IMG/VR virus record: IMGVR_UViG_3300042505_001173
Location: 62,001 to 126,000 of that record
Reading direction: 5' to 3' (one strand)
DNA: 64,000 bases
Source: a virus
The notes under the pieces are model-generated. The model worked only from the letters and a program-made list of their open reading frames with translations. It was not told the DNA's origin and did not search any database. The position numbers were made by a program, and so were the translations under genes. This document shows, piece after piece, positions 1 to 64,000 of this stretch (positions within the stretch are counted from its first letter, which is position 1; every line of letters starts with the position of its first letter).

Positions 1-675
1 AAAAATTCTATCAATTGATAGACCGACTCCTGCAATTTGTTTAGTACATATAACAATCAAATCATTATTATGTTCAAATAAATCATACACTTCATCACGT
101 TCCTTAACTTTATCACTACCGTGAAGGAAGTATGAATTAGGTATCAATTTTTGTAGTGTTCTACCGTACTTGATATTATTAACAAGAACTAACGTATTCC
201 CGTGATGGTGTTTATCTCTATTAGCAACGATAAAATTAGCTATCCAGTTAGTACGAGTTTCATTTGTTTTGCAAAATTCTGTTTCTTCTTCGTACATTAT
301 CTTATGGACGTCCTCTTCAGGAACACCATGATCGATTAAATAACGTGTATCGTTTAACTGTAAAATGTTAATATTCAGTTGAGCTAACCATCCCTTTTCA
401 ATCAACTCATACGCAGGGTACTCACATAAAACTTTACCTAATGCGACGTGAACGTTTAACTTATCTGCAGCTGGTTCAGGTAATGTACCTGTTAGTCCGT
501 ACCGGTGAACGAGATTTTTACCGTGCTCCGTTAACAATTGATATAATTTTGCTGCTTTACTACCATGACAATTACTAACAACTGCGCCATTAGCTACATA
601 ATTGTGATTTTTTGAGACTTTTAAATTATAGACGATATTTGGTTTTTCAATTTCGGTACGTTTGACTAGTTTCAT
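1..675 (-). CDS. uvsW: UvsW helicase, C-terminal part with C-intein (partial)
   Basis: Open for 225 codons and running off the window. Residues 1-35 form a C-intein (positions 571-675): a block-F-like NHNYVANG stretch and a terminal VVSN, followed by Cys36 as the first extein residue. The extein then reads CHGSKA, which continues the helicase motif II that stops at VVVDE in the gene upstream, and goes on to a GLTGTLPEP motif III, as in T4 UvsW (DECH...GLSGS). The product is useful only after protein trans-splicing with the upstream half. The start ATG at 675 overlaps the stop of the preceding 83-codon ORF (ATGA), indicating translational coupling. UvsW is a T4 recombination and replication-fork helicase. 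The split is read from the sequence; splicing activity is inferred. Confidence 0.9.
   Translation of the reverse strand, partial: MKLVKRTEIEKPNIVYNLKVSKNHNYVANGAVVSNCHGSKAAKLYQLLTEHGKNLVHRYGLTGTLPEPAADKLNVHVALGKVLCEYPAYELIEKGWLAQLNINILQLNDTRYLIDHGVPEEDVHKIMYEEETEFCKTNETRTNWIANFIVANRDKHHHGNTLVLVNNIKYGRTLQKLIPNSYFLHGSDKVKERDEVYDLFEHNNDLIVICTKQIAGVGLSIDRIF
571..675 (-). mobile_element. C-half of split intein in the UvsW DECH box (35 aa)
   Basis: A 35-residue N-terminal segment with block F (NHNYVANG) and terminal VVSN, followed by Cys. The penultimate residue is Ser instead of the usual His. Its length matches the 35-40 residue C-halves of known split inteins. Confidence 0.85.
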
Positions 676-923
676 GCGTATTTTTTAAATTTATTAGATA
701 CTTTTGGTGATATTGTTTTTTCGCCGTTTATAGTAGATATTACATCTCCGTCACGGATAATATGTTTTTCACCGGATGTGTCAAATATATAAGGTACTAA
801 CATTACTTTGGTACAACAATGAGGTTTATCTATATTTTTGTATTGTCTTAAATTACTAACTACCATAAACCCATCTTCCATACCCAATTCATATGTTTTA
901 ATACTAATAATTGACCGTGACAT
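672..923 (-). CDS. Hypothetical 83-aa protein between the two uvsW halves
   Basis: An ORF lying exactly between the N- and C-halves of split uvsW. A GAGGT ribosome binding site precedes its ATG, and its stop overlaps the next start by 4 nt, so it appears co-translated with the fractured gene. I recognise no domain. It is far too small to be a typical homing endonuclease and shows no LAGLIDADG, GIY-YIG, HNH or Vsr motif. It could be a remnant of an invading element or an unrelated small protein. Confidence 0.6.
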   Translation of the reverse strand: MSRSIISIKTYELGMEDGFMVVSNLRQYKNIDKPHCCTKVMLVPYIFDTSGEKHIIRDGDVISTINGEKTISPKVSNKFKKYA

Positions 924-933
924 TTAACTTACC

Positions 934-2955
934 TCAAAAATTAATTATTTCATGATCATCCGTGAGTTTATCCGCCCTAACATACCCATCAGTTGTTAAA
1001 AACAAATGATTACCCGTTACTTCAATTTTTACACCCGTATCAAACTCCAACTTATACATTTTTTCAGCGTTAGATTTAAGTAAGTTTTCATAAACGTTTT
1101 CTACAACATCTTCTTCGAAGATCTGACTAGCTTCGTTATATGATAATACATTTTCACCAATTTTAATATCTTTTAATATTTTTTTTGTCCCATCAACTAA
1201 TGTTATATTAGTCTCACCCGATAAACATTCATCAACTACCACCATTTGAAATTGATTTATGAGGAGTGGATAGTTTTGTAATGTTTGCCACGTTGTTACG
1301 ATATGATCATAATCAATGCTTGGGTTACCTGCATGGAAATGTGAAACATCTAATTGTAACGCTGTAAATTGCTTAATTGTTTGAGTTATTAACGATGTAG
1401 CTGGTACGATCGTTAACGTTTTACATCCTTGCTGTTTATATTTATCAACAAGAACGGCGTTCAAAATGGTGTTGTGTGTGATAATACACCCATCAGTTAC
1501 ATATAAATGATCAACATCATCAATGTATATGCATTTAGTACGCTCTTTACCCCAGTACTCTATTGATTTAACTCGTCTGTTTATTTTTTGGGTATGGTTT
1601 TGTATAGTGTGATGGTATTTGATATAATTTAACTTTTTTTCATGTGACGTGAAAAATATATCATGTATTCTGTGGGACATTGTCAATGAATGAGTTCTAC
1701 GATCCTCAGATAATTTATACCAGTTACTTAAAACACCTCCTTGCATAATTACCATTTCTGATACTTGTTCAACAAGCTTAGCGTTTTGTACAATATGAAC
1801 AGTAGTGCTACCTGAAGCTGATAGTGATCCAGTCACGTCACACATACCTTGTAAAAACGATAATCTATCTTTAGCAGCGCCGAACACATATTCTTTAGGT
1901 ATGCGGTAATCGTTGCGCATATTTTGCTCTAAAAAACTGACTAGTTTCTCACTCTGTTCAGTGGTCGGTGTTAAATACGCTCTTACCTTTAACCCGTGAG
2001 TACGTTCTACTTGTAAGTCAATATCATATTTTTTAAAGTGTTTGGTAAAATCGTGTATACTGTAGCCTTTATCATATAATTTTTTATTCGGTTTGAAATA
2101 GACTCTTTCACCGTCAAACGATATAAATGGTACTGTACTACCAAACGTATATGGATCAACATCATATATTTGAGGTTCAAGATCAATTGGTACAGGAAAC
2201 GTTGGAATTAACACGCGGCTATTCTTCTTTATTTGCTCCATCAATTCTAAGGTAGTGTGCGTTTTATACTTTGAATGTTTACTGTAACGGTGATAACTTA
2301 AATTATATACGAACCATAAATGATCAGGGTGCGCGTATGTAATAGATCCGTCATACATTGTTATTTTATACACATCTGTGATACCTTGATCGTGCGTACT
2401 TAATACTTTAGCTATTGTATTTTTAGGTGTTAGTACGTATTCACCCTTTTTAATTGCACCCATGGTAGTCCAACCAGTTGGTGTCATAACTTTACAGCGT
2501 CTTGGTTGAGCTTTTCCAAAACCTGTTCCAGCTAATGCGATACCACTGCCAGCAGCTAACATTGTATTTGCAGCTTCGATTTGATGAGCAGCTAACTTAT
2601 AAGGTGTACCGGTTTTTGGATTTGTAATATGACTAAAATAATCTTCATTAACATCGGGCTGTACATCGTAAAATGTACCAGATCTATTATCGACAATATC
2701 AATATTATTATATCCTAATTTTCGTAGTGATTTGATAACCTCTGTCATCAAATATACATATGTATTTCCATTATTATAGAAAAATTTGATCTTACCATCC
2801 CATGAACCTAATTGAAATAGGGTCATATACTGGTACCCGTCAACAAATAACGCGTAACGGTCACATAAAAAGTTTATATGATCTGCATAGATACCTGAAA
2901 AATTACAATTGATCTCATCAGAGATAGTAACCCTAACTTTAGTATTGATAATCAT
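934..2955 (-). CDS. uvsW: UvsW helicase, N-terminal part with one complete intein and one N-intein
   Basis: 673 residues with four segments. Residues 1-148 are UvsW N-terminal sequence ending in Walker A GTGFGK. Residues 149-495 are a contiguous intein. Residues 496-576 are helicase again, starting with the Thr that completes Walker A (GK/T), then VTTWQTL (T4 UvsW has GTWQT), ending VVVDE. Residues 577-673 are an N-intein beginning CLSGETNI with a block B TGNHLFLT. The other half of the DECH box is in the gene ending at the window edge. T4 UvsW unwinds branched DNA and helps switch replication modes. Both interruptions fall in catalytic motifs, so neither half can hydrolyse ATP before splicing. 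Nearest neighbour upstream is the uvsY-like gene. Confidence 0.92.
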   Translation of the reverse strand: MIINTKVRVTISDEINCNFSGIYADHINFLCDRYALFVDGYQYMTLFQLGSWDGKIKFFYNNGNTYVYLMTEVIKSLRKLGYNNIDIVDNRSGTFYDVQPDVNEDYFSHITNPKTGTPYKLAAHQIEAANTMLAAGSGIALAGTGFGKAQPRRCKVMTPTGWTTMGAIKKGEYVLTPKNTIAKVLSTHDQGITDVYKITMYDGSITYAHPDHLWFVYNLSYHRYSKHSKYKTHTTLELMEQIKKNSRVLIPTFPVPIDLEPQIYDVDPYTFGSTVPFISFDGERVYFKPNKKLYDKGYSIHDFTKHFKKYDIDLQVERTHGLKVRAYLTPTTEQSEKLVSFLEQNMRNDYRIPKEYVFGAAKDRLSFLQGMCDVTGSLSASGSTTVHIVQNAKLVEQVSEMVIMQGGVLSNWYKLSEDRRTHSLTMSHRIHDIFFTSHEKKLNYIKYHHTIQNHTQKINRRVKSIEYWGKERTKCIYIDDVDHLYVTDGCIITHNTILNAVLVDKYKQQGCKTLTIVPATSLITQTIKQFTALQLDVSHFHAGNPSIDYDHIVTTWQTLQNYPLLINQFQMVVVDECLSGETNITLVDGTKKILKDIKIGENVLSYNEASQIFEEDVVENVYENLLKSNAEKMYKLEFDTGVKIEVTGNHLFLTTDGYVRADKLTDDHEIINF
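937..1227 (-). mobile_element. N-half of split intein in the UvsW DECH box (97 aa)
   Basis: Starts at Cys577 (CLSGETNI) after VVVDE and ends at the ORF stop (DHEIINF). It holds block A and block B (TGNHLFLTTDGYVRADKL). The tail GYVRADKLTDD is close to the N-half of the known NrdJ-1 split intein as I remember it. Partner: C-half at 571-675. Confidence 0.87.
1471..2511 (-). mobile_element. Contiguous intein in the UvsW Walker A motif (347 aa)
   Basis: Inserted between GTGFGK and T. It begins with Ala (AQPRRCKVMTPTGW) rather than Cys or Ser, has a block B HPDHLWF, and ends IITHN before Thr. Such Ala1 inteins are known and splice without the first thioester step of standard inteins. The middle carries a weak LAGLIDADG-like segment (FLQGMCDVTGSLSASG), suggesting a homing endonuclease domain that may be degenerate. 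Boundaries restore an intact UvsW Walker A. Confidence 0.85.
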
Positions 2956-2967
2956 TTATAGTCCTGT

Positions 2968-3429
2968 TTATGGAATTAACCAATCATCGTTCGATGCGAT
3001 AATTAATCTTGTTAGATTGTTTAATGCGTACCCTAACTTATCATAACTACTCACAACACGTTTGAACTGGTCATGAAGTTCTTCCACTTTAAGATATTTT
3101 TCTAGCATGTCAAGGTACACTGGATCATGCTTAATATATTCTTCTTTATCTTTTGGTGTTAATACCCGATCCATTTTTTCAGTATATTTTTGCCATAATT
3201 TACCTTTTGTTGAATCAAGAACTAATTTTACATATTCTTTAATGTATTTTACTTCTACTTCTTTTTCATGGTAATAGTTGGCCCAACCGGATTGTTCTGC
3301 ATTCACAACACTAATAGGTTTACCAGATATTCTTAAAAGATCTTCAACTTCGTCCAAATATGATGTGTATACATTGATAACTTTATCTAAATTATTCAAA
3401 TCTTTCTTAATCAAATCGAGAGCTTTCAT
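2968..3429 (-). CDS. uvsY: UvsY-like recombination mediator
   Basis: 153 aa, mostly charged and helical, between uvsX and uvsW, where T4-like phages keep uvsY near uvsW. T4 UvsY is a 137-aa mediator that loads UvsX on gp32-coated ssDNA. Here the similarity is in size, helical charged pattern and position; I see no diagnostic motif, so identity is inferred. The ATG at 3429, preceded by AAGG, is preferred over the in-frame GTG at 3438. A perfect 22-nt palindromic hairpin separates it from uvsX. Confidence 0.55.
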   Translation of the reverse strand: MKALDLIKKDLNNLDKVINVYTSYLDEVEDLLRISGKPISVVNAEQSGWANYYHEKEVEVKYIKEYVKLVLDSTKGKLWQKYTEKMDRVLTPKDKEEYIKHDPVYLDMLEKYLKVEELHDQFKRVVSSYDKLGYALNNLTRLIIASNDDWLIP

Positions 3430-3449
3430 TACCTTCACCGTATAACGAA

Positions 3450-3471
3450 GAGTGCTCCTTAAGGAGCACTC
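3450..3471 (-). terminator. Perfect hairpin between uvsX and uvsY-like gene
   Basis: An 11-bp perfect palindrome (GAGTGCTCCTT and its complement) 12 nt downstream of the uvsX stop. The minus-strand continuation TTCGTT is only partly T-rich, so it may be a leaky terminator or an mRNA-stabilising hairpin. Confidence 0.5.
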
Positions 3472-3483
3472 AGTTTAAAATGC

Positions 3484-4620
3484 TTATTCTACAATAAAAT
3501 CATCATCATATCCAGACATATCTACAGCTGTCGAATCTACTAATGGTATCGATACACCTATATTAGCTGGTACAGCTTCTGGAATTTCTTCAAGCTCAGC
3601 ATCATCTTTTGAAATTTGCAAGAAAACATTTGTTTTTTCATTACATTTTTCAATAATTCTATCAGCATGCTGTGCAATATCTCTAGCGTACCATTTATTT
3701 TTCTCTTCGCCGTCGATATAAACATACGACCCAGCTTTTTTCAATACACCTAATCCAACAGCAACATCAGATAAACCACTTAATGGATTCATACCGGTAT
3801 CGTATGGTACTTCTACTGTAACTGTTTGATAAGGTTTAGTAAACCTTGTTTTGAATGCTTCGCATTTCATTCGAATACCAGCGATACCTGCTTCAGCTGA
3901 CTCACCTTTCAGTTTTAATTTAGTAATTAAAATAATTTGAGACAAGCTGTATCTAATAGCGCCATTAACTACCCAAGCGCCTTCACCTTGCATTAACTGA
4001 TCACGTGATGCTGCATAGACCTGTTTAGTAACGATCATGCTAATATTCAATCCCTTAACATCGCCGACGAAGGTTTTAAGCATTTGTTTAATTTGTTTTG
4101 GGTGTTGCCCCTGATCAGCATTAGCATCACCTTTCTCGTATTTGTCTGCTTCTGTTTCAGTCTGTAACATATCACAGCTATCGATAGCGATCAATACCTT
4201 AGGTGCATCTACACCATCTCCGTATTCGCTACGATAACCTTTAATATACGAGCTTACAATTTTAATTACTTGAGGTATAGTTACTACTTGTACAGGCATA
4301 TAATACGGGTCTTCTGTATCAATACCAATTGCTGACGCAAATTGATCATCAAAAGCGCCCTCACTATCTAGTAATAGAATAAATGCGCCTTCCTTTTGAG
4401 CTTGTTTAACAATATTTGCTAATAAGAAGCTTTTACCAGCTCCTGATGGACCTGCTAAACCGGTCACACGACCTTGAGGTATACAATGGTTAAAATCACC
4501 GCTTACGATTTTATTTAAAACGTAATTACCAGAACCAAACCAATATCTTGGAGGTGAAGTATCAGTACTTACACCTTCCATCTTGCTGATGGTTTTTTTG
4601 AAATCTTTTAAAAAATCCAT
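3484..4620 (-). CDS. uvsX: UvsX RecA-like recombinase
   Basis: 378 aa. RecA/UvsX fold with Walker A GPSGAGKS near residue 57, Walker B VLIAIDS, and an IVTKQVYA segment. UvsX forms filaments on ssDNA and drives strand exchange for recombination-dependent replication and repair, working with gp32, UvsY and UvsW, all encoded nearby. The ATG at 4620 lies 5 nt after AGGTGA and is preferred over the in-frame GTG (4629) and ATG (4626). The C-terminus is acidic. An elaborate two-tier hairpin lies 36-98 nt upstream of this start. Confidence 0.93.
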   Translation of the reverse strand: MDFLKDFKKTISKMEGVSTDTSPPRYWFGSGNYVLNKIVSGDFNHCIPQGRVTGLAGPSGAGKSFLLANIVKQAQKEGAFILLLDSEGAFDDQFASAIGIDTEDPYYMPVQVVTIPQVIKIVSSYIKGYRSEYGDGVDAPKVLIAIDSCDMLQTETEADKYEKGDANADQGQHPKQIKQMLKTFVGDVKGLNISMIVTKQVYAASRDQLMQGEGAWVVNGAIRYSLSQIILITKLKLKGESAEAGIAGIRMKCEAFKTRFTKPYQTVTVEVPYDTGMNPLSGLSDVAVGLGVLKKAGSYVYIDGEEKNKWYARDIAQHADRIIEKCNEKTNVFLQISKDDAELEEIPEAVPANIGVSIPLVDSTAVDMSGYDDDFIVE

Positions 4621-4655
4621 TGTCATCACCTATAATATACATAATGTTAAATTAA

Positions 4656-4718
4656 GGAGATTCAATGACCGAGTCTTTTAATAACGTATTATTAAAAATC
4701 ATTTCTCATTGAATCTCC
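4656..4718. other. Two-tier stem-loop upstream of uvsX
   Basis: A 13-bp perfect outer stem (4656-4668 with 4706-4718) encloses a second 9-bp perfect stem (4676-4684 with 4689-4697, loop CGTA). No T-tract follows on the minus strand. It lies in the 5' untranslated region of uvsX and could be an mRNA structure or a protein-binding site. On the plus strand the same DNA holds an AAGGAG site followed by a 14-codon reading frame. Confidence 0.6.
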
Positions 4719-4767
4719 ATTAAGAGACATTAAGGAATAATATGTCGCAACGACAATTATAGATTAA

Positions 4768-5046
4768 CTATGCTGCAACAATATCTGTATTATTCCAAAA
4801 CGCTAACGGTAAGAATACTGCATCTGATTTCAAGTACTTGTGTAACCCTTGATATACGTACAGGTTCAATCCGTCTGTAGTTAATGCTGTAGTTAGATCA
4901 GCTGTATAAGCTGGTGTTATTAGTTTCAAAACTGCTGCTACAGATTTATTATCAATTGTTATGTTTTTATAATTATAAAAAACATACCACGAATAATGTT
5001 TAATAACACAATCTAAAATGCTAAAATCTGGTGTAGTCATGTTCAT
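4768..5046 (-). CDS. Hypothetical 92-aa protein
   Basis: No recognisable family. It is rich in Tyr, Leu and Thr, with no signal peptide. Its start overlaps the stop of the preceding ORF by 4 nt (ATGA), so the two are probably translated together. Coupling is the main support that it is real. Confidence 0.6.
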   Translation of the reverse strand: MNMTTPDFSILDCVIKHYSWYVFYNYKNITIDNKSVAAVLKLITPAYTADLTTALTTDGLNLYVYQGLHKYLKSDAVFLPLAFWNNTDIVAA

Positions 5047-5384
5047 GCATGTACCTCTGGTTGGTTAACTACTGTGTAGTTAGTTGAATTAGGAATCACT
5101 AAAATATTATTATTAGGGAACACCGCTTTAAATTTAGCAGCAGTTTGTGTCGCTAATGATTGGTATTTCGATGATGATAATTCACCACGATTAATGCGTA
5201 CTATGATTACAGAACCAGTTTTTAAACATAAAACTTTAGGCTGATCGCAACATCCTTCAGATGCTTCTGAACAATCCTCATCACCATCGTCAATAACATC
5301 GACGATATCAACAGTAACTGCCGTTGATGAGTTAGAAGATTTTGAGGATGAATTTGAATTAGTATTTGATTGGGTCTCCGCCAT
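5043..5384 (-). CDS. Hypothetical 113-aa protein with Ser/Asn-rich N-terminus
   Basis: Residues 5-22 are a low-complexity Ser/Asn/Thr stretch, followed by an acidic Cys-containing part (GDEDCSEASEGCC) and a more ordered C-terminal half. A clear AGGGAG ribosome binding site precedes the ATG. An AATAAATA late-promoter-like box lies upstream on the minus strand, so it may be a late gene. Function unknown. Confidence 0.6.
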   Translation of the reverse strand: MAETQSNTNSNSSSKSSNSSTAVTVDIVDVIDDGDEDCSEASEGCCDQPKVLCLKTGSVIIVRINRGELSSSKYQSLATQTAAKFKAVFPNNNILVIPNSTNYTVVNQPEVHA

Positions 5385-5490
5385 TTTTACAACTCCCTTA
5401 TATTAAAAATACATGCTCACCGAGTCATTCGATGTGCATTGTATTTATTATATTTGAGAGTTGCAATTAAACGGACACCTTACAAAAATT

Positions 5491-6129
5491 TTAAACTAAT
5501 TCTATATGTACTGGTTTTTTTGATTCCAATACAATTTGTTGTTCTACTACAGGGTTAACGTACGGTTCCGAATTTACTAACTTATTCCAAAACTCTGGAT
5601 CTTTCCACGATTTAACGATTGCATCACTAAATTTAATATCTTGAATACCAAAATTCCACCAACCGTTCCAATTACCCCAGGTTTTGTTTGTTGCTTCTGC
5701 CCAACCTGAAGTTGTTTCATGTACTCTTACAGAATGCAATGACATTGAATTTGCATTCTCGCCATTATTGAATTGCGTATTTTTAATTATTGCATCAATA
5801 GCATGATACATCATTAATGAAATTGCTTCAGCGCTAGGTGAGGTAGGTGTAATAATAACTCGAGGACAATGATTAGCAATCATATTTTTAAATGATTCAG
5901 GTTCTGCATCCCAAATTGTATAAGCATTATCAAACGATTTTACAAATTCACCGATGGTTGGTTTAAACAACCCAAAATCCATAACCATTTGACCATTATC
6001 TAATTTGTCACCCTGTACTACTACTTCGACGGAATACGTATGAGAGTGTATGCTACGTTTACAACGCTCGCTAGAGCAATTTCTAACGATATGCATATTA
6101 TTGAACTGAAATTGTTTTCTAATTAACAT
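5491..6129 (-). CDS. queD: QueD-like 6-carboxytetrahydropterin synthase / PTPS family
   Basis: 212 aa. Family features visible: zinc-ligand-like His residues in the SIHSHTYSVEVVV segment, the MVMDFGLFK segment matching the IDF-x-x-LK motif of QueD, TSPSAEAI matching PT(S)E, and a VRVHETTSGWAEA C-terminal Glu motif. QueD makes 6-carboxytetrahydropterin on the way to preQ0, used for tRNA queuosine or for 7-deazaguanine DNA modification in some phages. A 40-residue C-terminal extension is unusual. No folE, queE or queC is in this window, so the pathway is either elsewhere in the genome or partly supplied by the host. Confidence 0.82.
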   Translation of the reverse strand: MLIRKQFQFNNMHIVRNCSSERCKRSIHSHTYSVEVVVQGDKLDNGQMVMDFGLFKPTIGEFVKSFDNAYTIWDAEPESFKNMIANHCPRVIITPTSPSAEAISLMMYHAIDAIIKNTQFNNGENANSMSLHSVRVHETTSGWAEATNKTWGNWNGWWNFGIQDIKFSDAIVKSWKDPEFWNKLVNSEPYVNPVVEQQIVLESKKPVHIELV

Positions 6130-6133
6130 CGTT

Positions 6134-6508
6134 TTAACCCTCGATATGGTAGCTTAATACATCTGAATATCCTGGAGCGCTTACATCACCTTCAAATGTA
6201 CATTTACATAAGGAAACTTTAATAGTGTGAGGTCTATCAATCGTTTTTAGTACTCTTTCTTTTATCATATGACTAATAACGCTACACACGTCATAATAAA
6301 GATTTTTTGATTCTGCTAATAAGAAATGACGTAAACTGTACGAAGCTATTTCAGCACTATCAGTAATTAAACAATGATCCAGTGAATCAATAATTTGCAA
6401 ATATAACGCAGGCTCTACTACACGGTCAAACATTAATTCGATTTTTACAGAGCCACCTATATATTTGCTATGACCCATTTCAACGACATCTGATACAATA
6501 AAATTCAT
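6134..6508 (-). CDS. Hypothetical 124-aa protein next to queD
   Basis: Four nt upstream of queD and starting inside the stop of the previous gene (coupled). I do not recognise it. The order of a KIELMFDR strand, a SLDHCLITD turn and a late IKVSLCKCTFEG strand loosely recalls the T-fold topology of PTPS/QueD proteins, but catalytic His residues are not evident. This is a weak suggestion only. Confidence 0.55.
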   Translation of the reverse strand: MNFIVSDVVEMGHSKYIGGSVKIELMFDRVVEPALYLQIIDSLDHCLITDSAEIASYSLRHFLLAESKNLYYDVCSVISHMIKERVLKTIDRPHTIKVSLCKCTFEGDVSAPGYSDVLSYHIEG

Positions 6509-6687
6509 AACTGTTCCTGTTTACCTGGTACTACTGAAAGAGAGTTATGATCATAACTCGGTTTGATTATTTGGTTTTCTTCTTCATTATCCATAGGTCT
6601 TCGATCGTAAACAACGGTATCGATAATACCAACTACCATGATCGTGAATAAAACCCATAAAAGAAAAGTTTTTAAATCTGAGGCCAT
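6505..6687 (-). CDS. Small single-span membrane protein (60 aa)
   Basis: Residues 6-24 (TFLLWVLFTIMVVGIIDTV) form one hydrophobic segment, followed by a charged tail. A TAGGAG site precedes the ATG, and the stop overlaps the next start. Function unknown; position is right after gp32 in the minus-strand transcription direction. Confidence 0.6.
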   Translation of the reverse strand: MASDLKTFLLWVLFTIMVVGIIDTVVYDRRPMDNEEENQIIKPSYDHNSLSVVPGKQEQL

Positions 6688-6705
6688 TTTTATCTCCTAA
6701 TAAAT

Positions 6706-6732
6706 GAGTGAGTAGCTAATAACTACTCACTC
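6706..6732 (-). terminator. Hairpin after gp32 gene
   Basis: A 10-bp perfect stem (GAGTGAGTAG with its complement, 7-nt loop) 9 nt downstream of the gp32 stop, followed by ATTTATT on the minus strand. It could attenuate transcription after the abundant ssDNA-binding protein. Confidence 0.6.
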
Positions 6733-6741
6733 GAGCATTAT

Positions 6742-7668
6742 TTAGCCAGCTTTGTTACGTCTTGCGTTTCGAAGTTGCTCTAAAATAGCTTCAGCTTCAT
6801 CATCTTCATCGTTTGATACTTGAATCGTTGGTTTAGATTCTGCAGCGACTGCTACAGTTGCAGTAGGTGCTGATGTTGCTTGTAAAATATCACTGGTAGA
6901 TGATAACGTCGCTGTAGGTGCACTAGACGCACCAGGAGTATAGGATGTACCGTTTAGGAACGCGTTTAATGCAGCATTAACATCATCTAATGATGGTTTA
7001 GCTGGAAGTAATGACTTCAACTCGACGTATTCTGATTCAATAAATTCAATTGTTTCATCATCTAACGCTGTTGGTTGTTTTGCGAAACGACTTCTAATAT
7101 AACTGAAGTAATTCCCATCAACTGTTTTACGAGCAATGAAGTTACAACCTAATTTATAATCATGTGGTGGCTCATCAACATCTTCTAATGAAATATCCAC
7201 CGCTTCATACACTTGTGATCTAATAACCACAGGACAAACCTTACCTTCATATGTTTCAGAAGTTTCTGGATTGGGTGGTAATGGATCTTTAACAACGTAA
7301 ACTTGAGCTAACCAATCTCGACTACGGTATAACTGTTTACCAGTTACAGAAGTTTTACCTTCGTTTTTGTAATACATCACACTTGCTTTACAGATTGGGC
7401 ATTGATCGCCATACATTTTAAGACATGGGACACGTTTCTTTTCACCGTTAATCGTAAGAATATGAATATCACGTTCTGCAAAGAACCATTGATTATCTAT
7501 ATCTTTATCTGGTAAAAATCTGAAAATTGCTTCTGAGCCAGCTTCTGCTGAAAAGAAAGGGTAGTATTTGGAATTGCCGTAGTTGGGTTGAGCGCTAGGT
7601 GCGCGACCGTTGCTTTTGAATTTTGATCTTAAAGCGTTAAGGTCAAAGGTTCTACGAGTTGCTGTCAT
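6742..7668 (-). CDS. 32: gp32 single-stranded DNA-binding protein
   Basis: 308 aa, T4 gp32-like. It has a basic N-terminus, an OB-fold core with a zinc site (candidate His69, Cys82, Cys90, Cys93 in CLKMYGDQCPIC), and an acidic C-terminal tail (DEDDEAE) of the kind that contacts UvsX, gp61 and other partners. It coats ssDNA at forks and in recombination. The ATG at 7668 is chosen because GGTGA lies 5 nt upstream; an upstream in-frame ATG would add four residues. A strong sigma-70 promoter (7784-7812) drives it, with a leader of about 110 nt. Confidence 0.93.
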   Translation of the reverse strand: MTATRRTFDLNALRSKFKSNGRAPSAQPNYGNSKYYPFFSAEAGSEAIFRFLPDKDIDNQWFFAERDIHILTINGEKKRVPCLKMYGDQCPICKASVMYYKNEGKTSVTGKQLYRSRDWLAQVYVVKDPLPPNPETSETYEGKVCPVVIRSQVYEAVDISLEDVDEPPHDYKLGCNFIARKTVDGNYFSYIRSRFAKQPTALDDETIEFIESEYVELKSLLPAKPSLDDVNAALNAFLNGTSYTPGASSAPTATLSSTSDILQATSAPTATVAVAAESKPTIQVSNDEDDEAEAILEQLRNARRNKAG

Positions 7669-7783
7669 ATTAATCACCATTATTTTATCTTTATTAATTT
7701 AGAATTAGGTTTAAGATTTCTCTTTAAGGTGAACCTATACACCTCTACCATTAGCACATTTAGTTAACTAAACACACTCTACT

Positions 7784-7812
7784 ATTATATGATTGTTTAC
7801 TTAAAAAATCAA
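7784..7812 (-). promoter_or_regulatory. Sigma-70-type promoter for gp32
   Basis: On the minus strand TTGATT (7812-7807), a 17-bp spacer, then TATAAT (7789-7784). Same consensus and spacing as other promoters in this window. The -35 box overlaps the stop of the small ORF upstream. Confidence 0.8.
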
Positions 7813-7970
7813 TGTATATTCTTGATATCCGATAAAAAATCATCGTTATTCGTTGTTGGTAGTTCTACCTGTTTCATTAAAAATGTAATGTAGTCAGAAA
7901 ACTCAACTGGTGTTAATTCTTTGAGGTCTGTACCGTAAATCTCATTATATTTGTCTATAGATAGTTGCAT
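7809..7970 (-). CDS. Small 53-aa hypothetical protein
   Basis: ATG at 7970 with GGTGA 5 nt upstream, ending TGA at 7809. The protein starts MQLSIDKYNEIYG and is acidic; unknown family. The good ribosome binding site and phage-like composition support it. Confidence 0.55.
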   Translation of the reverse strand: MQLSIDKYNEIYGTDLKELTPVEFSDYITFLMKQVELPTTNNDDFLSDIKNIH

Positions 7971-8046
7971 ATTTATCACCAAAAAATGAATATTAACCTT
8001 GATTTTCGCAGTCTAAATATTTATAAAAATACATTATGAGGTCGTT

Positions 8047-8229
8047 ATGAATTTACACACAAAAACACAATACGCCATTAAAGTTAATGGTATGATTCAA
8101 CAAAAGTATGCAACATCAGAAGAAGCAAATTATCAGTTATCAGGTTTGAGACAATCACACCCAGGTATATACGAACATGCTTCAATTGTAGTTGTTTCAG
8201 ATGATAATAGAGAGATGCTCCTTGGTTAA
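8047..8229 (+). CDS. Hypothetical 60-aa protein
   Basis: Preceded by GAGGTC about 5 nt before the ATG. A small basic protein starting MNLHTKTQYAIKVNGM, no recognised family. The following nuclease-like ORF begins near or inside its 3' end. Confidence 0.6.
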   Translation: MNLHTKTQYAIKVNGMIQQKYATSEEANYQLSGLRQSHPGIYEHASIVVVSDDNREMLLG

Positions 8230-8539
8230 TCGTTTACCTGAAATTAAAACTCTGTACAATAGACTTAAATCATCTGCTAAGTCTCGTAATATTGAGTTTA
8301 AATTAAGCATTACTGATTTATATGATTTATCGTTTCCGATAACTTGTCCTATTTTAGGAATACCTATGAAATTTAATAGAGGTGTACCACAGGATGATAG
8401 TTATTCGATTGATAGAGTTGACTCTTCTAAAGGGTATATAGCTGATAACATTAGAGTTATCAGCTATAGAGCTAATCGGTTGAAAAGCGATGGTACTAAA
8501 ACTGAAATTATTAAATTATCAGATTATATTACACTATAG
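8222..8539 (+). CDS. Small HNH-like nuclease (free-standing)
   Basis: About 105 residues. It carries a signature common in small phage nucleases: CPILGIPM, then SIDRVDSSKGY, then NIRVISYRANRLK. I infer an HNH / His-Me finger type endonuclease, possibly homing. The frame is open from an ATG at 8192, but no ribosome binding site precedes that ATG and it would overlap the upstream gene by 38 nt. A TTG at 8222 with GAGAG eight nt upstream fits better. Its insertion at the end of another small gene fits a mobile origin. Confidence 0.6.
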   Translation: MVNRLPEIKTLYNRLKSSAKSRNIEFKLSITDLYDLSFPITCPILGIPMKFNRGVPQDDSYSIDRVDSSKGYIADNIRVISYRANRLKSDGTKTEIIKLSDYITL

Positions 8540-8565
8540 TACACAATTACAACACACTAAAAATA

Positions 8566-9255
8566 TTAAGATAACATAGTACCTACATCATTACGATTTA
8601 GATAACAATCTTGTAAGAAATCTAACACTTCATTCATTAAATTATTACTAACCTTAGCTGTTTTAAGGAAATGGGTTAAATATTCGTTATCTTCTTTATC
8701 GCTCCAAATTTTTACATAAGTTCCATCTTTATATCCGTTGTTTTGACGGAAAATATTTAATGCGTTTTTACCAATATACATTTTATACAGATCGTTAAAA
8801 TTCTTTCCTAATCCGTACCAAACTGCAAAGAATGATTCAAAGCAAAAGTAACTTTCATATGGATCTGGAGCTGTTACATGATGTACCAAGTTACAAATAT
8901 CACCTCTAATTTGCGCTGCATCTAAAATAGTAAAGTCATCCTCAACACTATTAATAACTTCAACCATATTGTCCCATTCATCGTCAGTGATGGTGACGTT
9001 CCCGTTTGCATCAAGTACGTAACTCATACCAAAATGCCAGATATCGACCATTTCCATGATTACTTGATTCATGTCAGGCTCTTGATGTTTCCACCATTTA
9101 TACCCGAGGTGCTCAATTAGTTCTGCACTCTCAGCTAAAATTGCTTCATTCCAAGCAAAGTGTTGAGATTTCCAATCGGTGTGTACATGTTTATTAAAAC
9201 TATCTTGCATTGCGAACATAGTTTGAATTAATTCTTGTTTTGAAGCTTCGCTCAT
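8566..9255 (-). CDS. 56: gp56-like dCTPase/dUTPase (all-alpha NTP pyrophosphatase)
   Basis: 229 aa. The MazG/dimeric dUTPase helix motifs are clear: ILAESAELIEHLGYKWWK, then EMVDIWHFGMSYVL, and a later YIGKNALNIFRQNNGYKDG motif matching the KLYYxKNxENFxRQDRGY segment of T4 gp56. The enzyme hydrolyses dUTP and possibly dCTP to the monophosphate, supplying dUMP for thymidylate synthase (17.4 kb) and keeping uracil out of DNA. Whether it acts on dCTP, which would imply modified cytosine, cannot be told from the sequence. Confidence 0.85.
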   Translation of the reverse strand: MSEASKQELIQTMFAMQDSFNKHVHTDWKSQHFAWNEAILAESAELIEHLGYKWWKHQEPDMNQVIMEMVDIWHFGMSYVLDANGNVTITDDEWDNMVEVINSVEDDFTILDAAQIRGDICNLVHHVTAPDPYESYFCFESFFAVWYGLGKNFNDLYKMYIGKNALNIFRQNNGYKDGTYVKIWSDKEDNEYLTHFLKTAKVSNNLMNEVLDFLQDCYLNRNDVGTMLS

Positions 9256-9264
9256 AATGTAACC

Positions 9265-9720
9265 TTATTTTTTAACATGATTTAAATAATACCCAACCCA
9301 ATCCCCCATAAAGATGTTTTGCGCATCTTTAAGTGAAATTTTTCCCCTACAAATATCTTTTTGCATTTTACGTTCTAACACATCTTTATTATAAGCAGTA
9401 ACATTTACACTTTTGTATGGTTGAGGCCACAAATTAGCTTCACTAGATGGTGCACCACCACTCGATAAAGGTAAAAGATGATCAAGCTCATAATGAGATA
9501 AATTTGTATCTGCATACCCGTATTTTTTAATTAATTTTTTTTTCAATTTGTTGGTGTACGATACCGGTGGACGTACCGTACTTGTCCAATTTGGTACACA
9601 AATTGTTTGATGAATGTTATCCTGTGTTACATCAGGGTTAATATCTCCAGGAGTGTAGATGTTTGGTACAGCTGACACGGTTGAAGATACAAATATCCCC
9701 AAGATTAATAATTTTTTCAT
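9265..9720 (-). CDS. Secreted HNH endonuclease-like protein
   Basis: 151 aa. Residues 1-17 are a textbook Sec signal peptide (MKKLLILGIFVSSTVSA, cleavage after VSA). The mature part has an HNH core: YELDHLLPLSSGG, then ANLWPQPY, and a downstream NKDVLERKM helix. The fold is known for metal-dependent DNA nicking; secretion would put it in the periplasm or outside. Possible roles are degrading DNA injected by competing phages or salvaging nucleotides. This is inferred; related secreted HNH proteins also occur in bacterial genomes, so recent acquisition from a host is possible. Confidence 0.8.
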   Translation of the reverse strand: MKKLLILGIFVSSTVSAVPNIYTPGDINPDVTQDNIHQTICVPNWTSTVRPPVSYTNKLKKKLIKKYGYADTNLSHYELDHLLPLSSGGAPSSEANLWPQPYKSVNVTAYNKDVLERKMQKDICRGKISLKDAQNIFMGDWVGYYLNHVKK

Positions 9721-9735
9721 ATAGATCTCAACATG

Positions 9736-10422
9736 TTAAATGAATGATTGTGTGATATATGTAATATCATGCTTGTAAAAATGTTTATATTTTTGCAAGA
9801 TCTGTACAGGTACTTCAGTTCCATATCTTTCGTACATTAAATGTAATGTTGATCGACTTGTAATATAATGGTATCCACGAAATACATCAACTAGATGAAT
9901 ACGTACAGATTTTTTATTTGGATTGAACCACGAACTATCAGCTGTTACACTTTCCACACCATTATAGTCTACTCTAGATGTTTTGACATCAGCTGAAACT
10001 CTATTTCCGTTGCAATAATATGTAATATCCTCGCCACGAATTTGACTATCTTTTGATTGATTAATTACACCCATCTCAAAATTATCTAGTACTACTTTTA
10101 ATGAAATATATTCAGACATCATACCTATAATTGAGCAGTATGCGCCATGTCTAATATTATATGTCATATAAGGTAGGCTAATATCCATACCATTAAACTT
10201 TTCGGGTATACCCATATGTTCATATACATTGATAATAAAATCTTTATATTTTTCACCTTTAATATCATCATGGATATTAAAGTTGGGATAATTACCACTA
10301 AGATATTGAATTATATCAACAACTTGAAAACCATCATCTACATTTACATTCTGCGTTTTTAAAAAATTTAGCAAATTTGTTGAATCTGTTATGAGCTGTT
10401 CAACTGTATTCGGTTTATACAT
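9736..10422 (-). CDS. Possible PD-(D/E)XK nuclease-like protein
   Basis: 228 aa, unknown family. The segment RGEDITYYCNGNRVSADVK has the D-(x)n-(D/E)-x-K pattern of the restriction-endonuclease fold: Asp at the end of one strand, then DVK on the next. An upstream Glu (MMSEY) could complete the site. This rests on motif pattern only. Its start overlaps the stop of the 67-aa ORF upstream by 8 nt. Confidence 0.5.
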   Translation of the reverse strand: MYKPNTVEQLITDSTNLLNFLKTQNVNVDDGFQVVDIIQYLSGNYPNFNIHDDIKGEKYKDFIINVYEHMGIPEKFNGMDISLPYMTYNIRHGAYCSIIGMMSEYISLKVVLDNFEMGVINQSKDSQIRGEDITYYCNGNRVSADVKTSRVDYNGVESVTADSSWFNPNKKSVRIHLVDVFRGYHYITSRSTLHLMYERYGTEVPVQILQKYKHFYKHDITYITQSFI

Positions 10423-10618
10423 TGTATACTAGTTTAAGAAGTTGCTTACGTAACTCTATTGTATATTCTTTTAATACATTTTCATATGGAATATCATATG
10501 TTTCTGCACATTGTTTTGCAATGCTATCTAAAGTGCGCCAATGATCATCGTTAGGTGACTGTAAAGTTTTAATCCCGTAGTATACTAAGTTATCTATAGT
10601 TTGCTGATATCCACTCAT
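10415..10618 (-). CDS. Hypothetical 67-aa protein
   Basis: A small, helical, charged protein (MSGYQQTIDNLVYYG...). Overlaps the next gene by 8 nt, which suggests coupling. No recognised domain. Confidence 0.55.
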   Translation of the reverse strand: MSGYQQTIDNLVYYGIKTLQSPNDDHWRTLDSIAKQCAETYDIPYENVLKEYTIELRKQLLKLVYNV

Positions 10619-10673
10619 TTAAATTCCATGCACAAATTAAACTATTATTTAATATGTACATTTTACGGGTAAA

Positions 10674-10790
10674 ATGGTTGATAAACTGTACCGTTTTATG
10701 TATTATATCAAATACACTAACAATATTCAACCAATAACAGTTGGACATTTGAAACACTATTGTGACGTATTGAAAACCTTAAAGTTCTAA
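10674..10790 (+). CDS. Possible 38-aa protein
   Basis: ATG at 10674 with ACGGGT five nt upstream, and a short frame (MVDKLYRFMYYIKY...) to TAA at 10790. It lies in the divergent intergenic region between the minus-strand block and the gp26-like gene. Support is only the ribosome binding site and codon pattern. Confidence 0.35.
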   Translation: MVDKLYRFMYYIKYTNNIQPITVGHLKHYCDVLKTLKF

Positions 10791-10799
10791 AAAACGACT

Positions 10800-10807
10800 G
10801 ATAAATA
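10800..10807 (+). promoter_or_regulatory. Late-promoter-like box before gp26-like gene
   Basis: GATAAATA, one mismatch from the T4 late consensus TATAAATA used by gp55-RNA polymerase, located 29 nt before the ATG of the gp26-like gene. gp55 is encoded in this window. Confidence 0.55.
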
Positions 10808-10835
10808 TTAATTTTACAAATAAGAGCATTATTAA

Positions 10836-11624
10836 ATGAGTAACCCACTATTAACATCATTAAAAATACCAGGCGAAATAGTACGTTTACCTTCTGGAGG
10901 ATTATTCTATGATGAAGGTGTAATAGACCCATCAGTAACGAATGCTGAGGTTACAGTTTACCCTATGAGTGCATATGATGAAATATGCATGCGTAATATA
11001 GGTGAAGTTATCAACGGTAGATCTATATCAAATGTTTTTTCAAGATGTATTCCTCAAATTTTACAACCAGATGAATTATCAGGTAAAGACGTAGATACTT
11101 TATTCATGGTTTTACGTAAAGTTACCTACGGTTCAACACTAATGGTAACATACAAACATGATTGTGAAGAATCTAAAACACACAAATATAGCATCTCACT
11201 GAACAACATTTTAAACACCGTAAAATATATTGATCCAAGTTTAATAGATGATGAATTTACAGTTGTTTTAGAAAATGGACAAGTAGTACAACTAAGACCA
11301 TTAAAATTTAAAGATATTTTATCTATTATGTCAGATGCGAAAGATATTGATTATAATGATTTTTCACATTTTGATATTCAACAAAAATTATTACGTTCAA
11401 CTGTACACTTAATTAAATCTGTTGATGATATTAAAGATCCTGCGTTGATTCAAGAATGGTTAGATACAATTCCGGTTACATGGTTTACACAAATCACTGA
11501 TAAATCTGGATTAAGCAATTCATGGGGAACAGAAAACACCTATACAATCACATGCGAAGATTGCGGAAAAGAGATTGTGATTGATGTTCCTGTTAATCCG
11601 CTAACTTTTTTTTTGGACTTTTAA
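10836..11624 (+). CDS. 26: gp26-like baseplate hub/assembly protein (short form)
   Basis: 262 aa. N-terminal RLPSGGLFYDEG and the YPMSAYDEICMRN segment match the T4 gp26-type baseplate protein family as I know it; a small CxxC pair (CEDCGK) lies near the end. T4 gp26 is part of baseplate hub assembly. The frame ends NPLTFFLDF-stop just after a run of nine T (11606-11614). A second frame without a start codon continues from the run, so this is probably the unshifted product of a frameshifting pair. The portal gene follows. Confidence 0.75.
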   Translation: MSNPLLTSLKIPGEIVRLPSGGLFYDEGVIDPSVTNAEVTVYPMSAYDEICMRNIGEVINGRSISNVFSRCIPQILQPDELSGKDVDTLFMVLRKVTYGSTLMVTYKHDCEESKTHKYSISLNNILNTVKYIDPSLIDDEFTVVLENGQVVQLRPLKFKDILSIMSDAKDIDYNDFSHFDIQQKLLRSTVHLIKSVDDIKDPALIQEWLDTIPVTWFTQITDKSGLSNSWGTENTYTITCEDCGKEIVIDVPVNPLTFFLDF

Positions 11625-11845
11625 GATCGAATGATAAGCAACGTATCAGTAAATACCTAGAACAACTAACAAAAGAAACCAGTCGCATAATAGAGGAAAT
11701 AGTAGAGTTGACTTATTATATGCGCGGTAGTATACAATATAACGATATGCTCCATTTATCAGTACCGGAACGAACCGCTGTTAGCGAGTTTATTAATACG
11801 AGAATGGAAAGCGAACTTAAAAAACCAAAATTTGCAATATATTAG
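11606..11845 (+). CDS. -1 frameshift extension of the gp26-like gene
   Basis: In the -1 frame from the T9 run the sequence stays open from 11612 to the TAG at 11843-11845. It encodes about 77 residues beginning FGLLRSNDKQRISKYLEQL and ending KKPKFAIY. There is no ATG until 11720. A slip on T-TTT-TTG gives NPLTFFFGLLRSNDKQ..., a fusion of about 336 aa. The arrangement mirrors the frameshifting tail-assembly chaperones of other tailed phages. A one-base homopolymer error (T10 in reality) would give the same fusion by ordinary translation. Confidence 0.65.
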   Translation, partial: FFFGLLRSNDKQRISKYLEQLTKETSRIIEEIVELTYYMRGSIQYNDMLHLSVPERTAVSEFINTRMESELKKPKFAIY

Positions 11846-11878
11846 GTGATATAATGAAACATGAAACGCAGGTGAATT

Positions 11879-14800
11879 ATGGGTAAGATGACAGATATTT
11901 TTCAAATTGTCACACCGTCAACACCTACTTCGGTTGTTCAAGACAATCAATTGATGGATACCGGTTACGCTGCAACTAGCAATTACACGTGGTATCAGAG
12001 ACTAATACAAGGTAGTGGTACTAGACTCACACGTTATAACGAATATGACGTCATGGATAACGATGTCGAGGTAGCTAGAGCTTTAGATATTATCGCAGAA
12101 GAAATGACGGGTAGAAATACAAAGACAAGTCTACCAATTGAACTTAAAATTCTAGACGAAAAACATGCTAATACCGAAGATACAATTGTATTAACGTTAC
12201 GCACCGCATGTCACCATTGGTGTAAAATACACGGGTTTGATGCAAATAGATTATTTAAATTATCTAGAAACATGGTAAAATACGGTGATTGTTTCTTTAG
12301 AAAATCATCTAATTTTAAAAAATGGGAGTGGATACCATCAGGTGCGATAGTAGGTGCAATCGTAGATGACCGTGACGTTACAAATGTTTTAGGTTATCGT
12401 ATCCGTACAGATACTAAATCTACTGGTGTAGCTAATAGTACCAGTTCACCTTTTAGAAATGCAGCTGATCATGGTAAGTTTGAGAATGTATCTATTGATA
12501 ACATGGTTGTATTTTCAATAAACGATGATATGTCGGATGCTGCACCATTCGGTGAATCTGTATTGCGTACGGTTTATAAAACACATAAACAAAAAGAATT
12601 ATTAGAAGACGCTATTATTATTTACCGTATACAACGTGCACCTGAACGTAGAGTATTTTACATTGATGTTGGTAAAATGCCTCCACATCGTGTCAAATCA
12701 TACTTAGAAACGATTAAAAATGAAATTAGACAGAAAAAAATACCGTCTAATAATATGAATGGTCAAAGTTCTGTTGATTCTATTTACAATCCTCAGTCAA
12801 TGTTAGAGGACATATTTCTCGCACAAAGATCTGATGGGGTTGGATCAAAGGTTGAAGTACTGCAAGGTGGTTGCTTCTCAATGGATACAAAAGTATCATT
12901 ATTGGATGGTAGAGAACTATCAATTAGTGATATTGAATTAGAATTAGCTGCAGGTAAAGAGCTATGGACATATTCATGCGAAAAGAGTACTGGTAAAGTA
13001 GTACCTGGTATCATTTCTTGGGCTGGTGTTACACGTAAAGCAGCTAATGTTATGCGTCTAACATTTAACAACGGCGAAAGTGTTGTTTGTACACCTGACC
13101 ATCGGTTCTGTGTATACGGTCAAGAATACAAACGTGCACACGAATTTACAATCGGCGATAGTGTTATACCTCTATACCGTCGTAAAGAATGCTTAAACGA
13201 CGATTATCGTCGCGATTATGAACAGTTTTTTGACAATAGTACTAAAACATGGGTTCACACTCATAGAATGGTTGCTGACACTCTTAAAGATACCGCTGTA
13301 AAATATTGGGTGTATAAACCTGAAAAAAGCAACGGTAAATACGAAGTGAGACACCATATTGACTTCAATAGATTTAATAATAGTCCTTCTAACTTGTGTT
13401 TCATGTCATATATAGATCATCGTCATTACCATGCGAAAGTGACTGCAACATTCTTTAGGGATTTAAAGCACTCTAATATTGATGAATATAATAGAATTAA
13501 AGAAGCGAGACATAACTCTATTAGACGGTACTGGGATAACATCACTACTGAACAAATTGAAGCTCGAAGCGCTAAAGCTCGCAAAACTAAAAGTGAGTGG
13601 TCACAAGAACGCAAATCTAACCACAGATTAACAGTATCTAATTCGTTACGAAAATACATTAACGGGTTATCACCGGAACAGCGTGCAGCACGTGATGATG
13701 CATCTCGTAAGCATTTCGGTAAACATGCTAACAGTATTTTTAATGAAAAAATGTTGAATGATTTAGAGTTTAGAGCGCAAGTTTTAGCTAACCGTAGAAA
13801 AGCTTGGACTGATGGAAAACGACAATTGAAAGCTGAGCAGATGTCTGCTCAACAAAAACAACGCCATTCTGACCCTGAATATCAGCGATGGTATAGAAAA
13901 CAGCATCAAGAAAACCAAAAAGTTGTATTTACGCATGATATGTTGAAGTTTGCTATTAATTTAATTAAAGGTAAAACATCTCATCAATTTACGTTAGTTG
14001 ATGTTATTAGAGAGCTTAACGCAAACGAAGAATTAATATCTGAGTTACGTGATTTAAACAAACATAAAAATGTACCAAACTGGAACATTGATGATGGTTT
14101 TACCAGTTCAAATGTAAGAACTATGGTTAAGCAATTTGGTTATGATAGTTGGTATGATTTACGTAAAAATGAAAGTATACACAATCATACAATCGTAAAA
14201 ATTGAGTACTTAGATGATACTGTCGACGTCGGCACGTTAACAATCGATCAAGATGAAGTGCATCATAGTCATCACACCTTCGCGTTAAGTTGCGGGGTGT
14301 TTGTACTAAATTCTCAGCTTGGTGAAAATTCCGATCTGGACTACTTCAGTGATAAAGTATTATGCGGTTTACGTATCCCAAAAGGATGGATGGGCAGACA
14401 CAGAGAAGATTCAGGTGCTGTATTTAACGACGGTAAATTAGGTGCAGCATATATTGAAGAACAACAATTTGCTAAATTCGTTGAAAGGTTACAGGTATAC
14501 GTATCAGCTGTACTAGACTACGAATTCAAATTATTTTTATTTGAAAGTAACATACAAATAGATAACACTATATTTGAAATTGCTTTACCTAAACCATCTA
14601 ACTACGAAAAATACAAACAAGCTGATCTTGATAGTGCTTTATTAGGTACAATTGGTACCGCTGACAGCATTTCATGGTTATCGAAACGTTGGATTGCTAG
14701 AAACTACCTACAAATGAGTGAAGAGCAACTAATTGACAACGAAAACTTGTTGAAACAAGAAAAAGGTATTGATAGTAAAGATAAAACGTTACAATCTATT

Positions 14801-15031
14801 TACGGACCTCAAGCTGAAGGGGATATGGGTGGAGGTTTCGGTGGAGGTATGGGCGGCTTAGGTGGTGATCTCGGAGGTTTTGGAGGTGAATTAGGTGGAG
14901 GTGCTGAAGCAGCTCCGTTTGGTTCAGAAGGAGGAGAAGGTGAAATAGAAGGTTCAGTACCTGCAGAACAAACAGCGCCATTAGGCGGAACCGCTCCCGG
15001 ATCAACTTCAAATGTAGCTTCTCCGCGGTAA
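11879..15031 (+). CDS. 20: gp20 portal protein with intein
   Basis: 1050 codons encoding a 570-aa portal after splicing. N-extein 1-331 has T4 gp20-like segments (TRYNEYDVMDNDVEVARALD, the RIQRAPERRVFYIDVG motif, ending KVEVLQGG). C-extein 812-1050 resumes SQLGENSDLDYFSDKVL, GLRIPKGW. The portal is the dodecameric DNA channel at one head vertex and the docking site for terminase. AGGTGA lies 4 nt before the ATG. The C-terminus is extended by a Gly-rich tail of about 75 residues (GGGFGGGMGGLGGDLGG) absent from T4 gp20. Confidence 0.9.
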   Translation: MGKMTDIFQIVTPSTPTSVVQDNQLMDTGYAATSNYTWYQRLIQGSGTRLTRYNEYDVMDNDVEVARALDIIAEEMTGRNTKTSLPIELKILDEKHANTEDTIVLTLRTACHHWCKIHGFDANRLFKLSRNMVKYGDCFFRKSSNFKKWEWIPSGAIVGAIVDDRDVTNVLGYRIRTDTKSTGVANSTSSPFRNAADHGKFENVSIDNMVVFSINDDMSDAAPFGESVLRTVYKTHKQKELLEDAIIIYRIQRAPERRVFYIDVGKMPPHRVKSYLETIKNEIRQKKIPSNNMNGQSSVDSIYNPQSMLEDIFLAQRSDGVGSKVEVLQGGCFSMDTKVSLLDGRELSISDIELELAAGKELWTYSCEKSTGKVVPGIISWAGVTRKAANVMRLTFNNGESVVCTPDHRFCVYGQEYKRAHEFTIGDSVIPLYRRKECLNDDYRRDYEQFFDNSTKTWVHTHRMVADTLKDTAVKYWVYKPEKSNGKYEVRHHIDFNRFNNSPSNLCFMSYIDHRHYHAKVTATFFRDLKHSNIDEYNRIKEARHNSIRRYWDNITTEQIEARSAKARKTKSEWSQERKSNHRLTVSNSLRKYINGLSPEQRAARDDASRKHFGKHANSIFNEKMLNDLEFRAQVLANRRKAWTDGKRQLKAEQMSAQQKQRHSDPEYQRWYRKQHQENQKVVFTHDMLKFAINLIKGKTSHQFTLVDVIRELNANEELISELRDLNKHKNVPNWNIDDGFTSSNVRTMVKQFGYDSWYDLRKNESIHNHTIVKIEYLDDTVDVGTLTIDQDEVHHSHHTFALSCGVFVLNSQLGENSDLDYFSDKVLCGLRIPKGWMGRHREDSGAVFNDGKLGAAYIEEQQFAKFVERLQVYVSAVLDYEFKLFLFESNIQIDNTIFEIALPKPSNYEKYKQADLDSALLGTIGTADSISWLSKRWIARNYLQMSEEQLIDNENLLKQEKGIDSKDKTLQSIYGPQAEGDMGGGFGGGMGGLGGDLGGFGGELGGGAEAAPFGSEGGEGEIEGSVPAEQTAPLGGTAPGSTSNVASPR
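12872..14311 (+). mobile_element. Intein with HNH homing endonuclease in portal (480 aa)
   Basis: Begins at Cys332 (CFSMDTKVSLLDG) and ends VFVLN before Ser. Block B is TPDHRFCVYG and block F is HHSHHTFALSCG. Between the splicing halves is an HNH core (RHHIDFNRFNNSPSNLCFMS, then YIDHRHYH) and a basic repetitive region (SAKARKTK, RRKAWTDGK) resembling NUMOD-type DNA-binding helices. The penultimate residue is Leu instead of His. The endonuclease looks intact, so the element may still be mobile. Confidence 0.88.
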
Positions 15032-15039
15032 CTAACAAT

Positions 15040-15072
15040 AAACCCTTCAACCTAAAAACTGAAGGGTTTTTT
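15040..15072 (+). terminator. Rho-independent terminator after portal
   Basis: AAACCCTTCA, a 10-nt loop, TGAAGGGTTT followed by more T. It lies 9 nt after the portal stop. Confidence 0.85.
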
Positions 15073-15086
15073 ACCGTTTATACGAA

Positions 15087-15094
15087 CATAAATA
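15087..15094 (+). promoter_or_regulatory. Late-promoter-like box
   Basis: CATAAATA, one mismatch from TATAAATA, located 34 nt before the next structural gene. Confidence 0.5.
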
Positions 15095-15127
15095 ATAGAT
15101 GATGTTTAACTAATTACCCGAACTAGA

Positions 15128-15811
15128 ATGACTGATAATTACACTTTAGTATTCACCGACCCTGATAATCTAAATACGATTGAAATTGTACCGTATTCTA
15201 TCGATTATAGTACCTCACTAACTTTTTACGGTAAAAACGCGTTAAACTATTGGCACGATCTTAACAACAACCTATTGCTATTATTAACAAATTTTGGGCA
15301 TAAGAACCCACCATTGCATCCAATTGTTGGTCAAATATGGTATGATGCTACCAATAAACTATTAAAATATTTTGATAAAACCTGGCAAACAATTGTACCA
15401 CCTCAATTAGATTTATCAATGTTTGTGCAACAATCTGGTGATACATTAAACGGAAATTTAATTATTTTAAATCAAGGGTTTAATGCTAAATCGATAACGA
15501 CACGAGGGTACATAGAGCAACAATTAGCTAAATGTACATACGGTGATGAAAAGGGTACATGTTGGGTTAAACATTCTGGTAGTAATTATGTCGTGTTGTC
15601 AACATACGCAACCAAAGCTAAACAAACAGTTACATTACCATTTGAGATGGCTGACACACAATACTCAATTGTTGCTACTACAAACGATACAGCTAATAGT
15701 AACGACGGTTTGCACTGGACTACATACAATAAAACAACCAAAGATTTTCAAATATTTTTTGCGGGTAGTGTACAAACTTTAGCAATAGTAATAACAGGAT
15801 TTGCAAAATGA
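15128..15811 (+). CDS. Virion/fibre-like structural protein (227 aa)
   Basis: The N-terminal part contains NYWHDLNNNLLLLLTNF and HPIVGQIWYDATNKLLKYFD. The same pattern (xGQLWxDTS...LKxYx) recurs in the three long fibre-like proteins at 37-46.6 kb, so this is a short member of a shared virion module family. After an SGDTLNGNLI segment, typical of tail-fibre shafts and attachment regions, comes a beta-rich C-terminal half. Likely tail or fibre structural component; exact location unknown. Coupled by a 4-nt overlap to the next gene. Confidence 0.65.
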   Translation: MTDNYTLVFTDPDNLNTIEIVPYSIDYSTSLTFYGKNALNYWHDLNNNLLLLLTNFGHKNPPLHPIVGQIWYDATNKLLKYFDKTWQTIVPPQLDLSMFVQQSGDTLNGNLIILNQGFNAKSITTRGYIEQQLAKCTYGDEKGTCWVKHSGSNYVVLSTYATKAKQTVTLPFEMADTQYSIVATTNDTANSNDGLHWTTYNKTTKDFQIFFAGSVQTLAIVITGFAK

Positions 15812-16326
15812 AACAATTTCAATATTTAATGGAAATTACAGTTCCTCAAATTAAACAAAACAATAATACCGGGTTTCCAAATACAAAAAAACGTCAAAAT
15901 GTATCACATCTCGTAAACATCAGACATGTTAAATTTGAACCGTATGAACCATCAAACAAGTTAGTAGTTGTAGCTGAAGCATTATCTAACGGTAATACGT
16001 ACCAGCCAATGATTGAATTTAACGATATCGAGTATAGCGAGAACGGTAATAGTAAATTTGAAGGTACAGATGGCGAAGAGCATAAAATAAATAAAATTAT
16101 ATTAAACAGAGTTGATGTAAGCATTAACTGTACCTGTTCTGATTTTAAATTTAGGTTTGCGCACCAACATTATCAAAATAAATCATTAGTTGGTGAGCCA
16201 CCTGAGCAATATGTAAAAGTTCCAGGTTCAAATAGACCTCCAGTTAACCCTGATAATGTACTAGGTGCATGTAAACATATCTTAGCATTAGAACAATATT
16301 TGAAACGTCAAGGTATATTGGTATGA
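15808..16326 (+). CDS. SWIM-type zinc-finger-like protein (172 aa)
   Basis: The C-terminal half has CTC at the start and ACKH later (CxC...CxH, about 45 residues apart), the spacing of SWIM zinc fingers, with NPDN before the last pair. The N-terminal half is beta-rich. Similar proteins occur among T4-like phage virion genes as I remember them. It overlaps its neighbours by 4 nt on both sides, so it belongs to the structural operon. Confidence 0.6.
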   Translation: MKQFQYLMEITVPQIKQNNNTGFPNTKKRQNVSHLVNIRHVKFEPYEPSNKLVVVAEALSNGNTYQPMIEFNDIEYSENGNSKFEGTDGEEHKINKIILNRVDVSINCTCSDFKFRFAHQHYQNKSLVGEPPEQYVKVPGSNRPPVNPDNVLGACKHILALEQYLKRQGILV

Positions 16327-16862
16327 AATTAATTGAAGTTTTTAGCATGCCTGATTTAGACAAATACACCTACACCGTAGCATCTAAATCATCACATAAA
16401 GAAGTATATCAATTTACGCTTCAAGATGGGCAACGGTTTATTGTTACATTTAAAATGTTATCAACGCCTGAAAGTAGTGAAATTTATTACAAACTGTTAA
16501 ACTACGTAAAAACACCTGAACGTTTAAATGACCCAACAATAGCTGACCAAATACGTAAAAGTCTAGGCGGGATATACTATGTTACATTTCAAGATGCTGC
16601 AAAAGGTGAAAATGAGTATGATGCAACTAACAAAAATATAGATATGTTCTATATTCTTGGTCATGTTACTAAAATTCTTGTAGATTTTACAAAAAATCAT
16701 AAAATTTTAGAGTTAAGTTTTGCGTCTGAGAGTAAAGAGTTGTCTCGTATTAAAGTATACAATAGAATGTCTACAATCATACCTAGATACACTAATTTAA
16801 AATTGTTAACTATTGATAAGGATTCGTCAATATTCAATTATATATTTACATCAAAGCAATAA
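16323..16862 (+). CDS. Hypothetical protein, paralogue A (179 aa)
   Basis: Paralogous to the next gene: both share GG(I/V)Y-x-VTFQ, a TN..(I/D)M segment, a HK...ELxFA segment, R-x-K-x-YNR, and a Pro-containing C-terminal strand. Function unknown. Its start overlaps the preceding gene, consistent with an operon of virion or assembly genes. Confidence 0.65.
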   Translation: MKLIEVFSMPDLDKYTYTVASKSSHKEVYQFTLQDGQRFIVTFKMLSTPESSEIYYKLLNYVKTPERLNDPTIADQIRKSLGGIYYVTFQDAAKGENEYDATNKNIDMFYILGHVTKILVDFTKNHKILELSFASESKELSRIKVYNRMSTIIPRYTNLKLLTIDKDSSIFNYIFTSKQ

Positions 16863-16863
16863 T

Positions 16864-17385
16864 ATGTTATTAAGTGAAATTTTAAAAAAATCAAATGTTC
16901 CGTACGATTTGGTGCGTACATCTCCTGATTTTTTATACACGTTCCATACACCTAGCATGTCAATCGATGTACATATAATACCAAAAAAATGGCCATCTAG
17001 TGAACAGGTCGCAAATGCGTTGCTACGTAAAATAAAAAATAATCAAGACCTCGAAGATTCAAACATGGCTGACTTAAAACAGAAATACGGTGGGGTGTAT
17101 GAAGTGACATTTCAACCTGCGGGGTCAGATTACTTTGGTATGACCAATACTCACGAAGATATGATAAAAATAATGAGTGCAGTAATTCAAATCGTTAAAG
17201 ATTTCGTTTCAACGCACAAAACAGCTGAACTTATGTTTGTTGCAAATAAGAAAGAGAAAGGACGTGTAAAGCTGTATAACAGAATAGTGCAAACGATGCC
17301 TCAATCGAACAATTTTACCTTAGTAGATAAAGTCGATACCGGTGACCGAATACACTATATGCTTGCTAATAATGATTTAATTTAA
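16864..17385 (+). CDS. Hypothetical protein, paralogue B (173 aa)
   Basis: The ATG at 16864 comes 1 nt after the previous stop and starts MLLSEILKKSNV; the frame is open further upstream but that would overlap the previous gene by 50 nt. Same domain as the preceding protein (KYGGVYEVTFQ, HKTAELMFVANKKEKGRVKLYNR). The pair arose by tandem duplication. Ends facing thyA in a convergent arrangement with a 4-nt overlap. Confidence 0.65.
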   Translation: MLLSEILKKSNVPYDLVRTSPDFLYTFHTPSMSIDVHIIPKKWPSSEQVANALLRKIKNNQDLEDSNMADLKQKYGGVYEVTFQPAGSDYFGMTNTHEDMIKIMSAVIQIVKDFVSTHKTAELMFVANKKEKGRVKLYNRIVQTMPQSNNFTLVDKVDTGDRIHYMLANNDLI

Positions 17386-18281
17386 ACAGCTACCTGACCT
17401 TTAATCGTTGGGTGGCTAGTATAATTAAGTATTTCGATATCATCGTATTTGATATCTAGTATTGAATTGTATTTTTTACTAAACGATACAGTTGGAATAC
17501 AATCGATAGTTGTACGAGATAATTGTTCTTTTACCTGGTCAATATGGTTCACGTAAATATGTGCATCGCCAATAGTATGGTACAATTTACCCGGTTTCAA
17601 CCCGTGTACATGACATAACATATGTACAAATAACGAATAAAATACAATATTGAACGGAATACCTAAAAAGATATCACCTGATCTTTGATATAGTGTACAA
17701 TCTAGAAATTTATTACCCTTTTCATCAAATCTAACATAGAATTGAGATAATGTATGACAAGGAGGCAATGCCATCTCATCTATATTAGCTACATTCCATG
17801 CTGTAACTATCATTCGTCTACTATAAGGGTCTCGGTTTAACAAATCTTCCAATTGTATAATTTGATCAATCTCACGCGTAAATATAACCGATTGAGAATC
17901 CCATGAAATACGGCTCATATTTTGAGATATACAATAATTGTACTCAGTAGGTGATGTAACTATACGTGTATCATTCCAATGACGCCATTGTTTTCCATAG
18001 ACTTTATTTAAATTACCATCTTCATCAGCCCATTCATTCCAAATACGTACACCACTATCTTGTAAGTATTTGATATTGTCGCTACCTGATAACATCCAAA
18101 TCAATTCATGAATAATAGCTGGATAATGAATTTTTTTAGTAGTTAATAACGGTAATTTGTAGTCACTAATATCATATTCAGCATTTACGTTAAATTTTGA
18201 ATATGTATCAGTTCCGGTACGATTTGATCTCAAATCACCTGAATTGTACACATCAGATAAAATTCTTAAATATTCTTTCAT
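17382..18281 (-). CDS. thyA: Thymidylate synthase (ThyA)
   Basis: 299 aa. Catalytic Cys175 lies in ALPPCHTLSQFYVRF. The RTGT phosphate-binding loop, YSRRM, the QRSGDIFLGIPFN segment and the GDAHIYVNH motif are present. It converts dUMP to dTMP with methylene-tetrahydrofolate, with folate recycled by the DHFR at 21 kb. The ATG at 18281 overlaps the upstream stop (ATGA) and is preferred over an in-frame GTG at 18296. Confidence 0.96.
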   Translation of the reverse strand: MKEYLRILSDVYNSGDLRSNRTGTDTYSKFNVNAEYDISDYKLPLLTTKKIHYPAIIHELIWMLSGSDNIKYLQDSGVRIWNEWADEDGNLNKVYGKQWRHWNDTRIVTSPTEYNYCISQNMSRISWDSQSVIFTREIDQIIQLEDLLNRDPYSRRMIVTAWNVANIDEMALPPCHTLSQFYVRFDEKGNKFLDCTLYQRSGDIFLGIPFNIVFYSLFVHMLCHVHGLKPGKLYHTIGDAHIYVNHIDQVKEQLSRTTIDCIPTVSFSKKYNSILDIKYDDIEILNYTSHPTIKGQVAV

Positions 18282-18796
18282 GATATTATATCCCACTTTA
18301 TCATAGCTTCAGCACGTTTAATAGCATCGAGTTTTGAAACATACATTAAACGTTTAGCAATTAAATGATCTAATTCTGCGCAGTTCCATAGCATCTCACC
18401 GGACAAACACGTTATTAATGCTGTATTCGCTACATACGGTACCCATATTGAGCATTTAGTATTAGCACGACATAACGCATTGAATTCTTCGCGAGTTTCA
18501 ATACCTAGCGGCACTTCTTCGTTGTTCACTAAACAATTAGAGTTGATACGTTTATATTCCCACCCGGGTACGAACATAGGTGTTTTAGCTTCACATTTAT
18601 ACCAAATAGTACTTCCATCACCCTTAAACATCCACCATTTATGAGGTGTATTAGATTGCTCACAATCTTGTACCCATAATTTTAGTAAACATAAATGTGG
18701 GTGTGTGCTAGTTGCAGGTACAGCGTTTTTAATATCATCAGCTGTTAATTTAGTTGTTACATACACTACTTCACCGTTACTTTGTGTTACTATCAT
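18278..18796 (-). CDS. Hypothetical 172-aa protein in thyA operon
   Basis: The ATG at 18796 has a strong GGAGG site 6 nt upstream, so the longer frame starting at 18844 is not used. The protein has several Cys and Trp (HKWWMFKGDGSTIWYKCEAK). No family recognised. Translationally coupled to thyA and overlapping the upstream phosphoribosyltransferase, so it may act in nucleotide metabolism. Confidence 0.65.
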   Translation of the reverse strand: MIVTQSNGEVVYVTTKLTADDIKNAVPATSTHPHLCLLKLWVQDCEQSNTPHKWWMFKGDGSTIWYKCEAKTPMFVPGWEYKRINSNCLVNNEEVPLGIETREEFNALCRANTKCSIWVPYVANTALITCLSGEMLWNCAELDHLIAKRLMYVSKLDAIKRAEAMIKWDIIS

Positions 18797-19253
18797 AATA
18801 TACCTCCGGTTTTCTTTCCCATGGAAAATACACAAACGGTGCATTATCAGGTATCTCAGTAGTAAAGATTATATTTGGTACAATTTGCTGACATAACTTT
18901 GTAGATGAATATTTTGCTACTAGTACAGCAATATCTACAGTACAGTCTTTTTGATAATGTTTTGCACATGTTAATAATGTGTAGCCACTGTCAAGAATAT
19001 CATCAACAATAAGAATTTTTGAACCCGGTTTAATTTCAGGTAATATTGTATCGTGCCAATCTAAATTATCACCTTTCGATAATTCATGAGATACATCAGC
19101 AACATACATTGGTACACATAAATGATGAGACAAATATACAGCAGGAATTAACCCGCCACGTTTTAATCCAATAATGCAATCATACTTAGTTTGTATTCTA
19201 ATGTACAGGTTATCCATCATTTGTTTGAAATTTCGATCGTTGTAAATGATCAT
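18777..19253 (-). CDS. Purine phosphoribosyltransferase-like (Gpt/Hpt type)
   Basis: 158 aa. The PRPP-binding signature ILIVDDILDSGYTL is intact; IIGLKRGGLIPAVYLSHHL is the substrate loop, and FVYFPWE near the C-terminus matches the xanthine-guanine phosphoribosyltransferase tail. It likely salvages guanine, xanthine or hypoxanthine to nucleotides. The ATG at 19253 overlaps the upstream stop; an in-frame GTG lies 15 nt upstream. Confidence 0.83.
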   Translation of the reverse strand: MIIYNDRNFKQMMDNLYIRIQTKYDCIIGLKRGGLIPAVYLSHHLCVPMYVADVSHELSKGDNLDWHDTILPEIKPGSKILIVDDILDSGYTLLTCAKHYQKDCTVDIAVLVAKYSSTKLCQQIVPNIIFTTEIPDNAPFVYFPWERKPEVYYDSNTK

Positions 19254-19828
19254 AATAATGTATTCCACATTTTGTTAATTTGTGAGAAGGATTTTAATAT
19301 ATTTCTTGCATCAACTAAAGCATTTCTTTTGCCTTGTTTTATGTTTAGCAAATTATAAATCTCAACCTTTTTGACAGCGCCCAATAAAACAAAACCTAAA
19401 GTGCTTAAATCGTATACATGAGTACTAAAATTAAGATCGATATCGACACGCTTGAACATTGCATCAAAGAACGGTAATGTAAACGAACCGGTATTATGAC
19501 CAATTACGGTAATAGCACGTGTATCAAAATGATCAAGTATGAAACCACCCATTTCTTCGATAGCTTCATAGAATGGAATCCCGTTTGCTGTTAAATGTTC
19601 AATTGTAAAACCATTGATACCTAAGGCTTCTTTATCCCAACATACATTTGGAATATCAGTATAATCAATCTCAACATACATTTCATCGATTTTATTAAAT
19701 TTTTCATCGACGACAATTAAACCAGCACTAATAACAGCGTAGCTTAAATCATCAACCCCTTTTGTAGGTTCACGTGAGTTGCTAAAGTTTAACCCACTTG
19801 TTTCACAGCTTAACACTAGATATTTCAT
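19250..19828 (-). CDS. DnaQ-fold exonuclease-like protein, catalytic residues altered
   Basis: 192 aa. The DEDD layout is visible but degraded: motif I reads LSCETSGLNF where active enzymes have D-x-E-T-x-G, so the first Asp is Ser; motif II reads VIGHNTGSFTLPFFD with Thr in place of the Asp; motif III NALVDARNIL keeps Asp. It may bind nucleic acid without cutting, or the alignment may hide a rearranged site. The ATG at 19828 follows AAGGAT and sits 1 nt after the primase stop. Confidence 0.6.
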   Translation of the reverse strand: MKYLVLSCETSGLNFSNSREPTKGVDDLSYAVISAGLIVVDEKFNKIDEMYVEIDYTDIPNVCWDKEALGINGFTIEHLTANGIPFYEAIEEMGGFILDHFDTRAITVIGHNTGSFTLPFFDAMFKRVDIDLNFSTHVYDLSTLGFVLLGAVKKVEIYNLLNIKQGKRNALVDARNILKSFSQINKMWNTLL

Positions 19829-19829
19829 T

Positions 19830-20798
19830 TTAATCCTTACACAATAAATTAACCGCAACTTTTGCTTCAAAACCTTTTTTTGCATTTTGTAACAATGACA
19901 TGTACACAAACATATATCCAAACCTGATGATTGACTGGTTTATATCTTTACATTCACCCGTATCTGGTATACTTACTTCCCAACCTGCATTGATAGCGTT
20001 AAACGCTGCAGATTTACCATTACCGTATCTATCAGGGATATAAATCTTTCTTCTTCTAGACTGGTTTATTACTTTAATTTTAGCAGGTGATAAATCGCCA
20101 CCGTTAATTGCTATACCTTTTAAATGGTAACAATCAAAAAATCCTTCCGTAATGAACAATGGTTCGTCTATATCAGTATGTAATCGATTATAACCGTATA
20201 ATATTACACTATCGCCAGTTACCATTGAATTTTCATATCGATGTTTAGTTTTTAAAAAACTCCGTCCTTGATAGAAAATTAACTTACCATCCCGGTAAAA
20301 TGGAATTATCAATCTACCGTACCATTTTTTCTCAAAAGCTGATGTTTTTCCTAATGATAAGAAGAAGTTATCATCGTTAACGATACCTCGCTGTTCAAGA
20401 TATTCTATTGCAACATTTGACCATACATCTGCACCATCTGTTTTAATTCGATAAAATGATTGAGGTAATGGTAATTCAACTATAGGGTTATCATCTTTTA
20501 TAATAACCGTTTTCTTTGTTGGTGTTTTACCTAAATTAGCTAATTGAATTTTTTGTATTTCTTCTTTTGGAATGTTAAAAGCTAACAACACATCCATCAT
20601 TTGATCAGAAATATGTGAGTTTTTGTAGAATATTGATTTACACCCACAATTAAAGCAATTATACGCTACTTCGCTATCAGATAATAAGAACCCACCTCTT
20701 ACTTTATAATCATGGCATACTGCACACTTAGTAGTAAACCAACCTTTATTGTTTGCATGGGTAGATAATGTTACATATTTTCGAATTAACTCTTCCAT
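19830..20798 (-). CDS. 61: gp61-like DnaG-type primase
   Basis: 322 aa. N-terminal zinc finger with Cys25, Cys28, Cys48 and Cys51 (CAVC...CFNC). TOPRIM core with FITEGFFDCYHLKG (catalytic Glu) and IYIPDRYGNGKSAA (DxD-like region reads PDRYG, so the second acidic residue is not obvious). It makes RNA primers for lagging-strand synthesis with the gp41 helicase encoded at 46.6 kb. T4 gp61 is 342 aa, a close match in size. Confidence 0.85.
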   Translation of the reverse strand: MEELIRKYVTLSTHANNKGWFTTKCAVCHDYKVRGGFLLSDSEVAYNCFNCGCKSIFYKNSHISDQMMDVLLAFNIPKEEIQKIQLANLGKTPTKKTVIIKDDNPIVELPLPQSFYRIKTDGADVWSNVAIEYLEQRGIVNDDNFFLSLGKTSAFEKKWYGRLIIPFYRDGKLIFYQGRSFLKTKHRYENSMVTGDSVILYGYNRLHTDIDEPLFITEGFFDCYHLKGIAINGGDLSPAKIKVINQSRRRKIYIPDRYGNGKSAAFNAINAGWEVSIPDTGECKDINQSIIRFGYMFVYMSLLQNAKKGFEAKVAVNLLCKD

Positions 20799-20829
20799 AT
20801 CGATTTTTCATATTAAAATCAATATTATA

Positions 20830-21312
20830 TTATTTTTTTGTATAGACCACAAATGCTAAATCAGGGTGACCACTATCAATTTGTTCTTTATTAAAATTTA
20901 CTAATGGTTGTCCGGGAAACTGTTGATCGCATTCATAATTACGGTTAATAACAGATAGGTAAACTGTATCGCATTGTTTAATTGTTGTTTGGTATAATTT
21001 TGTACCACCAATAATGAATATCTCTTTATCGGTTTGAATATCTTCCAAATTTAAAACAGTTGTAGCACCTTTACACAAATTATCAGTATCAGAAGTAATT
21101 ACGTAACATTCACGGTTAGGTAAAACAGATTCACCTATATCTCTTAAACCGGCAATCTCGTTATACGTGTTTCTACCCATAACAACACAATGACCATCTG
21201 TTAATTGTTTGAAACGTTTCAAATCTAATTTACTAAAATCTTCACCTAACCATGGAATTTGCTTATCTTTAGCCATTCCACCCATAATATCACAACATGC
21301 TATTAACTTCAT
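20830..21312 (-). CDS. frd: Dihydrofolate reductase
   Basis: 160 aa. MKLIACCDIMGGMAKDKQIPW is the folate/NADPH N-terminal motif, HCVVMGRNTYNEI the second, and IFIIGGTKLY the third. It regenerates tetrahydrofolate for thymidylate synthase. The ATG at 21312 (AGG upstream) is preferred; the frame is open for 27 more codons upstream but this would add a non-homologous extension. Confidence 0.93.
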   Translation of the reverse strand: MKLIACCDIMGGMAKDKQIPWLGEDFSKLDLKRFKQLTDGHCVVMGRNTYNEIAGLRDIGESVLPNRECYVITSDTDNLCKGATTVLNLEDIQTDKEIFIIGGTKLYQTTIKQCDTVYLSVINRNYECDQQFPGQPLVNFNKEQIDSGHPDLAFVVYTKK

Positions 21313-21392
21313 TTTAAACCTATGGTATTTTAAAGGGAAACATATCAAATTTAAATGACAATATTGGTATAGTGTTATATAATCAATTAACA

Positions 21393-21626
21393 CTAATCAT
21401 TGGGAGACTCAATTCTCTTAAGTTCTCCGGTATGCGCTTCGAGATCAGCTGAAAACTGTATTAGGTGTAATTCACGTACATTAACAAATTTTGTCCAAGA
21501 TACATCATCATCGATAGGTGTTATTTCAATGAAATGGTCCACTGACCTAACGACTGAATTAGGTTTATTAACGTACCTACCTGTACATTTAACCTCAATA
21601 TCCCCGTACAAATAATTTTTACTCAT
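21393..21626 (-). CDS. Hypothetical 77-aa protein
   Basis: A small beta-rich protein (MSKNYLYGDIEVKCTGRY...). Overlaps the upstream ORF by 8 nt. No recognised family. Confidence 0.55.
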   Translation of the reverse strand: MSKNYLYGDIEVKCTGRYVNKPNSVVRSVDHFIEITPIDDDVSWTKFVNVRELHLIQFSADLEAHTGELKRIESPND

Positions 21627-21861
21627 CCCACTCCCAACCGTTACCGATTTGATCTACTTCTTCACGTGAGTCGTCGAGATACACATCGAGCCATCTATTA
21701 ACTGTTTGGTATACTATATCGTTTACAGTATCATGTACCGCATCGGATTCATCAATGGTTATACCATATACATACAACATCTCTTCGCTATCCATGCGTT
21801 TAAGATCTTTCCGTACTGCTGTTTCAATTTGTTGCAAATATCTATTATTGTGTTTACTCAT
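21619..21861 (-). CDS. Hypothetical 80-aa acidic protein
   Basis: Strongly acidic and helical (ends GNGWEWDE). Preceded by GGAG-like bases (CCAATG context). Unknown function. Confidence 0.5.
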   Translation of the reverse strand: MSKHNNRYLQQIETAVRKDLKRMDSEEMLYVYGITIDESDAVHDTVNDIVYQTVNRWLDVYLDDSREEVDQIGNGWEWDE

Positions 21862-21907
21862 TGGAGAACTTACTGATTATCTAAAAAAATTCTATTTAGA
21901 CTAAAAA

Positions 21908-21935
21908 AAAGCGTTATATAAAAATATAACGCTTT
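21908..21935 (-). terminator. Rho-independent terminator after the Ro60-like gene
   Basis: A 12-bp perfect stem (AAAGCGTTATAT with its complement) directly followed on the minus strand by eight T. It closes the transcription unit that starts at the promoter at 24207-24235. Confidence 0.9.
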
Positions 21936-21972
21936 GAGGTAGGACACTATATTAAAAACATCTAACAACTAA

Positions 21973-23457
21973 CTAAAAACTGATACTTTCGTATCTTGGA
22001 GAGTTAACAACCTCCATCATCATACCTTCAGGTGATAAAATCTCATCTTGCTCACCTGTTATATACTTCAAGATATTTGGACTAAAACCTGAAATCATAC
22101 AGGTATTAGGAGTATTATGTACTACTGGAAAATTGCCAGAGTTAGCATTAACATTCCAGAATACTAACTTAGGAATTGTATATCCAGCAATTTCAAATGA
22201 CGATCTAATTGTTTCATAGAACGTTTCAACCGCTGAAGCTTTAATTTGACTACGAGTAATAGCATTAAATTCCATATCAGAAATGATATAAATTGTTCCA
22301 ACCATATCACTAGGTGACAACTGATTAGTAATAGCTGCTTGTAGAATTAATTTAAACACTGCTTCAAGGTCTGTTGACATACCCCATTCAGCGTGTGAAA
22401 GATTATGAACCTTTTCAAAGATATTATTACCTTTTAAATCTTGAATTCTTGGGGTTTCACTAAACGTAATGAATTTGTCACGATATGGACCTTTTGCTCG
22501 TTCAGCAAAATAAATTGCTAACGATATACAAACTTCCATTGGAAGACCTGACATTGAACCACTAACATCAGCTACAACGATAGCGTTACTATCAACATCA
22601 ATTTTTGGTAAGTTTTTCCATAAAATTTCTGCTTCATCTGGTTTAATGTCACTTGTCCAATTGTTTAAAATTTTACCAACGATTTGATATGGATATAAAG
22701 TACTAGCGTTAACATGAACTTTCCCGTCTTTAGCTAATGTAATAAATTCTTCATAACGGGTAGCATCATTTCTTGCAAATGCTTTGCGATGTTTTAGTAA
22801 ACATTGACTTGGTAACTTAGAATAAGTAATGGTATCCCATTGTTTAGCACTCATACGATTTTCAGCAACTTCAAGATATCTGTTCAAATTTGAACATAAT
22901 TTACGATAATCTTTTGATGATAGCCCAAAAGCTTTACGCGTTAAATTACCTAATCGGACTGATTCTTTACTTGAAGTATTGATACGTTTTAACCATTTAC
23001 CTAAAATTGAAATAGGTTGATTTGATGTGATACCCTCAAGATCTCTACGTGATTGATCTTTCATTAAACTAAAAGCATATGATTCACAAGGTGTACCGAC
23101 AACTGAATAAAGATCATCCCATCTTCCGTATTCAGCAACGAGGTCTAATAGGTTTTTTGTTTGATCTGGGTAGTTACGAGCAAGCCATTCTAATTGAATA
23201 CGAAATGGTCTTCTTTGACCTTGACCACCACGAATATCTCTAAACATGTACATTAACCGTACAGCAATTGTCTTTTCTTGTGCAAATGCACGTGTAAACA
23301 AACTTAAAATTTCACTTTCGGTTCTTGATCTAATTGATCCACCTTGAGCAAAGAAATCAACACAATTGTTTAAAGATGAATGGTTAGTAATAGCACCGTT
23401 TTGTGTTGTTGAATGATTCATTTGATTTGAAATCGCTGATAAGAATTTTTCGGTCAT
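21973..23457 (-). CDS. Ro60-like TROVE/DUF2828 protein with vWA domain
   Basis: 494 aa. The N-terminal part has the helical-repeat signature of TROVE/DUF2828 proteins (NGAITNHSSLNNCVDFFAQGG, FRDIRGGQGQRRPFR, AEYGRWDDLYSVVG). The C-terminal vWA domain has an intact MIDAS: D297-x-S299-x-S301 in ADVSGSMSG plus later Thr and Asp (STDLE, ISDMEF). Ro60/Rsr proteins bind Y RNAs and misfolded RNAs and take part in RNA quality control and degradation. The ATG at 23457 follows TTGGAG; a longer frame would run into RNA element 1. Immediately upstream is the RNA array, on the same strand and probably in the same transcript. Confidence 0.83.
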   Translation of the reverse strand: MTEKFLSAISNQMNHSTTQNGAITNHSSLNNCVDFFAQGGSIRSRTESEILSLFTRAFAQEKTIAVRLMYMFRDIRGGQGQRRPFRIQLEWLARNYPDQTKNLLDLVAEYGRWDDLYSVVGTPCESYAFSLMKDQSRRDLEGITSNQPISILGKWLKRINTSSKESVRLGNLTRKAFGLSSKDYRKLCSNLNRYLEVAENRMSAKQWDTITYSKLPSQCLLKHRKAFARNDATRYEEFITLAKDGKVHVNASTLYPYQIVGKILNNWTSDIKPDEAEILWKNLPKIDVDSNAIVVADVSGSMSGLPMEVCISLAIYFAERAKGPYRDKFITFSETPRIQDLKGNNIFEKVHNLSHAEWGMSTDLEAVFKLILQAAITNQLSPSDMVGTIYIISDMEFNAITRSQIKASAVETFYETIRSSFEIAGYTIPKLVFWNVNANSGNFPVVHNTPNTCMISGFSPNILKYITGEQDEILSPEGMMMEVVNSPRYESISF

Positions 23458-23507
23458 TTTGTACTCCAAGACATTAATTGTTAAATTGCGGATACTGTCT
23501 TTATAAC

Positions 23508-23560
23508 TAGATGCATAAGTCATTTTCAATAATGAGTTGTTTAATTGCTGGAAGCATCTA
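23508..23560 (-). ncRNA. Y-RNA-like element 1
   Basis: Closed by a perfect 7-bp stem TAGATGC/GCATCTA. Read on the minus strand, the 5' arm is followed by TTCCAGCAATT, the shared motif. It sits 51 nt upstream of the Ro60-like start codon, so it may also act as a leader structure. Confidence 0.6.
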
Positions 23561-23580
23561 TAAGTGTTTAGGTTTTACCC

Positions 23581-23615
23581 TAAAAATATAAACTTGAAAC
23601 AAACTTATATTTTTA
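23581..23615 (-). other. AT-only hairpin within the RNA array
   Basis: An 11-bp perfect stem (TAAAAATATAA and complement) with a 13-nt loop. It separates element 1 from element 2 and may serve as a processing or pausing site. Confidence 0.5.
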
Positions 23616-23623
23616 AGATCGAA

Positions 23624-23713
23624 TGTTCCAACCAATACACCTCTAAGTCTGTCAGGACTTAGTTTATTTCATGGAGACTATTTTTAATCGCTGTATGTGC
23701 GGTTATTGGAACA
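23624..23713 (-). ncRNA. Y-RNA-like element 2
   Basis: Perfect 8-bp terminal stem TGTTCCAA/TTGGAACA, with an internal 7-bp hairpin at 23643-23662. On the minus strand the motif reads ATACAGCGATT, about 12 nt inside the 5' arm. Confidence 0.62.
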
Positions 23714-23730
23714 CCCAATTTTTAAAAATA

Positions 23731-23811
23731 TAGACCTGTTTTTAGCAACCCACATTCATTCCAATAAGATTAGATATGTAATTGCTGTAAGTGAGTTTTA
23801 TAACAGGTCTA
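23731..23811 (-). ncRNA. Y-RNA-like element 3
   Basis: Perfect 10-bp terminal stem TAGACCTGTT/AACAGGTCTA. Motif TTACAGCAATT on the 5' side, followed by a larger internal region including CTCAC and GTGGG. Confidence 0.65.
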
Positions 23812-23828
23812 CATCTGTACATCAATAT

Positions 23829-23881
23829 GAGGTTTTTCACGATGATCGATCACTTATTGTGACCATCAAACGTTTAACCTC
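23829..23881 (-). ncRNA. Possible Y-RNA-like element 4 (weak)
   Basis: A 6-bp terminal stem GAGGTT/AACCTC and an internal GATG...CATC hairpin, but without a clear CAGCAAT motif. Two further perfect hairpins follow at 23909-23924 and 23925-23943, with an isolated TACAGCATA nearby. Membership uncertain. Confidence 0.35.
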
Positions 23882-23946
23882 TCTGCATTAAAATTATATG
23901 CTGTACTACACCTACTTGGAGGTGCCATCTTAAACCAAGATGGAGC

Positions 23947-23987
23947 AAGATCTTATTAACATTTTCGATTATTGCTGTTAAGATCTT
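23947..23987 (-). ncRNA. Y-RNA-like element 5
   Basis: Perfect 9-bp terminal stem AAGATCTTA/TAAGATCTT, with TTAACAGCAAT immediately after the 5' arm (minus strand). The shortest member, 41 nt. Confidence 0.65.
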
Positions 23988-24003
23988 TGATAAAAGAGCG
24001 GTC

Positions 24004-24054
24004 ACGATCTAAATTTAACATTTGCAGTGTTTATAAAATTGCTGTTGAGATCGT
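24004..24054 (-). ncRNA. Y-RNA-like element 6
   Basis: Perfect 7-bp terminal stem ACGATCT/AGATCGT, then CAACAGCAATT. Confidence 0.65.
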
Positions 24055-24074
24055 TGATTTTACTAATAACTTTC

Positions 24075-24129
24075 AAGACCTTATTCACGTTTTCGAGTAT
24101 GAGTCGATTATTGTTGCAGTTAAGGTCTT
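24075..24129 (-). ncRNA. Y-RNA-like element 7
   Basis: Perfect 9-bp terminal stem AAGACCTTA/TAAGGTCTT; the motif is diverged, ACTGCAACAAT. Confidence 0.6.
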
Positions 24130-24137
24130 ACGTAAAC

Positions 24138-24198
24138 TAGATTCTGTTTATGTGTTCAGATTAGAGGTCTGATATTAAATGGTTGCTGTTCGAATCTA
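24138..24198 (-). ncRNA. Y-RNA-like element 8 (promoter-proximal)
   Basis: Perfect 7-bp terminal stem TAGATTC/GAATCTA, then GAACAGCAACC, with an internal 5-bp stem and 7-nt loop hairpin (TCAGA...TCTGA). The predicted transcription start of the promoter just upstream falls at the first bases of this stem. Confidence 0.68.
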
Positions 24199-24206
24199 TA
24201 AAACGT

Positions 24207-24235
24207 ATTATAATGATCTAAAAAAATTAAATCAA
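24207..24235 (-). promoter_or_regulatory. Sigma-70-type promoter of the RNA array
   Basis: Minus-strand TTGATT (24235-24230), 17-bp spacer, TATAAT (24212-24207). Expected start near 24199, exactly at element 8. This fixes the orientation of the array and puts it in one transcript with the Ro60-like gene. Confidence 0.85.
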
Positions 24236-24248
24236 CTATATCTTTAAA

Positions 24249-25202
24249 TTAATACGCTTCAAGCCAGCTACCTGACAACCCACCTTTAACATACGAGGTA
24301 GGTTTACTTTCAAAGAAGTTTGTATGCTCAGGTGAGCCAATTAATTCATCAAACCACGGTACAGGATTATCTTTAACATTAAAGTTACCTTTGAACCCCA
24401 TTTGAATCAAACGACGATCTAACAAATATTTCATATATTCTTTAACATCGTTTTTAGGTAAACCTTCAATGTCACCCATTTCATACGCTAATTCAATGAA
24501 TTTTTCATCTAATTCGTAGAATTTACGAGAAATATCATAAACTTGTTTTTTAAACTCATCGTTGACGATACGAGGATGTTCATCAATATACGTTCTAAAC
24601 AGCATAATCAAACCTTCACAATGTGCTTGCTCATCAATGATAGACCATAGATTAACTTCACTCATACCTTTAAACAAACCACGTCTTGAGAAGTTTAATA
24701 GCATGATGAACGTTCCAAATAATGAAACACCTTCAGAAAACACATTCTTAACTAACGATAAAGCTTTACCTTTATGAGTCGAGGTATCGTTATCACCCAT
24801 AAAATCAATCTTGCTATACATTTGCTCATATTCTAAGAATGCTTCAAAATCTGATTCAGGTAAATTTAAAGTAGTCAATAAAGCTGAGTAAGCTCTTTGA
24901 TGTACACCTTCACGAGCTGCAAACGATAAAAGCATTTGTTGAATTTCGTTATTTTTAAATGTAGGTATCAAATTATTCGTATACATTGAAGCAACTTGCG
25001 CGTCACTCTGAGTAAAGAACTTTAAGATCTGATGAATCAGATTCTTTTCTTGAGGAGTGAGGTTGTTTTGCCAATCAGCAACATCTGGACTAAAATCCGT
25101 TTCCTCATGTGTCCAATGTGAACGTTCCGATTGAAGAGCCATCTCAACAGCCCATGGGTAGCTAAAAGGTTTGTATGTTTTACTTACTTCTAATACTGAC
25201 AT
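24249..25202 (-). CDS. nrdB: Ribonucleotide reductase small subunit
   Basis: 317 aa. Iron ligands and radical site are recognisable: Asp36 (HEETDFSPD), Glu98 and His101, and Tyr105 at the position of the E. coli radical Tyr122 (spacing E-x2-H-x3-Y kept), then a second set in the EGVSLFGTF and DEQAHCEGL segments. It supplies the tyrosyl radical to NrdA. Located three genes after nrdA on the same strand; makes dNDPs for phage DNA. Confidence 0.95.
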   Translation of the reverse strand: MSVLEVSKTYKPFSYPWAVEMALQSERSHWTHEETDFSPDVADWQNNLTPQEKNLIHQILKFFTQSDAQVASMYTNNLIPTFKNNEIQQMLLSFAAREGVHQRAYSALLTTLNLPESDFEAFLEYEQMYSKIDFMGDNDTSTHKGKALSLVKNVFSEGVSLFGTFIMLLNFSRRGLFKGMSEVNLWSIIDEQAHCEGLIMLFRTYIDEHPRIVNDEFKKQVYDISRKFYELDEKFIELAYEMGDIEGLPKNDVKEYMKYLLDRRLIQMGFKGNFNVKDNPVPWFDELIGSPEHTNFFESKPTSYVKGGLSGSWLEAY

Positions 25203-25231
25203 ATTATTTTCCTTAATTTACTGTTCGTGTA

Positions 25232-25474
25232 CTACGCGTGAACATCGATAATTTGTGATTGAAAAAACGGCACTAACTGTATGTTACCATTCTGTATTGT
25301 GTAGCTGACAATTTCAACAGAATTTGAACCATCAACTTTTGGGTGTCCGTTATACCCGAGAACTACATCAGAAAATTGAACTAAATCAGTACTGATGTTT
25401 GGCATATAATGACATCTAATAGATGGTGAATACATACTCACCGGTAAAACACTAGCATTAATTGCGGTAGACAT
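25232..25474 (-). CDS. Hypothetical 80-aa protein between ndt-like gene and nrdB
   Basis: AGG site ahead of the ATG. Beta-rich, no family recognised (MSTAINASVLPVSMYSP...). Its place inside the ribonucleotide reductase operon suggests expression with it. Confidence 0.55.
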   Translation of the reverse strand: MSTAINASVLPVSMYSPSIRCHYMPNISTDLVQFSDVVLGYNGHPKVDGSNSVEIVSYTIQNGNIQLVPFFQSQIIDVHA

Positions 25475-25482
25475 AACTAAAC

Positions 25483-25905
25483 CTATTTGTTTAAATAATT
25501 TGCGACTGATTTAAGATCTGAAAACGATTTTGCACCGTTTTCAGATACCATTTTAGATACAGCTTCCAATGACTTCAATTGACCTTTATCAAACGTTTTA
25601 CCACCATCTGATTCAAGCACACAAAACACTGTTTTATTTGGTCTTTTGTTTGAATCGTCAACTACTTCTGCTACCGAATAAACACCTGACATTTTCGGTG
25701 TTAGTACGTATAATACATGATCGCATATTTTACGCTGTTTTAGTTCTTCTTGGTAGCATTCTTCTGTCCAATCATCTACAACTGGATTGAAGTAATCGAT
25801 TCTTAACAGTTTGATTAATTCATCCCGCCATGTACTTTCATTACAAGTACCACCTAAAAATACCGACACCTTTGATTTACCTTCAGCTATATCTGTTAAT
25901 TTCAT
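25483..25905 (-). CDS. Nucleoside 2-deoxyribosyltransferase-like protein
   Basis: About 140 aa. VSVFLGGTCNESTWRDEL is the N-terminal nucleotide-fold motif; YFNPVVDDWTEEC and the CDHVLYVLTP...SVAEVVDDS segment carry the Asp and Glu residues typical of the Nuc_deoxyri_tr2 type. Such proteins exchange bases on deoxynucleosides or hydrolyse deoxynucleotides. The ATG at 25905 lies 9 nt after the nrdA stop; an alternative ATG at 25935 overlaps nrdA. Confidence 0.72.
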   Translation of the reverse strand: MKLTDIAEGKSKVSVFLGGTCNESTWRDELIKLLRIDYFNPVVDDWTEECYQEELKQRKICDHVLYVLTPKMSGVYSVAEVVDDSNKRPNKTVFCVLESDGGKTFDKGQLKSLEAVSKMVSENGAKSFSDLKSVANYLNK

Positions 25906-25913
25906 AATTTGCG

Positions 25914-27806
25914 TTATGCGTGGCAAGATGTACATTCTACTTTATCTACTTCTTGACTTTCATAATCTTTTAATGCTGTGCGTTGAATTTTACCTGAAAC
26001 CGTTTCAAATGTATCGCTTTTATTAGCACGTAAATAATATAGAGTTTTCAATGGGTCACCAGGTAAAGCTGGATCTTTTGAAAACGCTCTCAAATGAATC
26101 TGGTTCAATGTACGTCTTGAAACACCTTCGTTCAAATAAAGATTAACTGAACATGCTTGATCGATATGCGCTTGTCTAATACGAGCTTGATCAACTACAT
26201 AATTTTGATCAATTTCAGTAGCAATTTTATACAGCTTTTGCTCTTCAGCGGTAAAGATATCATCCATACCTTGGATAGAACCATTATTTTGTAAAATACT
26301 GAGCCAAATATCATTCACGTTAAGATTTTTTTCATCAGCAATACGAATAATATCTTGTTCAAGAAATTTATTTTTAACTGTATAACTTCCAATACGTGTT
26401 CTATGTACATAAATGTTAGCTCTGATAGCTTCAATTGACGCACTCGTTTGACAAATAATTGAACTATTAGCATTAGGTGCATACGCAATACGATGAGCGT
26501 TGCGTACACCGTAACCTTTTAAATATTCAGGTTCACCACGTTCTGCTGCTAATTGTTTAGATGCTGCTAAAGATCTCTCATCTATTAATTTAGAATGTGT
26601 ATGGGCCCACTGTGCAGCTGAACCAACACCACCAGATTCAAATGGAATTTTATTCTTCATTAGGTAGTTGTGCCAACCCATATAACCAAGACCAATATCC
26701 CGTGAATTTCTGGCAGATCTTACAGCTTTATGTAATTCATCAGAAGCATAATCAACAAACCATTGTAGTACATTATCTAAGAAACGTGTACAATCTTCAA
26801 TAATTTTAGAATCTTTCCATTCGTCGTATTTTTCACCGTTGATACTTAATAAGCAGCAAATAGCTGTATGCAGCTCATCGATTATTAAAATGATTTCTGT
26901 GCATATATTAGAAGCTTTAACACTATATCCGCGCGCTTTTAGAGCTGGATGTAATTTATTATTAGATTCTTCAACATTATGAATATATGGTTCACCTGTT
27001 AAGAATCTTGTTTCTAATATTGATTGCCATAATTCACGTGCTTTAACAGTATGTACTACTTCTTTTGAATGTGGATCAGTTAAGTTCCAATCAGCATCTG
27101 CTTCAACAGCATCTAAAAATGCGTATGTAATGTTTACTGCGTTGTTAACATTGAATGCTTTACGATTTAAATCTGAACCACCTGATGGTACACGGACACC
27201 TAAAAACTCAATTAAATCTGGGTGTGTAATATCCAAATAACCAGCAACAGTACCACGACGTGTACCAGCTTGATGATAATATAAGATGTTACTATCCATC
27301 GTTTTGAGATAGGGAATCGCACCTGGCGATTTTTCAGTAATACCTCTCATACCTAGATACTGACCGACACCACCACCTATTGTTGATAAATGAGCTAATT
27401 CTTTCGCTGACTCAATTTGACCATTTAATGAATCGGGCACCATTGTAATGAAACATGATATCGGCATCGCACGAACTGTTTCATCTGTAGTGAAAGCAGT
27501 TTTTCTATGAACAATATCTTCTTCTGAATACCCCCATTTATCTACTAATGTATGCCACATTCCTTTTACTGAATTAGAAATAATTGGACTTGAAAAGCAT
27601 GCATGTTGATCTGATACATAATTATACATTCGTTGCGCAAATTCATAATCACCGTAACAGAAATTAGTAGCTGCTCTTGCGAATGCGTACTGAGGACTAT
27701 TCTCGTCCGGCTTCAAATAATGTTTCTTAAGTAGCTCCAATGGAAATTCATCATATGTTTCATCTTTAGATAAGTCAATCTCGATTCCTAGATATTGTTG
27801 TTTCAT
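25914..27806 (-). CDS. nrdA: Ribonucleotide reductase large subunit
   Basis: 630 aa, class I without an ATP-cone, since conserved sequence starts almost at once. Active-site Cys is in SNICTEI (with Glu two residues on), the redox pair is Cys in HACFSSPI and Cys in AICCLLSINGEKY, radical-transfer Tyr-Tyr in LYYLRANKSD, and the C-terminal redox cysteines in CTSCHA. Lack of the ATP-cone suggests no dATP shut-off. No intein is present, although NrdA genes are frequent intein targets. Confidence 0.95.
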   Translation of the reverse strand: MKQQYLGIEIDLSKDETYDEFPLELLKKHYLKPDENSPQYAFARAATNFCYGDYEFAQRMYNYVSDQHACFSSPIISNSVKGMWHTLVDKWGYSEEDIVHRKTAFTTDETVRAMPISCFITMVPDSLNGQIESAKELAHLSTIGGGVGQYLGMRGITEKSPGAIPYLKTMDSNILYYHQAGTRRGTVAGYLDITHPDLIEFLGVRVPSGGSDLNRKAFNVNNAVNITYAFLDAVEADADWNLTDPHSKEVVHTVKARELWQSILETRFLTGEPYIHNVEESNNKLHPALKARGYSVKASNICTEIILIIDELHTAICCLLSINGEKYDEWKDSKIIEDCTRFLDNVLQWFVDYASDELHKAVRSARNSRDIGLGYMGWHNYLMKNKIPFESGGVGSAAQWAHTHSKLIDERSLAASKQLAAERGEPEYLKGYGVRNAHRIAYAPNANSSIICQTSASIEAIRANIYVHRTRIGSYTVKNKFLEQDIIRIADEKNLNVNDIWLSILQNNGSIQGMDDIFTAEEQKLYKIATEIDQNYVVDQARIRQAHIDQACSVNLYLNEGVSRRTLNQIHLRAFSKDPALPGDPLKTLYYLRANKSDTFETVSGKIQRTALKDYESQEVDKVECTSCHA

Positions 27807-28277
27807 TATTAGTCTCAGTAAGGGTGTAAATAATTTATGCCGTTTATAATTATGTATTCCATTACTTAATTATCTGTGTCATCCTTGACGTATAGTATAA
27901 CATATTTTTATCAAAATTAAAATATATATTTTGCTATACCTTTAGATAATATGTAGGTTCCTGCAATTGTTAATTCTTGTAATACTATTAACCTATTAGA
28001 GATTATAGTATGGATATGTTATTGTTTTATTACGGTTATGGTGTTAATGATTGTGGTTTTATTTATTGTTCTTTTTACTTGTTTTAACCCGGGTACATCA
28101 CACGATTTATTTTGATTAGCTATTATAGTGGTGATGTAACTTGTTTGTGATTTACCGTTTATGGTTTGAGCTATTCTATAGTTATTACTCACGACATTGA
28201 AATAATAGTTGTTAAATATCGCTTTCGATGATATAATATCATGTACCATAAAATAAAAACAGAGGTTAAATCACTAT
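27807..28277. other. Intergenic region between nrdA and the plus-strand 572-aa gene
   Basis: A 471-nt divergent region. The only supported element is the plus-strand promoter at 28209-28237. A 76-codon minus-strand frame (28019-28249) exists but has no ribosome binding site. I see no tRNA or strong hairpin. Confidence 0.6.
28209..28237 (+). promoter_or_regulatory. Sigma-70-type promoter
   Basis: TTGTTA (28209-28214), 17-bp spacer, TATAAT (28232-28237), 40 nt upstream of the 572-aa gene. Confidence 0.75.
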
Positions 28278-29996
28278 ATGTTAGATCATCTTGTAAACCG
28301 GAAAATTAACGCCATCACCTTCAAGTATGACAAGAACAAACAAATGTTTCTTGATCATGTTGCTGAAAAATGGGTAGAAAAGATCCCACGTAACAAAACA
28401 TACACAGAAACATATGAAAAATATCGCACATGGTCAATTTATAGATTGAATGACTATGTAGAGGTACTATTAAAAAATAATGCTGTCGCTGAATCGATTG
28501 ATATTAAGCCACAATCAGCAAAAGTAAAAGATTCAATAGAAACAGGTAAAAGATTCAAGTTACGATATCAAAATCTTGTTGATTCGTTAAAAGTACCTGA
28601 CCCTATTAAGTTTAGTAATATTCGTGCAAGGTTACCAATCGGTTTATCTGATTCAGATATTATGCAAGCATTAGTTGAGTTTAAAAACAAGACAGGTGAT
28701 ACAAAATTTGTTTTAGATATTGATTATGCTAAAGCTATCTTAAGTACTATTATCATTACGTACTCTCAGTATAAATTATCATTAAGAAAAATGACATATG
28801 AGCCAAGATATCGCGAGAAAAAAGGGTATGTTCAATGTTCATGGAATCTATTACGTCATACATGTTCAAATGGCTACCCAAAATATTTAAAAGCATTGCA
28901 AGATGCTGGTATCGTTGAATGTGATGGTGTATATGCTAACTGGGGTGATAATAAGAAAGCTTATAGTTATAAAATCAATGATAGGTACTTTGAAACAACA
29001 GGTTCGCAAAAATATCGTTTTGACGATTATAACAATTATCATATCAGATATACACAATTATTGTATAAAATGGAGTATCGCAGAAAACAACGCGAAACAA
29101 AAAATGAATTCCATACTCAAATGATCGAGGATGTAGAAACATTGATTGCTCCTATTGATACAGTACAAATGGCTAAAGATTTTGAATCTAATAAGTATGC
29201 GTTCTATAATGTAAAAACTGAAGAAGAATTAGAAGCAAAATTAAAAAAATCAGAAACATTAACAATTGAAGATTTCGTTACATCTGTTGAACATATTCAA
29301 ACTAATGGCGCATATTTTAATGTTTCAGATGATTTTGGTGGTAGATTTCATAGTCCATTCACTAATCTTAAATCTGTTATTCGTAATCATGTCCAATATA
29401 ATGACATGAAATATATCAATATTGATATTAGCAATTCACAGATGATTGTTTTATCTACAATTATGGATAATCCAAAATTAGCTAAACGTTTGTTAACTAA
29501 TGTAAAATTCGGTGATCAAGATTCAGATAAGCTTATCAATGCTGTTGAATTGATTAACGGGTTAGAAGATGTTAAAAACTTTTGCGAAAAAGCAAAAACA
29601 GGTGAGATATACGAAACAGTTGCTGAGCATTTAGGAACAGACAGACAACAAGCTAAAATCAATTTATTGAGTATACTTTTCAGTAATGAAGATCAATTCA
29701 AACGCATCAAAACGAAAATGCAAGAATTATATCCATCATTGATTAAGTTATCAAATCAATTAAATTGTGTAAACGGTATACATTATCTTCCAATGTTATG
29801 TCAACGTTTTGAATCAGAACTATTCATCAATACAATTGTAAAAGAATTCTTCAAACATAAAAAATATCCTGCAATTACTATCCATGATTCAATCATGGTT
29901 CATCCAGAAGATTACGAAAAATTCATGTTAGTATACAAAAATGAATTTTCAAAATTAGGTCTTACATCGTTTCAAGTAAAGGTGGAGCAATACTAA
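28278..29996 (+). CDS. Uncharacterised protein with polymerase-like palm motifs
   Basis: 572 aa. Three motifs in order recall template-dependent polymerases: DDFGGRFHSPFTNLKSVIR near residue 355, INIDISNSQM near 382 (motif-A-like Asp), and TIHDSIMVHP near 535 (motif-C-like HDS, as in T7-type RNA polymerases and family A DNA polymerases). The N-terminal 300 residues are helical and unrecognised. It has its own host-type promoter, so it is likely early. Possible roles are primase, RNA polymerase or repair polymerase. I cannot place it in a named family. Confidence 0.55.
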   Translation: MLDHLVNRKINAITFKYDKNKQMFLDHVAEKWVEKIPRNKTYTETYEKYRTWSIYRLNDYVEVLLKNNAVAESIDIKPQSAKVKDSIETGKRFKLRYQNLVDSLKVPDPIKFSNIRARLPIGLSDSDIMQALVEFKNKTGDTKFVLDIDYAKAILSTIIITYSQYKLSLRKMTYEPRYREKKGYVQCSWNLLRHTCSNGYPKYLKALQDAGIVECDGVYANWGDNKKAYSYKINDRYFETTGSQKYRFDDYNNYHIRYTQLLYKMEYRRKQRETKNEFHTQMIEDVETLIAPIDTVQMAKDFESNKYAFYNVKTEEELEAKLKKSETLTIEDFVTSVEHIQTNGAYFNVSDDFGGRFHSPFTNLKSVIRNHVQYNDMKYINIDISNSQMIVLSTIMDNPKLAKRLLTNVKFGDQDSDKLINAVELINGLEDVKNFCEKAKTGEIYETVAEHLGTDRQQAKINLLSILFSNEDQFKRIKTKMQELYPSLIKLSNQLNCVNGIHYLPMLCQRFESELFINTIVKEFFKHKKYPAITIHDSIMVHPEDYEKFMLVYKNEFSKLGLTSFQVKVEQY

Positions 29997-29997
29997 A

Positions 29998-30360
29998 ATG
30001 ACAACGTTCTATAATAACAACTCATGGAACTGTACAAAAAATAACGCATTGTTTTATTTGTACTTAAATGATTCAATAATGTTCAAGATAGATGAGCAAA
30101 CATATGGATGCGAATTTTATAATTATGATGCTAGTTTTAAAAACCGTAAACAAGTAGAAGCATTATTTGATACATCGATTGACATGATATCTCCTTATAA
30201 TATTGTTGAATTATGCGAAACAATGAAAGGTACTATATACGAGAATAAAGATATGCCAAACGATTCAAATTCAGGAACTTATAAATTTGAAAAATTAAAT
30301 TTAGATAGTTCTACCTTACGTAGAATGATGGATGGAGATATAGCATATTATGCAGCATGA
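29998..30360 (+). CDS. Hypothetical 120-aa protein
   Basis: Starts 1 nt after the previous stop, so co-translated. Rich in Asn and Tyr; acidic. No family recognised. Confidence 0.6.
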   Translation: MTTFYNNNSWNCTKNNALFYLYLNDSIMFKIDEQTYGCEFYNYDASFKNRKQVEALFDTSIDMISPYNIVELCETMKGTIYENKDMPNDSNSGTYKFEKLNLDSSTLRRMMDGDIAYYAA

Positions 30361-30589
30361 TATTGATGGACCTAATTACAAAACTGATTACAAAACTGAT
30401 TACGATAGATTACACGGATTAATATCGTTAGGTATTTTAAAGAAAGATGAGCTGTATGATACTGGAACGTATCAAGATGTGATTGATAGCGCAATCGAAA
30501 ATTTAACGTGCTTGCAATCATATGCGACCGATGAAGCTGAAACAATGATATCGAATTCATTTAATCGGGGTTCAGCTTATTTGTGGTAA
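30350..30589 (+). CDS. Hypothetical 79-aa protein
   Basis: Overlaps the previous gene by 11 nt. Contains a short direct repeat NYKTDYKTDYD near the start. Last gene of this plus-strand unit, ending just before a convergent hairpin. Confidence 0.55.
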   Translation: MQHDIDGPNYKTDYKTDYDRLHGLISLGILKKDELYDTGTYQDVIDSAIENLTCLQSYATDEAETMISNSFNRGSAYLW

Positions 30590-30597
30590 AGGGGTAA

Positions 30598-30620
30598 GAA
30601 GGGCGAATTAATCGCCCTTC
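30598..30620. terminator. Convergent hairpin
   Basis: GAAGGGCGA, 5-nt loop, TCGCCCTTC, between two converging genes. T-tracts are weak on both sides. Confidence 0.65.
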
Positions 30621-30625
30621 AAAAA

Positions 30626-31357
30626 TTACTTTAATGATAACGATCTATCAAATGCATCAATATAATAATCGTGTAATTTGTCTAAGTAATTAGAATTTCG
30701 TAAATCTTTAAATACTAAATTTTCAATTGAGAACTCACCGCCTCGTTCGAGTCCAGCTTGTCTCATATTTTTGATTTTTTTACGAAGTTCTTTAATTTTA
30801 GCGCAATTTTTACTATCTTTAAATCCGTCAATGCGTTGTTTTAAAGCTTGTGATTTTACATTGATAGCGTATTCGTTTACTTCACGTTCAATTCCTTTTT
30901 TACGTTTGGGTTGAGTAACCCATTCGTCATTTTGCAAGCTGTACACGCCAGTTGAATGGTGTGGCTCATCTTCTAGTTGTGTATAAACTTCAACAGGAAA
31001 ATTAAAGATTGTAATATCGTGTAAATCATTCCATATCTGATTTTTATCTTTTAATATATCAGCTAATTCAAACCCGCATTCACCGCAGTCTGAGTCACTT
31101 TTATTAATTATAACATGAACATCGATATCTGAAAATCTGGTATAGTTATAATTTGCTAAACTACCAGTCATTACGATGTCAGTTATATGATACATAGGAT
31201 CAAGATCTAAATTTTCAAAATATAAGTTAGCAATTTTTAACAATTGACGTCTTACTTTTGCTTTTAGTTTGTTGTTGTCCCATAATCTTGAATTTAATTC
31301 AGAATGATATTCGAAACTGTATGATTCGATTAAGAATTGTGTTAATGATTGTTTCAT
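30626..31357 (-). CDS. Nucleotidyltransferase (MNT/pol-beta superfamily)
   Basis: 243 aa. MTGSLANYNYTRFSDIDVHVII is the GS-x10-DxD motif of the nucleotidyltransferase superfamily; a third acidic residue may be in VEVYTQ. The C-terminal half is basic and helical. Substrates could be nucleic acid ends, proteins or small molecules. No HEPN partner is adjacent, so a MNT-HEPN toxin system is not evident. Confidence 0.75.
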   Translation of the reverse strand: MKQSLTQFLIESYSFEYHSELNSRLWDNNKLKAKVRRQLLKIANLYFENLDLDPMYHITDIVMTGSLANYNYTRFSDIDVHVIINKSDSDCGECGFELADILKDKNQIWNDLHDITIFNFPVEVYTQLEDEPHHSTGVYSLQNDEWVTQPKRKKGIEREVNEYAINVKSQALKQRIDGFKDSKNCAKIKELRKKIKNMRQAGLERGGEFSIENLVFKDLRNSNYLDKLHDYYIDAFDRSLSLK

Positions 31358-31435
31358 AATTGTTTTTTCTAAATTGTGATAAACAACATATTTATATGAG
31401 AATCAGTATAGATAACGTATAACTATTAAGCTATC

Positions 31436-32080
31436 TTAACAATTCCATTTTTTTAATGCTAAAGCTTTACGTGTAGGTTTACCATGTTTGTCTTTCATTG
31501 GTCCTTTAACACCGCTCATTCTAGCACAAAAGCTTTTACGTCTTTTATAAGCTTTACTATCTTTCTTTAATTTACTTGGTTTGGTTGTTACAGCTGTCTG
31601 CAATTTACTACCAGGATGTTCTTTACGGTAGCTTGCTACACCTTTTGCGTTTAAACCACCGTTTTTATTTTTACCTTCTTTACGAGTCCATGCAGCAGCT
31701 TCAAAAAGCTCATCATCACTTACAGACTCAAAATCATCCCAAATAACATCGCTATCAACACCATGATGAATAGCTAAATTATCTACCATAGTTTCAATCA
31801 TATCAAACATTTCATGAACAGATGGGTTAATACCACGTTGTTCTTGACTTTGCAAATAATCCCAAACTGATACAAGAATATACTCAGCTTTAGCTATTTT
31901 TTCTTGAACCCATTCAGGTAAATTCTCATTTTTTTCAATTGTCTTCATTAGACCCGATGCAGCACGGGCAATCGTGAGTAGATGACCGTGAGCAGTGCCT
32001 GCTTCATCATTATACTCAGAATTCATATTTTCGTTAGCAACCGTGCTAACACGAGTGGTTAATATATCATTTACTTTCAT
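31436..32080 (-). CDS. Conserved marine-phage-type protein with basic C-terminus
   Basis: 214 aa. The N-terminal half is acidic and helical. The C-terminal half has a Lys-rich region of a type I recall from T4-like marine phages: GGLNAKGVASYRKEHPG, KLKKDSKAYKRRKSFCARM and KALALKKWNC. Possibly DNA-binding or structural; function unknown. Confidence 0.65.
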   Translation of the reverse strand: MKVNDILTTRVSTVANENMNSEYNDEAGTAHGHLLTIARAASGLMKTIEKNENLPEWVQEKIAKAEYILVSVWDYLQSQEQRGINPSVHEMFDMIETMVDNLAIHHGVDSDVIWDDFESVSDDELFEAAAWTRKEGKNKNGGLNAKGVASYRKEHPGSKLQTAVTTKPSKLKKDSKAYKRRKSFCARMSGVKGPMKDKHGKPTRKALALKKWNC

Positions 32081-32144
32081 AGTTGTATCTCCATTATATT
32101 AGGAATATTTATAAAAGTAATATCAGTACTGTTTTTAATGACAT

Positions 32145-32184
32145 AAAAAAAAGACTTAACTGAAAAAACAGTAAGTCTTTTTTA
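32145..32184 (-). terminator. Rho-independent terminator of the tRNA-like RNA gene
   Basis: Minus strand: AAGACTTACTG, T6 loop, CAGTTAAGTCTT with one bulge, then eight T. Starts 5 nt past the closing stem of the RNA. Confidence 0.88.
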
Positions 32185-32188
32185 ATAC

Positions 32189-32302
32189 AAGATTCATTTT
32201 AATTTCAATTATTCTACCAACTGAACTACATAACCTTTCGGTTATGGTGGGAATCGAACCCACGACACATTGATTCCGATTATATATTGCTGTTAGAATC
32301 TT
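32189..32302 (-). ncRNA. YrlA-like RNA: permuted tRNA-like domain on a closing stem
   Basis: A 7-bp closing stem AAGATTC/GAATCTT, then TAACAGCAAT exactly as in the 24-kb array. Inside, the minus strand reads in permuted order: 3' anticodon arm TCAAT, variable GTGTC, T arm GTGGG-TTCGATT-CCCAC, acceptor CATAACC, a GAAA tetraloop, acceptor GGTTATG, TA, D arm GTTC-AGTTGGTA-GAAT, then ATTGA pairing with TCAAT. All tRNA stems pair perfectly or with one G-U. The acceptor is a closed hairpin, so it cannot be a normal amino-acylated tRNA. This matches the architecture of bacterial YrlA Y RNAs, which mimic tRNA. Own promoter and terminator. Confidence 0.82.
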
Positions 32303-32315
32303 AACTTCAAATACA

Positions 32316-32344
32316 ATTATAATATGTTATATAGTATTGATCAA
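32316..32344 (-). promoter_or_regulatory. Sigma-70-type promoter of the YrlA-like RNA
   Basis: Minus strand TTGATC (32344-32339), 17-bp spacer, TATAAT (32321-32316). Start expected near 32308, a few nt before the closing stem. Confidence 0.8.
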
Positions 32345-32428
32345 CTGTTTTTATATGGTTCACAATAGAGTTTATCTACTATTGTCATACATACTAATCC
32401 TTTATTTTTAAGTGTTTTTTAGGATTGG

Positions 32429-33628
32429 TTAATAATTAATTTCAATTAACGGAAATAGCAATCTAAATGCTGTACCGTGGTTTGATTCAGCTGTATTTGA
32501 GTCGACGATAATATGACCATTAGCGTCATGTACCATACCGCTAACGGTTGACAATCCTAAGCCTGTACCTTCACCAATAGGTTTTGTAGTAAAAAATGGA
32601 TCAAAAATATGATCAATTACAGTTTGATCAATACCTGTACCAGTATCTAGAACACGTAATTCAATATAATCATTTGAAATAATATGTTGAGCACACGATG
32701 TACAAATTTGATTATGAATATTGACTTGTTTTAATGAAACTACAATAGTACCACCATTTTTCATGGAATCACGAGCATTAATAATCAAATTAGTTAAAAT
32801 TTGATGTAAATCAATAGCATCTATTTGAATATCAAGATAGTTGTCGACATTTGTTTCAAGGTGAAACCTACTAGTTAATGCTGGACCTACCATTGATGCA
32901 ACATCGTATATTACTTCTTGTGTTGGTCGTATTTCTATATCTTTATCAGCTGAGTTTTGACGTGAATAAGCTAGCATTTTACTAATCAAGCTAGATGCGC
33001 GTTTACTAGCAACGTTAACTGCGTTTACATTGTATATAAAGTCAGCTTTGCGTTGTTCATCCGGACAATCTTCTGCTAATAATAAGTTGAGTTCGTTGTA
33101 ACCTAATATACAGTTTAAAATATTATTAAAATCGTGTGCTATACCTGCTGTTAACCGACTAAGGCTTTCGATTTTTTGCATCTGGTTAACTTGTTTGTTT
33201 AATAATAGTAAAGCGGCTTTATTTTTTTCACGCTCAGTAATATCTTTAAACACACCCATATAGCCAATTATATTACCGTCATCGTCATTAATTGTAGATG
33301 GTCTAACAGATACTTGATGTTTACCTAACGTCATTGTAAACTCTTGACAGCTTGATAATTTTTTGATTAGTTCTTTTTGATTGTTAGTATTTTTATGAAA
33401 CATAACAATATTAACGCCAATCATTTTATTAACGTTAAAAGATGGGAATTTTTTTTGAATCTCTGATTCTGCAGCAGTAAAAATTTTTACTGCGCTATCA
33501 TTATAATAAACAACGTTGCGATCTGCATCTGTAATAACAACAGCATCGTTTAATGAATTTAAACCTTTTGTTAGACGAAAATTACATAGACTGAGATTTT
33601 CATTGGGTGTAGCTGTTATTGTTGGCAT
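32429..33628 (-). CDS. Soluble PAS-domain sensor histidine kinase
   Basis: 399 aa. PAS domain at about 20-135 (DAVVITDADRNVVYYNDSA, GYMGVFKDITERE). HisKA with phosphoacceptor His165 in RLTAGIAHDFNNILN. HATPase domain with N box NLIINARDSMKNGG, G1 LDTGTGID, F box DPFFTTK and G2 GEGTGLGLSTV. All catalytic boxes are intact. There is no transmembrane segment, so it senses something in the cytoplasm. No response regulator is in this window; the likely target would be a host regulator. Such kinases are rare in phages. AAAAGGA precedes the ATG. Confidence 0.9.
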   Translation of the reverse strand: MPTITATPNENLSLCNFRLTKGLNSLNDAVVITDADRNVVYYNDSAVKIFTAAESEIQKKFPSFNVNKMIGVNIVMFHKNTNNQKELIKKLSSCQEFTMTLGKHQVSVRPSTINDDDGNIIGYMGVFKDITEREKNKAALLLLNKQVNQMQKIESLSRLTAGIAHDFNNILNCILGYNELNLLLAEDCPDEQRKADFIYNVNAVNVASKRASSLISKMLAYSRQNSADKDIEIRPTQEVIYDVASMVGPALTSRFHLETNVDNYLDIQIDAIDLHQILTNLIINARDSMKNGGTIVVSLKQVNIHNQICTSCAQHIISNDYIELRVLDTGTGIDQTVIDHIFDPFFTTKPIGEGTGLGLSTVSGMVHDANGHIIVDSNTAESNHGTAFRLLFPLIEINY

Positions 33629-33722
33629 TCGGTGATCCTTTTAGTTGAAAATGTGTTTACCGATAAACCGCCCCATGTATACCATACAAAACATCCTGAT
33701 ATAATGTATTTATTAATTATTT

Positions 33723-33752
33723 TATAGAGGGTTAGCAATGTAACCCTCTATA
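33723..33752 (-). terminator. Hairpin between HU and histidine kinase genes
   Basis: A 12-bp perfect stem TATAGAGGGTTA and complement with a 6-nt loop. No clear T-tract on the minus strand; possibly a terminator for HU or an mRNA end stabiliser. Confidence 0.55.
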
Positions 33753-33761
33753 ATTAGCTAG

Positions 33762-34043
33762 TTAATCAATATCGTTAACAGCTACTTTTAAAGATTTACC
33801 AACTTTAAAAACAGGTATTTTAGCTGCTTTAATTTCAACAGGCTCACCTGATTTTGGATTACGTCCAACACGTGCAGCTCGTTCTCTAATATCCCAAGTA
33901 CCAAACCCAGTTAAAATAACAGGTTCACCTTGACTCAAGACATGAGTAACAGATGAAATAAAACCATCTAATGCACGAGATGATTCACCTTTTGTTAAAC
34001 CTGATGCTTCTGCAATTGCGCCAATTAATTCCGATTTATTCAT
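33762..34043 (-). CDS. HU-family DNA-binding protein
   Basis: 93 aa. MNKSELIGAIAEASGLTKGES start, GFGTWDIRERAARVGRNPKSGEP signature with the DNA-intercalating arm, and a C-terminal FKVGKSLKVAVND. It bends and compacts DNA as a homodimer or with host HU. The ATG at 34043 is the homologous start; the frame is open 26 codons further upstream. Confidence 0.95.
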   Translation of the reverse strand: MNKSELIGAIAEASGLTKGESSRALDGFISSVTHVLSQGEPVILTGFGTWDIRERAARVGRNPKSGEPVEIKAAKIPVFKVGKSLKVAVNDID

Positions 34044-34077
34044 TTTTAAGCCAGTACGGGTATATAGGTTGATTGAT

Positions 34078-34368
34078 TTATTCAACAGCCAATGCAAATT
34101 TTGGGATGCCGCCACCTTCATTCATTTCAATGAAAGTAGCGTTTTTAAGAGTTCCATCAACTTCATCATCAAAACATTTACAAACTTCAAAACCATTTAA
34201 CGTAGTTTTGATAAAAAATAATATTTTCTTACCAATTTTTGAGTTATAATAATCTGAAATTTCTGCTTCATTTTGCCCATTTTCGACGCGGTGAGATATC
34301 ATTTTTGATATTTCATCAGAATCTAACGGAGTAGCTAATTCTAATTGTGTTTTAAAATACTCTAACAT
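34078..34368 (-). CDS. Hypothetical 96-aa protein
   Basis: Begins MLEYFKTQLELATPL, ends GGGIPKFALAVE. Lies 3 nt after the parvulin gene and just before HU, so in the same operon. No family recognised. Confidence 0.6.
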   Translation of the reverse strand: MLEYFKTQLELATPLDSDEISKMISHRVENGQNEAEISDYYNSKIGKKILFFIKTTLNGFEVCKCFDDEVDGTLKNATFIEMNEGGGIPKFALAVE

Positions 34369-34371
34369 AAA

Positions 34372-34644
34372 TTAACCTGTACGTTTAATGATATGCCAAC
34401 CAAAGTTGGTTTTAATAGGTTGACTAATTTTTTCAATATCTAATGCAAATGCTGCTTCTTCAAATGGTCTAACCATTTGATTACGACCAAACGGTCCTAA
34501 ATACCCACCTTCCTTACCGCTAGGACACGTACTGTGAACTTTTGCAAGTTCAGTAAAATCAGCACCGCCGTTAATCTGGTTTAAAAGGTTAATAGCTTGC
34601 TGTTCATCAGCTACTAAAATATGACTTGCTTTAATTACTGTCAT
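34372..34644 (-). CDS. Parvulin-type peptidyl-prolyl isomerase
   Basis: 90 aa, a single PpiC domain: IKASHILVADEQQA, FTELAKVHSTCPSG, GGYLGPFGRNQMVRPFEEAAFAL and TNFGWHIIKR. Cytoplasmic, no signal sequence. It probably assists folding of virion proteins or acts on host proteins. The ATG at 34644 is the homologous start; a longer frame would run into tRNA-Gln. Confidence 0.93.
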   Translation of the reverse strand: MTVIKASHILVADEQQAINLLNQINGGADFTELAKVHSTCPSGKEGGYLGPFGRNQMVRPFEEAAFALDIEKISQPIKTNFGWHIIKRTG

Positions 34645-34665
34645 TGTATTTCTCTTATTGATTGG

Positions 34666-34736
34666 AAGGCCTGAGAGGAATTGAACCCCTACTAAATCCG
34701 TCAAAGGGACTTGTGCAACCACTACACCACAGGCCA
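34666..34736 (-). tRNA. tRNA-Gln (anticodon TTG)
   Basis: Acceptor GGCCTG with CAGGCC, D arm GTGT/GCAC, anticodon stem AGTCC/GGATT with loop CTTTGAC, and T arm AGGGG-TTCAATT-CCTCT. The terminal 1-72 pair is a T-T mismatch. CCA is not encoded. Confidence 0.85.
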
Positions 34737-34750
34737 ATAATATTGATTAA

Positions 34751-34930
34751 TTATAATGCATCTTCTTCATTATAATCAACAGGTAATTCACGTTTTTTGT
34801 GTTTATGCATTCTTGATTCCGAACAATAAGCACATGCCCCATGGTTGCGACATGTACGATCAAATGCTTTTGCATTATAAAAAGACTTACGATGATCTTT
34901 TCTGTTTGGATAATTTTTATCGAATGACAT
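34751..34930 (-). CDS. Small Cys-rich basic protein (59 aa)
   Basis: Starts MSFDKNYPNRKDHRKSFYN. CRNHGACAYC gives three closely spaced Cys plus His, a probable metal site, followed by a Lys/His-rich segment. Similar small proteins occur in T4-like phages. Located between two tRNA genes. Confidence 0.65.
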   Translation of the reverse strand: MSFDKNYPNRKDHRKSFYNAKAFDRTCRNHGACAYCSESRMHKHKKRELPVDYNEEDAL

Positions 34931-34955
34931 AATAATTACCATATAACGTGTATGG

Positions 34956-35029
34956 TCTCTCATATTCGGTTCGAACGAATGGCCTCACCGTCCCAAGCGG
35001 TGCGCTCTACCAGACTGAGCTAATGAGAG
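34956..35029 (-). tRNA. tRNA-Pro (anticodon TGG)
   Basis: Perfect acceptor CTCTCAT/ATGAGAG, D arm GCTC...GAGC, anticodon stem CACCG/CGGTG with loop CTTGGGA, T arm ATTCG-TTCGAAC-CGAAT, discriminator A. CCA is not encoded. Confidence 0.95.
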
Positions 35030-35038
35030 AATAACTGA

Positions 35039-35111
35039 TCAGAGTGGAGAGAATCAAACTCCCTTAACTAGTGGATTTAAGACTAGCGATCAACCAATGA
35101 AACACACTCTA
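35039..35111 (-). tRNA. tRNA-like gene with 9-nt anticodon loop, identity unclear
   Basis: Acceptor TAGAGTG/CACTCTG and T arm GGGAG-TTTGATT-CTCTC are good. The anticodon stem CTAGT/ACTAG encloses nine nt (CTTAAATCC), and the D stem is poor. The CTTAAA start suggests anticodon TAA (Leu), but the long variable arm expected of tRNA-Leu is missing. It could be a decayed or unconventional tRNA. Confidence 0.55.
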
Positions 35112-35247
35112 TAAAAACTTATTTATTACGTATAACAATGAGTTAGGAAAACCAGTGTAAATTGACGAGGTATCTAGCTCATGTCAGTAGTATAAATGTA
35201 TTAACGTAAAGCATCAACTTATTTTTTACTATGACAACGTTTGGTAG

Positions 35248-35276
35248 TTGAATTTGCACATTAAATCTTATATAAT
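35248..35276 (+). promoter_or_regulatory. Sigma-70-type promoter of the DinG-like helicase
   Basis: TTGAAT (35248-35253), 17-bp spacer, TATAAT (35271-35276), 31 nt before the ATG. Confidence 0.8.
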
Positions 35277-35307
35277 ATTGATTTTAATATAAAAAAAGAA
35301 TAATACA

Positions 35308-36891
35308 ATGACTATATTAGACCATTTCGCACTCGATAAACCAAGAAAGACACAAATTGAAACACTAAACTGGGTAGCAAAGAATATAAGTAAAAAATAT
35401 ATTTTTTGTGAGTTACCAGTAGGTGCAGGTAAAAGTCCAATTGCTGTAACAGTTGCTGATTATCTGCAAGATGGTACTAAAAAATCATCGTTTATATTGA
35501 CACCTCAAAAAATCCTACAGAACCAATATGAAAAAACGTTCATCAAAAAAGATGATGATCGATATTTCAAATCATTATACGGTAAGAGTAATTACCGGTG
35601 TTCTGGTAAAGGTACGACATGTGATGTTGGCGCAATTATCAAACCAAAATGTGGGAACTGTCCACATTCAAATGCTGTTATGACTGCATCAAAATCAGAG
35701 CATGTTGTAATGAGTTACGCATTAGCTATTCGTTCTTTTAAGTATACAAAAGTATTTAAAAAACGTGAAGTACTGATAATGGACGAATGCCATCAATTAG
35801 AAGACATATTAACTGAGTATAACAATCTTACTATACTGAAATCAGCATGTGATAAACATCATATCAAATGGAATGTTAGCTCATCAATATTAAACACGTA
35901 TAATTGGTTAGAGAACATCTACATACCTGCTATGAAAGATGTATGTACTACGTTAGAAGATGAATGTGGACCATTATTAGAAGATGGTTACAATATTACT
36001 GGTCCTGATATTGCACGGTTAAAGACGTTGGTATCAATGCAGGAACATATTGAGTTGTTATCTGAGTTTGTTAGTCAAACAGTTGAAGAAATAACTGAAA
36101 AATATATTTTAAATGTAGACGATAAAAATATTAAGTTCAAATACTTATACGGAGCTGAAAACTTTCATAATATATTAGAACCGATGGCGAGTAAATTTTT
36201 ATTTCTATCTGCAACTATATTTGATCATGAAGAGTTCTGTAAGAATTTAAACATTCCATTAAGTCAAACATGTTTTATATCAATGGACTCAGAATTTGAC
36301 GTTGATAACAGACCAGTATTATATCATCCAATAATGAAAATGAATTACGGATGGAATGATCAAAAGAATTACGAACAGCGTAAAGCAATGGTAGAAGCTA
36401 TTCTTAATATCTTAAATGAGCATCCAACAGAGAAAGGTATAGTACATACCGGTAATTTTGCTATTGCGCAATGGTTAACATCTGAGTTGCGCAATTCGAA
36501 ACATGTAATCTTGCATCATAATCCTGGATCTAATCTAAAGCGAGATACAGTAATTGATCAATTTACAGGTATGAAAAAACCTGCATTATTAATATCACCA
36601 TCTATAACAGAAGGGTTAGATTTAGTTGACGATAAGGGTAGGTTTGCAATATTCGTAAAAATTCCATTTGGTACATTAGGAGATCCATGGGTTAAAGCAA
36701 GAATGTCATTATCGCAGAAATGGTATTTGCTAAAAGCGATGACAGATGTCATACAAGGTGGTGGTAGAGTTGTACGTACACCAGAGGATTATGGAACAGT
36801 GTATATTTTAGATGAGAGTTTTCAATCATTGTATGACAGAACAAAGCAATATATTCCACAATGGTGGAAATCAGCATTACATAAACTTTAA
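35308..36891 (+). CDS. DinG/XPD-family helicase with Fe-S cluster
   Basis: 527 aa. Walker A PVGAGKS (37-43); four Cys of the iron-sulphur domain at 98, 105, 115 and 118 (YRCSG...TTCD...PKCGNC); motif II MDECHQLED near 158-165; motif III LFLSATIF; and motif VI QGGGRVVRTPEDYG. These are 5'-3' DNA helicases that remove R-loops and D-loops. It may serve the role T4 Dda or other accessory helicases play. Early-type promoter. Confidence 0.9.
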   Translation: MTILDHFALDKPRKTQIETLNWVAKNISKKYIFCELPVGAGKSPIAVTVADYLQDGTKKSSFILTPQKILQNQYEKTFIKKDDDRYFKSLYGKSNYRCSGKGTTCDVGAIIKPKCGNCPHSNAVMTASKSEHVVMSYALAIRSFKYTKVFKKREVLIMDECHQLEDILTEYNNLTILKSACDKHHIKWNVSSSILNTYNWLENIYIPAMKDVCTTLEDECGPLLEDGYNITGPDIARLKTLVSMQEHIELLSEFVSQTVEEITEKYILNVDDKNIKFKYLYGAENFHNILEPMASKFLFLSATIFDHEEFCKNLNIPLSQTCFISMDSEFDVDNRPVLYHPIMKMNYGWNDQKNYEQRKAMVEAILNILNEHPTEKGIVHTGNFAIAQWLTSELRNSKHVILHHNPGSNLKRDTVIDQFTGMKKPALLISPSITEGLDLVDDKGRFAIFVKIPFGTLGDPWVKARMSLSQKWYLLKAMTDVIQGGGRVVRTPEDYGTVYILDESFQSLYDRTKQYIPQWWKSALHKL

Positions 36892-36906
36892 CATAAAAAA
36901 TAGTTG

Positions 36907-36914
36907 AATAAATA
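36907..36914 (+). promoter_or_regulatory. Late-promoter-like box
   Basis: AATAAATA, one mismatch from TATAAATA, 59 nt before the next gene. Confidence 0.45.
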
Positions 36915-36972
36915 ATCAAGCTTAATTACTATACTAATTAGTTCATTTTATTAACACACATACGGAGTTACA

Positions 36973-37239
36973 ATGGCAACAACCACACTTACAATTAAAG
37001 ATCAAGAAATCGCAGTAGCTGATTTACCAACGAACATTCAACAAGCAGTCGCTTTTTATGATGAAGCTGAAGTACGTTTACGTAAAGCTGAAGCTGATTT
37101 AGTATTAGCGTCATCTGCTAGTAAATGGTTAGTTTCAGATATTACACGTTTAGTTGATACTTGGATGAACGAAGAAAAAGCTGAAGAAGTAGCTGAAGGT
37201 GCAGAAGCTGAAACAGTAGAAGAAGCTGCTGCTGAGTAA
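36973..37239 (+). CDS. Small helical protein with acidic Ala/Glu tail (88 aa)
   Basis: TLTIKDQEIAVADLPTNIQQA, then a long helix (RLRKAEADLVLASSASKW) and a Glu/Ala-rich end. It resembles small conserved proteins of T4-like cyanophages with the same IxGxxYxxxDLxxxxQ start as I recall them. Preceded by GGAG and followed by a strong terminator, so it may be made in quantity. Confidence 0.6.
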   Translation: MATTTLTIKDQEIAVADLPTNIQQAVAFYDEAEVRLRKAEADLVLASSASKWLVSDITRLVDTWMNEEKAEEVAEGAEAETVEEAAAE

Positions 37240-37256
37240 TAGCTTTATAATAGCAA

Positions 37257-37287
37257 AAACCTCAAGATACTATCTTGAGGTTTTTTT
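37257..37287 (+). terminator. Rho-independent terminator
   Basis: A 13-bp stem AAACCTCAAGATA and complement separated by one C, followed by further T. 17 nt after the 88-aa gene. Confidence 0.9.
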
Positions 37288-37341
37288 ATGTTTTTTAGAA
37301 ACTAAATATATGTTTGAATAATACACCTATGATGAGTCTGT

Positions 37342-40300
37342 ATGTCTCTTACTGATAAAATACTTAAATTCTCTGACACAATTAAACCTATTATAATTGT
37401 TAAAGACGATGAAATCGACGATACATCGACATCGTTAACATTATGCCCGTATAATAGTTTAAACAGTACTAATATTATCAACACTAGTGCGTTAAGGTTA
37501 ATGGAACATTTTTGTAGTCCTACAGTACCTCCTCATTCTACAGCTGGTCAACTATGGGTAGATACTAGTGGTGCTCCAAATGAACCAGATAGACTAAAAG
37601 TTTACATACCTCAAAACCCAGGTGCACTAGTTTATATGGATGTCGCAGGTACTGTAATATCAAGAACGGGTACATTAAGACATACTGGCCAGATTAAAGC
37701 TTTTAATGATTACAACAATATACTAAAGTATATAAGTGGTGCACCAAGTGCACCACCTTCAAGTACACCTGGTACTGGAACGGTAACAGTGACTGGAACA
37801 CCAACAGTTGGTCAAGTACTAACAGCATCAGTGACTAATTTAGTTGACCCTGATGGTATATCTAGTGCTACATATACATACTACTGGTATTCGGGTATCG
37901 TACCTACTTGGTCATTAGTATCTGTAGGTGCAATACCTTCGGTTCCCACTTACACATTAGCACAATCAGATGTTGGTAATAATATAGTTGTTATTGTAAG
38001 TTATACAGATGACGCAGGTAATTATAATGTTTTAGGTAGTTCGTTTATAGGGCCTGTTACAGCTGCATCAGCTACACCTCCAACGACGCTAACCCAACCA
38101 TTAGAAATTAGAATAAAAGGTCTAAGCGTTGCACCAACAACACTATCGGTTGATATTAGTAGTTTAACAGCTGCGGGGTTAACGGTAGGTGGGTATCAAT
38201 GGTCAAGAAACACAATGTACGGGATGAACACCTTAATTGGTGAAAACAATCCGACTTTTGCGACAATTTACTCTGGTAACACCAGTGTTACTATACAGGC
38301 AAGTGATAATAACATATACAGTGCTAATGTTATTGTTGGTAGTTTTCTTGACCCAAAATATCATTTACCGGAAGGTCCAATATACTTAACAGGAACGTCA
38401 GAAGCGGGGACAATAATAACAGTTGATACGTCACAGCTTGTAATACAAGAACCGCTTGTATCTGCTCCTAATGATTATGGTCCCCCTAGATTTTATTATC
38501 AATGGGAAATGGCTGTATCTCCTACCCCTTGGCAAAATGTTGGGACAGACAGTCCAACATTCACAATACCACTCAACGCTGTTGGATCTAAGGTTAGATG
38601 TAACGTAACATTTTATATACAAAGTACTGCTGTACCATCTGTACCATCACAAAAAGTCGTTTTAGGGCGAACCACAGGTTTTGTAACAATAACACCTGCT
38701 GTAAGTTTGGGAGCTACACCTTCAGCTGTATCAGGATTAGGTTTAATAACAGGTACACCAGCTGTTGGATCTGTGTTAACGGTATCGACAAGTGGTATAT
38801 CCAGTACTAACGGGATGACCAATGTTACATTTGCGTATGAATGGCATGCAGGTTTTCCGGGATTTCCAAAGACCGTTATTGGTACAAACACAAACACATA
38901 TACAGTAGCATCAACTAATGTTGGAAAATATATAAGCGTCACTATTAGCTTTACAGATAATGCAAACAACAATATAGTAGTAGGAAGTAACGTTGTTGGT
39001 TTAATCCCTGTAGTTCCAGCAGTACCGTTAGCGCCAGTAGGTTCAAACGCTACAGCGCTACTAGCATATTCTAAATTTGAAACAACAAAAAGATATTGTG
39101 ATGAAAATTACTTATCGGGAATGACAGAAGATGATACGTTTTATGTTCGAAATGATAGACGTATTGTATATACTTCAGATGTAGCATATACCGCTCCATT
39201 AGCGTCACCTGATAGTGATGAAGCTGCATTTTTACCACGTAAATATATTGATGATAATTATTTAAACGGGTTTAATAACCCAGATAATACGTTTACCATA
39301 ACGGATAATAAACCACTATATTACACAGTAGATCGAGTACCGACCGACTTATACGAACTAGTTACAAAAAAATATGTATATGATGTTAACGCTACACTAG
39401 TTCAAGCTTATTCTAGTCAATTTCAAGCGTTATTAGATAGGTTAAATCTTGCGTTCGCTAAGGTATCTGCTGCTAGAGATAGTGCTGAAGCAGCTTACCA
39501 AGCATTTCTCGCACTACCATCACCTACAGCAGACACTCCTATAGATGGTGGTACAATATTGCGTGAAGACATATCTTTACCGACCGTTGATTCATATTCA
39601 GGTGTAAATACAAGCCCTCCACTATCAGGTACTATTACTACATTACCAGCTTTAACAGCAGGTGCTACATATGAGGTAAAAGTCGATGGTATTCTCGCAA
39701 CCGGTGTTGTCATATCAGGTTTTAGATGGTCATTAGATTCAACAAGTTACGCTTGGACTGCTCCATCTACTCATACTATTTTAGTTAAACGTACTGAAAC
39801 CTCTGGTACAAGTTACGAAAGTGTCGGTGCAAGTCAGATAAACATTACAGCATTGCCTGTGCCTCAAGTTCCAACGATATCACCAGCAGCTGGAACCACA
39901 ACATTGCCAATAGAAGTACCAGATATTGAAGATATACAAATATCAGGCACAGTAGGTACGACCGTGTTAGGTACTGGCGAACAATTTAATGTTACCGTTA
40001 AGAAAGTAGGTGCAGCTGTGGGTTTAATTATACCATCTACTAGTTTAGTTGTAACCGGTACAACATGGACGTTAGCGTTACCGTTGCTAGCGCTAGGGAC
40101 CACATACGATGTCACAGCTACTAGAACTGATGCAGCAGGTGTTGCAACTAGCGACCCAACTTCAGGTGAGTTAGTGGTAACAACACCAGCTAATGTTGTG
40201 CCACCAACACTTACACCAATGGTAACAAGTAGAAAATGGCCAGTGATTAAAGGAACAGTAGGTACAATACCAATTACAGCTGGTCAAGATTTCAAAGTAA

Positions 40301-40974
40301 AAATTAATAACCTTGATTACACAGCAGTATTAGATAGTACAAGATTAAATTGGTCTGTAACATTAGATAGAAATGAAATTACTCAAAAATTACCGTTAGG
40401 AGCTATTAACGTTATTGTTAAACGATTTGGTAAACAGTCTACTGAGCGTATAATCAACGTTGTAGATTATTTAAGAGTTTATAACCCTGATTCAATGCGT
40501 GGTGCTGCATATATGAATTACAGCTTAAAATTCTTAGAAGAGGATTTACAAGTTGGTTATTATATGTACGAAGTACCCGATGCATTAAAAGTAAAAATAA
40601 CTAATAATGGTGTCACTACTATAGTAGCACAAACAGAGAAACCTACCGGTACATATTCAAAAGTATCGTACGGGTACCCATCAGATGTTACAGTGGTATG
40701 GACACAAGCTAAAGCAAGAAAAAATATGCATTATTTTACAATAAATAAAGACTTAATTAACGATGATGCCGTACTAGGAATTTATATCAACGAAGGTGAT
40801 GCAACAGGTCGCCAAACCCAATTTGAATACGTTCTTCAAGTTGCAGGGGACTTACAACCAATTGAAGGCAAAGTGTTAAAAGAAGGTAAGCTTGCTAGCA
40901 ACCCAGATAACTGGGTTCCATTAGTATTAGGTACTTATACAATTAACTTAGATGGCTCTGTAACATCTCTATAA
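37342..40974 (+). CDS. Large fibre-like virion protein with Ig-like domains (1210 aa)
   Basis: First of three consecutive proteins sharing a head module: a STSLxL strand, an ENFC/EHFC helix, GQLWVDTS, LKVYI and DVAGTV...LRHTGQIKAFNDYNN (1-132), continued by KRYCDENYLSG...TDNKPLYY...LVTKKYV (about 574-720). In the other two proteins the parts are joined; here about 440 residues of Ig-like repeats (YYWYSG...VPTYTLAQSDVGNNIVVIVSYTD type) separate them. More Ig-like repeats follow to about 1030, then a unique C-terminus. Likely tail fibre or whisker, exposed and involved in attachment. Confidence 0.72.
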   Translation: MSLTDKILKFSDTIKPIIIVKDDEIDDTSTSLTLCPYNSLNSTNIINTSALRLMEHFCSPTVPPHSTAGQLWVDTSGAPNEPDRLKVYIPQNPGALVYMDVAGTVISRTGTLRHTGQIKAFNDYNNILKYISGAPSAPPSSTPGTGTVTVTGTPTVGQVLTASVTNLVDPDGISSATYTYYWYSGIVPTWSLVSVGAIPSVPTYTLAQSDVGNNIVVIVSYTDDAGNYNVLGSSFIGPVTAASATPPTTLTQPLEIRIKGLSVAPTTLSVDISSLTAAGLTVGGYQWSRNTMYGMNTLIGENNPTFATIYSGNTSVTIQASDNNIYSANVIVGSFLDPKYHLPEGPIYLTGTSEAGTIITVDTSQLVIQEPLVSAPNDYGPPRFYYQWEMAVSPTPWQNVGTDSPTFTIPLNAVGSKVRCNVTFYIQSTAVPSVPSQKVVLGRTTGFVTITPAVSLGATPSAVSGLGLITGTPAVGSVLTVSTSGISSTNGMTNVTFAYEWHAGFPGFPKTVIGTNTNTYTVASTNVGKYISVTISFTDNANNNIVVGSNVVGLIPVVPAVPLAPVGSNATALLAYSKFETTKRYCDENYLSGMTEDDTFYVRNDRRIVYTSDVAYTAPLASPDSDEAAFLPRKYIDDNYLNGFNNPDNTFTITDNKPLYYTVDRVPTDLYELVTKKYVYDVNATLVQAYSSQFQALLDRLNLAFAKVSAARDSAEAAYQAFLALPSPTADTPIDGGTILREDISLPTVDSYSGVNTSPPLSGTITTLPALTAGATYEVKVDGILATGVVISGFRWSLDSTSYAWTAPSTHTILVKRTETSGTSYESVGASQINITALPVPQVPTISPAAGTTTLPIEVPDIEDIQISGTVGTTVLGTGEQFNVTVKKVGAAVGLIIPSTSLVVTGTTWTLALPLLALGTTYDVTATRTDAAGVATSDPTSGELVVTTPANVVPPTLTPMVTSRKWPVIKGTVGTIPITAGQDFKVKINNLDYTAVLDSTRLNWSVTLDRNEITQKLPLGAINVIVKRFGKQSTERIINVVDYLRVYNPDSMRGAAYMNYSLKFLEEDLQVGYYMYEVPDALKVKITNNGVTTIVAQTEKPTGTYSKVSYGYPSDVTVVWTQAKARKNMHYFTINKDLINDDAVLGIYINEGDATGRQTQFEYVLQVAGDLQPIEGKVLKEGKLASNPDNWVPLVLGTYTINLDGSVTSL

Positions 40975-40987
40975 AGGTGGAATAAAA

Positions 40988-43900
40988 ATGGCTGTATCAG
41001 ATACAATAATCCGGTTTACAAATAATACAAAACCGACAATTAGCGTTAAAGAAAATAGAGTAGATAACACATCAACCTCACTATTTTTATATGGTAAATC
41101 GACATTAATTCCGTCAAAGTTCATTAATACTAATTTATTGTATATACTTGAGAACTTCTGTAATGATACTACACCATTAAAACCAATTGAAGGTCAAATC
41201 TGGTGTGACACTAGCGATTCGGATGCTGGTAATGAGCATGGTAGATTAAAAGTTAACATTAAAGATAATAGTGGTGGGATACATTTCCACGACATTGCTG
41301 GTACAGTAATGGATGTTGATGGTAATTTACGACATACAGGTCAAATTGAAGCGGTTAATGATTATAACGATATACCTCAAACTGATAAAGCTGTTTACCC
41401 TGAAAACCCTGTATATAAAAAGTACCTAACAACTAAAAAACATTGTGATGAAAACTACTTATCTGGTGAATATTCTACTGATAATTCTACATTTACTGTT
41501 AGAGATAACAGAAAAATAAAAACACCTATAGCGATAAGTTTCACAAAGCCGAGTGTTTATGACGATGATAGATTCAAATTAATCAATAAAAAGTATTTAG
41601 ATACGCAGTTTTTAACTGGTCAAAATTTTAGTGATCACTTTATTATACCAACAGATAAAAAATTATATTATTCAGCGGCGTGCGTGATTGATTTACCGTA
41701 CCAGTTAATAACGAAAAAATATTGTCTTGATCAAGATGCTGCTGCTCGCGTAATTTTAGACGCTCTAATGCAGGATCCTAACAATGGGTTAGAAAAATAT
41801 GTAATTGAAGCTGAAGCGGCAGCGGAAGCTGCAAGAATAGCAGCTGAAGAAGCTTGGGCGGCAGTAAATTCTGTACCACCACAAACAATACCGGCTGTAA
41901 TAACAATCACTGGTTCAAATACTTGTACAGTTGACACATCAATACCAACCGTAACTGGGTATACAGGTACAACTGTACCACCACAAGTTACTGGTACATT
42001 AACAGATTTAGCTGATATGGCAACCGGTGCAACGTTTACAGTTAAAGAAGGTACAACTGAGTTAACTGTAACACGCAACCTTAAAAATTGGACATTAGAT
42101 ACAGCTACATTAGGTTGGACGGTACCGTCCAACCATACATTAGTAGTTACACGTACAGAATCAAACGGAACACCTTATTCTAGCACCAGTACAGCACAAA
42201 TTGTTATTACTGCTGCAGCCACTACTACTGACACATCAATACCGACTGTAACTGGTTATACAGGTACAACTGTACCACTACAAGTTACCGGTACATTAAC
42301 AGATTTAGCTGATATGGCAACGGGGGTAACATTTACGGTTAAAGAAGGTACGACCGATTTAACTAGCCACGTAACACGCAACCTTAAAAATTGGACATTA
42401 GATACAGCTACATTAGGTTGGACGGTACCGTCCACCCATACATTAGTAGTTACACGTACAGAATCAAACGGAACACCTTATTCTAGCACCAGTACAGATC
42501 AAATTGTTATTACTGCTGCAGCTATTATTACTATACCTATTACAATGATGGATGTATCTATTCCAACGGTAAATTCGTATGTAGGTGTTGGTACACACCC
42601 AACTATAGATGGATTGATGTCTACTGAACCAGCATTAGGTTCTGGGACAACATTCACAATTAAAATCGACGATGATATTGTTCCCCAAGCAAAAATATTA
42701 GTGGCTCCAATAGTAGGTACAGGTGTGGTATGGTCAATTGATACGACATACCTTGGATGGGTCCAAAACAGTATACATGATGTACAGGTCAAACGTATTG
42801 AGGATCCGACTCACTCATTCGACAGTACTTCAAGTAATCAAATACAAATTACATCATTGATTATACCTACAGTTAACGCTCAGGTTGTATCATCGACTGC
42901 TGTGACCATTACCATTACTGGTACAATTGGTGATGCTGGATTTGCTGCAGCGCCAGCTAACGATAATATCAAAATTGTGTTTAACAACTTAACGTATTAT
43001 AGATACAATACAACTAACGCTAAGGATTCAAGTAAGTTAACCGTAACAGGTGGTAATTGGACACTCACAGATGTACCAAACCCACCAGTAGGGCAATGGG
43101 ACGTTATTGCTACCCGTAACGATAATGCATTACAGATCGATAGTACAACAAACGAAATTACAGTTGCTGCATTGAAAGATTCAGTTTTACCAACAGTTAC
43201 AGATCTAACATTAAAAAATACCTCTGCAACAATGGCTAATGTAGTGGTTGCTGGTACTGTTGGGTTTAAAAACTTGGCAGACTCATCGAGCACGTTTGCT
43301 GTTGTTGTAACTAGTTCAACCGGTACAGTAATTACAGGTACATTATTGGTTACGGGCGTGAATTGGACATATACGATACCTACTATTAACACTGGTGACA
43401 TATATAATGTAGTAGCGACACGTACAGATGAATTTAATAATACGTTTGTAGATAACACCACTGATGAATTAGAAATACAACATTTATTAGATATAGCTGT
43501 ACCAACGGTTACACCAGTTACTGTAAATGGTGGTTTCACTGTAGATGTTATAGGTACAGTAGGCAGTAAAAGATTATTAGATTCAAATAGTACATTTAAT
43601 GTAGTTGTAAAAAATACGTCTTCACCTTTTGCAGAGGAAACAGGTACATTAACATATGACACAACCGGGATAAATTGGACTTACCGTCTTACAGATATAC
43701 CTGAACGAGTAACATATAACGTAACAGCAACTCGAACAGATGAGTACGGGTATAAGTATGTTGACACTACATCTAATGAACTAGTTGTTAACGCTGCTAT
43801 TATTGCACCGCCTGCAATAAAGATGTTTATGGACCCACCGAGTACTGGCGCGTATTACAGTTATACTGTACCTGCAGGAAAAACATCAATTGATGTAACA

Positions 43901-45010
43901 GTAATCGGTGGTGGAGGAGGAGGTGGTGGATGGGATTCTAGACCAACTGTCGGTGGGTACGGTGGAGACGGTGACAAAATACTAGCAACAGGTATACCCG
44001 TCACTCCTGGTGAGGTTCTTCGGGTTTACATTGGTCTAGGTGGCGCCGGCGGGTTTACAGGGGTTAATGACGGTAGTACAATCAGTAAAGGTAGAATGCC
44101 TCCAGATATCGGTTTTGGTAATTTATATCAAATTTTCAACTTAGATAAATTGTTAGCAGTTACCCCAGCTGTGGGTCCAACTCCAGTAAAATATACATAT
44201 ATGACCAAACGTGGTTCGTTCTTAACTAATCAAAGTTTTTGGGATGTCAATAAATCAGCACCACCAAATGGTACAACTAGAACTTGGGAGTGGGATATTG
44301 AAATACCTAGAGGTGGCATTTATATAGCTACCTTAGCTGGAGATGATTATTGCTATTTGTATATGGATGGAGTAAAACTTATAACAAATGAAGATAATCG
44401 TAACCTAGGTATTCATATGAATTTAACACCAGGTACTCATAGGTTAAAAGTCATTGGTAAAAACGTTGGTGGTGGTCCAGCTTGTCTTGCTGTGGATATT
44501 AGTGAATTTAGTTCTGGATTTACATACGGTGGTGAAGGTGGACAAACAGCAAACACTAATGTTGGTAAAGGTGGGTCAGGTGGTGGGTCGTCTGCTATTG
44601 TTAGAGAAACCGGTAATGAAGTATTGATCGTCGCAGCTGGTGGTGGTGGGGGTGGTGGAGCTGATTGGAACCACGATGGTTATGATGCCACGAAGTTTAC
44701 ATCTGCAAGTTACTTCTCATCTGATCCGAAAGGTGATGACACTGCTCGTGGAAATGGTGGGGGAGGTGGGGGAGGATACAATAAACCGGGGCTTATCAAT
44801 ATTGGTAATGGTGTAGGTGGTACCGCTTCGGCCATTGGTCCAATGTTAGGTGGGTATGGCGGAAATAAAGGCGCATCATATGTTAAGACTGGAATTACAT
44901 ATACGATTGAACCAGCTGGCAATAAAGGTCCTCCAAGTACTAGTACATTAGTCGGTGATGGTGGACAAGGGTATATAAGAATAAAAGCAATTGGTGGTGT
45001 TATCACGTAA
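40988..45010 (+). CDS. Giant fibre/adhesin-like protein with Ig repeats and Gly-rich tip (1340 aa)
   Basis: The shared head module is uninterrupted (1 to about 290, including EGQIWCDTS and KKHCDENYLSG). An Ala-rich helix leads into six or so Ig-like repeats; two of them (DNA 41935-42531) are near-identical tandem copies. From about residue 945 comes a glycine-rich domain starting YYSYTVPAGKTSIDVTVIGGGG, interrupted by a PA14-like segment (TLAGDDYCYLYMDGVKLI, GTHRLKVIG), then more Gly runs. Gly-rich tips of this kind carry receptor-binding loops in T-even adhesins. Probable receptor-binding fibre. Confidence 0.72.
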   Translation: MAVSDTIIRFTNNTKPTISVKENRVDNTSTSLFLYGKSTLIPSKFINTNLLYILENFCNDTTPLKPIEGQIWCDTSDSDAGNEHGRLKVNIKDNSGGIHFHDIAGTVMDVDGNLRHTGQIEAVNDYNDIPQTDKAVYPENPVYKKYLTTKKHCDENYLSGEYSTDNSTFTVRDNRKIKTPIAISFTKPSVYDDDRFKLINKKYLDTQFLTGQNFSDHFIIPTDKKLYYSAACVIDLPYQLITKKYCLDQDAAARVILDALMQDPNNGLEKYVIEAEAAAEAARIAAEEAWAAVNSVPPQTIPAVITITGSNTCTVDTSIPTVTGYTGTTVPPQVTGTLTDLADMATGATFTVKEGTTELTVTRNLKNWTLDTATLGWTVPSNHTLVVTRTESNGTPYSSTSTAQIVITAAATTTDTSIPTVTGYTGTTVPLQVTGTLTDLADMATGVTFTVKEGTTDLTSHVTRNLKNWTLDTATLGWTVPSTHTLVVTRTESNGTPYSSTSTDQIVITAAAIITIPITMMDVSIPTVNSYVGVGTHPTIDGLMSTEPALGSGTTFTIKIDDDIVPQAKILVAPIVGTGVVWSIDTTYLGWVQNSIHDVQVKRIEDPTHSFDSTSSNQIQITSLIIPTVNAQVVSSTAVTITITGTIGDAGFAAAPANDNIKIVFNNLTYYRYNTTNAKDSSKLTVTGGNWTLTDVPNPPVGQWDVIATRNDNALQIDSTTNEITVAALKDSVLPTVTDLTLKNTSATMANVVVAGTVGFKNLADSSSTFAVVVTSSTGTVITGTLLVTGVNWTYTIPTINTGDIYNVVATRTDEFNNTFVDNTTDELEIQHLLDIAVPTVTPVTVNGGFTVDVIGTVGSKRLLDSNSTFNVVVKNTSSPFAEETGTLTYDTTGINWTYRLTDIPERVTYNVTATRTDEYGYKYVDTTSNELVVNAAIIAPPAIKMFMDPPSTGAYYSYTVPAGKTSIDVTVIGGGGGGGGWDSRPTVGGYGGDGDKILATGIPVTPGEVLRVYIGLGGAGGFTGVNDGSTISKGRMPPDIGFGNLYQIFNLDKLLAVTPAVGPTPVKYTYMTKRGSFLTNQSFWDVNKSAPPNGTTRTWEWDIEIPRGGIYIATLAGDDYCYLYMDGVKLITNEDNRNLGIHMNLTPGTHRLKVIGKNVGGGPACLAVDISEFSSGFTYGGEGGQTANTNVGKGGSGGGSSAIVRETGNEVLIVAAGGGGGGGADWNHDGYDATKFTSASYFSSDPKGDDTARGNGGGGGGGYNKPGLINIGNGVGGTASAIGPMLGGYGGNKGASYVKTGITYTIEPAGNKGPPSTSTLVGDGGQGYIRIKAIGGVIT
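41935..42531 (+). repeat. Recent tandem duplication of an Ig-like domain
   Basis: Two units of about 290-300 nt (starting near 41935 and 42232) with nearly the same DNA sequence, including an identical stretch across LKNWTLDTATLGWTVPS and TRTESNGTPYSSTST. They differ by scattered substitutions and a two-codon insertion (SH) in the second. Confidence 0.85.
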
Positions 45011-45080
45011 CATGGCGGTAGGTATAATTTTTAGGTATGCTAAAAATATAACAAATAACAGTTAAAGATGAGATTTACTA

Positions 45081-46622
45081 ATGTCAATACAAGATAAAAC
45101 AGTTAATTATACAATACCGACGAAGACTGCTATTACTTTAGTAGAAAATACTATTGATAATACGTCTACCACTTTAGAATTACCATACCAAAACGATGTA
45201 AACATTAATCGTATTGTTAATAATAATTTAATACATTTAGTAGAAAATTTTTGTAGTAATACAGCTCCATCACCAGCTATTGAAGGTCAATTATGGTTAG
45301 ATACAAGTGACGCTGATAATAAGCAGGAGCTCGGTAGATTAAAAATCTATATGTATCAAACAGCTGGACTACAATTTGTAGATGTCGCTGGTACAGTAAT
45401 GGATAAATTTGGCAACTTGAGACACACAGGTCATATAGAAGCATTTAATGATCTTAACAATATACCTGTGAATACTAACGAGTTCCCAGACGATCCTGAT
45501 TATTATAGGTTTTTAACGACAAAAGCGCATTGTGATAGCAATTATCTATCTGGGTATTATTCAACAGATAACACAGAATTTTTTATTCGTGGTAATAGAC
45601 CTGTAACATATACAAAAGAATTGATATTTGGTTTACCTTTTGCTACAAAAGATTCACGGACATTAATACAAAAGAAATTTGTAGATACATATTATTTGTT
45701 TGGTAAAACTAACTTAGCTACCTCGTTTAATATAACAAACGATAAAAAATTATATTATGACAACTCAATTGAAATGACACAAGATTTTCAATTGATTACC
45801 AAGATAAAATGTGATGATAAATTTGCAGAATCCATAGCAACCGTTTCAAATTTAGCAGCTAATATTATAAGCACTGCTGAAAAAATAAAGCATATGGCTT
45901 ACGATCCATTTAACGCTAATGATTTAGCTCATTCAGGTGCTATTGCAATCGCGGATGAAGTTAAGCGTTTGGTGGCTGCAAGACCGAGACCTGGTACACC
46001 AACACCAACTGTACTAACACAAAATGGTTGTACGATCACTGGCACTGCTACTATTGTACAGCAAGGCTCAGCATCGTTGGTAGGTATTAGTAAGATTCAT
46101 GTTGGTGTTAAATGGTACTTAGGTCCAGTTAATTCACTTGCTGGTGTAGACGCTGATTATGCAGCTACAGGATACAGTTTAGCAGGAGCACAGTTGGTGC
46201 GGTTTAATTATAGTGGTGTATCAGTGCAGGGTCTTGTACCGGGTTCATCATCGACCGCAGTTAACGGTGCTTCATATGAAGATTTAAAAGGATACGGTTT
46301 TGATGGTACAAAATACTTTAAAATTAATGATCCAACAAATGTTGCAAAACAGTTTACGACATTTGAAGCGTGTATTGAAAATGAAGCGTGTGATATTGAT
46401 TTAACACAAGTAGATGCTACTATTGAATACTTTACAATATCGTTAAACGGTAAAGTTAATTTTGGTACATATAGTAAATGTCAACTTGCTGTTTACGACA
46501 CAACCACTGGATCGACACCATTAACAACTATTGATTTAGTTACAACAGCTGCTAATGTATCGACTAAAGATATTGCTAAAATTAAACGTGTAACAGGTGG
46601 TTGGACATTTGAAGCGCTATAA
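45081..46622 (+). CDS. Fibre-like virion protein (513 aa)
   Basis: Third paralogue with the shared head module uninterrupted: ENFCSNTAPSPAIEGQLWLDTS, DVAGTVMDKFGNLRHTGHIEAFNDLNN, KAHCDSNYLSGYYSTDN, NDKKLYYDN and QLITKIKCDD. After a short helix it has a single beta-rich C-terminal region instead of repeats. It may be a short fibre or a fibre base component. Convergent with gp41. Confidence 0.7.
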   Translation: MSIQDKTVNYTIPTKTAITLVENTIDNTSTTLELPYQNDVNINRIVNNNLIHLVENFCSNTAPSPAIEGQLWLDTSDADNKQELGRLKIYMYQTAGLQFVDVAGTVMDKFGNLRHTGHIEAFNDLNNIPVNTNEFPDDPDYYRFLTTKAHCDSNYLSGYYSTDNTEFFIRGNRPVTYTKELIFGLPFATKDSRTLIQKKFVDTYYLFGKTNLATSFNITNDKKLYYDNSIEMTQDFQLITKIKCDDKFAESIATVSNLAANIISTAEKIKHMAYDPFNANDLAHSGAIAIADEVKRLVAARPRPGTPTPTVLTQNGCTITGTATIVQQGSASLVGISKIHVGVKWYLGPVNSLAGVDADYAATGYSLAGAQLVRFNYSGVSVQGLVPGSSSTAVNGASYEDLKGYGFDGTKYFKINDPTNVAKQFTTFEACIENEACDIDLTQVDATIEYFTISLNGKVNFGTYSKCQLAVYDTTTGSTPLTTIDLVTTAANVSTKDIAKIKRVTGGWTFEAL

Positions 46623-46646
46623 TTAGTATAGCGCTCCACCATATAA

Positions 46647-48002
46647 TTATAAATCTTTAAATTGGTCAAGCAGTTTAGAACGTTTTTCGTTTTGAGCTGC
46701 TTTCAGTTCATCATTGGTAACAGCGAACACTGGTGCAGCATGTTGTTTATCTCCACCTGATGTTATTCTCAATGTTTTACGATTAACTCTCAACGGTACA
46801 ATAGACCCAACCCCGTCACTAGAACGAGTTTTCAATAACTGCAGTGCAATTTCACCTTGTTGTTTCATAACATCTGATGTTATGATAGCGAACATATAAT
46901 CAGCAGTATTAGCTTTTGACATACCACCAGCAATATTAGCAAAGTTCATTACTTCTTTATCAACACTAGATCTATTTAACTGACTAGCTGTTAACATTAA
47001 GCAGTTAATACCACCGCTTGCACCAGATATCAAATCAGTGCTATTTTTACTACCAAGGTTACGCAACGCCTCCGAAACGCTTTTATCTTTTTGGAATATA
47101 TTATCAGCTGAAATTCGTTCAGTAGAACCCATTAAATCCATATAATCGACAACAATTACATCTGGAATAAACCCTTGTTTTGTCTCTAGTTCAACTAATA
47201 GAGCTCTTATTGAATTAACATCGCTACCAGCCGGTAACTGCGATATTTGTAAATCACCCATCGTTTCACGTTTCTGTTTCAATTTGATACGAGCTTCATT
47301 ATGACGTGCGCGTAATTCTGTTTGAGGAATATCAGTAATGATACCAGTTATTCGACTTAACACCATTTCACAAGATAGCTCTAACGAAATATACAGTACA
47401 TTCAACCCTTGAGCCATATAATTGATAGCAAAATTACTTAAGAATAACGATTTACCTGTACCAGGAGCACCAGCAACAATAATCAACTCACCTTTACAGA
47501 AACCTTTACCAGCGATACTATGTAAATGGTTATCTAAATTCTCATAACCTGTACTCATTGCTGGTTGGAAGTCTTGGTCACTAAAGACTACTTCATAGTC
47601 CTCAAATAAACTTAACCCTAATGATCTATGAATAGACGTTGTAACAGCATCTTTAATGATTTTTTCAATGCCACCAAAATCTCCTTTGCGTAATAGATCA
47701 GGTGAATCTAGAATAGCGCATTCGATCGCTTTATTTTTACAAAAAGATTCTACCTCGATGATACAATAATCAACTTTATCTCTTGTTAATTGATGAGTAG
47801 ATAATGATAAATCTGTTTCAGCATGAATTTGCTGAATGTCAGGCAGTGCTCTAAAATTATTGTAATATGTTACAATAAAGTGAATAGTGTTTCTAAATTC
47901 AGCATCAAAATATTTTGGTTGAATTATATTTGATGTAATTGTGAAAACATCTGGGCTTGATATAAGATATTCAATTAGTAGTTTTTGTTTTTCTGGTGTC
48001 AT
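46647..48002 (-). CDS. 41: gp41 replicative DNA helicase (DnaB family)
   Basis: 451 aa. RecA-fold with Walker A GAPGTGKS (178-185), Walker B DVIVVDYMDL (281-290), and the LTASQLNRSS sensor motif. The hexameric 5'-3' helicase at the fork; partner of the gp61 primase (19.8 kb) and gp43. No intein, although gp41 is a known split-intein site in environmental phages. Overlaps the upstream small ORF by 4 nt. Confidence 0.94.
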   Translation of the reverse strand: MTPEKQKLLIEYLISSPDVFTITSNIIQPKYFDAEFRNTIHFIVTYYNNFRALPDIQQIHAETDLSLSTHQLTRDKVDYCIIEVESFCKNKAIECAILDSPDLLRKGDFGGIEKIIKDAVTTSIHRSLGLSLFEDYEVVFSDQDFQPAMSTGYENLDNHLHSIAGKGFCKGELIIVAGAPGTGKSLFLSNFAINYMAQGLNVLYISLELSCEMVLSRITGIITDIPQTELRARHNEARIKLKQKRETMGDLQISQLPAGSDVNSIRALLVELETKQGFIPDVIVVDYMDLMGSTERISADNIFQKDKSVSEALRNLGSKNSTDLISGASGGINCLMLTASQLNRSSVDKEVMNFANIAGGMSKANTADYMFAIITSDVMKQQGEIALQLLKTRSSDGVGSIVPLRVNRKTLRITSGGDKQHAAPVFAVTNDELKAAQNEKRSKLLDQFKDL

Positions 48003-48187
48003 GATGATTTCCGTTGTAAATGACGAATTTTACTTTCTAGGTCCTGAGACTTAGATTTCTCTTTTTTCAATTTACGGTCAGAATCCATTAACTTTTTTTC
48101 TAAATGCATGATATATTTTTGCATCTTATCGATATACGATTTACTATCGTGTTCCCCATGGGAGACTTGAGGAGATCTAATTTTCAT
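47999..48187 (-). CDS. Small basic coiled-coil protein (62 aa)
   Basis: From MKIRSPQVS; most of the rest is a charged coiled coil (YIMHLEKKLMDSDRKLKKEK). GGTG lies just upstream of the ATG at 48187; other in-frame starts exist at 48196 and 48208. Coupled to gp41, so possibly a helicase accessory protein, by position only. Confidence 0.55.
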   Translation of the reverse strand: MKIRSPQVSHGEHDSKSYIDKMQKYIMHLEKKLMDSDRKLKKEKSKSQDLESKIRHLQRKSS

Positions 48188-48245
48188 ACGCACCATTATA
48201 CATAACATTAAAAATATCGGTCATTGGGGAGACCTAAGGAGAAAA

Positions 48246-48268
48246 AGGAGAAATTACTAATCTCTCCT
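48246..48268 (-). terminator. Probable terminator after zinc-ribbon gene
   Basis: Minus strand AGGAGA...TCTCCT stem followed by TTTTTC, 38 nt downstream of the stop of the 316-aa gene. Confidence 0.5.
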
Positions 48269-48305
48269 CTATATTATAGATCAATATTGCTATATTAACA
48301 ACTAC

Positions 48306-49256
48306 TCAAACGAGTATTACATGAGGGTAACAATCACGTATGATTGATTCACTGACATACAATTCGTTATTGCGTACGTAGTTATTATTAATATTCAATT
48401 CAAAAATATTAACAACTTTATCATACACTTTATCGATATAATTTGAACTATTTGAAAGTAAAATGTACATCATAGGATTCTCTCCTACGTAACGATACGC
48501 TGAGAAATTATGAATAGTTGAGGGTGAATTATTGTTCAGTATTATATTCAATGTGTTAACTGCATAATTGTTACCATACATGTATACTTGATCAACGTCA
48601 CCCCATGCTTGACCGGGTAGATTATTACCTAATGGGTAATTCACTTCGACTTCATTCAAAAGAATTGATAGTGCATTGTTGTATACGCCTGTATCATTAG
48701 CGACATATAATTTATTATGTGTGTGTACACAGAAACTAAGAATACTATTGTTAGATATTTTAATAAAATTATCTGATTGTGCAACAACCTGCTTAACAGA
48801 TGAAGATGTTCGAACTACACATTGCAAGGTACCACTAAATTTTGGAATTATACCTTGATTATTTGCTGAAAAACTAATTTCTATATATTCATCTGTAAAT
48901 CTAAATGTATAGTCAGGTTCGTATAATTTAATATTAGTAGGTTTGTTATCAGCATCTACAGTACTAATATAAACAATAATAGACGGTACAGCAGTTAAGT
49001 TATGTTTAAATTTCCAAACACTCCTTGCGTGTTTTTGATCAAACGTTGCGACTTGTGGATTGTATTGCCAATCAGGTAACCCAGCTACGGTGTCAGGCGG
49101 TAACGGACGTAAAATATTATCGTTACGTTTAATAAAAAATAATGTACCTTTGCATTGTTTTGTAATAATACATTTACCAAAGACGTCTAAACTGGTTTTT
49201 TTCTCGGTAACATCTATTGTACGGTTACATACATTGCATCTATATTGAACTGTCAT
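48306..49256 (-). CDS. Zinc-ribbon virion-associated-type protein (316 aa)
   Basis: The N-terminus has CNVC at 7-10 and a second pair CIITKQC at 29-35, a zinc ribbon. Next comes a region with WKFKHNLTAVPSIIVYI and FSGTLQCVVR strands, typical of a family of uncharacterised proteins in large T4-like phages as I recall it. The C-terminal half is beta-rich with many Asn. Structural or tail-associated role inferred; it sits among replication genes. Confidence 0.6.
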   Translation of the reverse strand: MTVQYRCNVCNRTIDVTEKKTSLDVFGKCIITKQCKGTLFFIKRNDNILRPLPPDTVAGLPDWQYNPQVATFDQKHARSVWKFKHNLTAVPSIIVYISTVDADNKPTNIKLYEPDYTFRFTDEYIEISFSANNQGIIPKFSGTLQCVVRTSSSVKQVVAQSDNFIKISNNSILSFCVHTHNKLYVANDTGVYNNALSILLNEVEVNYPLGNNLPGQAWGDVDQVYMYGNNYAVNTLNIILNNNSPSTIHNFSAYRYVGENPMMYILLSNSSNYIDKVYDKVVNIFELNINNNYVRNNELYVSESIIRDCYPHVILV

Positions 49257-49516
49257 ACATTAATAATGTCGTTATAATTAGCCATTGTTAAAGATTTATT
49301 CATATGAAGAATATTTTCAACAGCTGCATGAAGTTCCATATCGGTTTTTGCATCTTCTTTTGCCCACTCAAGCATACGTATAAACAACGGAACATCCATT
49401 GTTATCATATCAGGTGGGTTTAAAATTTCATTTAGGTTCACAGTTGTACCTGTATATTGGTTAAAAACGTTTAATATATCTTGTAGTGATCTAGTATTTA
49501 TTGGATATGAATTCAT
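49253..49516 (-). CDS. Hypothetical 87-aa protein
   Basis: Helical, acidic (MNSYPINTRSLQDILNVF..., LEWAKEDAKTDMELHAAVENI). Overlaps both neighbours by 4 nt, a tight operon with the RuvC-like gene. Similar small proteins accompany T4-like recombination genes, but I cannot name it. Confidence 0.6.
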   Translation of the reverse strand: MNSYPINTRSLQDILNVFNQYTGTTVNLNEILNPPDMITMDVPLFIRMLEWAKEDAKTDMELHAAVENILHMNKSLTMANYNDIINV

Positions 49517-50001
49517 AATGATTGGTGTGTCCTTGCTAAGTAATACGCATCAGTGATGTCGTAAAGTCCATTTGTTGTTTTATATTTTGTTTTGAATAAT
49601 GCTTGAATATCTTCTGGTAAAGAATCAAACATATCTTTTTTTGTTACTTTCTTTTTTGTACCACCGCCAGAACCAGTTGCAAATTTCTTTATAGTTTTTG
49701 GTGTAATAATTTGTACATCATCGATATGAGTATGATTATAAATCCTATCAATAATAACAAATTGCAAACCCGCTAAATCGCGGGTTGCACTACCTCTAAT
49801 ACCGAATGCTAAACCTTCAATTGATACTTTTGAATCAGGGTATTTGTTAATTAACTCAATAATATTATCTGCAGAATTACCAGCTCTACGGTATATTAAA
49901 TCAGATGGATCTGTTTTTATAGTACCAAAATCTATAACATCTTGATCTACAACACAATACCCTGTAGATGTGTACGACTGATCAATTCCAATGTAAACCA
50001 T
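49513..50001 (-). CDS. RuvC-like Holliday junction resolvase
   Basis: 162 aa. RNase H fold acidic residues: Asp7 in YIGIDQSYTSTGY, Glu in VSIEGLAFG, and the last pair in GLYDITDAYYLA. GTKKKVTKKDMF is the basic junction-contacting segment. It would resolve branched DNA before packaging, the task done by endonuclease VII (gp49) in T4. Neighbours gp46/gp47 support a recombination role. Confidence 0.87.
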   Translation of the reverse strand: MVYIGIDQSYTSTGYCVVDQDVIDFGTIKTDPSDLIYRRAGNSADNIIELINKYPDSKVSIEGLAFGIRGSATRDLAGLQFVIIDRIYNHTHIDDVQIITPKTIKKFATGSGGGTKKKVTKKDMFDSLPEDIQALFKTKYKTTNGLYDITDAYYLARTHQSL

Positions 50002-50058
50002 TATTGTTCCTAAACAAAATAGTATATATTAGTACATAATCATGGTAACACAAACACT

Positions 50059-50223
50059 TTATCCGGGAATATACATTAAACCTTTATCCCAATACAACAT
50101 TATTTCATTCTCTGAAAAAATAGCATTTTTTAGGTCTATTGTTTTGTAGCGTGTGTAAGTGTCATAATGTATCAATAATATTAGATAAATCAACACCATC
50201 AAAAGATAGTGTTGATTTATCAT
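50059..50223 (-). CDS. Possible small membrane protein (54 aa)
   Basis: A frame from ATG 50223 encodes a hydrophobic start (YLLMVLIYLILLI) and a protein-like tail (TIDLKNAIFSENEIMLYWDKG). No good ribosome binding site, and its 5' end lies in the hairpin at 50184-50221. Uncertain. Confidence 0.3.
   Translation of the reverse strand: MINQHYLLMVLIYLILLIHYDTYTRYKTIDLKNAIFSENEIMLYWDKGLMYIPG
50184..50221. other. 13-bp perfect hairpin downstream of gp46
   Basis: GATAAATCAACAC pairs with 50209-50221, 12-nt loop, 49 nt after the gp46 stop. No T-tract; may end or stabilise the gp47-gp46 mRNA. Confidence 0.55.
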
Positions 50224-50269
50224 ATATATTGAAATGTTGACAGTAGATCCTGATTACTTACATAATAGC

Positions 50270-52003
50270 TTACCCGTTGAACGATATTTTACTAAAATCA
50301 TTTTCCATATACACGTGCATAACTTTATCAAATAATGAAGATATTTCATCTTTATGTGTTACGATATACATTGTAATATTATCTTCTTTTGCTTTCTTTT
50401 TTAGCATTTTAATAGCTAATGACATAACACTAGAATCCAATCCTATATCTAACACTTCATCCAAGCAACAGATATTTACCGGGTTGCACATTTTCTGTCT
50501 TACATCTCTAAAAGCCATGGTTAATCCAATATTAACACGTGATCGTTGACCATGTGACAAATTTGAGAATGTAATGTTGCGTCCCAAGTATTTGATATCA
50601 GCAGTCATATTAGAGTTAAATGAAACTCTATAAGGTAATTCTAACTCATTCAAATAATGTTCTAATCTTTGATTTAAGAATTTTAAATTAGACGATAGTA
50701 GATTTTTGCGTATAAAGCTATCTTTTTTCGTTAATAATTTTAACAGAAATTGTTGATGCTCAACGATAGTTTTCAATTTATCTAAACTTTCATAATCGCA
50801 AGGATCCAAAGTAATTTGTTCTAATTCAGCTAACTGCTCCAAATAAACGTTATTGCTATTGTGTAAATCGTTAATTTTTTCGTGAATCAATTCAGCTTTA
50901 TTACGAATGTTAAGTAATTCTTCTAGATTTGTAACAGATAATTCACTGATAAGTTTTTTATGCTCTTCAGATTTTTCTATTAATTCTTTATCTAGCTCAG
51001 CAAGGTGATCAATCATTTCGTTAATTGTTTCGTCACATTTCTCAATCGCTTGTTCATTTTCAATAATTTTATCTTCGTTTGTATATTGTTGTTCACAATA
51101 TGGACATTTATTAGCTTTCAGTAAAACTAACTCGTTTACATGTTTTTCTTTACGTTGAGTATATTTTACGTATTGAGTACTTAACGCTGATTGTTGCTGC
51201 TTTATTTCTGATAAAGATGATTTAGCAGATACCGACGCATCGTATAATTCACGTTCTTTATCAAGATCAATTGACTCGATCATTGACAATTGCGATGTAT
51301 ACATCTCCAATTGTGTTAGTTTTGTCTGATCATATGTTGATGCTTTTGTTTTAGCGTTAAGAATTTGAGTGTCTAATCTACTTTGTTCTTGTTTTATTCT
51401 ATCAATCTTTGTAATTTGATCTTTGATCTGCTCTTCTGTAGATTTTATATGAGTCTTTAATATTGACGCTTTATCCGCAAGAATATGTAAATCAAACAAC
51501 CGTTCCATAAAACTAGTTTGCTGTGGAACAGGAATATTTAAAAATGAAGTATTGATAGCAGATATAACGACCATGCGTTTAAACATATCAGCTGGTATAT
51601 CAATAACATCTACAATTTTACCGTTCGTGTTACGTGAACTATCTAACGTAACCTCATGTTGATCTAAGAATTCACGATCTTTTGGGTTATGAAAGAATTT
51701 TACATAATTTCCTTGTTTTGTTTTACGACCTCGGGTAATTTTATAAAATCCTGAACCAGCTTTATGAAATGTAACAGAGCATACCATATCTTGTGTATTG
51801 ATATTATTGATCAATTCATCAGCGTTACAGTCTGTTAACGATTCATCATAACAGGTATAATAGATGCCATTAATTAATGTTGTTTTACCAACACCGTTGT
51901 GTCCAGATATTAGAATGACGCTACCTGTATCCAACGGTATCGTTGTTGATTGGTTTCCGTAACTTAAAAAATTTTTAAGTTCGATCTCTAAAAACGTAAG
52001 CAT
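50270..52003 (-). CDS. 46: gp46 recombination endonuclease subunit (Rad50/SbcC-like)
   Basis: 577 aa. Walker A GHNGVGKTT (34-42), two long coiled-coil arms joined by a CPYC zinc hook, ABC signature LSHGQRSR, and Walker B ICCLDEVLD. With gp47 it resects DNA ends to start UvsX-dependent recombination. Intact. Confidence 0.95.
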   Translation of the reverse strand: MLTFLEIELKNFLSYGNQSTTIPLDTGSVILISGHNGVGKTTLINGIYYTCYDESLTDCNADELINNINTQDMVCSVTFHKAGSGFYKITRGRKTKQGNYVKFFHNPKDREFLDQHEVTLDSSRNTNGKIVDVIDIPADMFKRMVVISAINTSFLNIPVPQQTSFMERLFDLHILADKASILKTHIKSTEEQIKDQITKIDRIKQEQSRLDTQILNAKTKASTYDQTKLTQLEMYTSQLSMIESIDLDKERELYDASVSAKSSLSEIKQQQSALSTQYVKYTQRKEKHVNELVLLKANKCPYCEQQYTNEDKIIENEQAIEKCDETINEMIDHLAELDKELIEKSEEHKKLISELSVTNLEELLNIRNKAELIHEKINDLHNSNNVYLEQLAELEQITLDPCDYESLDKLKTIVEHQQFLLKLLTKKDSFIRKNLLSSNLKFLNQRLEHYLNELELPYRVSFNSNMTADIKYLGRNITFSNLSHGQRSRVNIGLTMAFRDVRQKMCNPVNICCLDEVLDIGLDSSVMSLAIKMLKKKAKEDNITMYIVTHKDEISSLFDKVMHVYMENDFSKISFNG

Positions 52004-52050
52004 TATTCACCTTAGTATAATGTAAAAGATATGATATTATAAATGATAAA

Positions 52051-53073
52051 TCATAGTTTTTTATATATTTTTACAAGGTGTTCATTATCGATTGATGGAC
52101 TCGATATTGAGTCTAACATTGTAATGATAGCGTCATGTGTATTAATATTAGATGTATCTGTTATCTCTTCAACATCATCATTTGTTATTTGTACGGTAGG
52201 TTCAGTAATCGTAATAGATGCTAAATTATACGTACTTGAAATAGCTGATTTAACTTCCATCATTTTACTATATTCCATATTGATATCAGCTACACATGAG
52301 ATATATGAATTATCAGGAATTTCAACTGTACCGTTAACAATTTCAGATAAACTAGTTCTAATATATTTTGGACACTCTTTCCAGTTTACAAAAGTGACAG
52401 AATCAACACTATGATCATGAATAGCAAACCCTCTATCGAAATCATTGGCATCTGAAAAATCCATCGGAAACGTGTTTCCAATATAGATAACATTACCTGA
52501 TTTTTGACGTTTATGAAAATGTCCTGAAAAAATTCGTTTGTATCTTTTAAAATCTGTGTGGTCATATCCGCCTGAGAATGTATTTGTTGCACCCGTGAGT
52601 ACAAACCCGTTAAATTCAAAATGTCCGTATGCATGCTCAGCATCATATTTGTTGAGAATATCATACTCTTCATGTATTAAGAAAGGACATAACAGAACAC
52701 CGTTACCAATATTAGGCTCTAATAACGGTTGATCTATTACGGTAAAGTTAGTAAACTCTTTATATTCAATAGTCGCATACACATTTCTATGTACTTTTGT
52801 GTACATATCGTGGTTACCAATAATGAAATAAATTGGTATGCCTAAATCGTTTAATTTTTTGGCACCATGGTATGCGTAGTTTAGTGTTGAGATATTAATT
52901 GCGTTTCTGTGTTCAAACCAATCACCTAGAAAAATGATATGATCAATTTTATTAGGTATGATATTTTCACAAACGAAGTTGATAAAATTAGTACAATCAT
53001 CATTATGTGTGTCAGAGTTTTGTTTTTTACCCCAATGAATATCTGTAAACAGTAAACCTTTTGTTAAACGCAT
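52051..53073 (-). CDS. 47: gp47 recombination nuclease subunit (Mre11/SbcD-like)
   Basis: 340 aa. Phosphoesterase metal motifs in order: FTDIHWG, FLGDWFEHR, IGNHDMY, then YGHFE and SGHFHKRQ. Partner of gp46, 47 nt downstream. Confidence 0.95.
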   Translation of the reverse strand: MRLTKGLLFTDIHWGKKQNSDTHNDDCTNFINFVCENIIPNKIDHIIFLGDWFEHRNAINISTLNYAYHGAKKLNDLGIPIYFIIGNHDMYTKVHRNVYATIEYKEFTNFTVIDQPLLEPNIGNGVLLCPFLIHEEYDILNKYDAEHAYGHFEFNGFVLTGATNTFSGGYDHTDFKRYKRIFSGHFHKRQKSGNVIYIGNTFPMDFSDANDFDRGFAIHDHSVDSVTFVNWKECPKYIRTSLSEIVNGTVEIPDNSYISCVADINMEYSKMMEVKSAISSTYNLASITITEPTVQITNDDVEEITDTSNINTHDAIITMLDSISSPSIDNEHLVKIYKKL

Positions 53074-53091
53074 TATAGTACCTTTTGTTGA

Positions 53092-53613
53092 TTAGATTTC
53101 TTCGAATAATATAGCTTCATCATCTAGATCATCAATATCTGTTTCTTGATCTTCTTGTTTACGTTCCATAAACTCAAAATTGTCACGACGAATATACAAT
53201 GAAGCGGGATCTACGATATGATTATCTTCCATCGATGATTCTATAACGTAAGTATGAGATGGACTCGCTCCATAATCAACTAATAATTTATCTCTAATAG
53301 TTCGTTGTTTTTTCTCAATTTTTAGGTATTGAATAAATGAGTTTTTTATCGTCTGAGTATAGTAGGCGAACGGGTTACTTGACCTTTCAGCGTCAAATGT
53401 TGACCAGGTTTTACATAGATTTACTAAAGCATTCATTTTCATATCTTCGAGATATGTATACGATGCAAAATTACCTCTAGTAGCGTAACGATCACATAAT
53501 AGCGTAAGCATTTTCACTAACTCGTTACTCATTTGCTTATTTGTTTTACTAATAGCAATCTGTTCTAACAGATTATAATTACTTAAATAATTTCTGGGGG
53601 CACGTTTCGACAT
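53092..53613 (-). CDS. 55: gp55 late sigma factor
   Basis: 173 aa. MSKRAPRNYLSNYNLLEQIA and GNFASYTYLEDMKMNALVNLCK...FD...NPFAYYTQTIKNSFIQYLK match the reduced sigma-2 region of T4 gp55, which directs RNA polymerase to TATAAATA late promoters in concert with the gp45 clamp. GGAG precedes the ATG at 53613. Late-type boxes occur upstream of plus-strand structural genes here. T4 also needs gp33, not seen in the window. Confidence 0.9.
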   Translation of the reverse strand: MSKRAPRNYLSNYNLLEQIAISKTNKQMSNELVKMLTLLCDRYATRGNFASYTYLEDMKMNALVNLCKTWSTFDAERSSNPFAYYTQTIKNSFIQYLKIEKKQRTIRDKLLVDYGASPSHTYVIESSMEDNHIVDPASLYIRRDNFEFMERKQEDQETDIDDLDDEAILFEEI

Positions 53614-53686
53614 ATATTTCTCCATAAAAGTAAACAATATAACGGATTTTCAACACCATTTACAACTTATTTTTGGCAATTTAACT

Positions 53687-53694
53687 AATAAATA
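53687..53694 (+). promoter_or_regulatory. Late-promoter-like box before baseplate operon
   Basis: AATAAATA, one mismatch from TATAAATA, 31 nt before the first baseplate gene. Confidence 0.5.
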
Positions 53695-53724
53695 CTAAAT
53701 GAATAAATTTTACGAGAACACTTC

Positions 53725-54318
53725 ATGTTACCTGATGCACAGCAACATCCGTACAAGTTAAGATTAGTTGGTACTATTACCGGTAAGATTGTTACGTTTA
53801 ATACTATGCCATCGATATACGAAAACAATAGTGCTACATATGAGACACTATCACCTGCTCATATGATTGGTGATTTTCACGTTTTTTCAAAATCACCTAG
53901 TAGATCATTTGAAATTAGTGAGTTAAAATTAGTATCACGAAATCAACAAGAAGCCCGCGCAAACATTGAACGAGTGTTTGCACTTAAAGGTTGGACAAAA
54001 TCATATTTTGGTAATACAGATGGTGATGCATCGCCAGAATTAATGAACTGGTTGGGTGCTCCTCCAGAGGTATTAAAATTTTCCGCAATTGGCTACTTTA
54101 ACGAGATTCCAGTTGTTCTAGAAAAAGTAAGTATAAACTTTCCAAACGATGTAGACTATATACCGACAGCATCATTAGAAGAAGGTGACCCATTAGGTAA
54201 TATTCCGTTTCCGCTAGTAACATCGATATCATTTACTATATTAGAACAACATTCTGCTTCTGAATACGAAATGTTCAATTTACACTCATACCGAACTGGT
54301 ACCCTACCCTCATTCTAA
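53725..54318 (+). CDS. Baseplate protein (tube-initiator or hub type)
   Basis: 197 aa. The order FNTMPSIYENNSATYETLSP, FHVFSKSPSRSFEISELKLVS, a Leu/Pro-rich middle, VVLEKVSINFPNDVDYIP and a final VTSISFTILEQ is that of LysM-like baseplate hub or tube-cap proteins (T4 gp48/gp54 region, phage Mu/PBSX analogues). Exact T4 counterpart is uncertain. First gene of the baseplate operon. Confidence 0.6.
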   Translation: MLPDAQQHPYKLRLVGTITGKIVTFNTMPSIYENNSATYETLSPAHMIGDFHVFSKSPSRSFEISELKLVSRNQQEARANIERVFALKGWTKSYFGNTDGDASPELMNWLGAPPEVLKFSAIGYFNEIPVVLEKVSINFPNDVDYIPTASLEEGDPLGNIPFPLVTSISFTILEQHSASEYEMFNLHSYRTGTLPSF

Positions 54319-54320
54319 TC

Positions 54321-54602
54321 ATGGCACAGAAATTTAGTAGATATACAAAAGGTGGTAAAGTAGATAGTACAGGGTTTTGGACCAGATCTATTTTTATCAA
54401 ATCATATGATGATATTTCAATAACAATTAGTAAGAAATACCACAGACGGCCGCACTTATTAGCAAGTGATATTTATGGATCATCTGAGTTATCATGGTTT
54501 ATTTTACAATATAATAATATTATAGATGTACATACAGAATTCGTTGAAGGTGTTGTATTGACATTACCTACTGCAACACGTTTCACTGCAGGAATGGTAT
54601 AA
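54321..54602 (+). CDS. 53: gp53-like baseplate wedge protein
   Basis: 93 aa. YHRRPHLLASDIYGSSELSWFILQYNNIIDVHTEFVEGV is the core pattern of gp53-type wedge proteins (rPdLLaYxiYGdpxLwWiixxxNxIxDP...G). It starts 2 nt after the previous stop. Shorter than T4 gp53 (196 aa), keeping only the core. Confidence 0.72.
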   Translation: MAQKFSRYTKGGKVDSTGFWTRSIFIKSYDDISITISKKYHRRPHLLASDIYGSSELSWFILQYNNIIDVHTEFVEGVVLTLPTATRFTAGMV

Positions 54603-54603
54603 G

Positions 54604-55803
54604 ATGTCAAATGTATACAATCCGCTGCATAAGTTCAGAAGTACGCAATATCATTTTGTATGGTTGTGTGCCGCATCTGATGAGGTTATTGCAAACATAG
54701 ATAAGGAAGAAGATGTATCTGATCTAAGTCGGTATTACCACCCTACTGGTGGACCTCAAAACAAATATAATGCAAAGGACATGAATGGTGGAAGCTATGT
54801 AGTGTTGTATAACTCTATGACTGACGTTGAATTCTCAATTGATTCAGTTACCATAGAGCATATTATTGCAGGTGGTGGCACTTCTCAAAATTACGAGACT
54901 ACAAATGCACAAGGTACCGTAAATTTGCGAATTGAGGTGATTGAACCATATACAGCTGATTTTGTTGCTGCTCTATACACAGCCGCTGACGCTGTTGGTA
55001 CCGATTTAGTTCATTTAAAATGCGGGTTAAAAATATTATTTGTAGGATACCCTGATGATAATAATGTATCTTCTCCTCATATAATTTCAGACATAAATGC
55101 AACTGCATTTATAATTAACGATATGACCATTGCATTAACAGCTAGAGGTGCACATTATGATATTGAGTGTACACCGATATTCAATAATGCAGCGTATCAT
55201 CATAGTGCAAGTAAAATTGGTGGGTTGACGACAGCATTACCGGAATCGTTACCCGATGCTATTGCCAAATTTGAAACACAAGCTAACGAGCAATCAAAAA
55301 AATCACAAGAATCGAACCCTGAATCAAAACCGTACAAGTATAAAGTTATATTAGATGATGCTTACAAAGATCCAAAATATAAATTAGATATTGTTTCTGA
55401 TGATCAGCGAAACACATTTAATGGTGCAAAACCATTAACTAAAAACAATACATCTAGTGATAAAGTCCCAGATTATGCTGACCAAACTGCTGATTCTACT
55501 AACGCTACCGGTGGCGATACAACTCAGGGAACACAACAAAACAAAGATAGTAAAGGTGTTGTCGGTGGTTCATCTGATCCAGCACCAGATATGACAGCTG
55601 TTCAATACGGTGAGGAAAAATTAAGATCGTTTGACAGTAAAAACTTTGAAGATTATCAAAAATATCGTGATACATTATTCATTACAGCTATTCAAAAGGG
55701 TGCCAATGTTGATAGAGCATTACAGGATGCAAGAATTGGTGCCGCCGATAAATTTAGTACAGAGATACAATCATCGATAGATAAAAGTAACGCTATTAAA
55801 TAA
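54604..55803 (+). CDS. Baseplate hub-like protein (399 aa)
   Basis: The N-terminal 210 residues are beta-rich (VEFSIDSVTIEHIIAGGGTSQNYET, VNLRIEVIEPY) and resemble phage hub proteins; the rest is low-complexity, hydrophilic and Asp/Ser/Gly-rich with a final helix. Next to the hub-lysozyme-like gene, so possibly the gp27 counterpart. Family assignment is inferred from position. Confidence 0.55.
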   Translation: MSNVYNPLHKFRSTQYHFVWLCAASDEVIANIDKEEDVSDLSRYYHPTGGPQNKYNAKDMNGGSYVVLYNSMTDVEFSIDSVTIEHIIAGGGTSQNYETTNAQGTVNLRIEVIEPYTADFVAALYTAADAVGTDLVHLKCGLKILFVGYPDDNNVSSPHIISDINATAFIINDMTIALTARGAHYDIECTPIFNNAAYHHSASKIGGLTTALPESLPDAIAKFETQANEQSKKSQESNPESKPYKYKVILDDAYKDPKYKLDIVSDDQRNTFNGAKPLTKNNTSSDKVPDYADQTADSTNATGGDTTQGTQQNKDSKGVVGGSSDPAPDMTAVQYGEEKLRSFDSKNFEDYQKYRDTLFITAIQKGANVDRALQDARIGAADKFSTEIQSSIDKSNAIK

Positions 55804-55831
55804 TTTACATACTTGGTAACGATTAAAAGCT

Positions 55832-57835
55832 ATGGCTACGAGTACAGATAAACCTAAATCAACGGAATTAAATCTAGGACCAACATTAGCTGAAAAAACA
55901 TCTAATGCAACTGATTTAAATCTTGGTACACTAACAATGGCTGATGTTAATAAAGCCAAAGATCAAAAACCTTCTACAGAGCTTAATTTAGGTACCTTGA
56001 CAATGGCTGATGTTAATCAGCCAAAAGATCAAAAACCTTCTACAGAGCTTAATTTAGGTAACCAAAAAGCTTCCGATCTTAACAATCCAAAGCAGAAACA
56101 AGATGAACCTATAATATTTCAAACAAAAGTTGGTAATAAAATTCCTGATGCATTGAATGATATTATGTTGCTAAGTACAGAAGTTCATAATGATTCTATA
56201 AACATTGATAGTTCTGATCCAAATAATCCTAAAACGTACATACCTCGTATACAAAGTAGTGTTATTGAAGATCCAAAAACAAAAGAACGTACAGTTGTTT
56301 ACCATATAGGTAAGTTTGCTAAATTAATGAAGCCTGTAGATGAGGAAGCTCAGAGTGGTAAATCGGTTGAAGGATCAAGCAGTCTTCGTGGGTCAGGAGC
56401 AATGGGTATTGACCCAAACGGACCTTCAGCTAATACAGGTACCGGGAATCCAGGGAGTATAGGATCAAGTAGAGATAGTTCTGTTTTACCGGATATATTA
56501 GAGTACGATTACATATACACCGGTAAAAATGTAGATGTGCTTCAATTTGATATGAGCGTTAAATTAGGATATAACGCTCTTACACAAATACAAGTAAACC
56601 ATCCTGAACCAAATAATTCGAATCAAACAATATCACCTGAAAATTCCGCATTATCTCAACCTGATCCAAACGAAGAAGCTGGTGGTGCAAGCAAAGTAAC
56701 TACATCAAGATTGCGAGGTACTGATACATCTAGTACACCTAGTGGAAGTCCTATTGGTCCAACGGTGGTAGATCCTTTCCGAATAGGTAGTGGTTCGTTA
56801 AGTCCTGAAACATTATTTGCAGCTAGAAAAAATGTTTCAGATCAAATATCTATTGCGCTATCTAATCAAGTTAGTGTGTTAAAGATTGTTGGGAACCCTC
56901 TACTGTTAGCTGGATATACAGTGCCGTCCGATATGTTAGGGTCCGGTGCAGAGGAACCGACATCAGAATCGGTAGCGAATGCACAAAAGGAACATGAAGC
57001 TAAAACCGGAGGTAAAACCGGGATGACACCTACTGTAAAAGTTAATGTACGTTCTCCAAAGCCTTCATATATGCAAGGTGATACCCAGGGTGAAGATGAT
57101 AATTATTATAGTTCACCGTTTTGGATTAATATAAACAATTTTAGAATTGATAAAATCACCAGTAAATTTACAAGAGGTGAATTTGTTCAATTTCTTGACC
57201 TATACTCATTAGCGGAACAAAGCAATACCGATTACCATTCATCTGATCCAAATAGTCCTGCTGCTGAAGGTGGAGGCGAAGGTGGAGGTGGGAGCGGAAC
57301 GACAAGTCCATCCGATTACGGCCCTAATGTTAAGAACAATGGATCAGGTGTTAAACCGGGGTACCAAAAAGACTTTATGGATAAAAACTGGAATGCTGCA
57401 AATAAAGCAGCTGATGAGCTTGGAACAGATCCAAAAATATTGTTAGCGCAGTCAGCTCAAGAAGTCGGTTGGGGTAAAAGAACAATTAAAGATAAAGATG
57501 GAACGGATTCAAATAACATGTTCAATATTAAAGCTGATAAGAGTTGGCACGGACCAACCGTTACTAAACGTGCACTTGAATATAAAAACGGTAAACCGTA
57601 TTACTCGGATCAAAAATTTAGAGCGTATGGTTCACCGGAAGAGTCATTCTCAGATTATGCGAACTTCCTAAAAACAAATCCACGTTATAATAGTATTACA
57701 AAAACCCCAACGAAAGATGCGTCGCAGTATTTTGGACGGTTAAAACAAGCGGGATACGCTACAGCGCCAAATTATGCATCAGCTTTAACTGGTATATACA
57801 ACGGTAAAAGCATTAAAAACTATAAGCCGGAGTAG
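55832..57835 (+). CDS. Baseplate hub protein with C-terminal glucosaminidase domain
   Basis: 667 aa. The N-terminus has two to three copies of a 20-residue repeat (STELNLGTLTMADVN). The middle is beta-rich hub-like (EYDYIYTGKNVDVLQFDMSVKL, YSSPFWININNFRID). The last 150 residues are a FlgJ/LytD-type peptidoglycan hydrolase: DPKILLAQSAQEVGWGK (catalytic Glu), NNMFNIKAD, YGSPEESFSDYANFL and YATAPNYASALTGI. It would open the cell wall during DNA entry, replacing the gp5 lysozyme of T4. A Gly-rich linker precedes the enzyme domain. Confidence 0.8.
   Translation: MATSTDKPKSTELNLGPTLAEKTSNATDLNLGTLTMADVNKAKDQKPSTELNLGTLTMADVNQPKDQKPSTELNLGNQKASDLNNPKQKQDEPIIFQTKVGNKIPDALNDIMLLSTEVHNDSINIDSSDPNNPKTYIPRIQSSVIEDPKTKERTVVYHIGKFAKLMKPVDEEAQSGKSVEGSSSLRGSGAMGIDPNGPSANTGTGNPGSIGSSRDSSVLPDILEYDYIYTGKNVDVLQFDMSVKLGYNALTQIQVNHPEPNNSNQTISPENSALSQPDPNEEAGGASKVTTSRLRGTDTSSTPSGSPIGPTVVDPFRIGSGSLSPETLFAARKNVSDQISIALSNQVSVLKIVGNPLLLAGYTVPSDMLGSGAEEPTSESVANAQKEHEAKTGGKTGMTPTVKVNVRSPKPSYMQGDTQGEDDNYYSSPFWININNFRIDKITSKFTRGEFVQFLDLYSLAEQSNTDYHSSDPNSPAAEGGGEGGGGSGTTSPSDYGPNVKNNGSGVKPGYQKDFMDKNWNAANKAADELGTDPKILLAQSAQEVGWGKRTIKDKDGTDSNNMFNIKADKSWHGPTVTKRALEYKNGKPYYSDQKFRAYGSPEESFSDYANFLKTNPRYNSITKTPTKDASQYFGRLKQAGYATAPNYASALTGIYNGKSIKNYKPE
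55882..56065 (+). repeat. In-frame tandem repeat at the N-terminus of the hub protein
   Basis: Units of about 60-63 nt encoding KPSTELNLGTLTMADVN(x)xKDQ, with two highly similar copies at the DNA level followed by a third truncated one. The first, more diverged copy starts SNATDLNLG. Confidence 0.75.
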
Positions 57836-57865
57836 TTGATTGTTTATGTAGTACTATTATATAAT
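57836..57865 (+). promoter_or_regulatory. Sigma-70-type promoter of dsbA
   Basis: TTGATT (57836-57841), 18-bp spacer, TATAAT (57860-57865), overlapping the stop of the hub gene. It starts the DNA polymerase-containing early unit. Confidence 0.8.
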
Positions 57866-57900
57866 ACTCTAGTGTTTAATTTATTAAATTGGAGTATTAT

Positions 57901-58179
57901 ATGACTACAGAAATTATTTTACCTACAAGTCCAGTTGACCGTAAAAAATTATTTGGGAATGTTCAAGAAGCAGCATTATGTTTACAACGTATCGAAGATC
58001 AACGTAGTCACTACCGCGATATCGTAAAAAGCATTAAAGAAGATTTCCAAATTGGTCCTAAAGCGTCTGGTCAAATGATTAAGACCTATCATAAAAATAA
58101 CTTCAGAGAAGTCCAAAGTCAACAACAAGAATTTGAAGAATTGTACCTAGCTATCGTAGGATTAGATTCTGACGATTAA
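57901..58179 (+). CDS. dsbA: DsbA-like double-stranded DNA-binding protein
   Basis: 92 aa. YRDIVKSIKEDFQIGPKAS, MIKTYHKNNFREV and EFEELYLAIVG align with T4 DsbA (IRIRAKDELGVDGK, LLALYHKDNRDVF, VVELYDTVF). T4 DsbA binds dsDNA near late promoters. The ATG at 57901 has TTGGAG upstream. Confidence 0.82.
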   Translation: MTTEIILPTSPVDRKKLFGNVQEAALCLQRIEDQRSHYRDIVKSIKEDFQIGPKASGQMIKTYHKNNFREVQSQQQEFEELYLAIVGLDSDD

Positions 58180-58183
58180 TTTG

Positions 58184-58204
58184 TAGGGTGCTATACGCAC
58201 CCTA
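58184..58204 (+). terminator. Hairpin after dsbA
   Basis: TAGGGTGC, 5-nt loop, GCACCCTA, then ATTTCATT. Probably a leaky terminator ahead of the polymerase genes. Confidence 0.65.
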
Positions 58205-58239
58205 ATTTCATTAAAACCTTCAAATAAGGAATGTGAATT

Positions 58240-58431
58240 ATGAAAGAAGAATATATTACTATTACTGGATCAAACCAAAAATTTAAATTATTATCAAAGA
58301 CAGCTATACCTTTTCATAAAGTACAATTAGTTGTAGAAGACAGTGAAGGTGTACGGTTTGTTTTTACGAGACAAGCAGGCTGCTATATAAGAACAACAAA
58401 ACCGGTAAATGATTACACAGAGGAATCATGA
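58240..58431 (+). CDS. Hypothetical 63-aa protein
   Basis: AAGGAA site before the ATG. Beta-rich small protein (ITITGSNQKFKLLSK...). Overlaps the DNA polymerase start by 4 nt, so translationally coupled to it. Confidence 0.6.
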   Translation: MKEEYITITGSNQKFKLLSKTAIPFHKVQLVVEDSEGVRFVFTRQAGCYIRTTKPVNDYTEES

Positions 58432-61046
58432 CATATATTAGCGCAATTATGAAACGTAACGATAACGGTTTCGTTACAGGTGATGATGTTTTAGTATGGG
58501 AATGCGTGGATGGGAAAAACGTATTAAAAACATACCCAGGTATTTTTAAATTTTATGTTAAAAAAGAAGATGGTCCATATAAAAGTGTATTTGGCGATTC
58601 TCTCGAAAAATATGAATTTGATACATTCCAAGAATTTAGACAAGCAAAAAAATACCTGTTGCAAGAGAAAAAACTCAAATTATATGAATCAGATATTTCA
58701 CCAGATACAAAAGTTTTATCAGCTCACTATTATGAGAAGCCATCTCCAAAACTAAATGTACTACTGTACGATATTGAGGTTGATTACTCCACGTTGTCAT
58801 ATGGAAGTGATTATATAGCTAAAGCTCGAATGGTAGGTAAGGATAAGGAAATTGATACACCATTACATGAAATACGTAACCTTTCACCTAAACAACAATT
58901 ATCAATTGAAGTTTATGATCCTAAAAATAAAAAATGGCAACCATACCCATATTCAAAATTAGCTTATGAAGGTCCTGTAGGGTTCAGTAGTCCTCAAAAC
59001 CCTTATGCACCAATTAACGCAATATCAATTTATAAACAATGGCTTGATAAGTCTATTGTTATGGCAGTACCACCTCCAGGGTTCGATCTTAAAACAGTTG
59101 ATCACTCGTTACATGAATTAACCGAAATTAGATTCTATAAAAATGAAAAAGAATTATTACTCGCATACTTAGATGAGATTGAAGAAGCTAGTGTGCTATC
59201 AGGATGGAATAGTGGTGGCTTTGATGACCCGTATGTAGCGAAACGAGTTGAAATAGTCCTTGGAAATCATCATTTTAAACGGTTAAGTTTCGAAGGTGCA
59301 AACGTACCATTATATCGTGAATTATTCGTTAAAGGCGCTAAGCAATTACGTGTTGATTATAGTGGTCGTATTCAACTAGATTATCTTGAGTTATTTAAGA
59401 AATTTGAAGGTGGTGAACGAGCTAGTTTCCGATTAGAAGCTGTTGCTGAAGATCATTTACCACATCTTAAAAAGTTAACATACCCGGGTACATTAGAACA
59501 GTTATATAGTAATGATTTTAATCATTTCTTACGATACAATATCCGTGATACAGAAATCCTAAAAGGTTTTGAAAATAAGCTAACGTATATCCAGTTAGCG
59601 AATGATATGATTCATTCTAGTACAAACCAGTTTAATCATATATTTGGTACTGTACGTATGGTTGATAATGCAATCGTTAATTATTGCCATTATGAGATTG
59701 ACCGTATTGTACCTGATAGATGGGATACAAAAGATGGTAAAATTCAAGGAGCTTATGTATTATTTCCTCAAAGAGGATTACATAAGTGGATTTGCTCCAT
59801 TGATATTAATTCTCTATATCCATCAGCAATTCGGTCTATTAATATTAGTCCAGAAACTGTTATTGGTCAGTTTGAAAATAATATTAAAGATTGGAATAAA
59901 ATATTTGAAGGTATCGAAGATGATATCACTATTAGGTACGATGACGGTTCATTTGAAACTAAGAAAACACAAGAATGGGTTGATTATTTTGCAGAACAAT
60001 GTTGGGCTGTTAGTGGTTACGGTACAGTATTTACACAAAAAGAATTAGGTATTATTCCATCGTTGTTAGCCAAATGGTATTCTCAACGAAAAGTATATCA
60101 AGCTGAAATGAGAAAATATGTTAAAGAGGCAGAAGCTTTAAAATATGATTTCTCAACAGGTACAGCTGTTGAACGTAAAGATTATGATAAAGATCTTTAT
60201 TTTGAGTTAACAGAAAAAGGTAAGTATTACAACCGGTTACAGTATATTTTCAAGATTAAACTGAACTCAACTTACGGTTGTTTAAGTAACTATAATTTTA
60301 GATTCTTCAGATTAGAATTAGGTGAATCGACAACAGGTACCAGTAGACAAATTCTTAGACATCAATGTAGATATACAAACTATGTAATCGATGGTGAATA
60401 CAATATAGATTTTCCAATTTACGAGAGTATGGCTATTATTGATAACATCAATAAAGAGAACGCTAAGCGGTTAGCTGAAGAAGCTGAGAGTGAATTTGAA
60501 TTTGAAGAAGTGGACGCAGTACATAATGATAGTTTGTCACTAGCTCAGTTAGTTGACTATGAACGTCAAGAATATTATCATGCTAATACAGTAACGCATG
60601 AAATGGCATTAGATGGTCCTGTATTCAAAGGTAAGTTTTCATCGCAGGTAGTAGTGTATGGCGATACAGATAGTGTTTTTTACCAGTCTCTGGTTGACAT
60701 CGACGGAGAAGAAAAAACCATTGAAGACCATTTTAACAATTTAAAGGAAAATGATGATACAATGCTGTTACATTATCCTGATAATGTCGAATATTTGTTA
60801 TTAAACGGTAACTATGAATCCCCATGCATAGCTGAAAAAGAATGGGAATATAAACCAGTAAAAGCAATATACAGACATAAAACCAAAAAACGCATGTATA
60901 GAGTTACAACATCTTCTGGTAAAATGGTAATTGTGACAGGTGATCACAGCATGATGCGTGTGAATGACAATAATGAGTTAGAATCGTTAAAAACTACTGA
61001 TTTACAAATCGGCGATAAAGTAATTGAATTAAATAATAAACTCTAA
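58428..61046 (+). CDS. 43: DNA polymerase gp43, N-terminal part with N-intein
   Basis: 872 aa: 748 residues of family B polymerase and a 124-residue N-intein. Exonuclease motifs LLYDIEVDYS, LSGWNSGGFDDPY and YNIRDTEIL are intact. Polymerase motif A is DINSLYPSAIRS, motif B KIKLNSTYGCLSN, and motif C is cut after YGDTD. Motif C is finished by the next gene (STYF). The polymerase is therefore inactive until trans-splicing joins it to the C-part, giving about 1017 aa (T4 gp43 is 898). Confidence 0.95.
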   Translation: MTYISAIMKRNDNGFVTGDDVLVWECVDGKNVLKTYPGIFKFYVKKEDGPYKSVFGDSLEKYEFDTFQEFRQAKKYLLQEKKLKLYESDISPDTKVLSAHYYEKPSPKLNVLLYDIEVDYSTLSYGSDYIAKARMVGKDKEIDTPLHEIRNLSPKQQLSIEVYDPKNKKWQPYPYSKLAYEGPVGFSSPQNPYAPINAISIYKQWLDKSIVMAVPPPGFDLKTVDHSLHELTEIRFYKNEKELLLAYLDEIEEASVLSGWNSGGFDDPYVAKRVEIVLGNHHFKRLSFEGANVPLYRELFVKGAKQLRVDYSGRIQLDYLELFKKFEGGERASFRLEAVAEDHLPHLKKLTYPGTLEQLYSNDFNHFLRYNIRDTEILKGFENKLTYIQLANDMIHSSTNQFNHIFGTVRMVDNAIVNYCHYEIDRIVPDRWDTKDGKIQGAYVLFPQRGLHKWICSIDINSLYPSAIRSINISPETVIGQFENNIKDWNKIFEGIEDDITIRYDDGSFETKKTQEWVDYFAEQCWAVSGYGTVFTQKELGIIPSLLAKWYSQRKVYQAEMRKYVKEAEALKYDFSTGTAVERKDYDKDLYFELTEKGKYYNRLQYIFKIKLNSTYGCLSNYNFRFFRLELGESTTGTSRQILRHQCRYTNYVIDGEYNIDFPIYESMAIIDNINKENAKRLAEEAESEFEFEEVDAVHNDSLSLAQLVDYERQEYYHANTVTHEMALDGPVFKGKFSSQVVVYGDTDSVFYQSLVDIDGEEKTIEDHFNNLKENDDTMLLHYPDNVEYLLLNGNYESPCIAEKEWEYKPVKAIYRHKTKKRMYRVTTSSGKMVIVTGDHSMMRVNDNNELESLKTTDLQIGDKVIELNNKL
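60672..61043 (+). mobile_element. N-half of split intein in DNA polymerase (124 aa)
   Basis: Starts at Ser749 (SVFYQSLVDIDGEEKTIEDH) right after YGDTD, with block B VTGDHSMMRV, and ends IGDKVIELNNKL-stop. Ser1 inteins at this exact pol site are known in archaeal and phage polymerases. Confidence 0.9.
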
Positions 61047-61064
61047 TTATTCAGGAATTAACAA

Positions 61065-61196
61065 ATGAGTGATTTAAAAATTGAAACTGTTGTTTCTATT
61101 GAAGACTTAGGGTATGTCGACGATTGGGTATACGACCTTACAATGGAAGATACAAATATTCCATATTTTTTTGGTAATGGTATATTAGTACATAAC
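61065..61196 (+). mobile_element. C-half of split intein in DNA polymerase (44 aa)
   Basis: VYDLTMEDTNIPYFFGNGILVHN before Ser: block F and block G are complete with the canonical His-Asn end. No endonuclease gene lies between the halves. Confidence 0.9.
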
Positions 61197-62006
61197 AGTA
61201 CATATTTCACAGTACCAGCAGATACGAAAGAACAAGCAATTAAATTTGCTGATGCAGTTGCTGAAGCAGTAAACGACTCATATCCAGAATTTATGAGAAA
61301 GGCATTTAGATGTCAACCAGGGTATGATTTGCAAGTTAAATGTGGACGTGAAGTTGTAAGTGACCATGGGCTATTTGTTGAGAAAAAACGATATATCTTA
61401 CATGTTGTTGACAATGAAGGTGAAACTGTTGACAAAATGAAGATTATGGGTCTAGATATCAAAAAGACAACATTACCTAAAATAATATCAGCACAGTTAA
61501 CAGAATTCATTAAACGTTTATTACGAGGTGAAGAGTGGAATGATATTGCAACAGATATTGTAAACTATAAAGAAGAACTAATGAAGTTCGATAATTTATT
61601 AGAAGTAGGTTTACCAAAAAACGTTAATAATGTTGAAAAATATGATATGTCGTATAAGATCGATGGTGAGAAAGCGAGACTTCCAGGTAACGTTGCTGCA
61701 GCGTTACATTTCAATATCAGATTAAAAGAAAACGATGATAATGATACAGAATTAATAACATCAGGTACAAAAATTAAAGTTTATTACTTAAAAAACAAGA
61801 TGTTAAACAAATTTACTTCAATAGCATTACCATCTGATATAGAACACATTCCAGAATGGTTTATGGAGCAGTATGTACCATTAATCGATAAAGATAAGCA
61901 ATTATCGAGGTTAGTAGACAATCCATTACAGAACATACTTAAAGCTATCAATGTAAATGTACCAACAGCACAATCAGTGCATGCACAAGAACTGTTTAAT
62001 TTTTAG
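61065..62006 (+). CDS. 43: DNA polymerase gp43, C-terminal part with C-intein
   Basis: 313 aa: a 44-residue C-intein, then 269 residues of polymerase beginning STYFTVPADTKEQ, including the KKRYILHVVDNEG (KxRY) motif and the thumb. It starts 18 nt after the stop of the N-part, in the same frame, behind an AGGAAT ribosome binding site. The last residues (AQELFNF) may be the clamp-binding peptide, as in T4 gp43. gp45 follows directly. Confidence 0.95.
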   Translation: MSDLKIETVVSIEDLGYVDDWVYDLTMEDTNIPYFFGNGILVHNSTYFTVPADTKEQAIKFADAVAEAVNDSYPEFMRKAFRCQPGYDLQVKCGREVVSDHGLFVEKKRYILHVVDNEGETVDKMKIMGLDIKKTTLPKIISAQLTEFIKRLLRGEEWNDIATDIVNYKEELMKFDNLLEVGLPKNVNNVEKYDMSYKIDGEKARLPGNVAAALHFNIRLKENDDNDTELITSGTKIKVYYLKNKMLNKFTSIALPSDIEHIPEWFMEQYVPLIDKDKQLSRLVDNPLQNILKAINVNVPTAQSVHAQELFNF

Positions 62007-62014
62007 GAAAGACA

Positions 62015-62710
62015 ATGGTATTAGATACACAAACAATTGAAAACATAATGAACTCTATTAAACTTGCAAAACTATTTGAGGTTGAAAGTTTGATTGTAGA
62101 GCCGCATGTTATACGAGGTATCAATTCAAAATCTACAGCAGCTATATTTACTGAATGTACCAATAATATAGGGTGTGCAGCAGCCGGTATCAATAGATTT
62201 GATGTATTAGGAAAAAGACTTACATTGGTAGATCCAATCGACGCTTCAATTGAGTTAGAATACGAAGATGAAGAAGACGAAGCTACTATGATCCGGATCA
62301 AATCAAAGAAGTTAAACATTGCGCATAGATGCGGAACATTACGTACAATTACAGCTCCAAAATCGTTAGCTGTAAAACCAATGTATAAAGTTGAGTTTAC
62401 AGATGAGTTGTATAAAACTCTATCGTCAGCAAAACAAGCTATGAAAACTGATGAAGTTCTATTATTATCTGATGACGGTAACGTGTGTTATGAATTTATT
62501 GATCAATCAGACAAACTACAATACTTTGATGGAACCGCTGTAAATATTGATGATGAATTTAAAAATGTAAATTTCATCATTAAATTCCCATTAAAATTTT
62601 TATTGCATTTGATCAATGGATTAAACGTTAATGAATTTTTTATTATGGAAAAAGAAATGATACATGGTGTTGTAGACGGTGTTGGAATTTATATACCTAA
62701 AAAGAAATAA
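62015..62710 (+). CDS. 45: gp45 sliding clamp
   Basis: 231 aa, near the T4 length of 228. Two-domain clamp pattern with FIIKFPLKFLLHLINGLNVNEF and a final VDGVGIYIPKKK. It tethers gp43 to DNA and activates gp55 late transcription. The gene follows the polymerase at 8 nt; clamp loader gp44/gp62 are outside the window. Confidence 0.9.
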   Translation: MVLDTQTIENIMNSIKLAKLFEVESLIVEPHVIRGINSKSTAAIFTECTNNIGCAAAGINRFDVLGKRLTLVDPIDASIELEYEDEEDEATMIRIKSKKLNIAHRCGTLRTITAPKSLAVKPMYKVEFTDELYKTLSSAKQAMKTDEVLLLSDDGNVCYEFIDQSDKLQYFDGTAVNIDDEFKNVNFIIKFPLKFLLHLINGLNVNEFFIMEKEMIHGVVDGVGIYIPKKK

Positions 62711-62812
62711 ATCCTTTGGATACTTAGTTCTCCCTAATGTTCATGTATAGTAATACTACTACCTAAAAACTCTTTCCCATAAGGGACACTCAAGGGAATA
62801 AAAGGATACAAT

Positions 62813-63025
62813 ATGATTCCAAATATATTTAAGAAAAAGAATGAACCGTGGGTTAAAATTATAGAAGCTGTTGATGACCCGATACACGGATACAAATTCA
62901 AATTAGACTGGAATGACGCATTTATTACAGAACTGCGCAACAACGGATACACCGGTGATATCGACGAACAGATAATCGAATGTTGGTTACGAGATTTATG
63001 TAACGACAATAGAAGCAAGGAATAA
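62813..63025 (+). CDS. Hypothetical protein, small paralogue A (70 aa)
   Basis: AAAGGA site upstream. Shares YKFKLDWNDAFITELRNNGYTG...WLRDL with the next gene. Function unknown. Confidence 0.6.
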   Translation: MIPNIFKKKNEPWVKIIEAVDDPIHGYKFKLDWNDAFITELRNNGYTGDIDEQIIECWLRDLCNDNRSKE

Positions 63026-63027
63026 CA

Positions 63028-63291
63028 ATGTTTAAGTGGTTCAAGAAAACAGAAAAAGTACAAGAAATCAAACCATCCTATCAATTTACGATTCAGGTTA
63101 CATTGCGTCCAGAAAAAGACGTTGAAGAAGTAACTTATGAATGGGATGATGATTTTATAAAGTTTTTACGAATGAAAGGGTATTCAGGTACATCTGAGAA
63201 CCTAGTTGTAAAAAAATGGCTACAAGTGTTGATAGGTAAACTAGCAACTAACTTGTTTGATAAATCAAACACGCAAAGTGATTTTGAATAA
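63028..63291 (+). CDS. Hypothetical protein, small paralogue B (87 aa)
   Basis: VTYEWDDDFIKFLRMKGYSG...KKWLQVL matches the preceding protein; both start with a basic FKK segment. Tandem duplication; starts 2 nt after the previous stop. Confidence 0.6.
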   Translation: MFKWFKKTEKVQEIKPSYQFTIQVTLRPEKDVEEVTYEWDDDFIKFLRMKGYSGTSENLVVKKWLQVLIGKLATNLFDKSNTQSDFE

Positions 63292-63300
63292 GGAAAATAA

Positions 63301-63996
63301 ATGTTAACAATTACAGAAGCGGCTCAACAATTTTTAAACCACGGTGAGCAAAATCAAGTATTGTCGCCAATTGATTATGACGGGGCAGAACATTTGCTAT
63401 TTGATATTGTTGATTTTTCTGACCAAAAAGTTAAGTTTTTAATAGACGATAAGTACGTGATTGTTTATGTCGTACGAGATACAGGTCCAGGAAATTGGGA
63501 AGAGGTAAAACAAAATTACACAGACAAATGCTTAGGTACATCAGCTTTATACCCTGAAGAAATCAGAAAGAAATTAATAAAGAAGTATGGTAAGCAGCCA
63601 ATATACAAACATCTTGAAACAGGTGAGATTGTAACATCGTTTGACTGGGATACACATAAAGATGAGTTTGATGAATCACAGTTTGAGGTAAAACTAAATG
63701 CGACATCCGATTATGCGTGCGCATCAAAAGAAGCTCGTGATATGTTGTGGTCGTCTTTAACTGATGAAGAGATCGCTAAAATACATTCACGAGTAGTAGA
63801 TCGTATTTCTGATTCATTGAATGAGTTGATGCAAATTGAAACCTGCGTTGAACGACCATACTCGGTACATGTATTTAACGAGACAAGCGATTCATTTACA
63901 CGAGTATTTGAAACATATGAGCAGTGTTTAGAATTGATTGAAGATATTCATACTAATAAATTAACCGTGTTATTAAACAGTATGGTAATCGCATGA
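63301..63996 (+). CDS. Hypothetical protein with fused small domains (231 aa)
   Basis: N-terminal ITEAAQQFLNHGEQNQ, a middle with DWDTHKDEFDESQFEVKL, and a C-terminal YSVHVFNETSDSFTRVFETYEQCLEL. No family recognised. It ends in an ATGA overlap with the next gene. Confidence 0.55.
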   Translation: MLTITEAAQQFLNHGEQNQVLSPIDYDGAEHLLFDIVDFSDQKVKFLIDDKYVIVYVVRDTGPGNWEEVKQNYTDKCLGTSALYPEEIRKKLIKKYGKQPIYKHLETGEIVTSFDWDTHKDEFDESQFEVKLNATSDYACASKEARDMLWSSLTDEEIAKIHSRVVDRISDSLNELMQIETCVERPYSVHVFNETSDSFTRVFETYEQCLELIEDIHTNKLTVLLNSMVIA

Positions 63997-64000
63997 ACCG
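63993..64000 (+). CDS. Start of next gene (truncated by window end)
   Basis: ATG at 63993 overlapping the previous stop by 4 nt; only the first codons are visible. Confidence 0.4.

What the first reader, a model, noticed from the sequence alone, without database searches (positions are those of the whole stretch)
12872..14311. Portal protein intein carrying an apparently intact HNH homing endonuclease
A 480-aa intein sits at LQGG/S in gp20. Inteins usually invade nucleotide-binding or catalytic proteins; a capsid vertex protein is an unusual host, and unspliced portal would be expected to block head assembly. Full HNH and DNA-binding region suggest active mobility.
Basis: partly seen in the sequence, partly recalled or inferred. 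Interest (0 to 1): 0.65.

Follow-up and report, generated by a model that had tools for sequence, protein, structure and literature searches.

The report
Self-splicing intein in phage portal protein
A T4-like phage carries a self-splicing protein insert with its own DNA-cutting enzyme inside the portal protein through which DNA enters the virus head, and relatives of this insert sit at about eleven points in the same small region of the portal in many uncultured phages, so the portal is a recurrent target and not a freak host.

Summary
Confirmed at the stated coordinates. ORF 11879-15031 (1050 aa) is a T4-type portal (gp20) interrupted by a 480-aa class 1 intein, 12872-14311, at LQGG/S. The splicing and HNH catalytic residues are present and invariant in 43 aligned relatives. 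AlphaFold gives a confident model whose splicing part matches solved inteins. One deviation, Leu instead of penultimate His, is normal for this family. A close relative (L252; portal N-part 89% identical) has the empty site. "Unusual host" does not hold: relatives occupy T4-like portals at 11 points, all in the clip domain (T4 residues 316-357), with up to three inteins per portal, and mycobacteriophage portal inteins are published. A related intein at another portal site occurs as full, HNH-deleted and absent alleles in nearly identical portals, so the family moved recently. New point: intein-free portals rarely have Ser at the +1 position of this site (3 of 104 distinct), occupied ones always do (43 of 43), and the window and L252 differ sharply only within 12 bases of the junction. 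The intein therefore probably brings its own +1 serine by flank co-conversion. Splicing and cleavage by this copy are untested.

The parts
11879..12871 (+). N-extein: portal residues 1-331, ending ...VEVLQGG
   Evidence: PF07230 Portal_T4 E 2.5e-75, residues 51-331; phrog_213 portal
12872..14311 (+). intein, 480 aa, C1 to N480
   Evidence: PF14890 and TIGR01445; AF2 model pLDDT 89, Foldseek hits to DnaB, RecA and CDC21 inteins
12872..12892 (+). splicing block A, CFSMDTK, with Cys1 nucleophile
   Evidence: invariant C1 in 43 relatives
13091..13102 (+). splicing block B, TPDH (TxxH)
   Evidence: T74 and H77 invariant
13352..13432 (+). HNH motif HHIDFNRFNNSPSNLCFMSYIDHRHYH
   Evidence: H161 H162 N170 N174 H183 H187 invariant; PHROG HNH families E 1.8e-5 to 5e-4; Pfam HNH_3 below its cut-off
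13433..14179 (+). helical region after the HNH, presumed DNA recognition part
   Evidence: AF2 secondary structure all helix; function inferred
14183..14311 (+). C-terminal splicing blocks F and G, NHTIVKIEY...HHTFALSCGVFVLN; penultimate residue Leu, not His
   Evidence: H468, N480 invariant; penultimate residue census
14312..14314 (+). +1 Ser codon (TCT); CAG (Gln) in the empty relative L252
14312..15031 (+). C-extein: rest of the portal, with stop
   Evidence: aligns with T4 gp20 residues 357-508

Best explanation
This is a class 1, cis-splicing, HNH-bearing intein in the clip-to-stem channel loop of a T4-type portal protein. The precursor is made as one 1050-aa chain, and the intein excises itself (Cys1 N-S shift, transfer to +1 Ser, Asn480 cyclisation), leaving a 570-aa portal that can form the ring. 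The HNH domain cuts intein-free portal genes at this site, and repair from the intein-bearing copy inserts the intein together with a short stretch of flank that includes the +1 serine codon. It belongs to a family of inteins specialised on the portal clip domain, kept by repeated homing, loss of the nuclease part and loss of the whole intein. Shown by sequence: intein anatomy, intact active-site residues, empty-site relatives, recent gain or loss in the family, site-wise clustering. Inferred: splicing, cleavage, co-conversion.
For: Family matches and boundaries. Invariant C1, T74, H77, H468, N480 and HNH residues in 43 relatives. AF2 model pLDDT 89; splicing part matches solved inteins. Empty site in L252. 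Insertion points of 107 loci map to T4 residues 316-357. L010 full, L005 empty and L002 HNH-less alleles at another site of nearly identical portals. Tree groups inteins by site: 15 label changes against 51.7 expected by shuffling. Ten of 24 bases differ within 12 bases of the junction against 8 of 186 further out, p 1.4e-6. +1 Ser in 43 of 43 distinct occupied against 3 of 104 empty; 6 independent pairs go the same way, median p 0.03. A distant relative in the dCTP deaminase of phage CL131 (25.8% over 284 aa) was shown to self-excise (PMC6293099).
Against: No splicing or cleavage assay. Penultimate His, the helper of Asn cyclisation, is Leu. An AU test did not reject common descent with the inteins of the nearest portals (p 0.10). 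The recoded junction could lie in L252, not in the window.
Confidence: 0.85

Rival explanations
1. A splicing intein whose nuclease no longer works: it was inherited vertically in this phage lineage and L252 lost it.
For: The nearest portals (L253-L259, 61-65% identical) also have an intein at this site, several of them shortened (197-344 aa); AU test does not exclude a common clade.
Against: All HNH residues intact; the window intein is much closer to inteins of distant portals (70% splicing-domain identity with portal 37%) than to those of near portals (45% with portal 63%).
Confidence: 0.25
2. A regulatory switch: splicing is conditional and times portal ring formation and head assembly during infection.
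For: Position in the terminase and DNA contact region; recurrent presence in the same domain; non-His penultimate residues tune splicing rate in a phage intein (PMC5050341).
Against: Presence is patchy, empty alleles are common, and sister portals do without it, as expected of a parasite.
Confidence: 0.1
3. A permanent structural domain of the portal, never removed.
For: The frame is open throughout.
Against: Complete intein blocks; precise absence in L252; twelve 480-aa inserts at a channel about 28 angstroms wide are not plausible (channel width: PMC4493910).
Confidence: 0.02
4. The base differences at the junction are escape mutations in L252 that protect it from the nuclease, not a flank brought in by the intein.
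For: Almost all differences are synonymous and lie within a span of typical nuclease-site length.
Against: Does not explain why +1 is Ser in occupied and mostly Gln in empty portals of this group; the empty sisters also have Gln, so Gln looks ancestral.
Confidence: 0.3

Closest known systems
Mycobacteriophage cluster C1 portal inteins (PORT; Kelley et al. 2016, PMC5050341)
   Same: inteins in a phage portal; phage class 1 inteins without penultimate His are described there
   Different: portals of mycobacteriophages, not T4-type as far as known; sequences not compared here; only 6 cases listed, one cluster
GyrB and GyrA inteins of bacteria and archaea
   Same: nearest cellular relatives in the genome scan; GyrB site ends in AGG/S, like LPGG/S of the portal
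   Different: mostly 24-39% identical, penultimate His kept, separate starred clade
dCTP deaminase intein of cyanophage vB_AphaS-CL131 (PMC6293099)
   Same: HNH-type intein relative, 25.8% over 284 aa, shown to self-excise
   Different: different host protein; +1 is Cys
Mobile td intron of phage T4
   Same: endonuclease-driven homing with co-conversion of flanking coding sequence (PMC2988022)
   Different: RNA intron, GIY-YIG enzyme

Membership tests
Class 1 intein | Cys or Ser at position 1, block B TxxH | tested here: met
   C1, TPDH at 74-77, invariant
Class 1 intein | terminal Asn and +1 Ser, Thr or Cys | tested here: met
   N480, Ser+1
Class 1 intein | penultimate His (usual, not universal, so not disqualifying) | tested here: not met
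   Leu here; K, F, C and others in 84 of 87 relatives; known exception in phage inteins
Class 1 intein | Hint fold | tested here: met
   AF2 model and Foldseek, best E 7.8e-6 to Ssp DnaB mini-intein
Class 1 intein | protein splicing observed | not testable with these tools
   needs expression
HNH homing endonuclease | HNH motif | tested here: met
   residues 161-187; PHROG HNH hits; Pfam HNH_3 under its cut-off
HNH homing endonuclease | cuts the intein-free allele | not testable with these tools
   needs a cleavage assay
T4-like portal gp20 | Portal_T4 domain across the spliced protein | tested here: met
Mycobacteriophage portal inteins | same insertion site and intein clade | not tested
   sequences not fetched

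The most novel reading that the evidence does not exclude
A clade of inteins is specialised on the DNA-contacting clip loops of T4-type portals and can invade a site that lacks the +1 nucleophile because homing carries the serine codon in with it, leaving a changed residue in the mature portal even after splicing.
Probability: 0.5. Interest if true: 0.7.

Novelty: new member of a known kind. Interest (0 to 1): 0.55.

Why it matters
It turns a supposed oddity into a hotspot: one essential ring protein of T4-type phages, hit by one intein family at about eleven points within 42 residues. It offers natural full, nuclease-less and empty alleles for testing homing, a set of naturally His-less splicing domains, and a direct test of whether inteins carry in their own +1 residue. 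It also warns that portal-based phage surveys and annotation may miss or split such genes.

Tried and rejected
Search of INPHARED phages for the same intein in a portal: only the uncultured huge phage LR756508, at other sites. Test of horizontal transfer by AU test: not significant, so only identity contrasts are claimed. A broad portal survey returned no occupied site, but it ranks by uninterrupted N-part and cannot give a frequency. Regex search for empty sites missed many portals and was replaced by HMM ends. The precursor model has pTM 0.45, so no domain placement was read from it. Intein GC 36% against 38% for the portal says nothing about origin.

Full report
Observation. The ORF at 11879-15031 encodes 1050 aa. 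Its first 331 residues and its last part are a T4-type portal (PF07230, E 2.5e-75; T4 gp20 structures). Between them lies a 480-aa intein, 12872-14311, found by PF14890 and, exactly from residue 332, by TIGR01445.

Anatomy. Cys1, block B TPDH (74-77), blocks F and G ending HTFALSCGVFVLN, and Ser at +1 are all present. In 43 aligned relatives C1, T74, H77, H468 and N480 are invariant, and so are the HNH residues H161, H162, N170, N174, H183 and H187. The penultimate residue is Leu; in 87 distinct relatives it is His in only 3 and Lys in 54, so its loss is a family trait, and phage class 1 inteins without it are published (PMC5050341). AlphaFold gives pLDDT 89, and Foldseek matches the splicing part to Ssp DnaB, Mtu RecA and PhoCDC21 inteins.

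Host protein and sites. Two scans of IMG/VR with the intein gave 10 and 521 relatives, of which the best 80 were kept from the second. Practically all that were examined sit in T4-like portals. Splicing them out in silico and aligning with a T4 fragment taken puts the insertion points after T4 residues 316, 320, 328, 330, 337, 339, 341, 353, 354 and 357, with two neighbouring points at 320, eleven in all. T4's clip domain is 279-358, and 350-359 is the channel loop, which may contact DNA (PMC4493910). The window site is 353/354. Of 107 portals with this family, 21 have two inteins and 2 have three.

Mobility. L252, 89% identical over the N-part of the portal, has the empty site. At another site (MPRR/S), L010 has a 386-aa HNH intein, L005 none, and L002 the same intein without the nuclease part; portal DNA flanking the site is 97-100% identical per 30 bases between L010 and L005. 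Fourteen inteins under 300 aa all lack the HNH motif, while 67 of 73 longer ones have it. A tree of splicing domains groups inteins by site (15 changes, shuffled mean 51.7), as expected of site-specific homing. The window intein is nearer to inteins in distant portals than to those in near portals, but the AU test (p 0.10) leaves vertical descent open.

The +1 serine. At this site, distinct intein-free portals have Thr 51, Gln 29 and Ser only 3 of 104, and Ser in none of 28 in the window's own portal group; distinct occupied ones have Ser in 43 of 43. Six of six phylogenetically independent pairs usually agree (median p 0.03). At site 328, by contrast, Ser is there without an intein in 107 of 113. 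Between window and L252 the DNA is nearly identical further out but differs at 10 of 24 bases around the junction, all synonymous except the +1 codon, TCT for CAG. At the point 330, L291 (occupied) uses TCA for the +1 Ser where three empty relatives use AGT. Co-conversion of flanks during homing, known for T4 introns (PMC2988022), explains this most simply; escape mutations in the empty allele are the main rival.

Relation to known things. It is a class 1 HNH intein. Portal inteins are known in cluster C1 mycobacteriophages. In the papers searched I found no report of inteins in T4-type portals, but the library holds open-licence papers only. Nearest cellular relatives are gyrase inteins.

Limits. 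Nothing here shows splicing or cleavage. The survey is ranked by similarity and gives no frequency. T4 numbering rests on one MAFFT alignment.

Noticed in passing
window 1-2955, - strand: UvsW-like helicase in pieces: an in-frame intein at the P-loop that starts with Ala (GTGFGK/AQPRRC...ITHN/TILN) and an apparent split intein at the DE/CH box, N-half ending ORF 934-2955 and C-half starting ORF 1-675, with an 83-aa ORF of unknown kind between (672-923).
   Followed up: partly
window 58428-62006, + strand: Family B DNA polymerase split by an intein at YGDTD/S...VHN/STYF over two ORFs, resembling the cysteine-less Aes123 PolB1 split intein of T4-like Aeromonas phages.
   Followed up: partly
L300 (LR756508.1, 484-kb uncultured phage), about 1027-5190: T4-like portal with three inteins at other places: PYGK/S, KQL/T in the stem and EGK/S in the tunnel loop region.
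   Followed up: partly
L069, ORF from 3462: Portal with a further small intein in the wing region (ALETY/S) besides one at the window's site.
   Followed up: no
L057, ORF from 3225: Portal intein with Cys at +1 (FFA/CGNEGRG), alone in the family.
   Followed up: no
L176, L219, L222: Intein-free portals with Ser at the window's site; possible scars of a lost intein.
   Followed up: no
window 9265-9720, - strand: Small protein with a signal-peptide-like start and an HNH-like ELDHLLPLSSGG...NLWPQ motif; possibly an exported nuclease.
   Followed up: no
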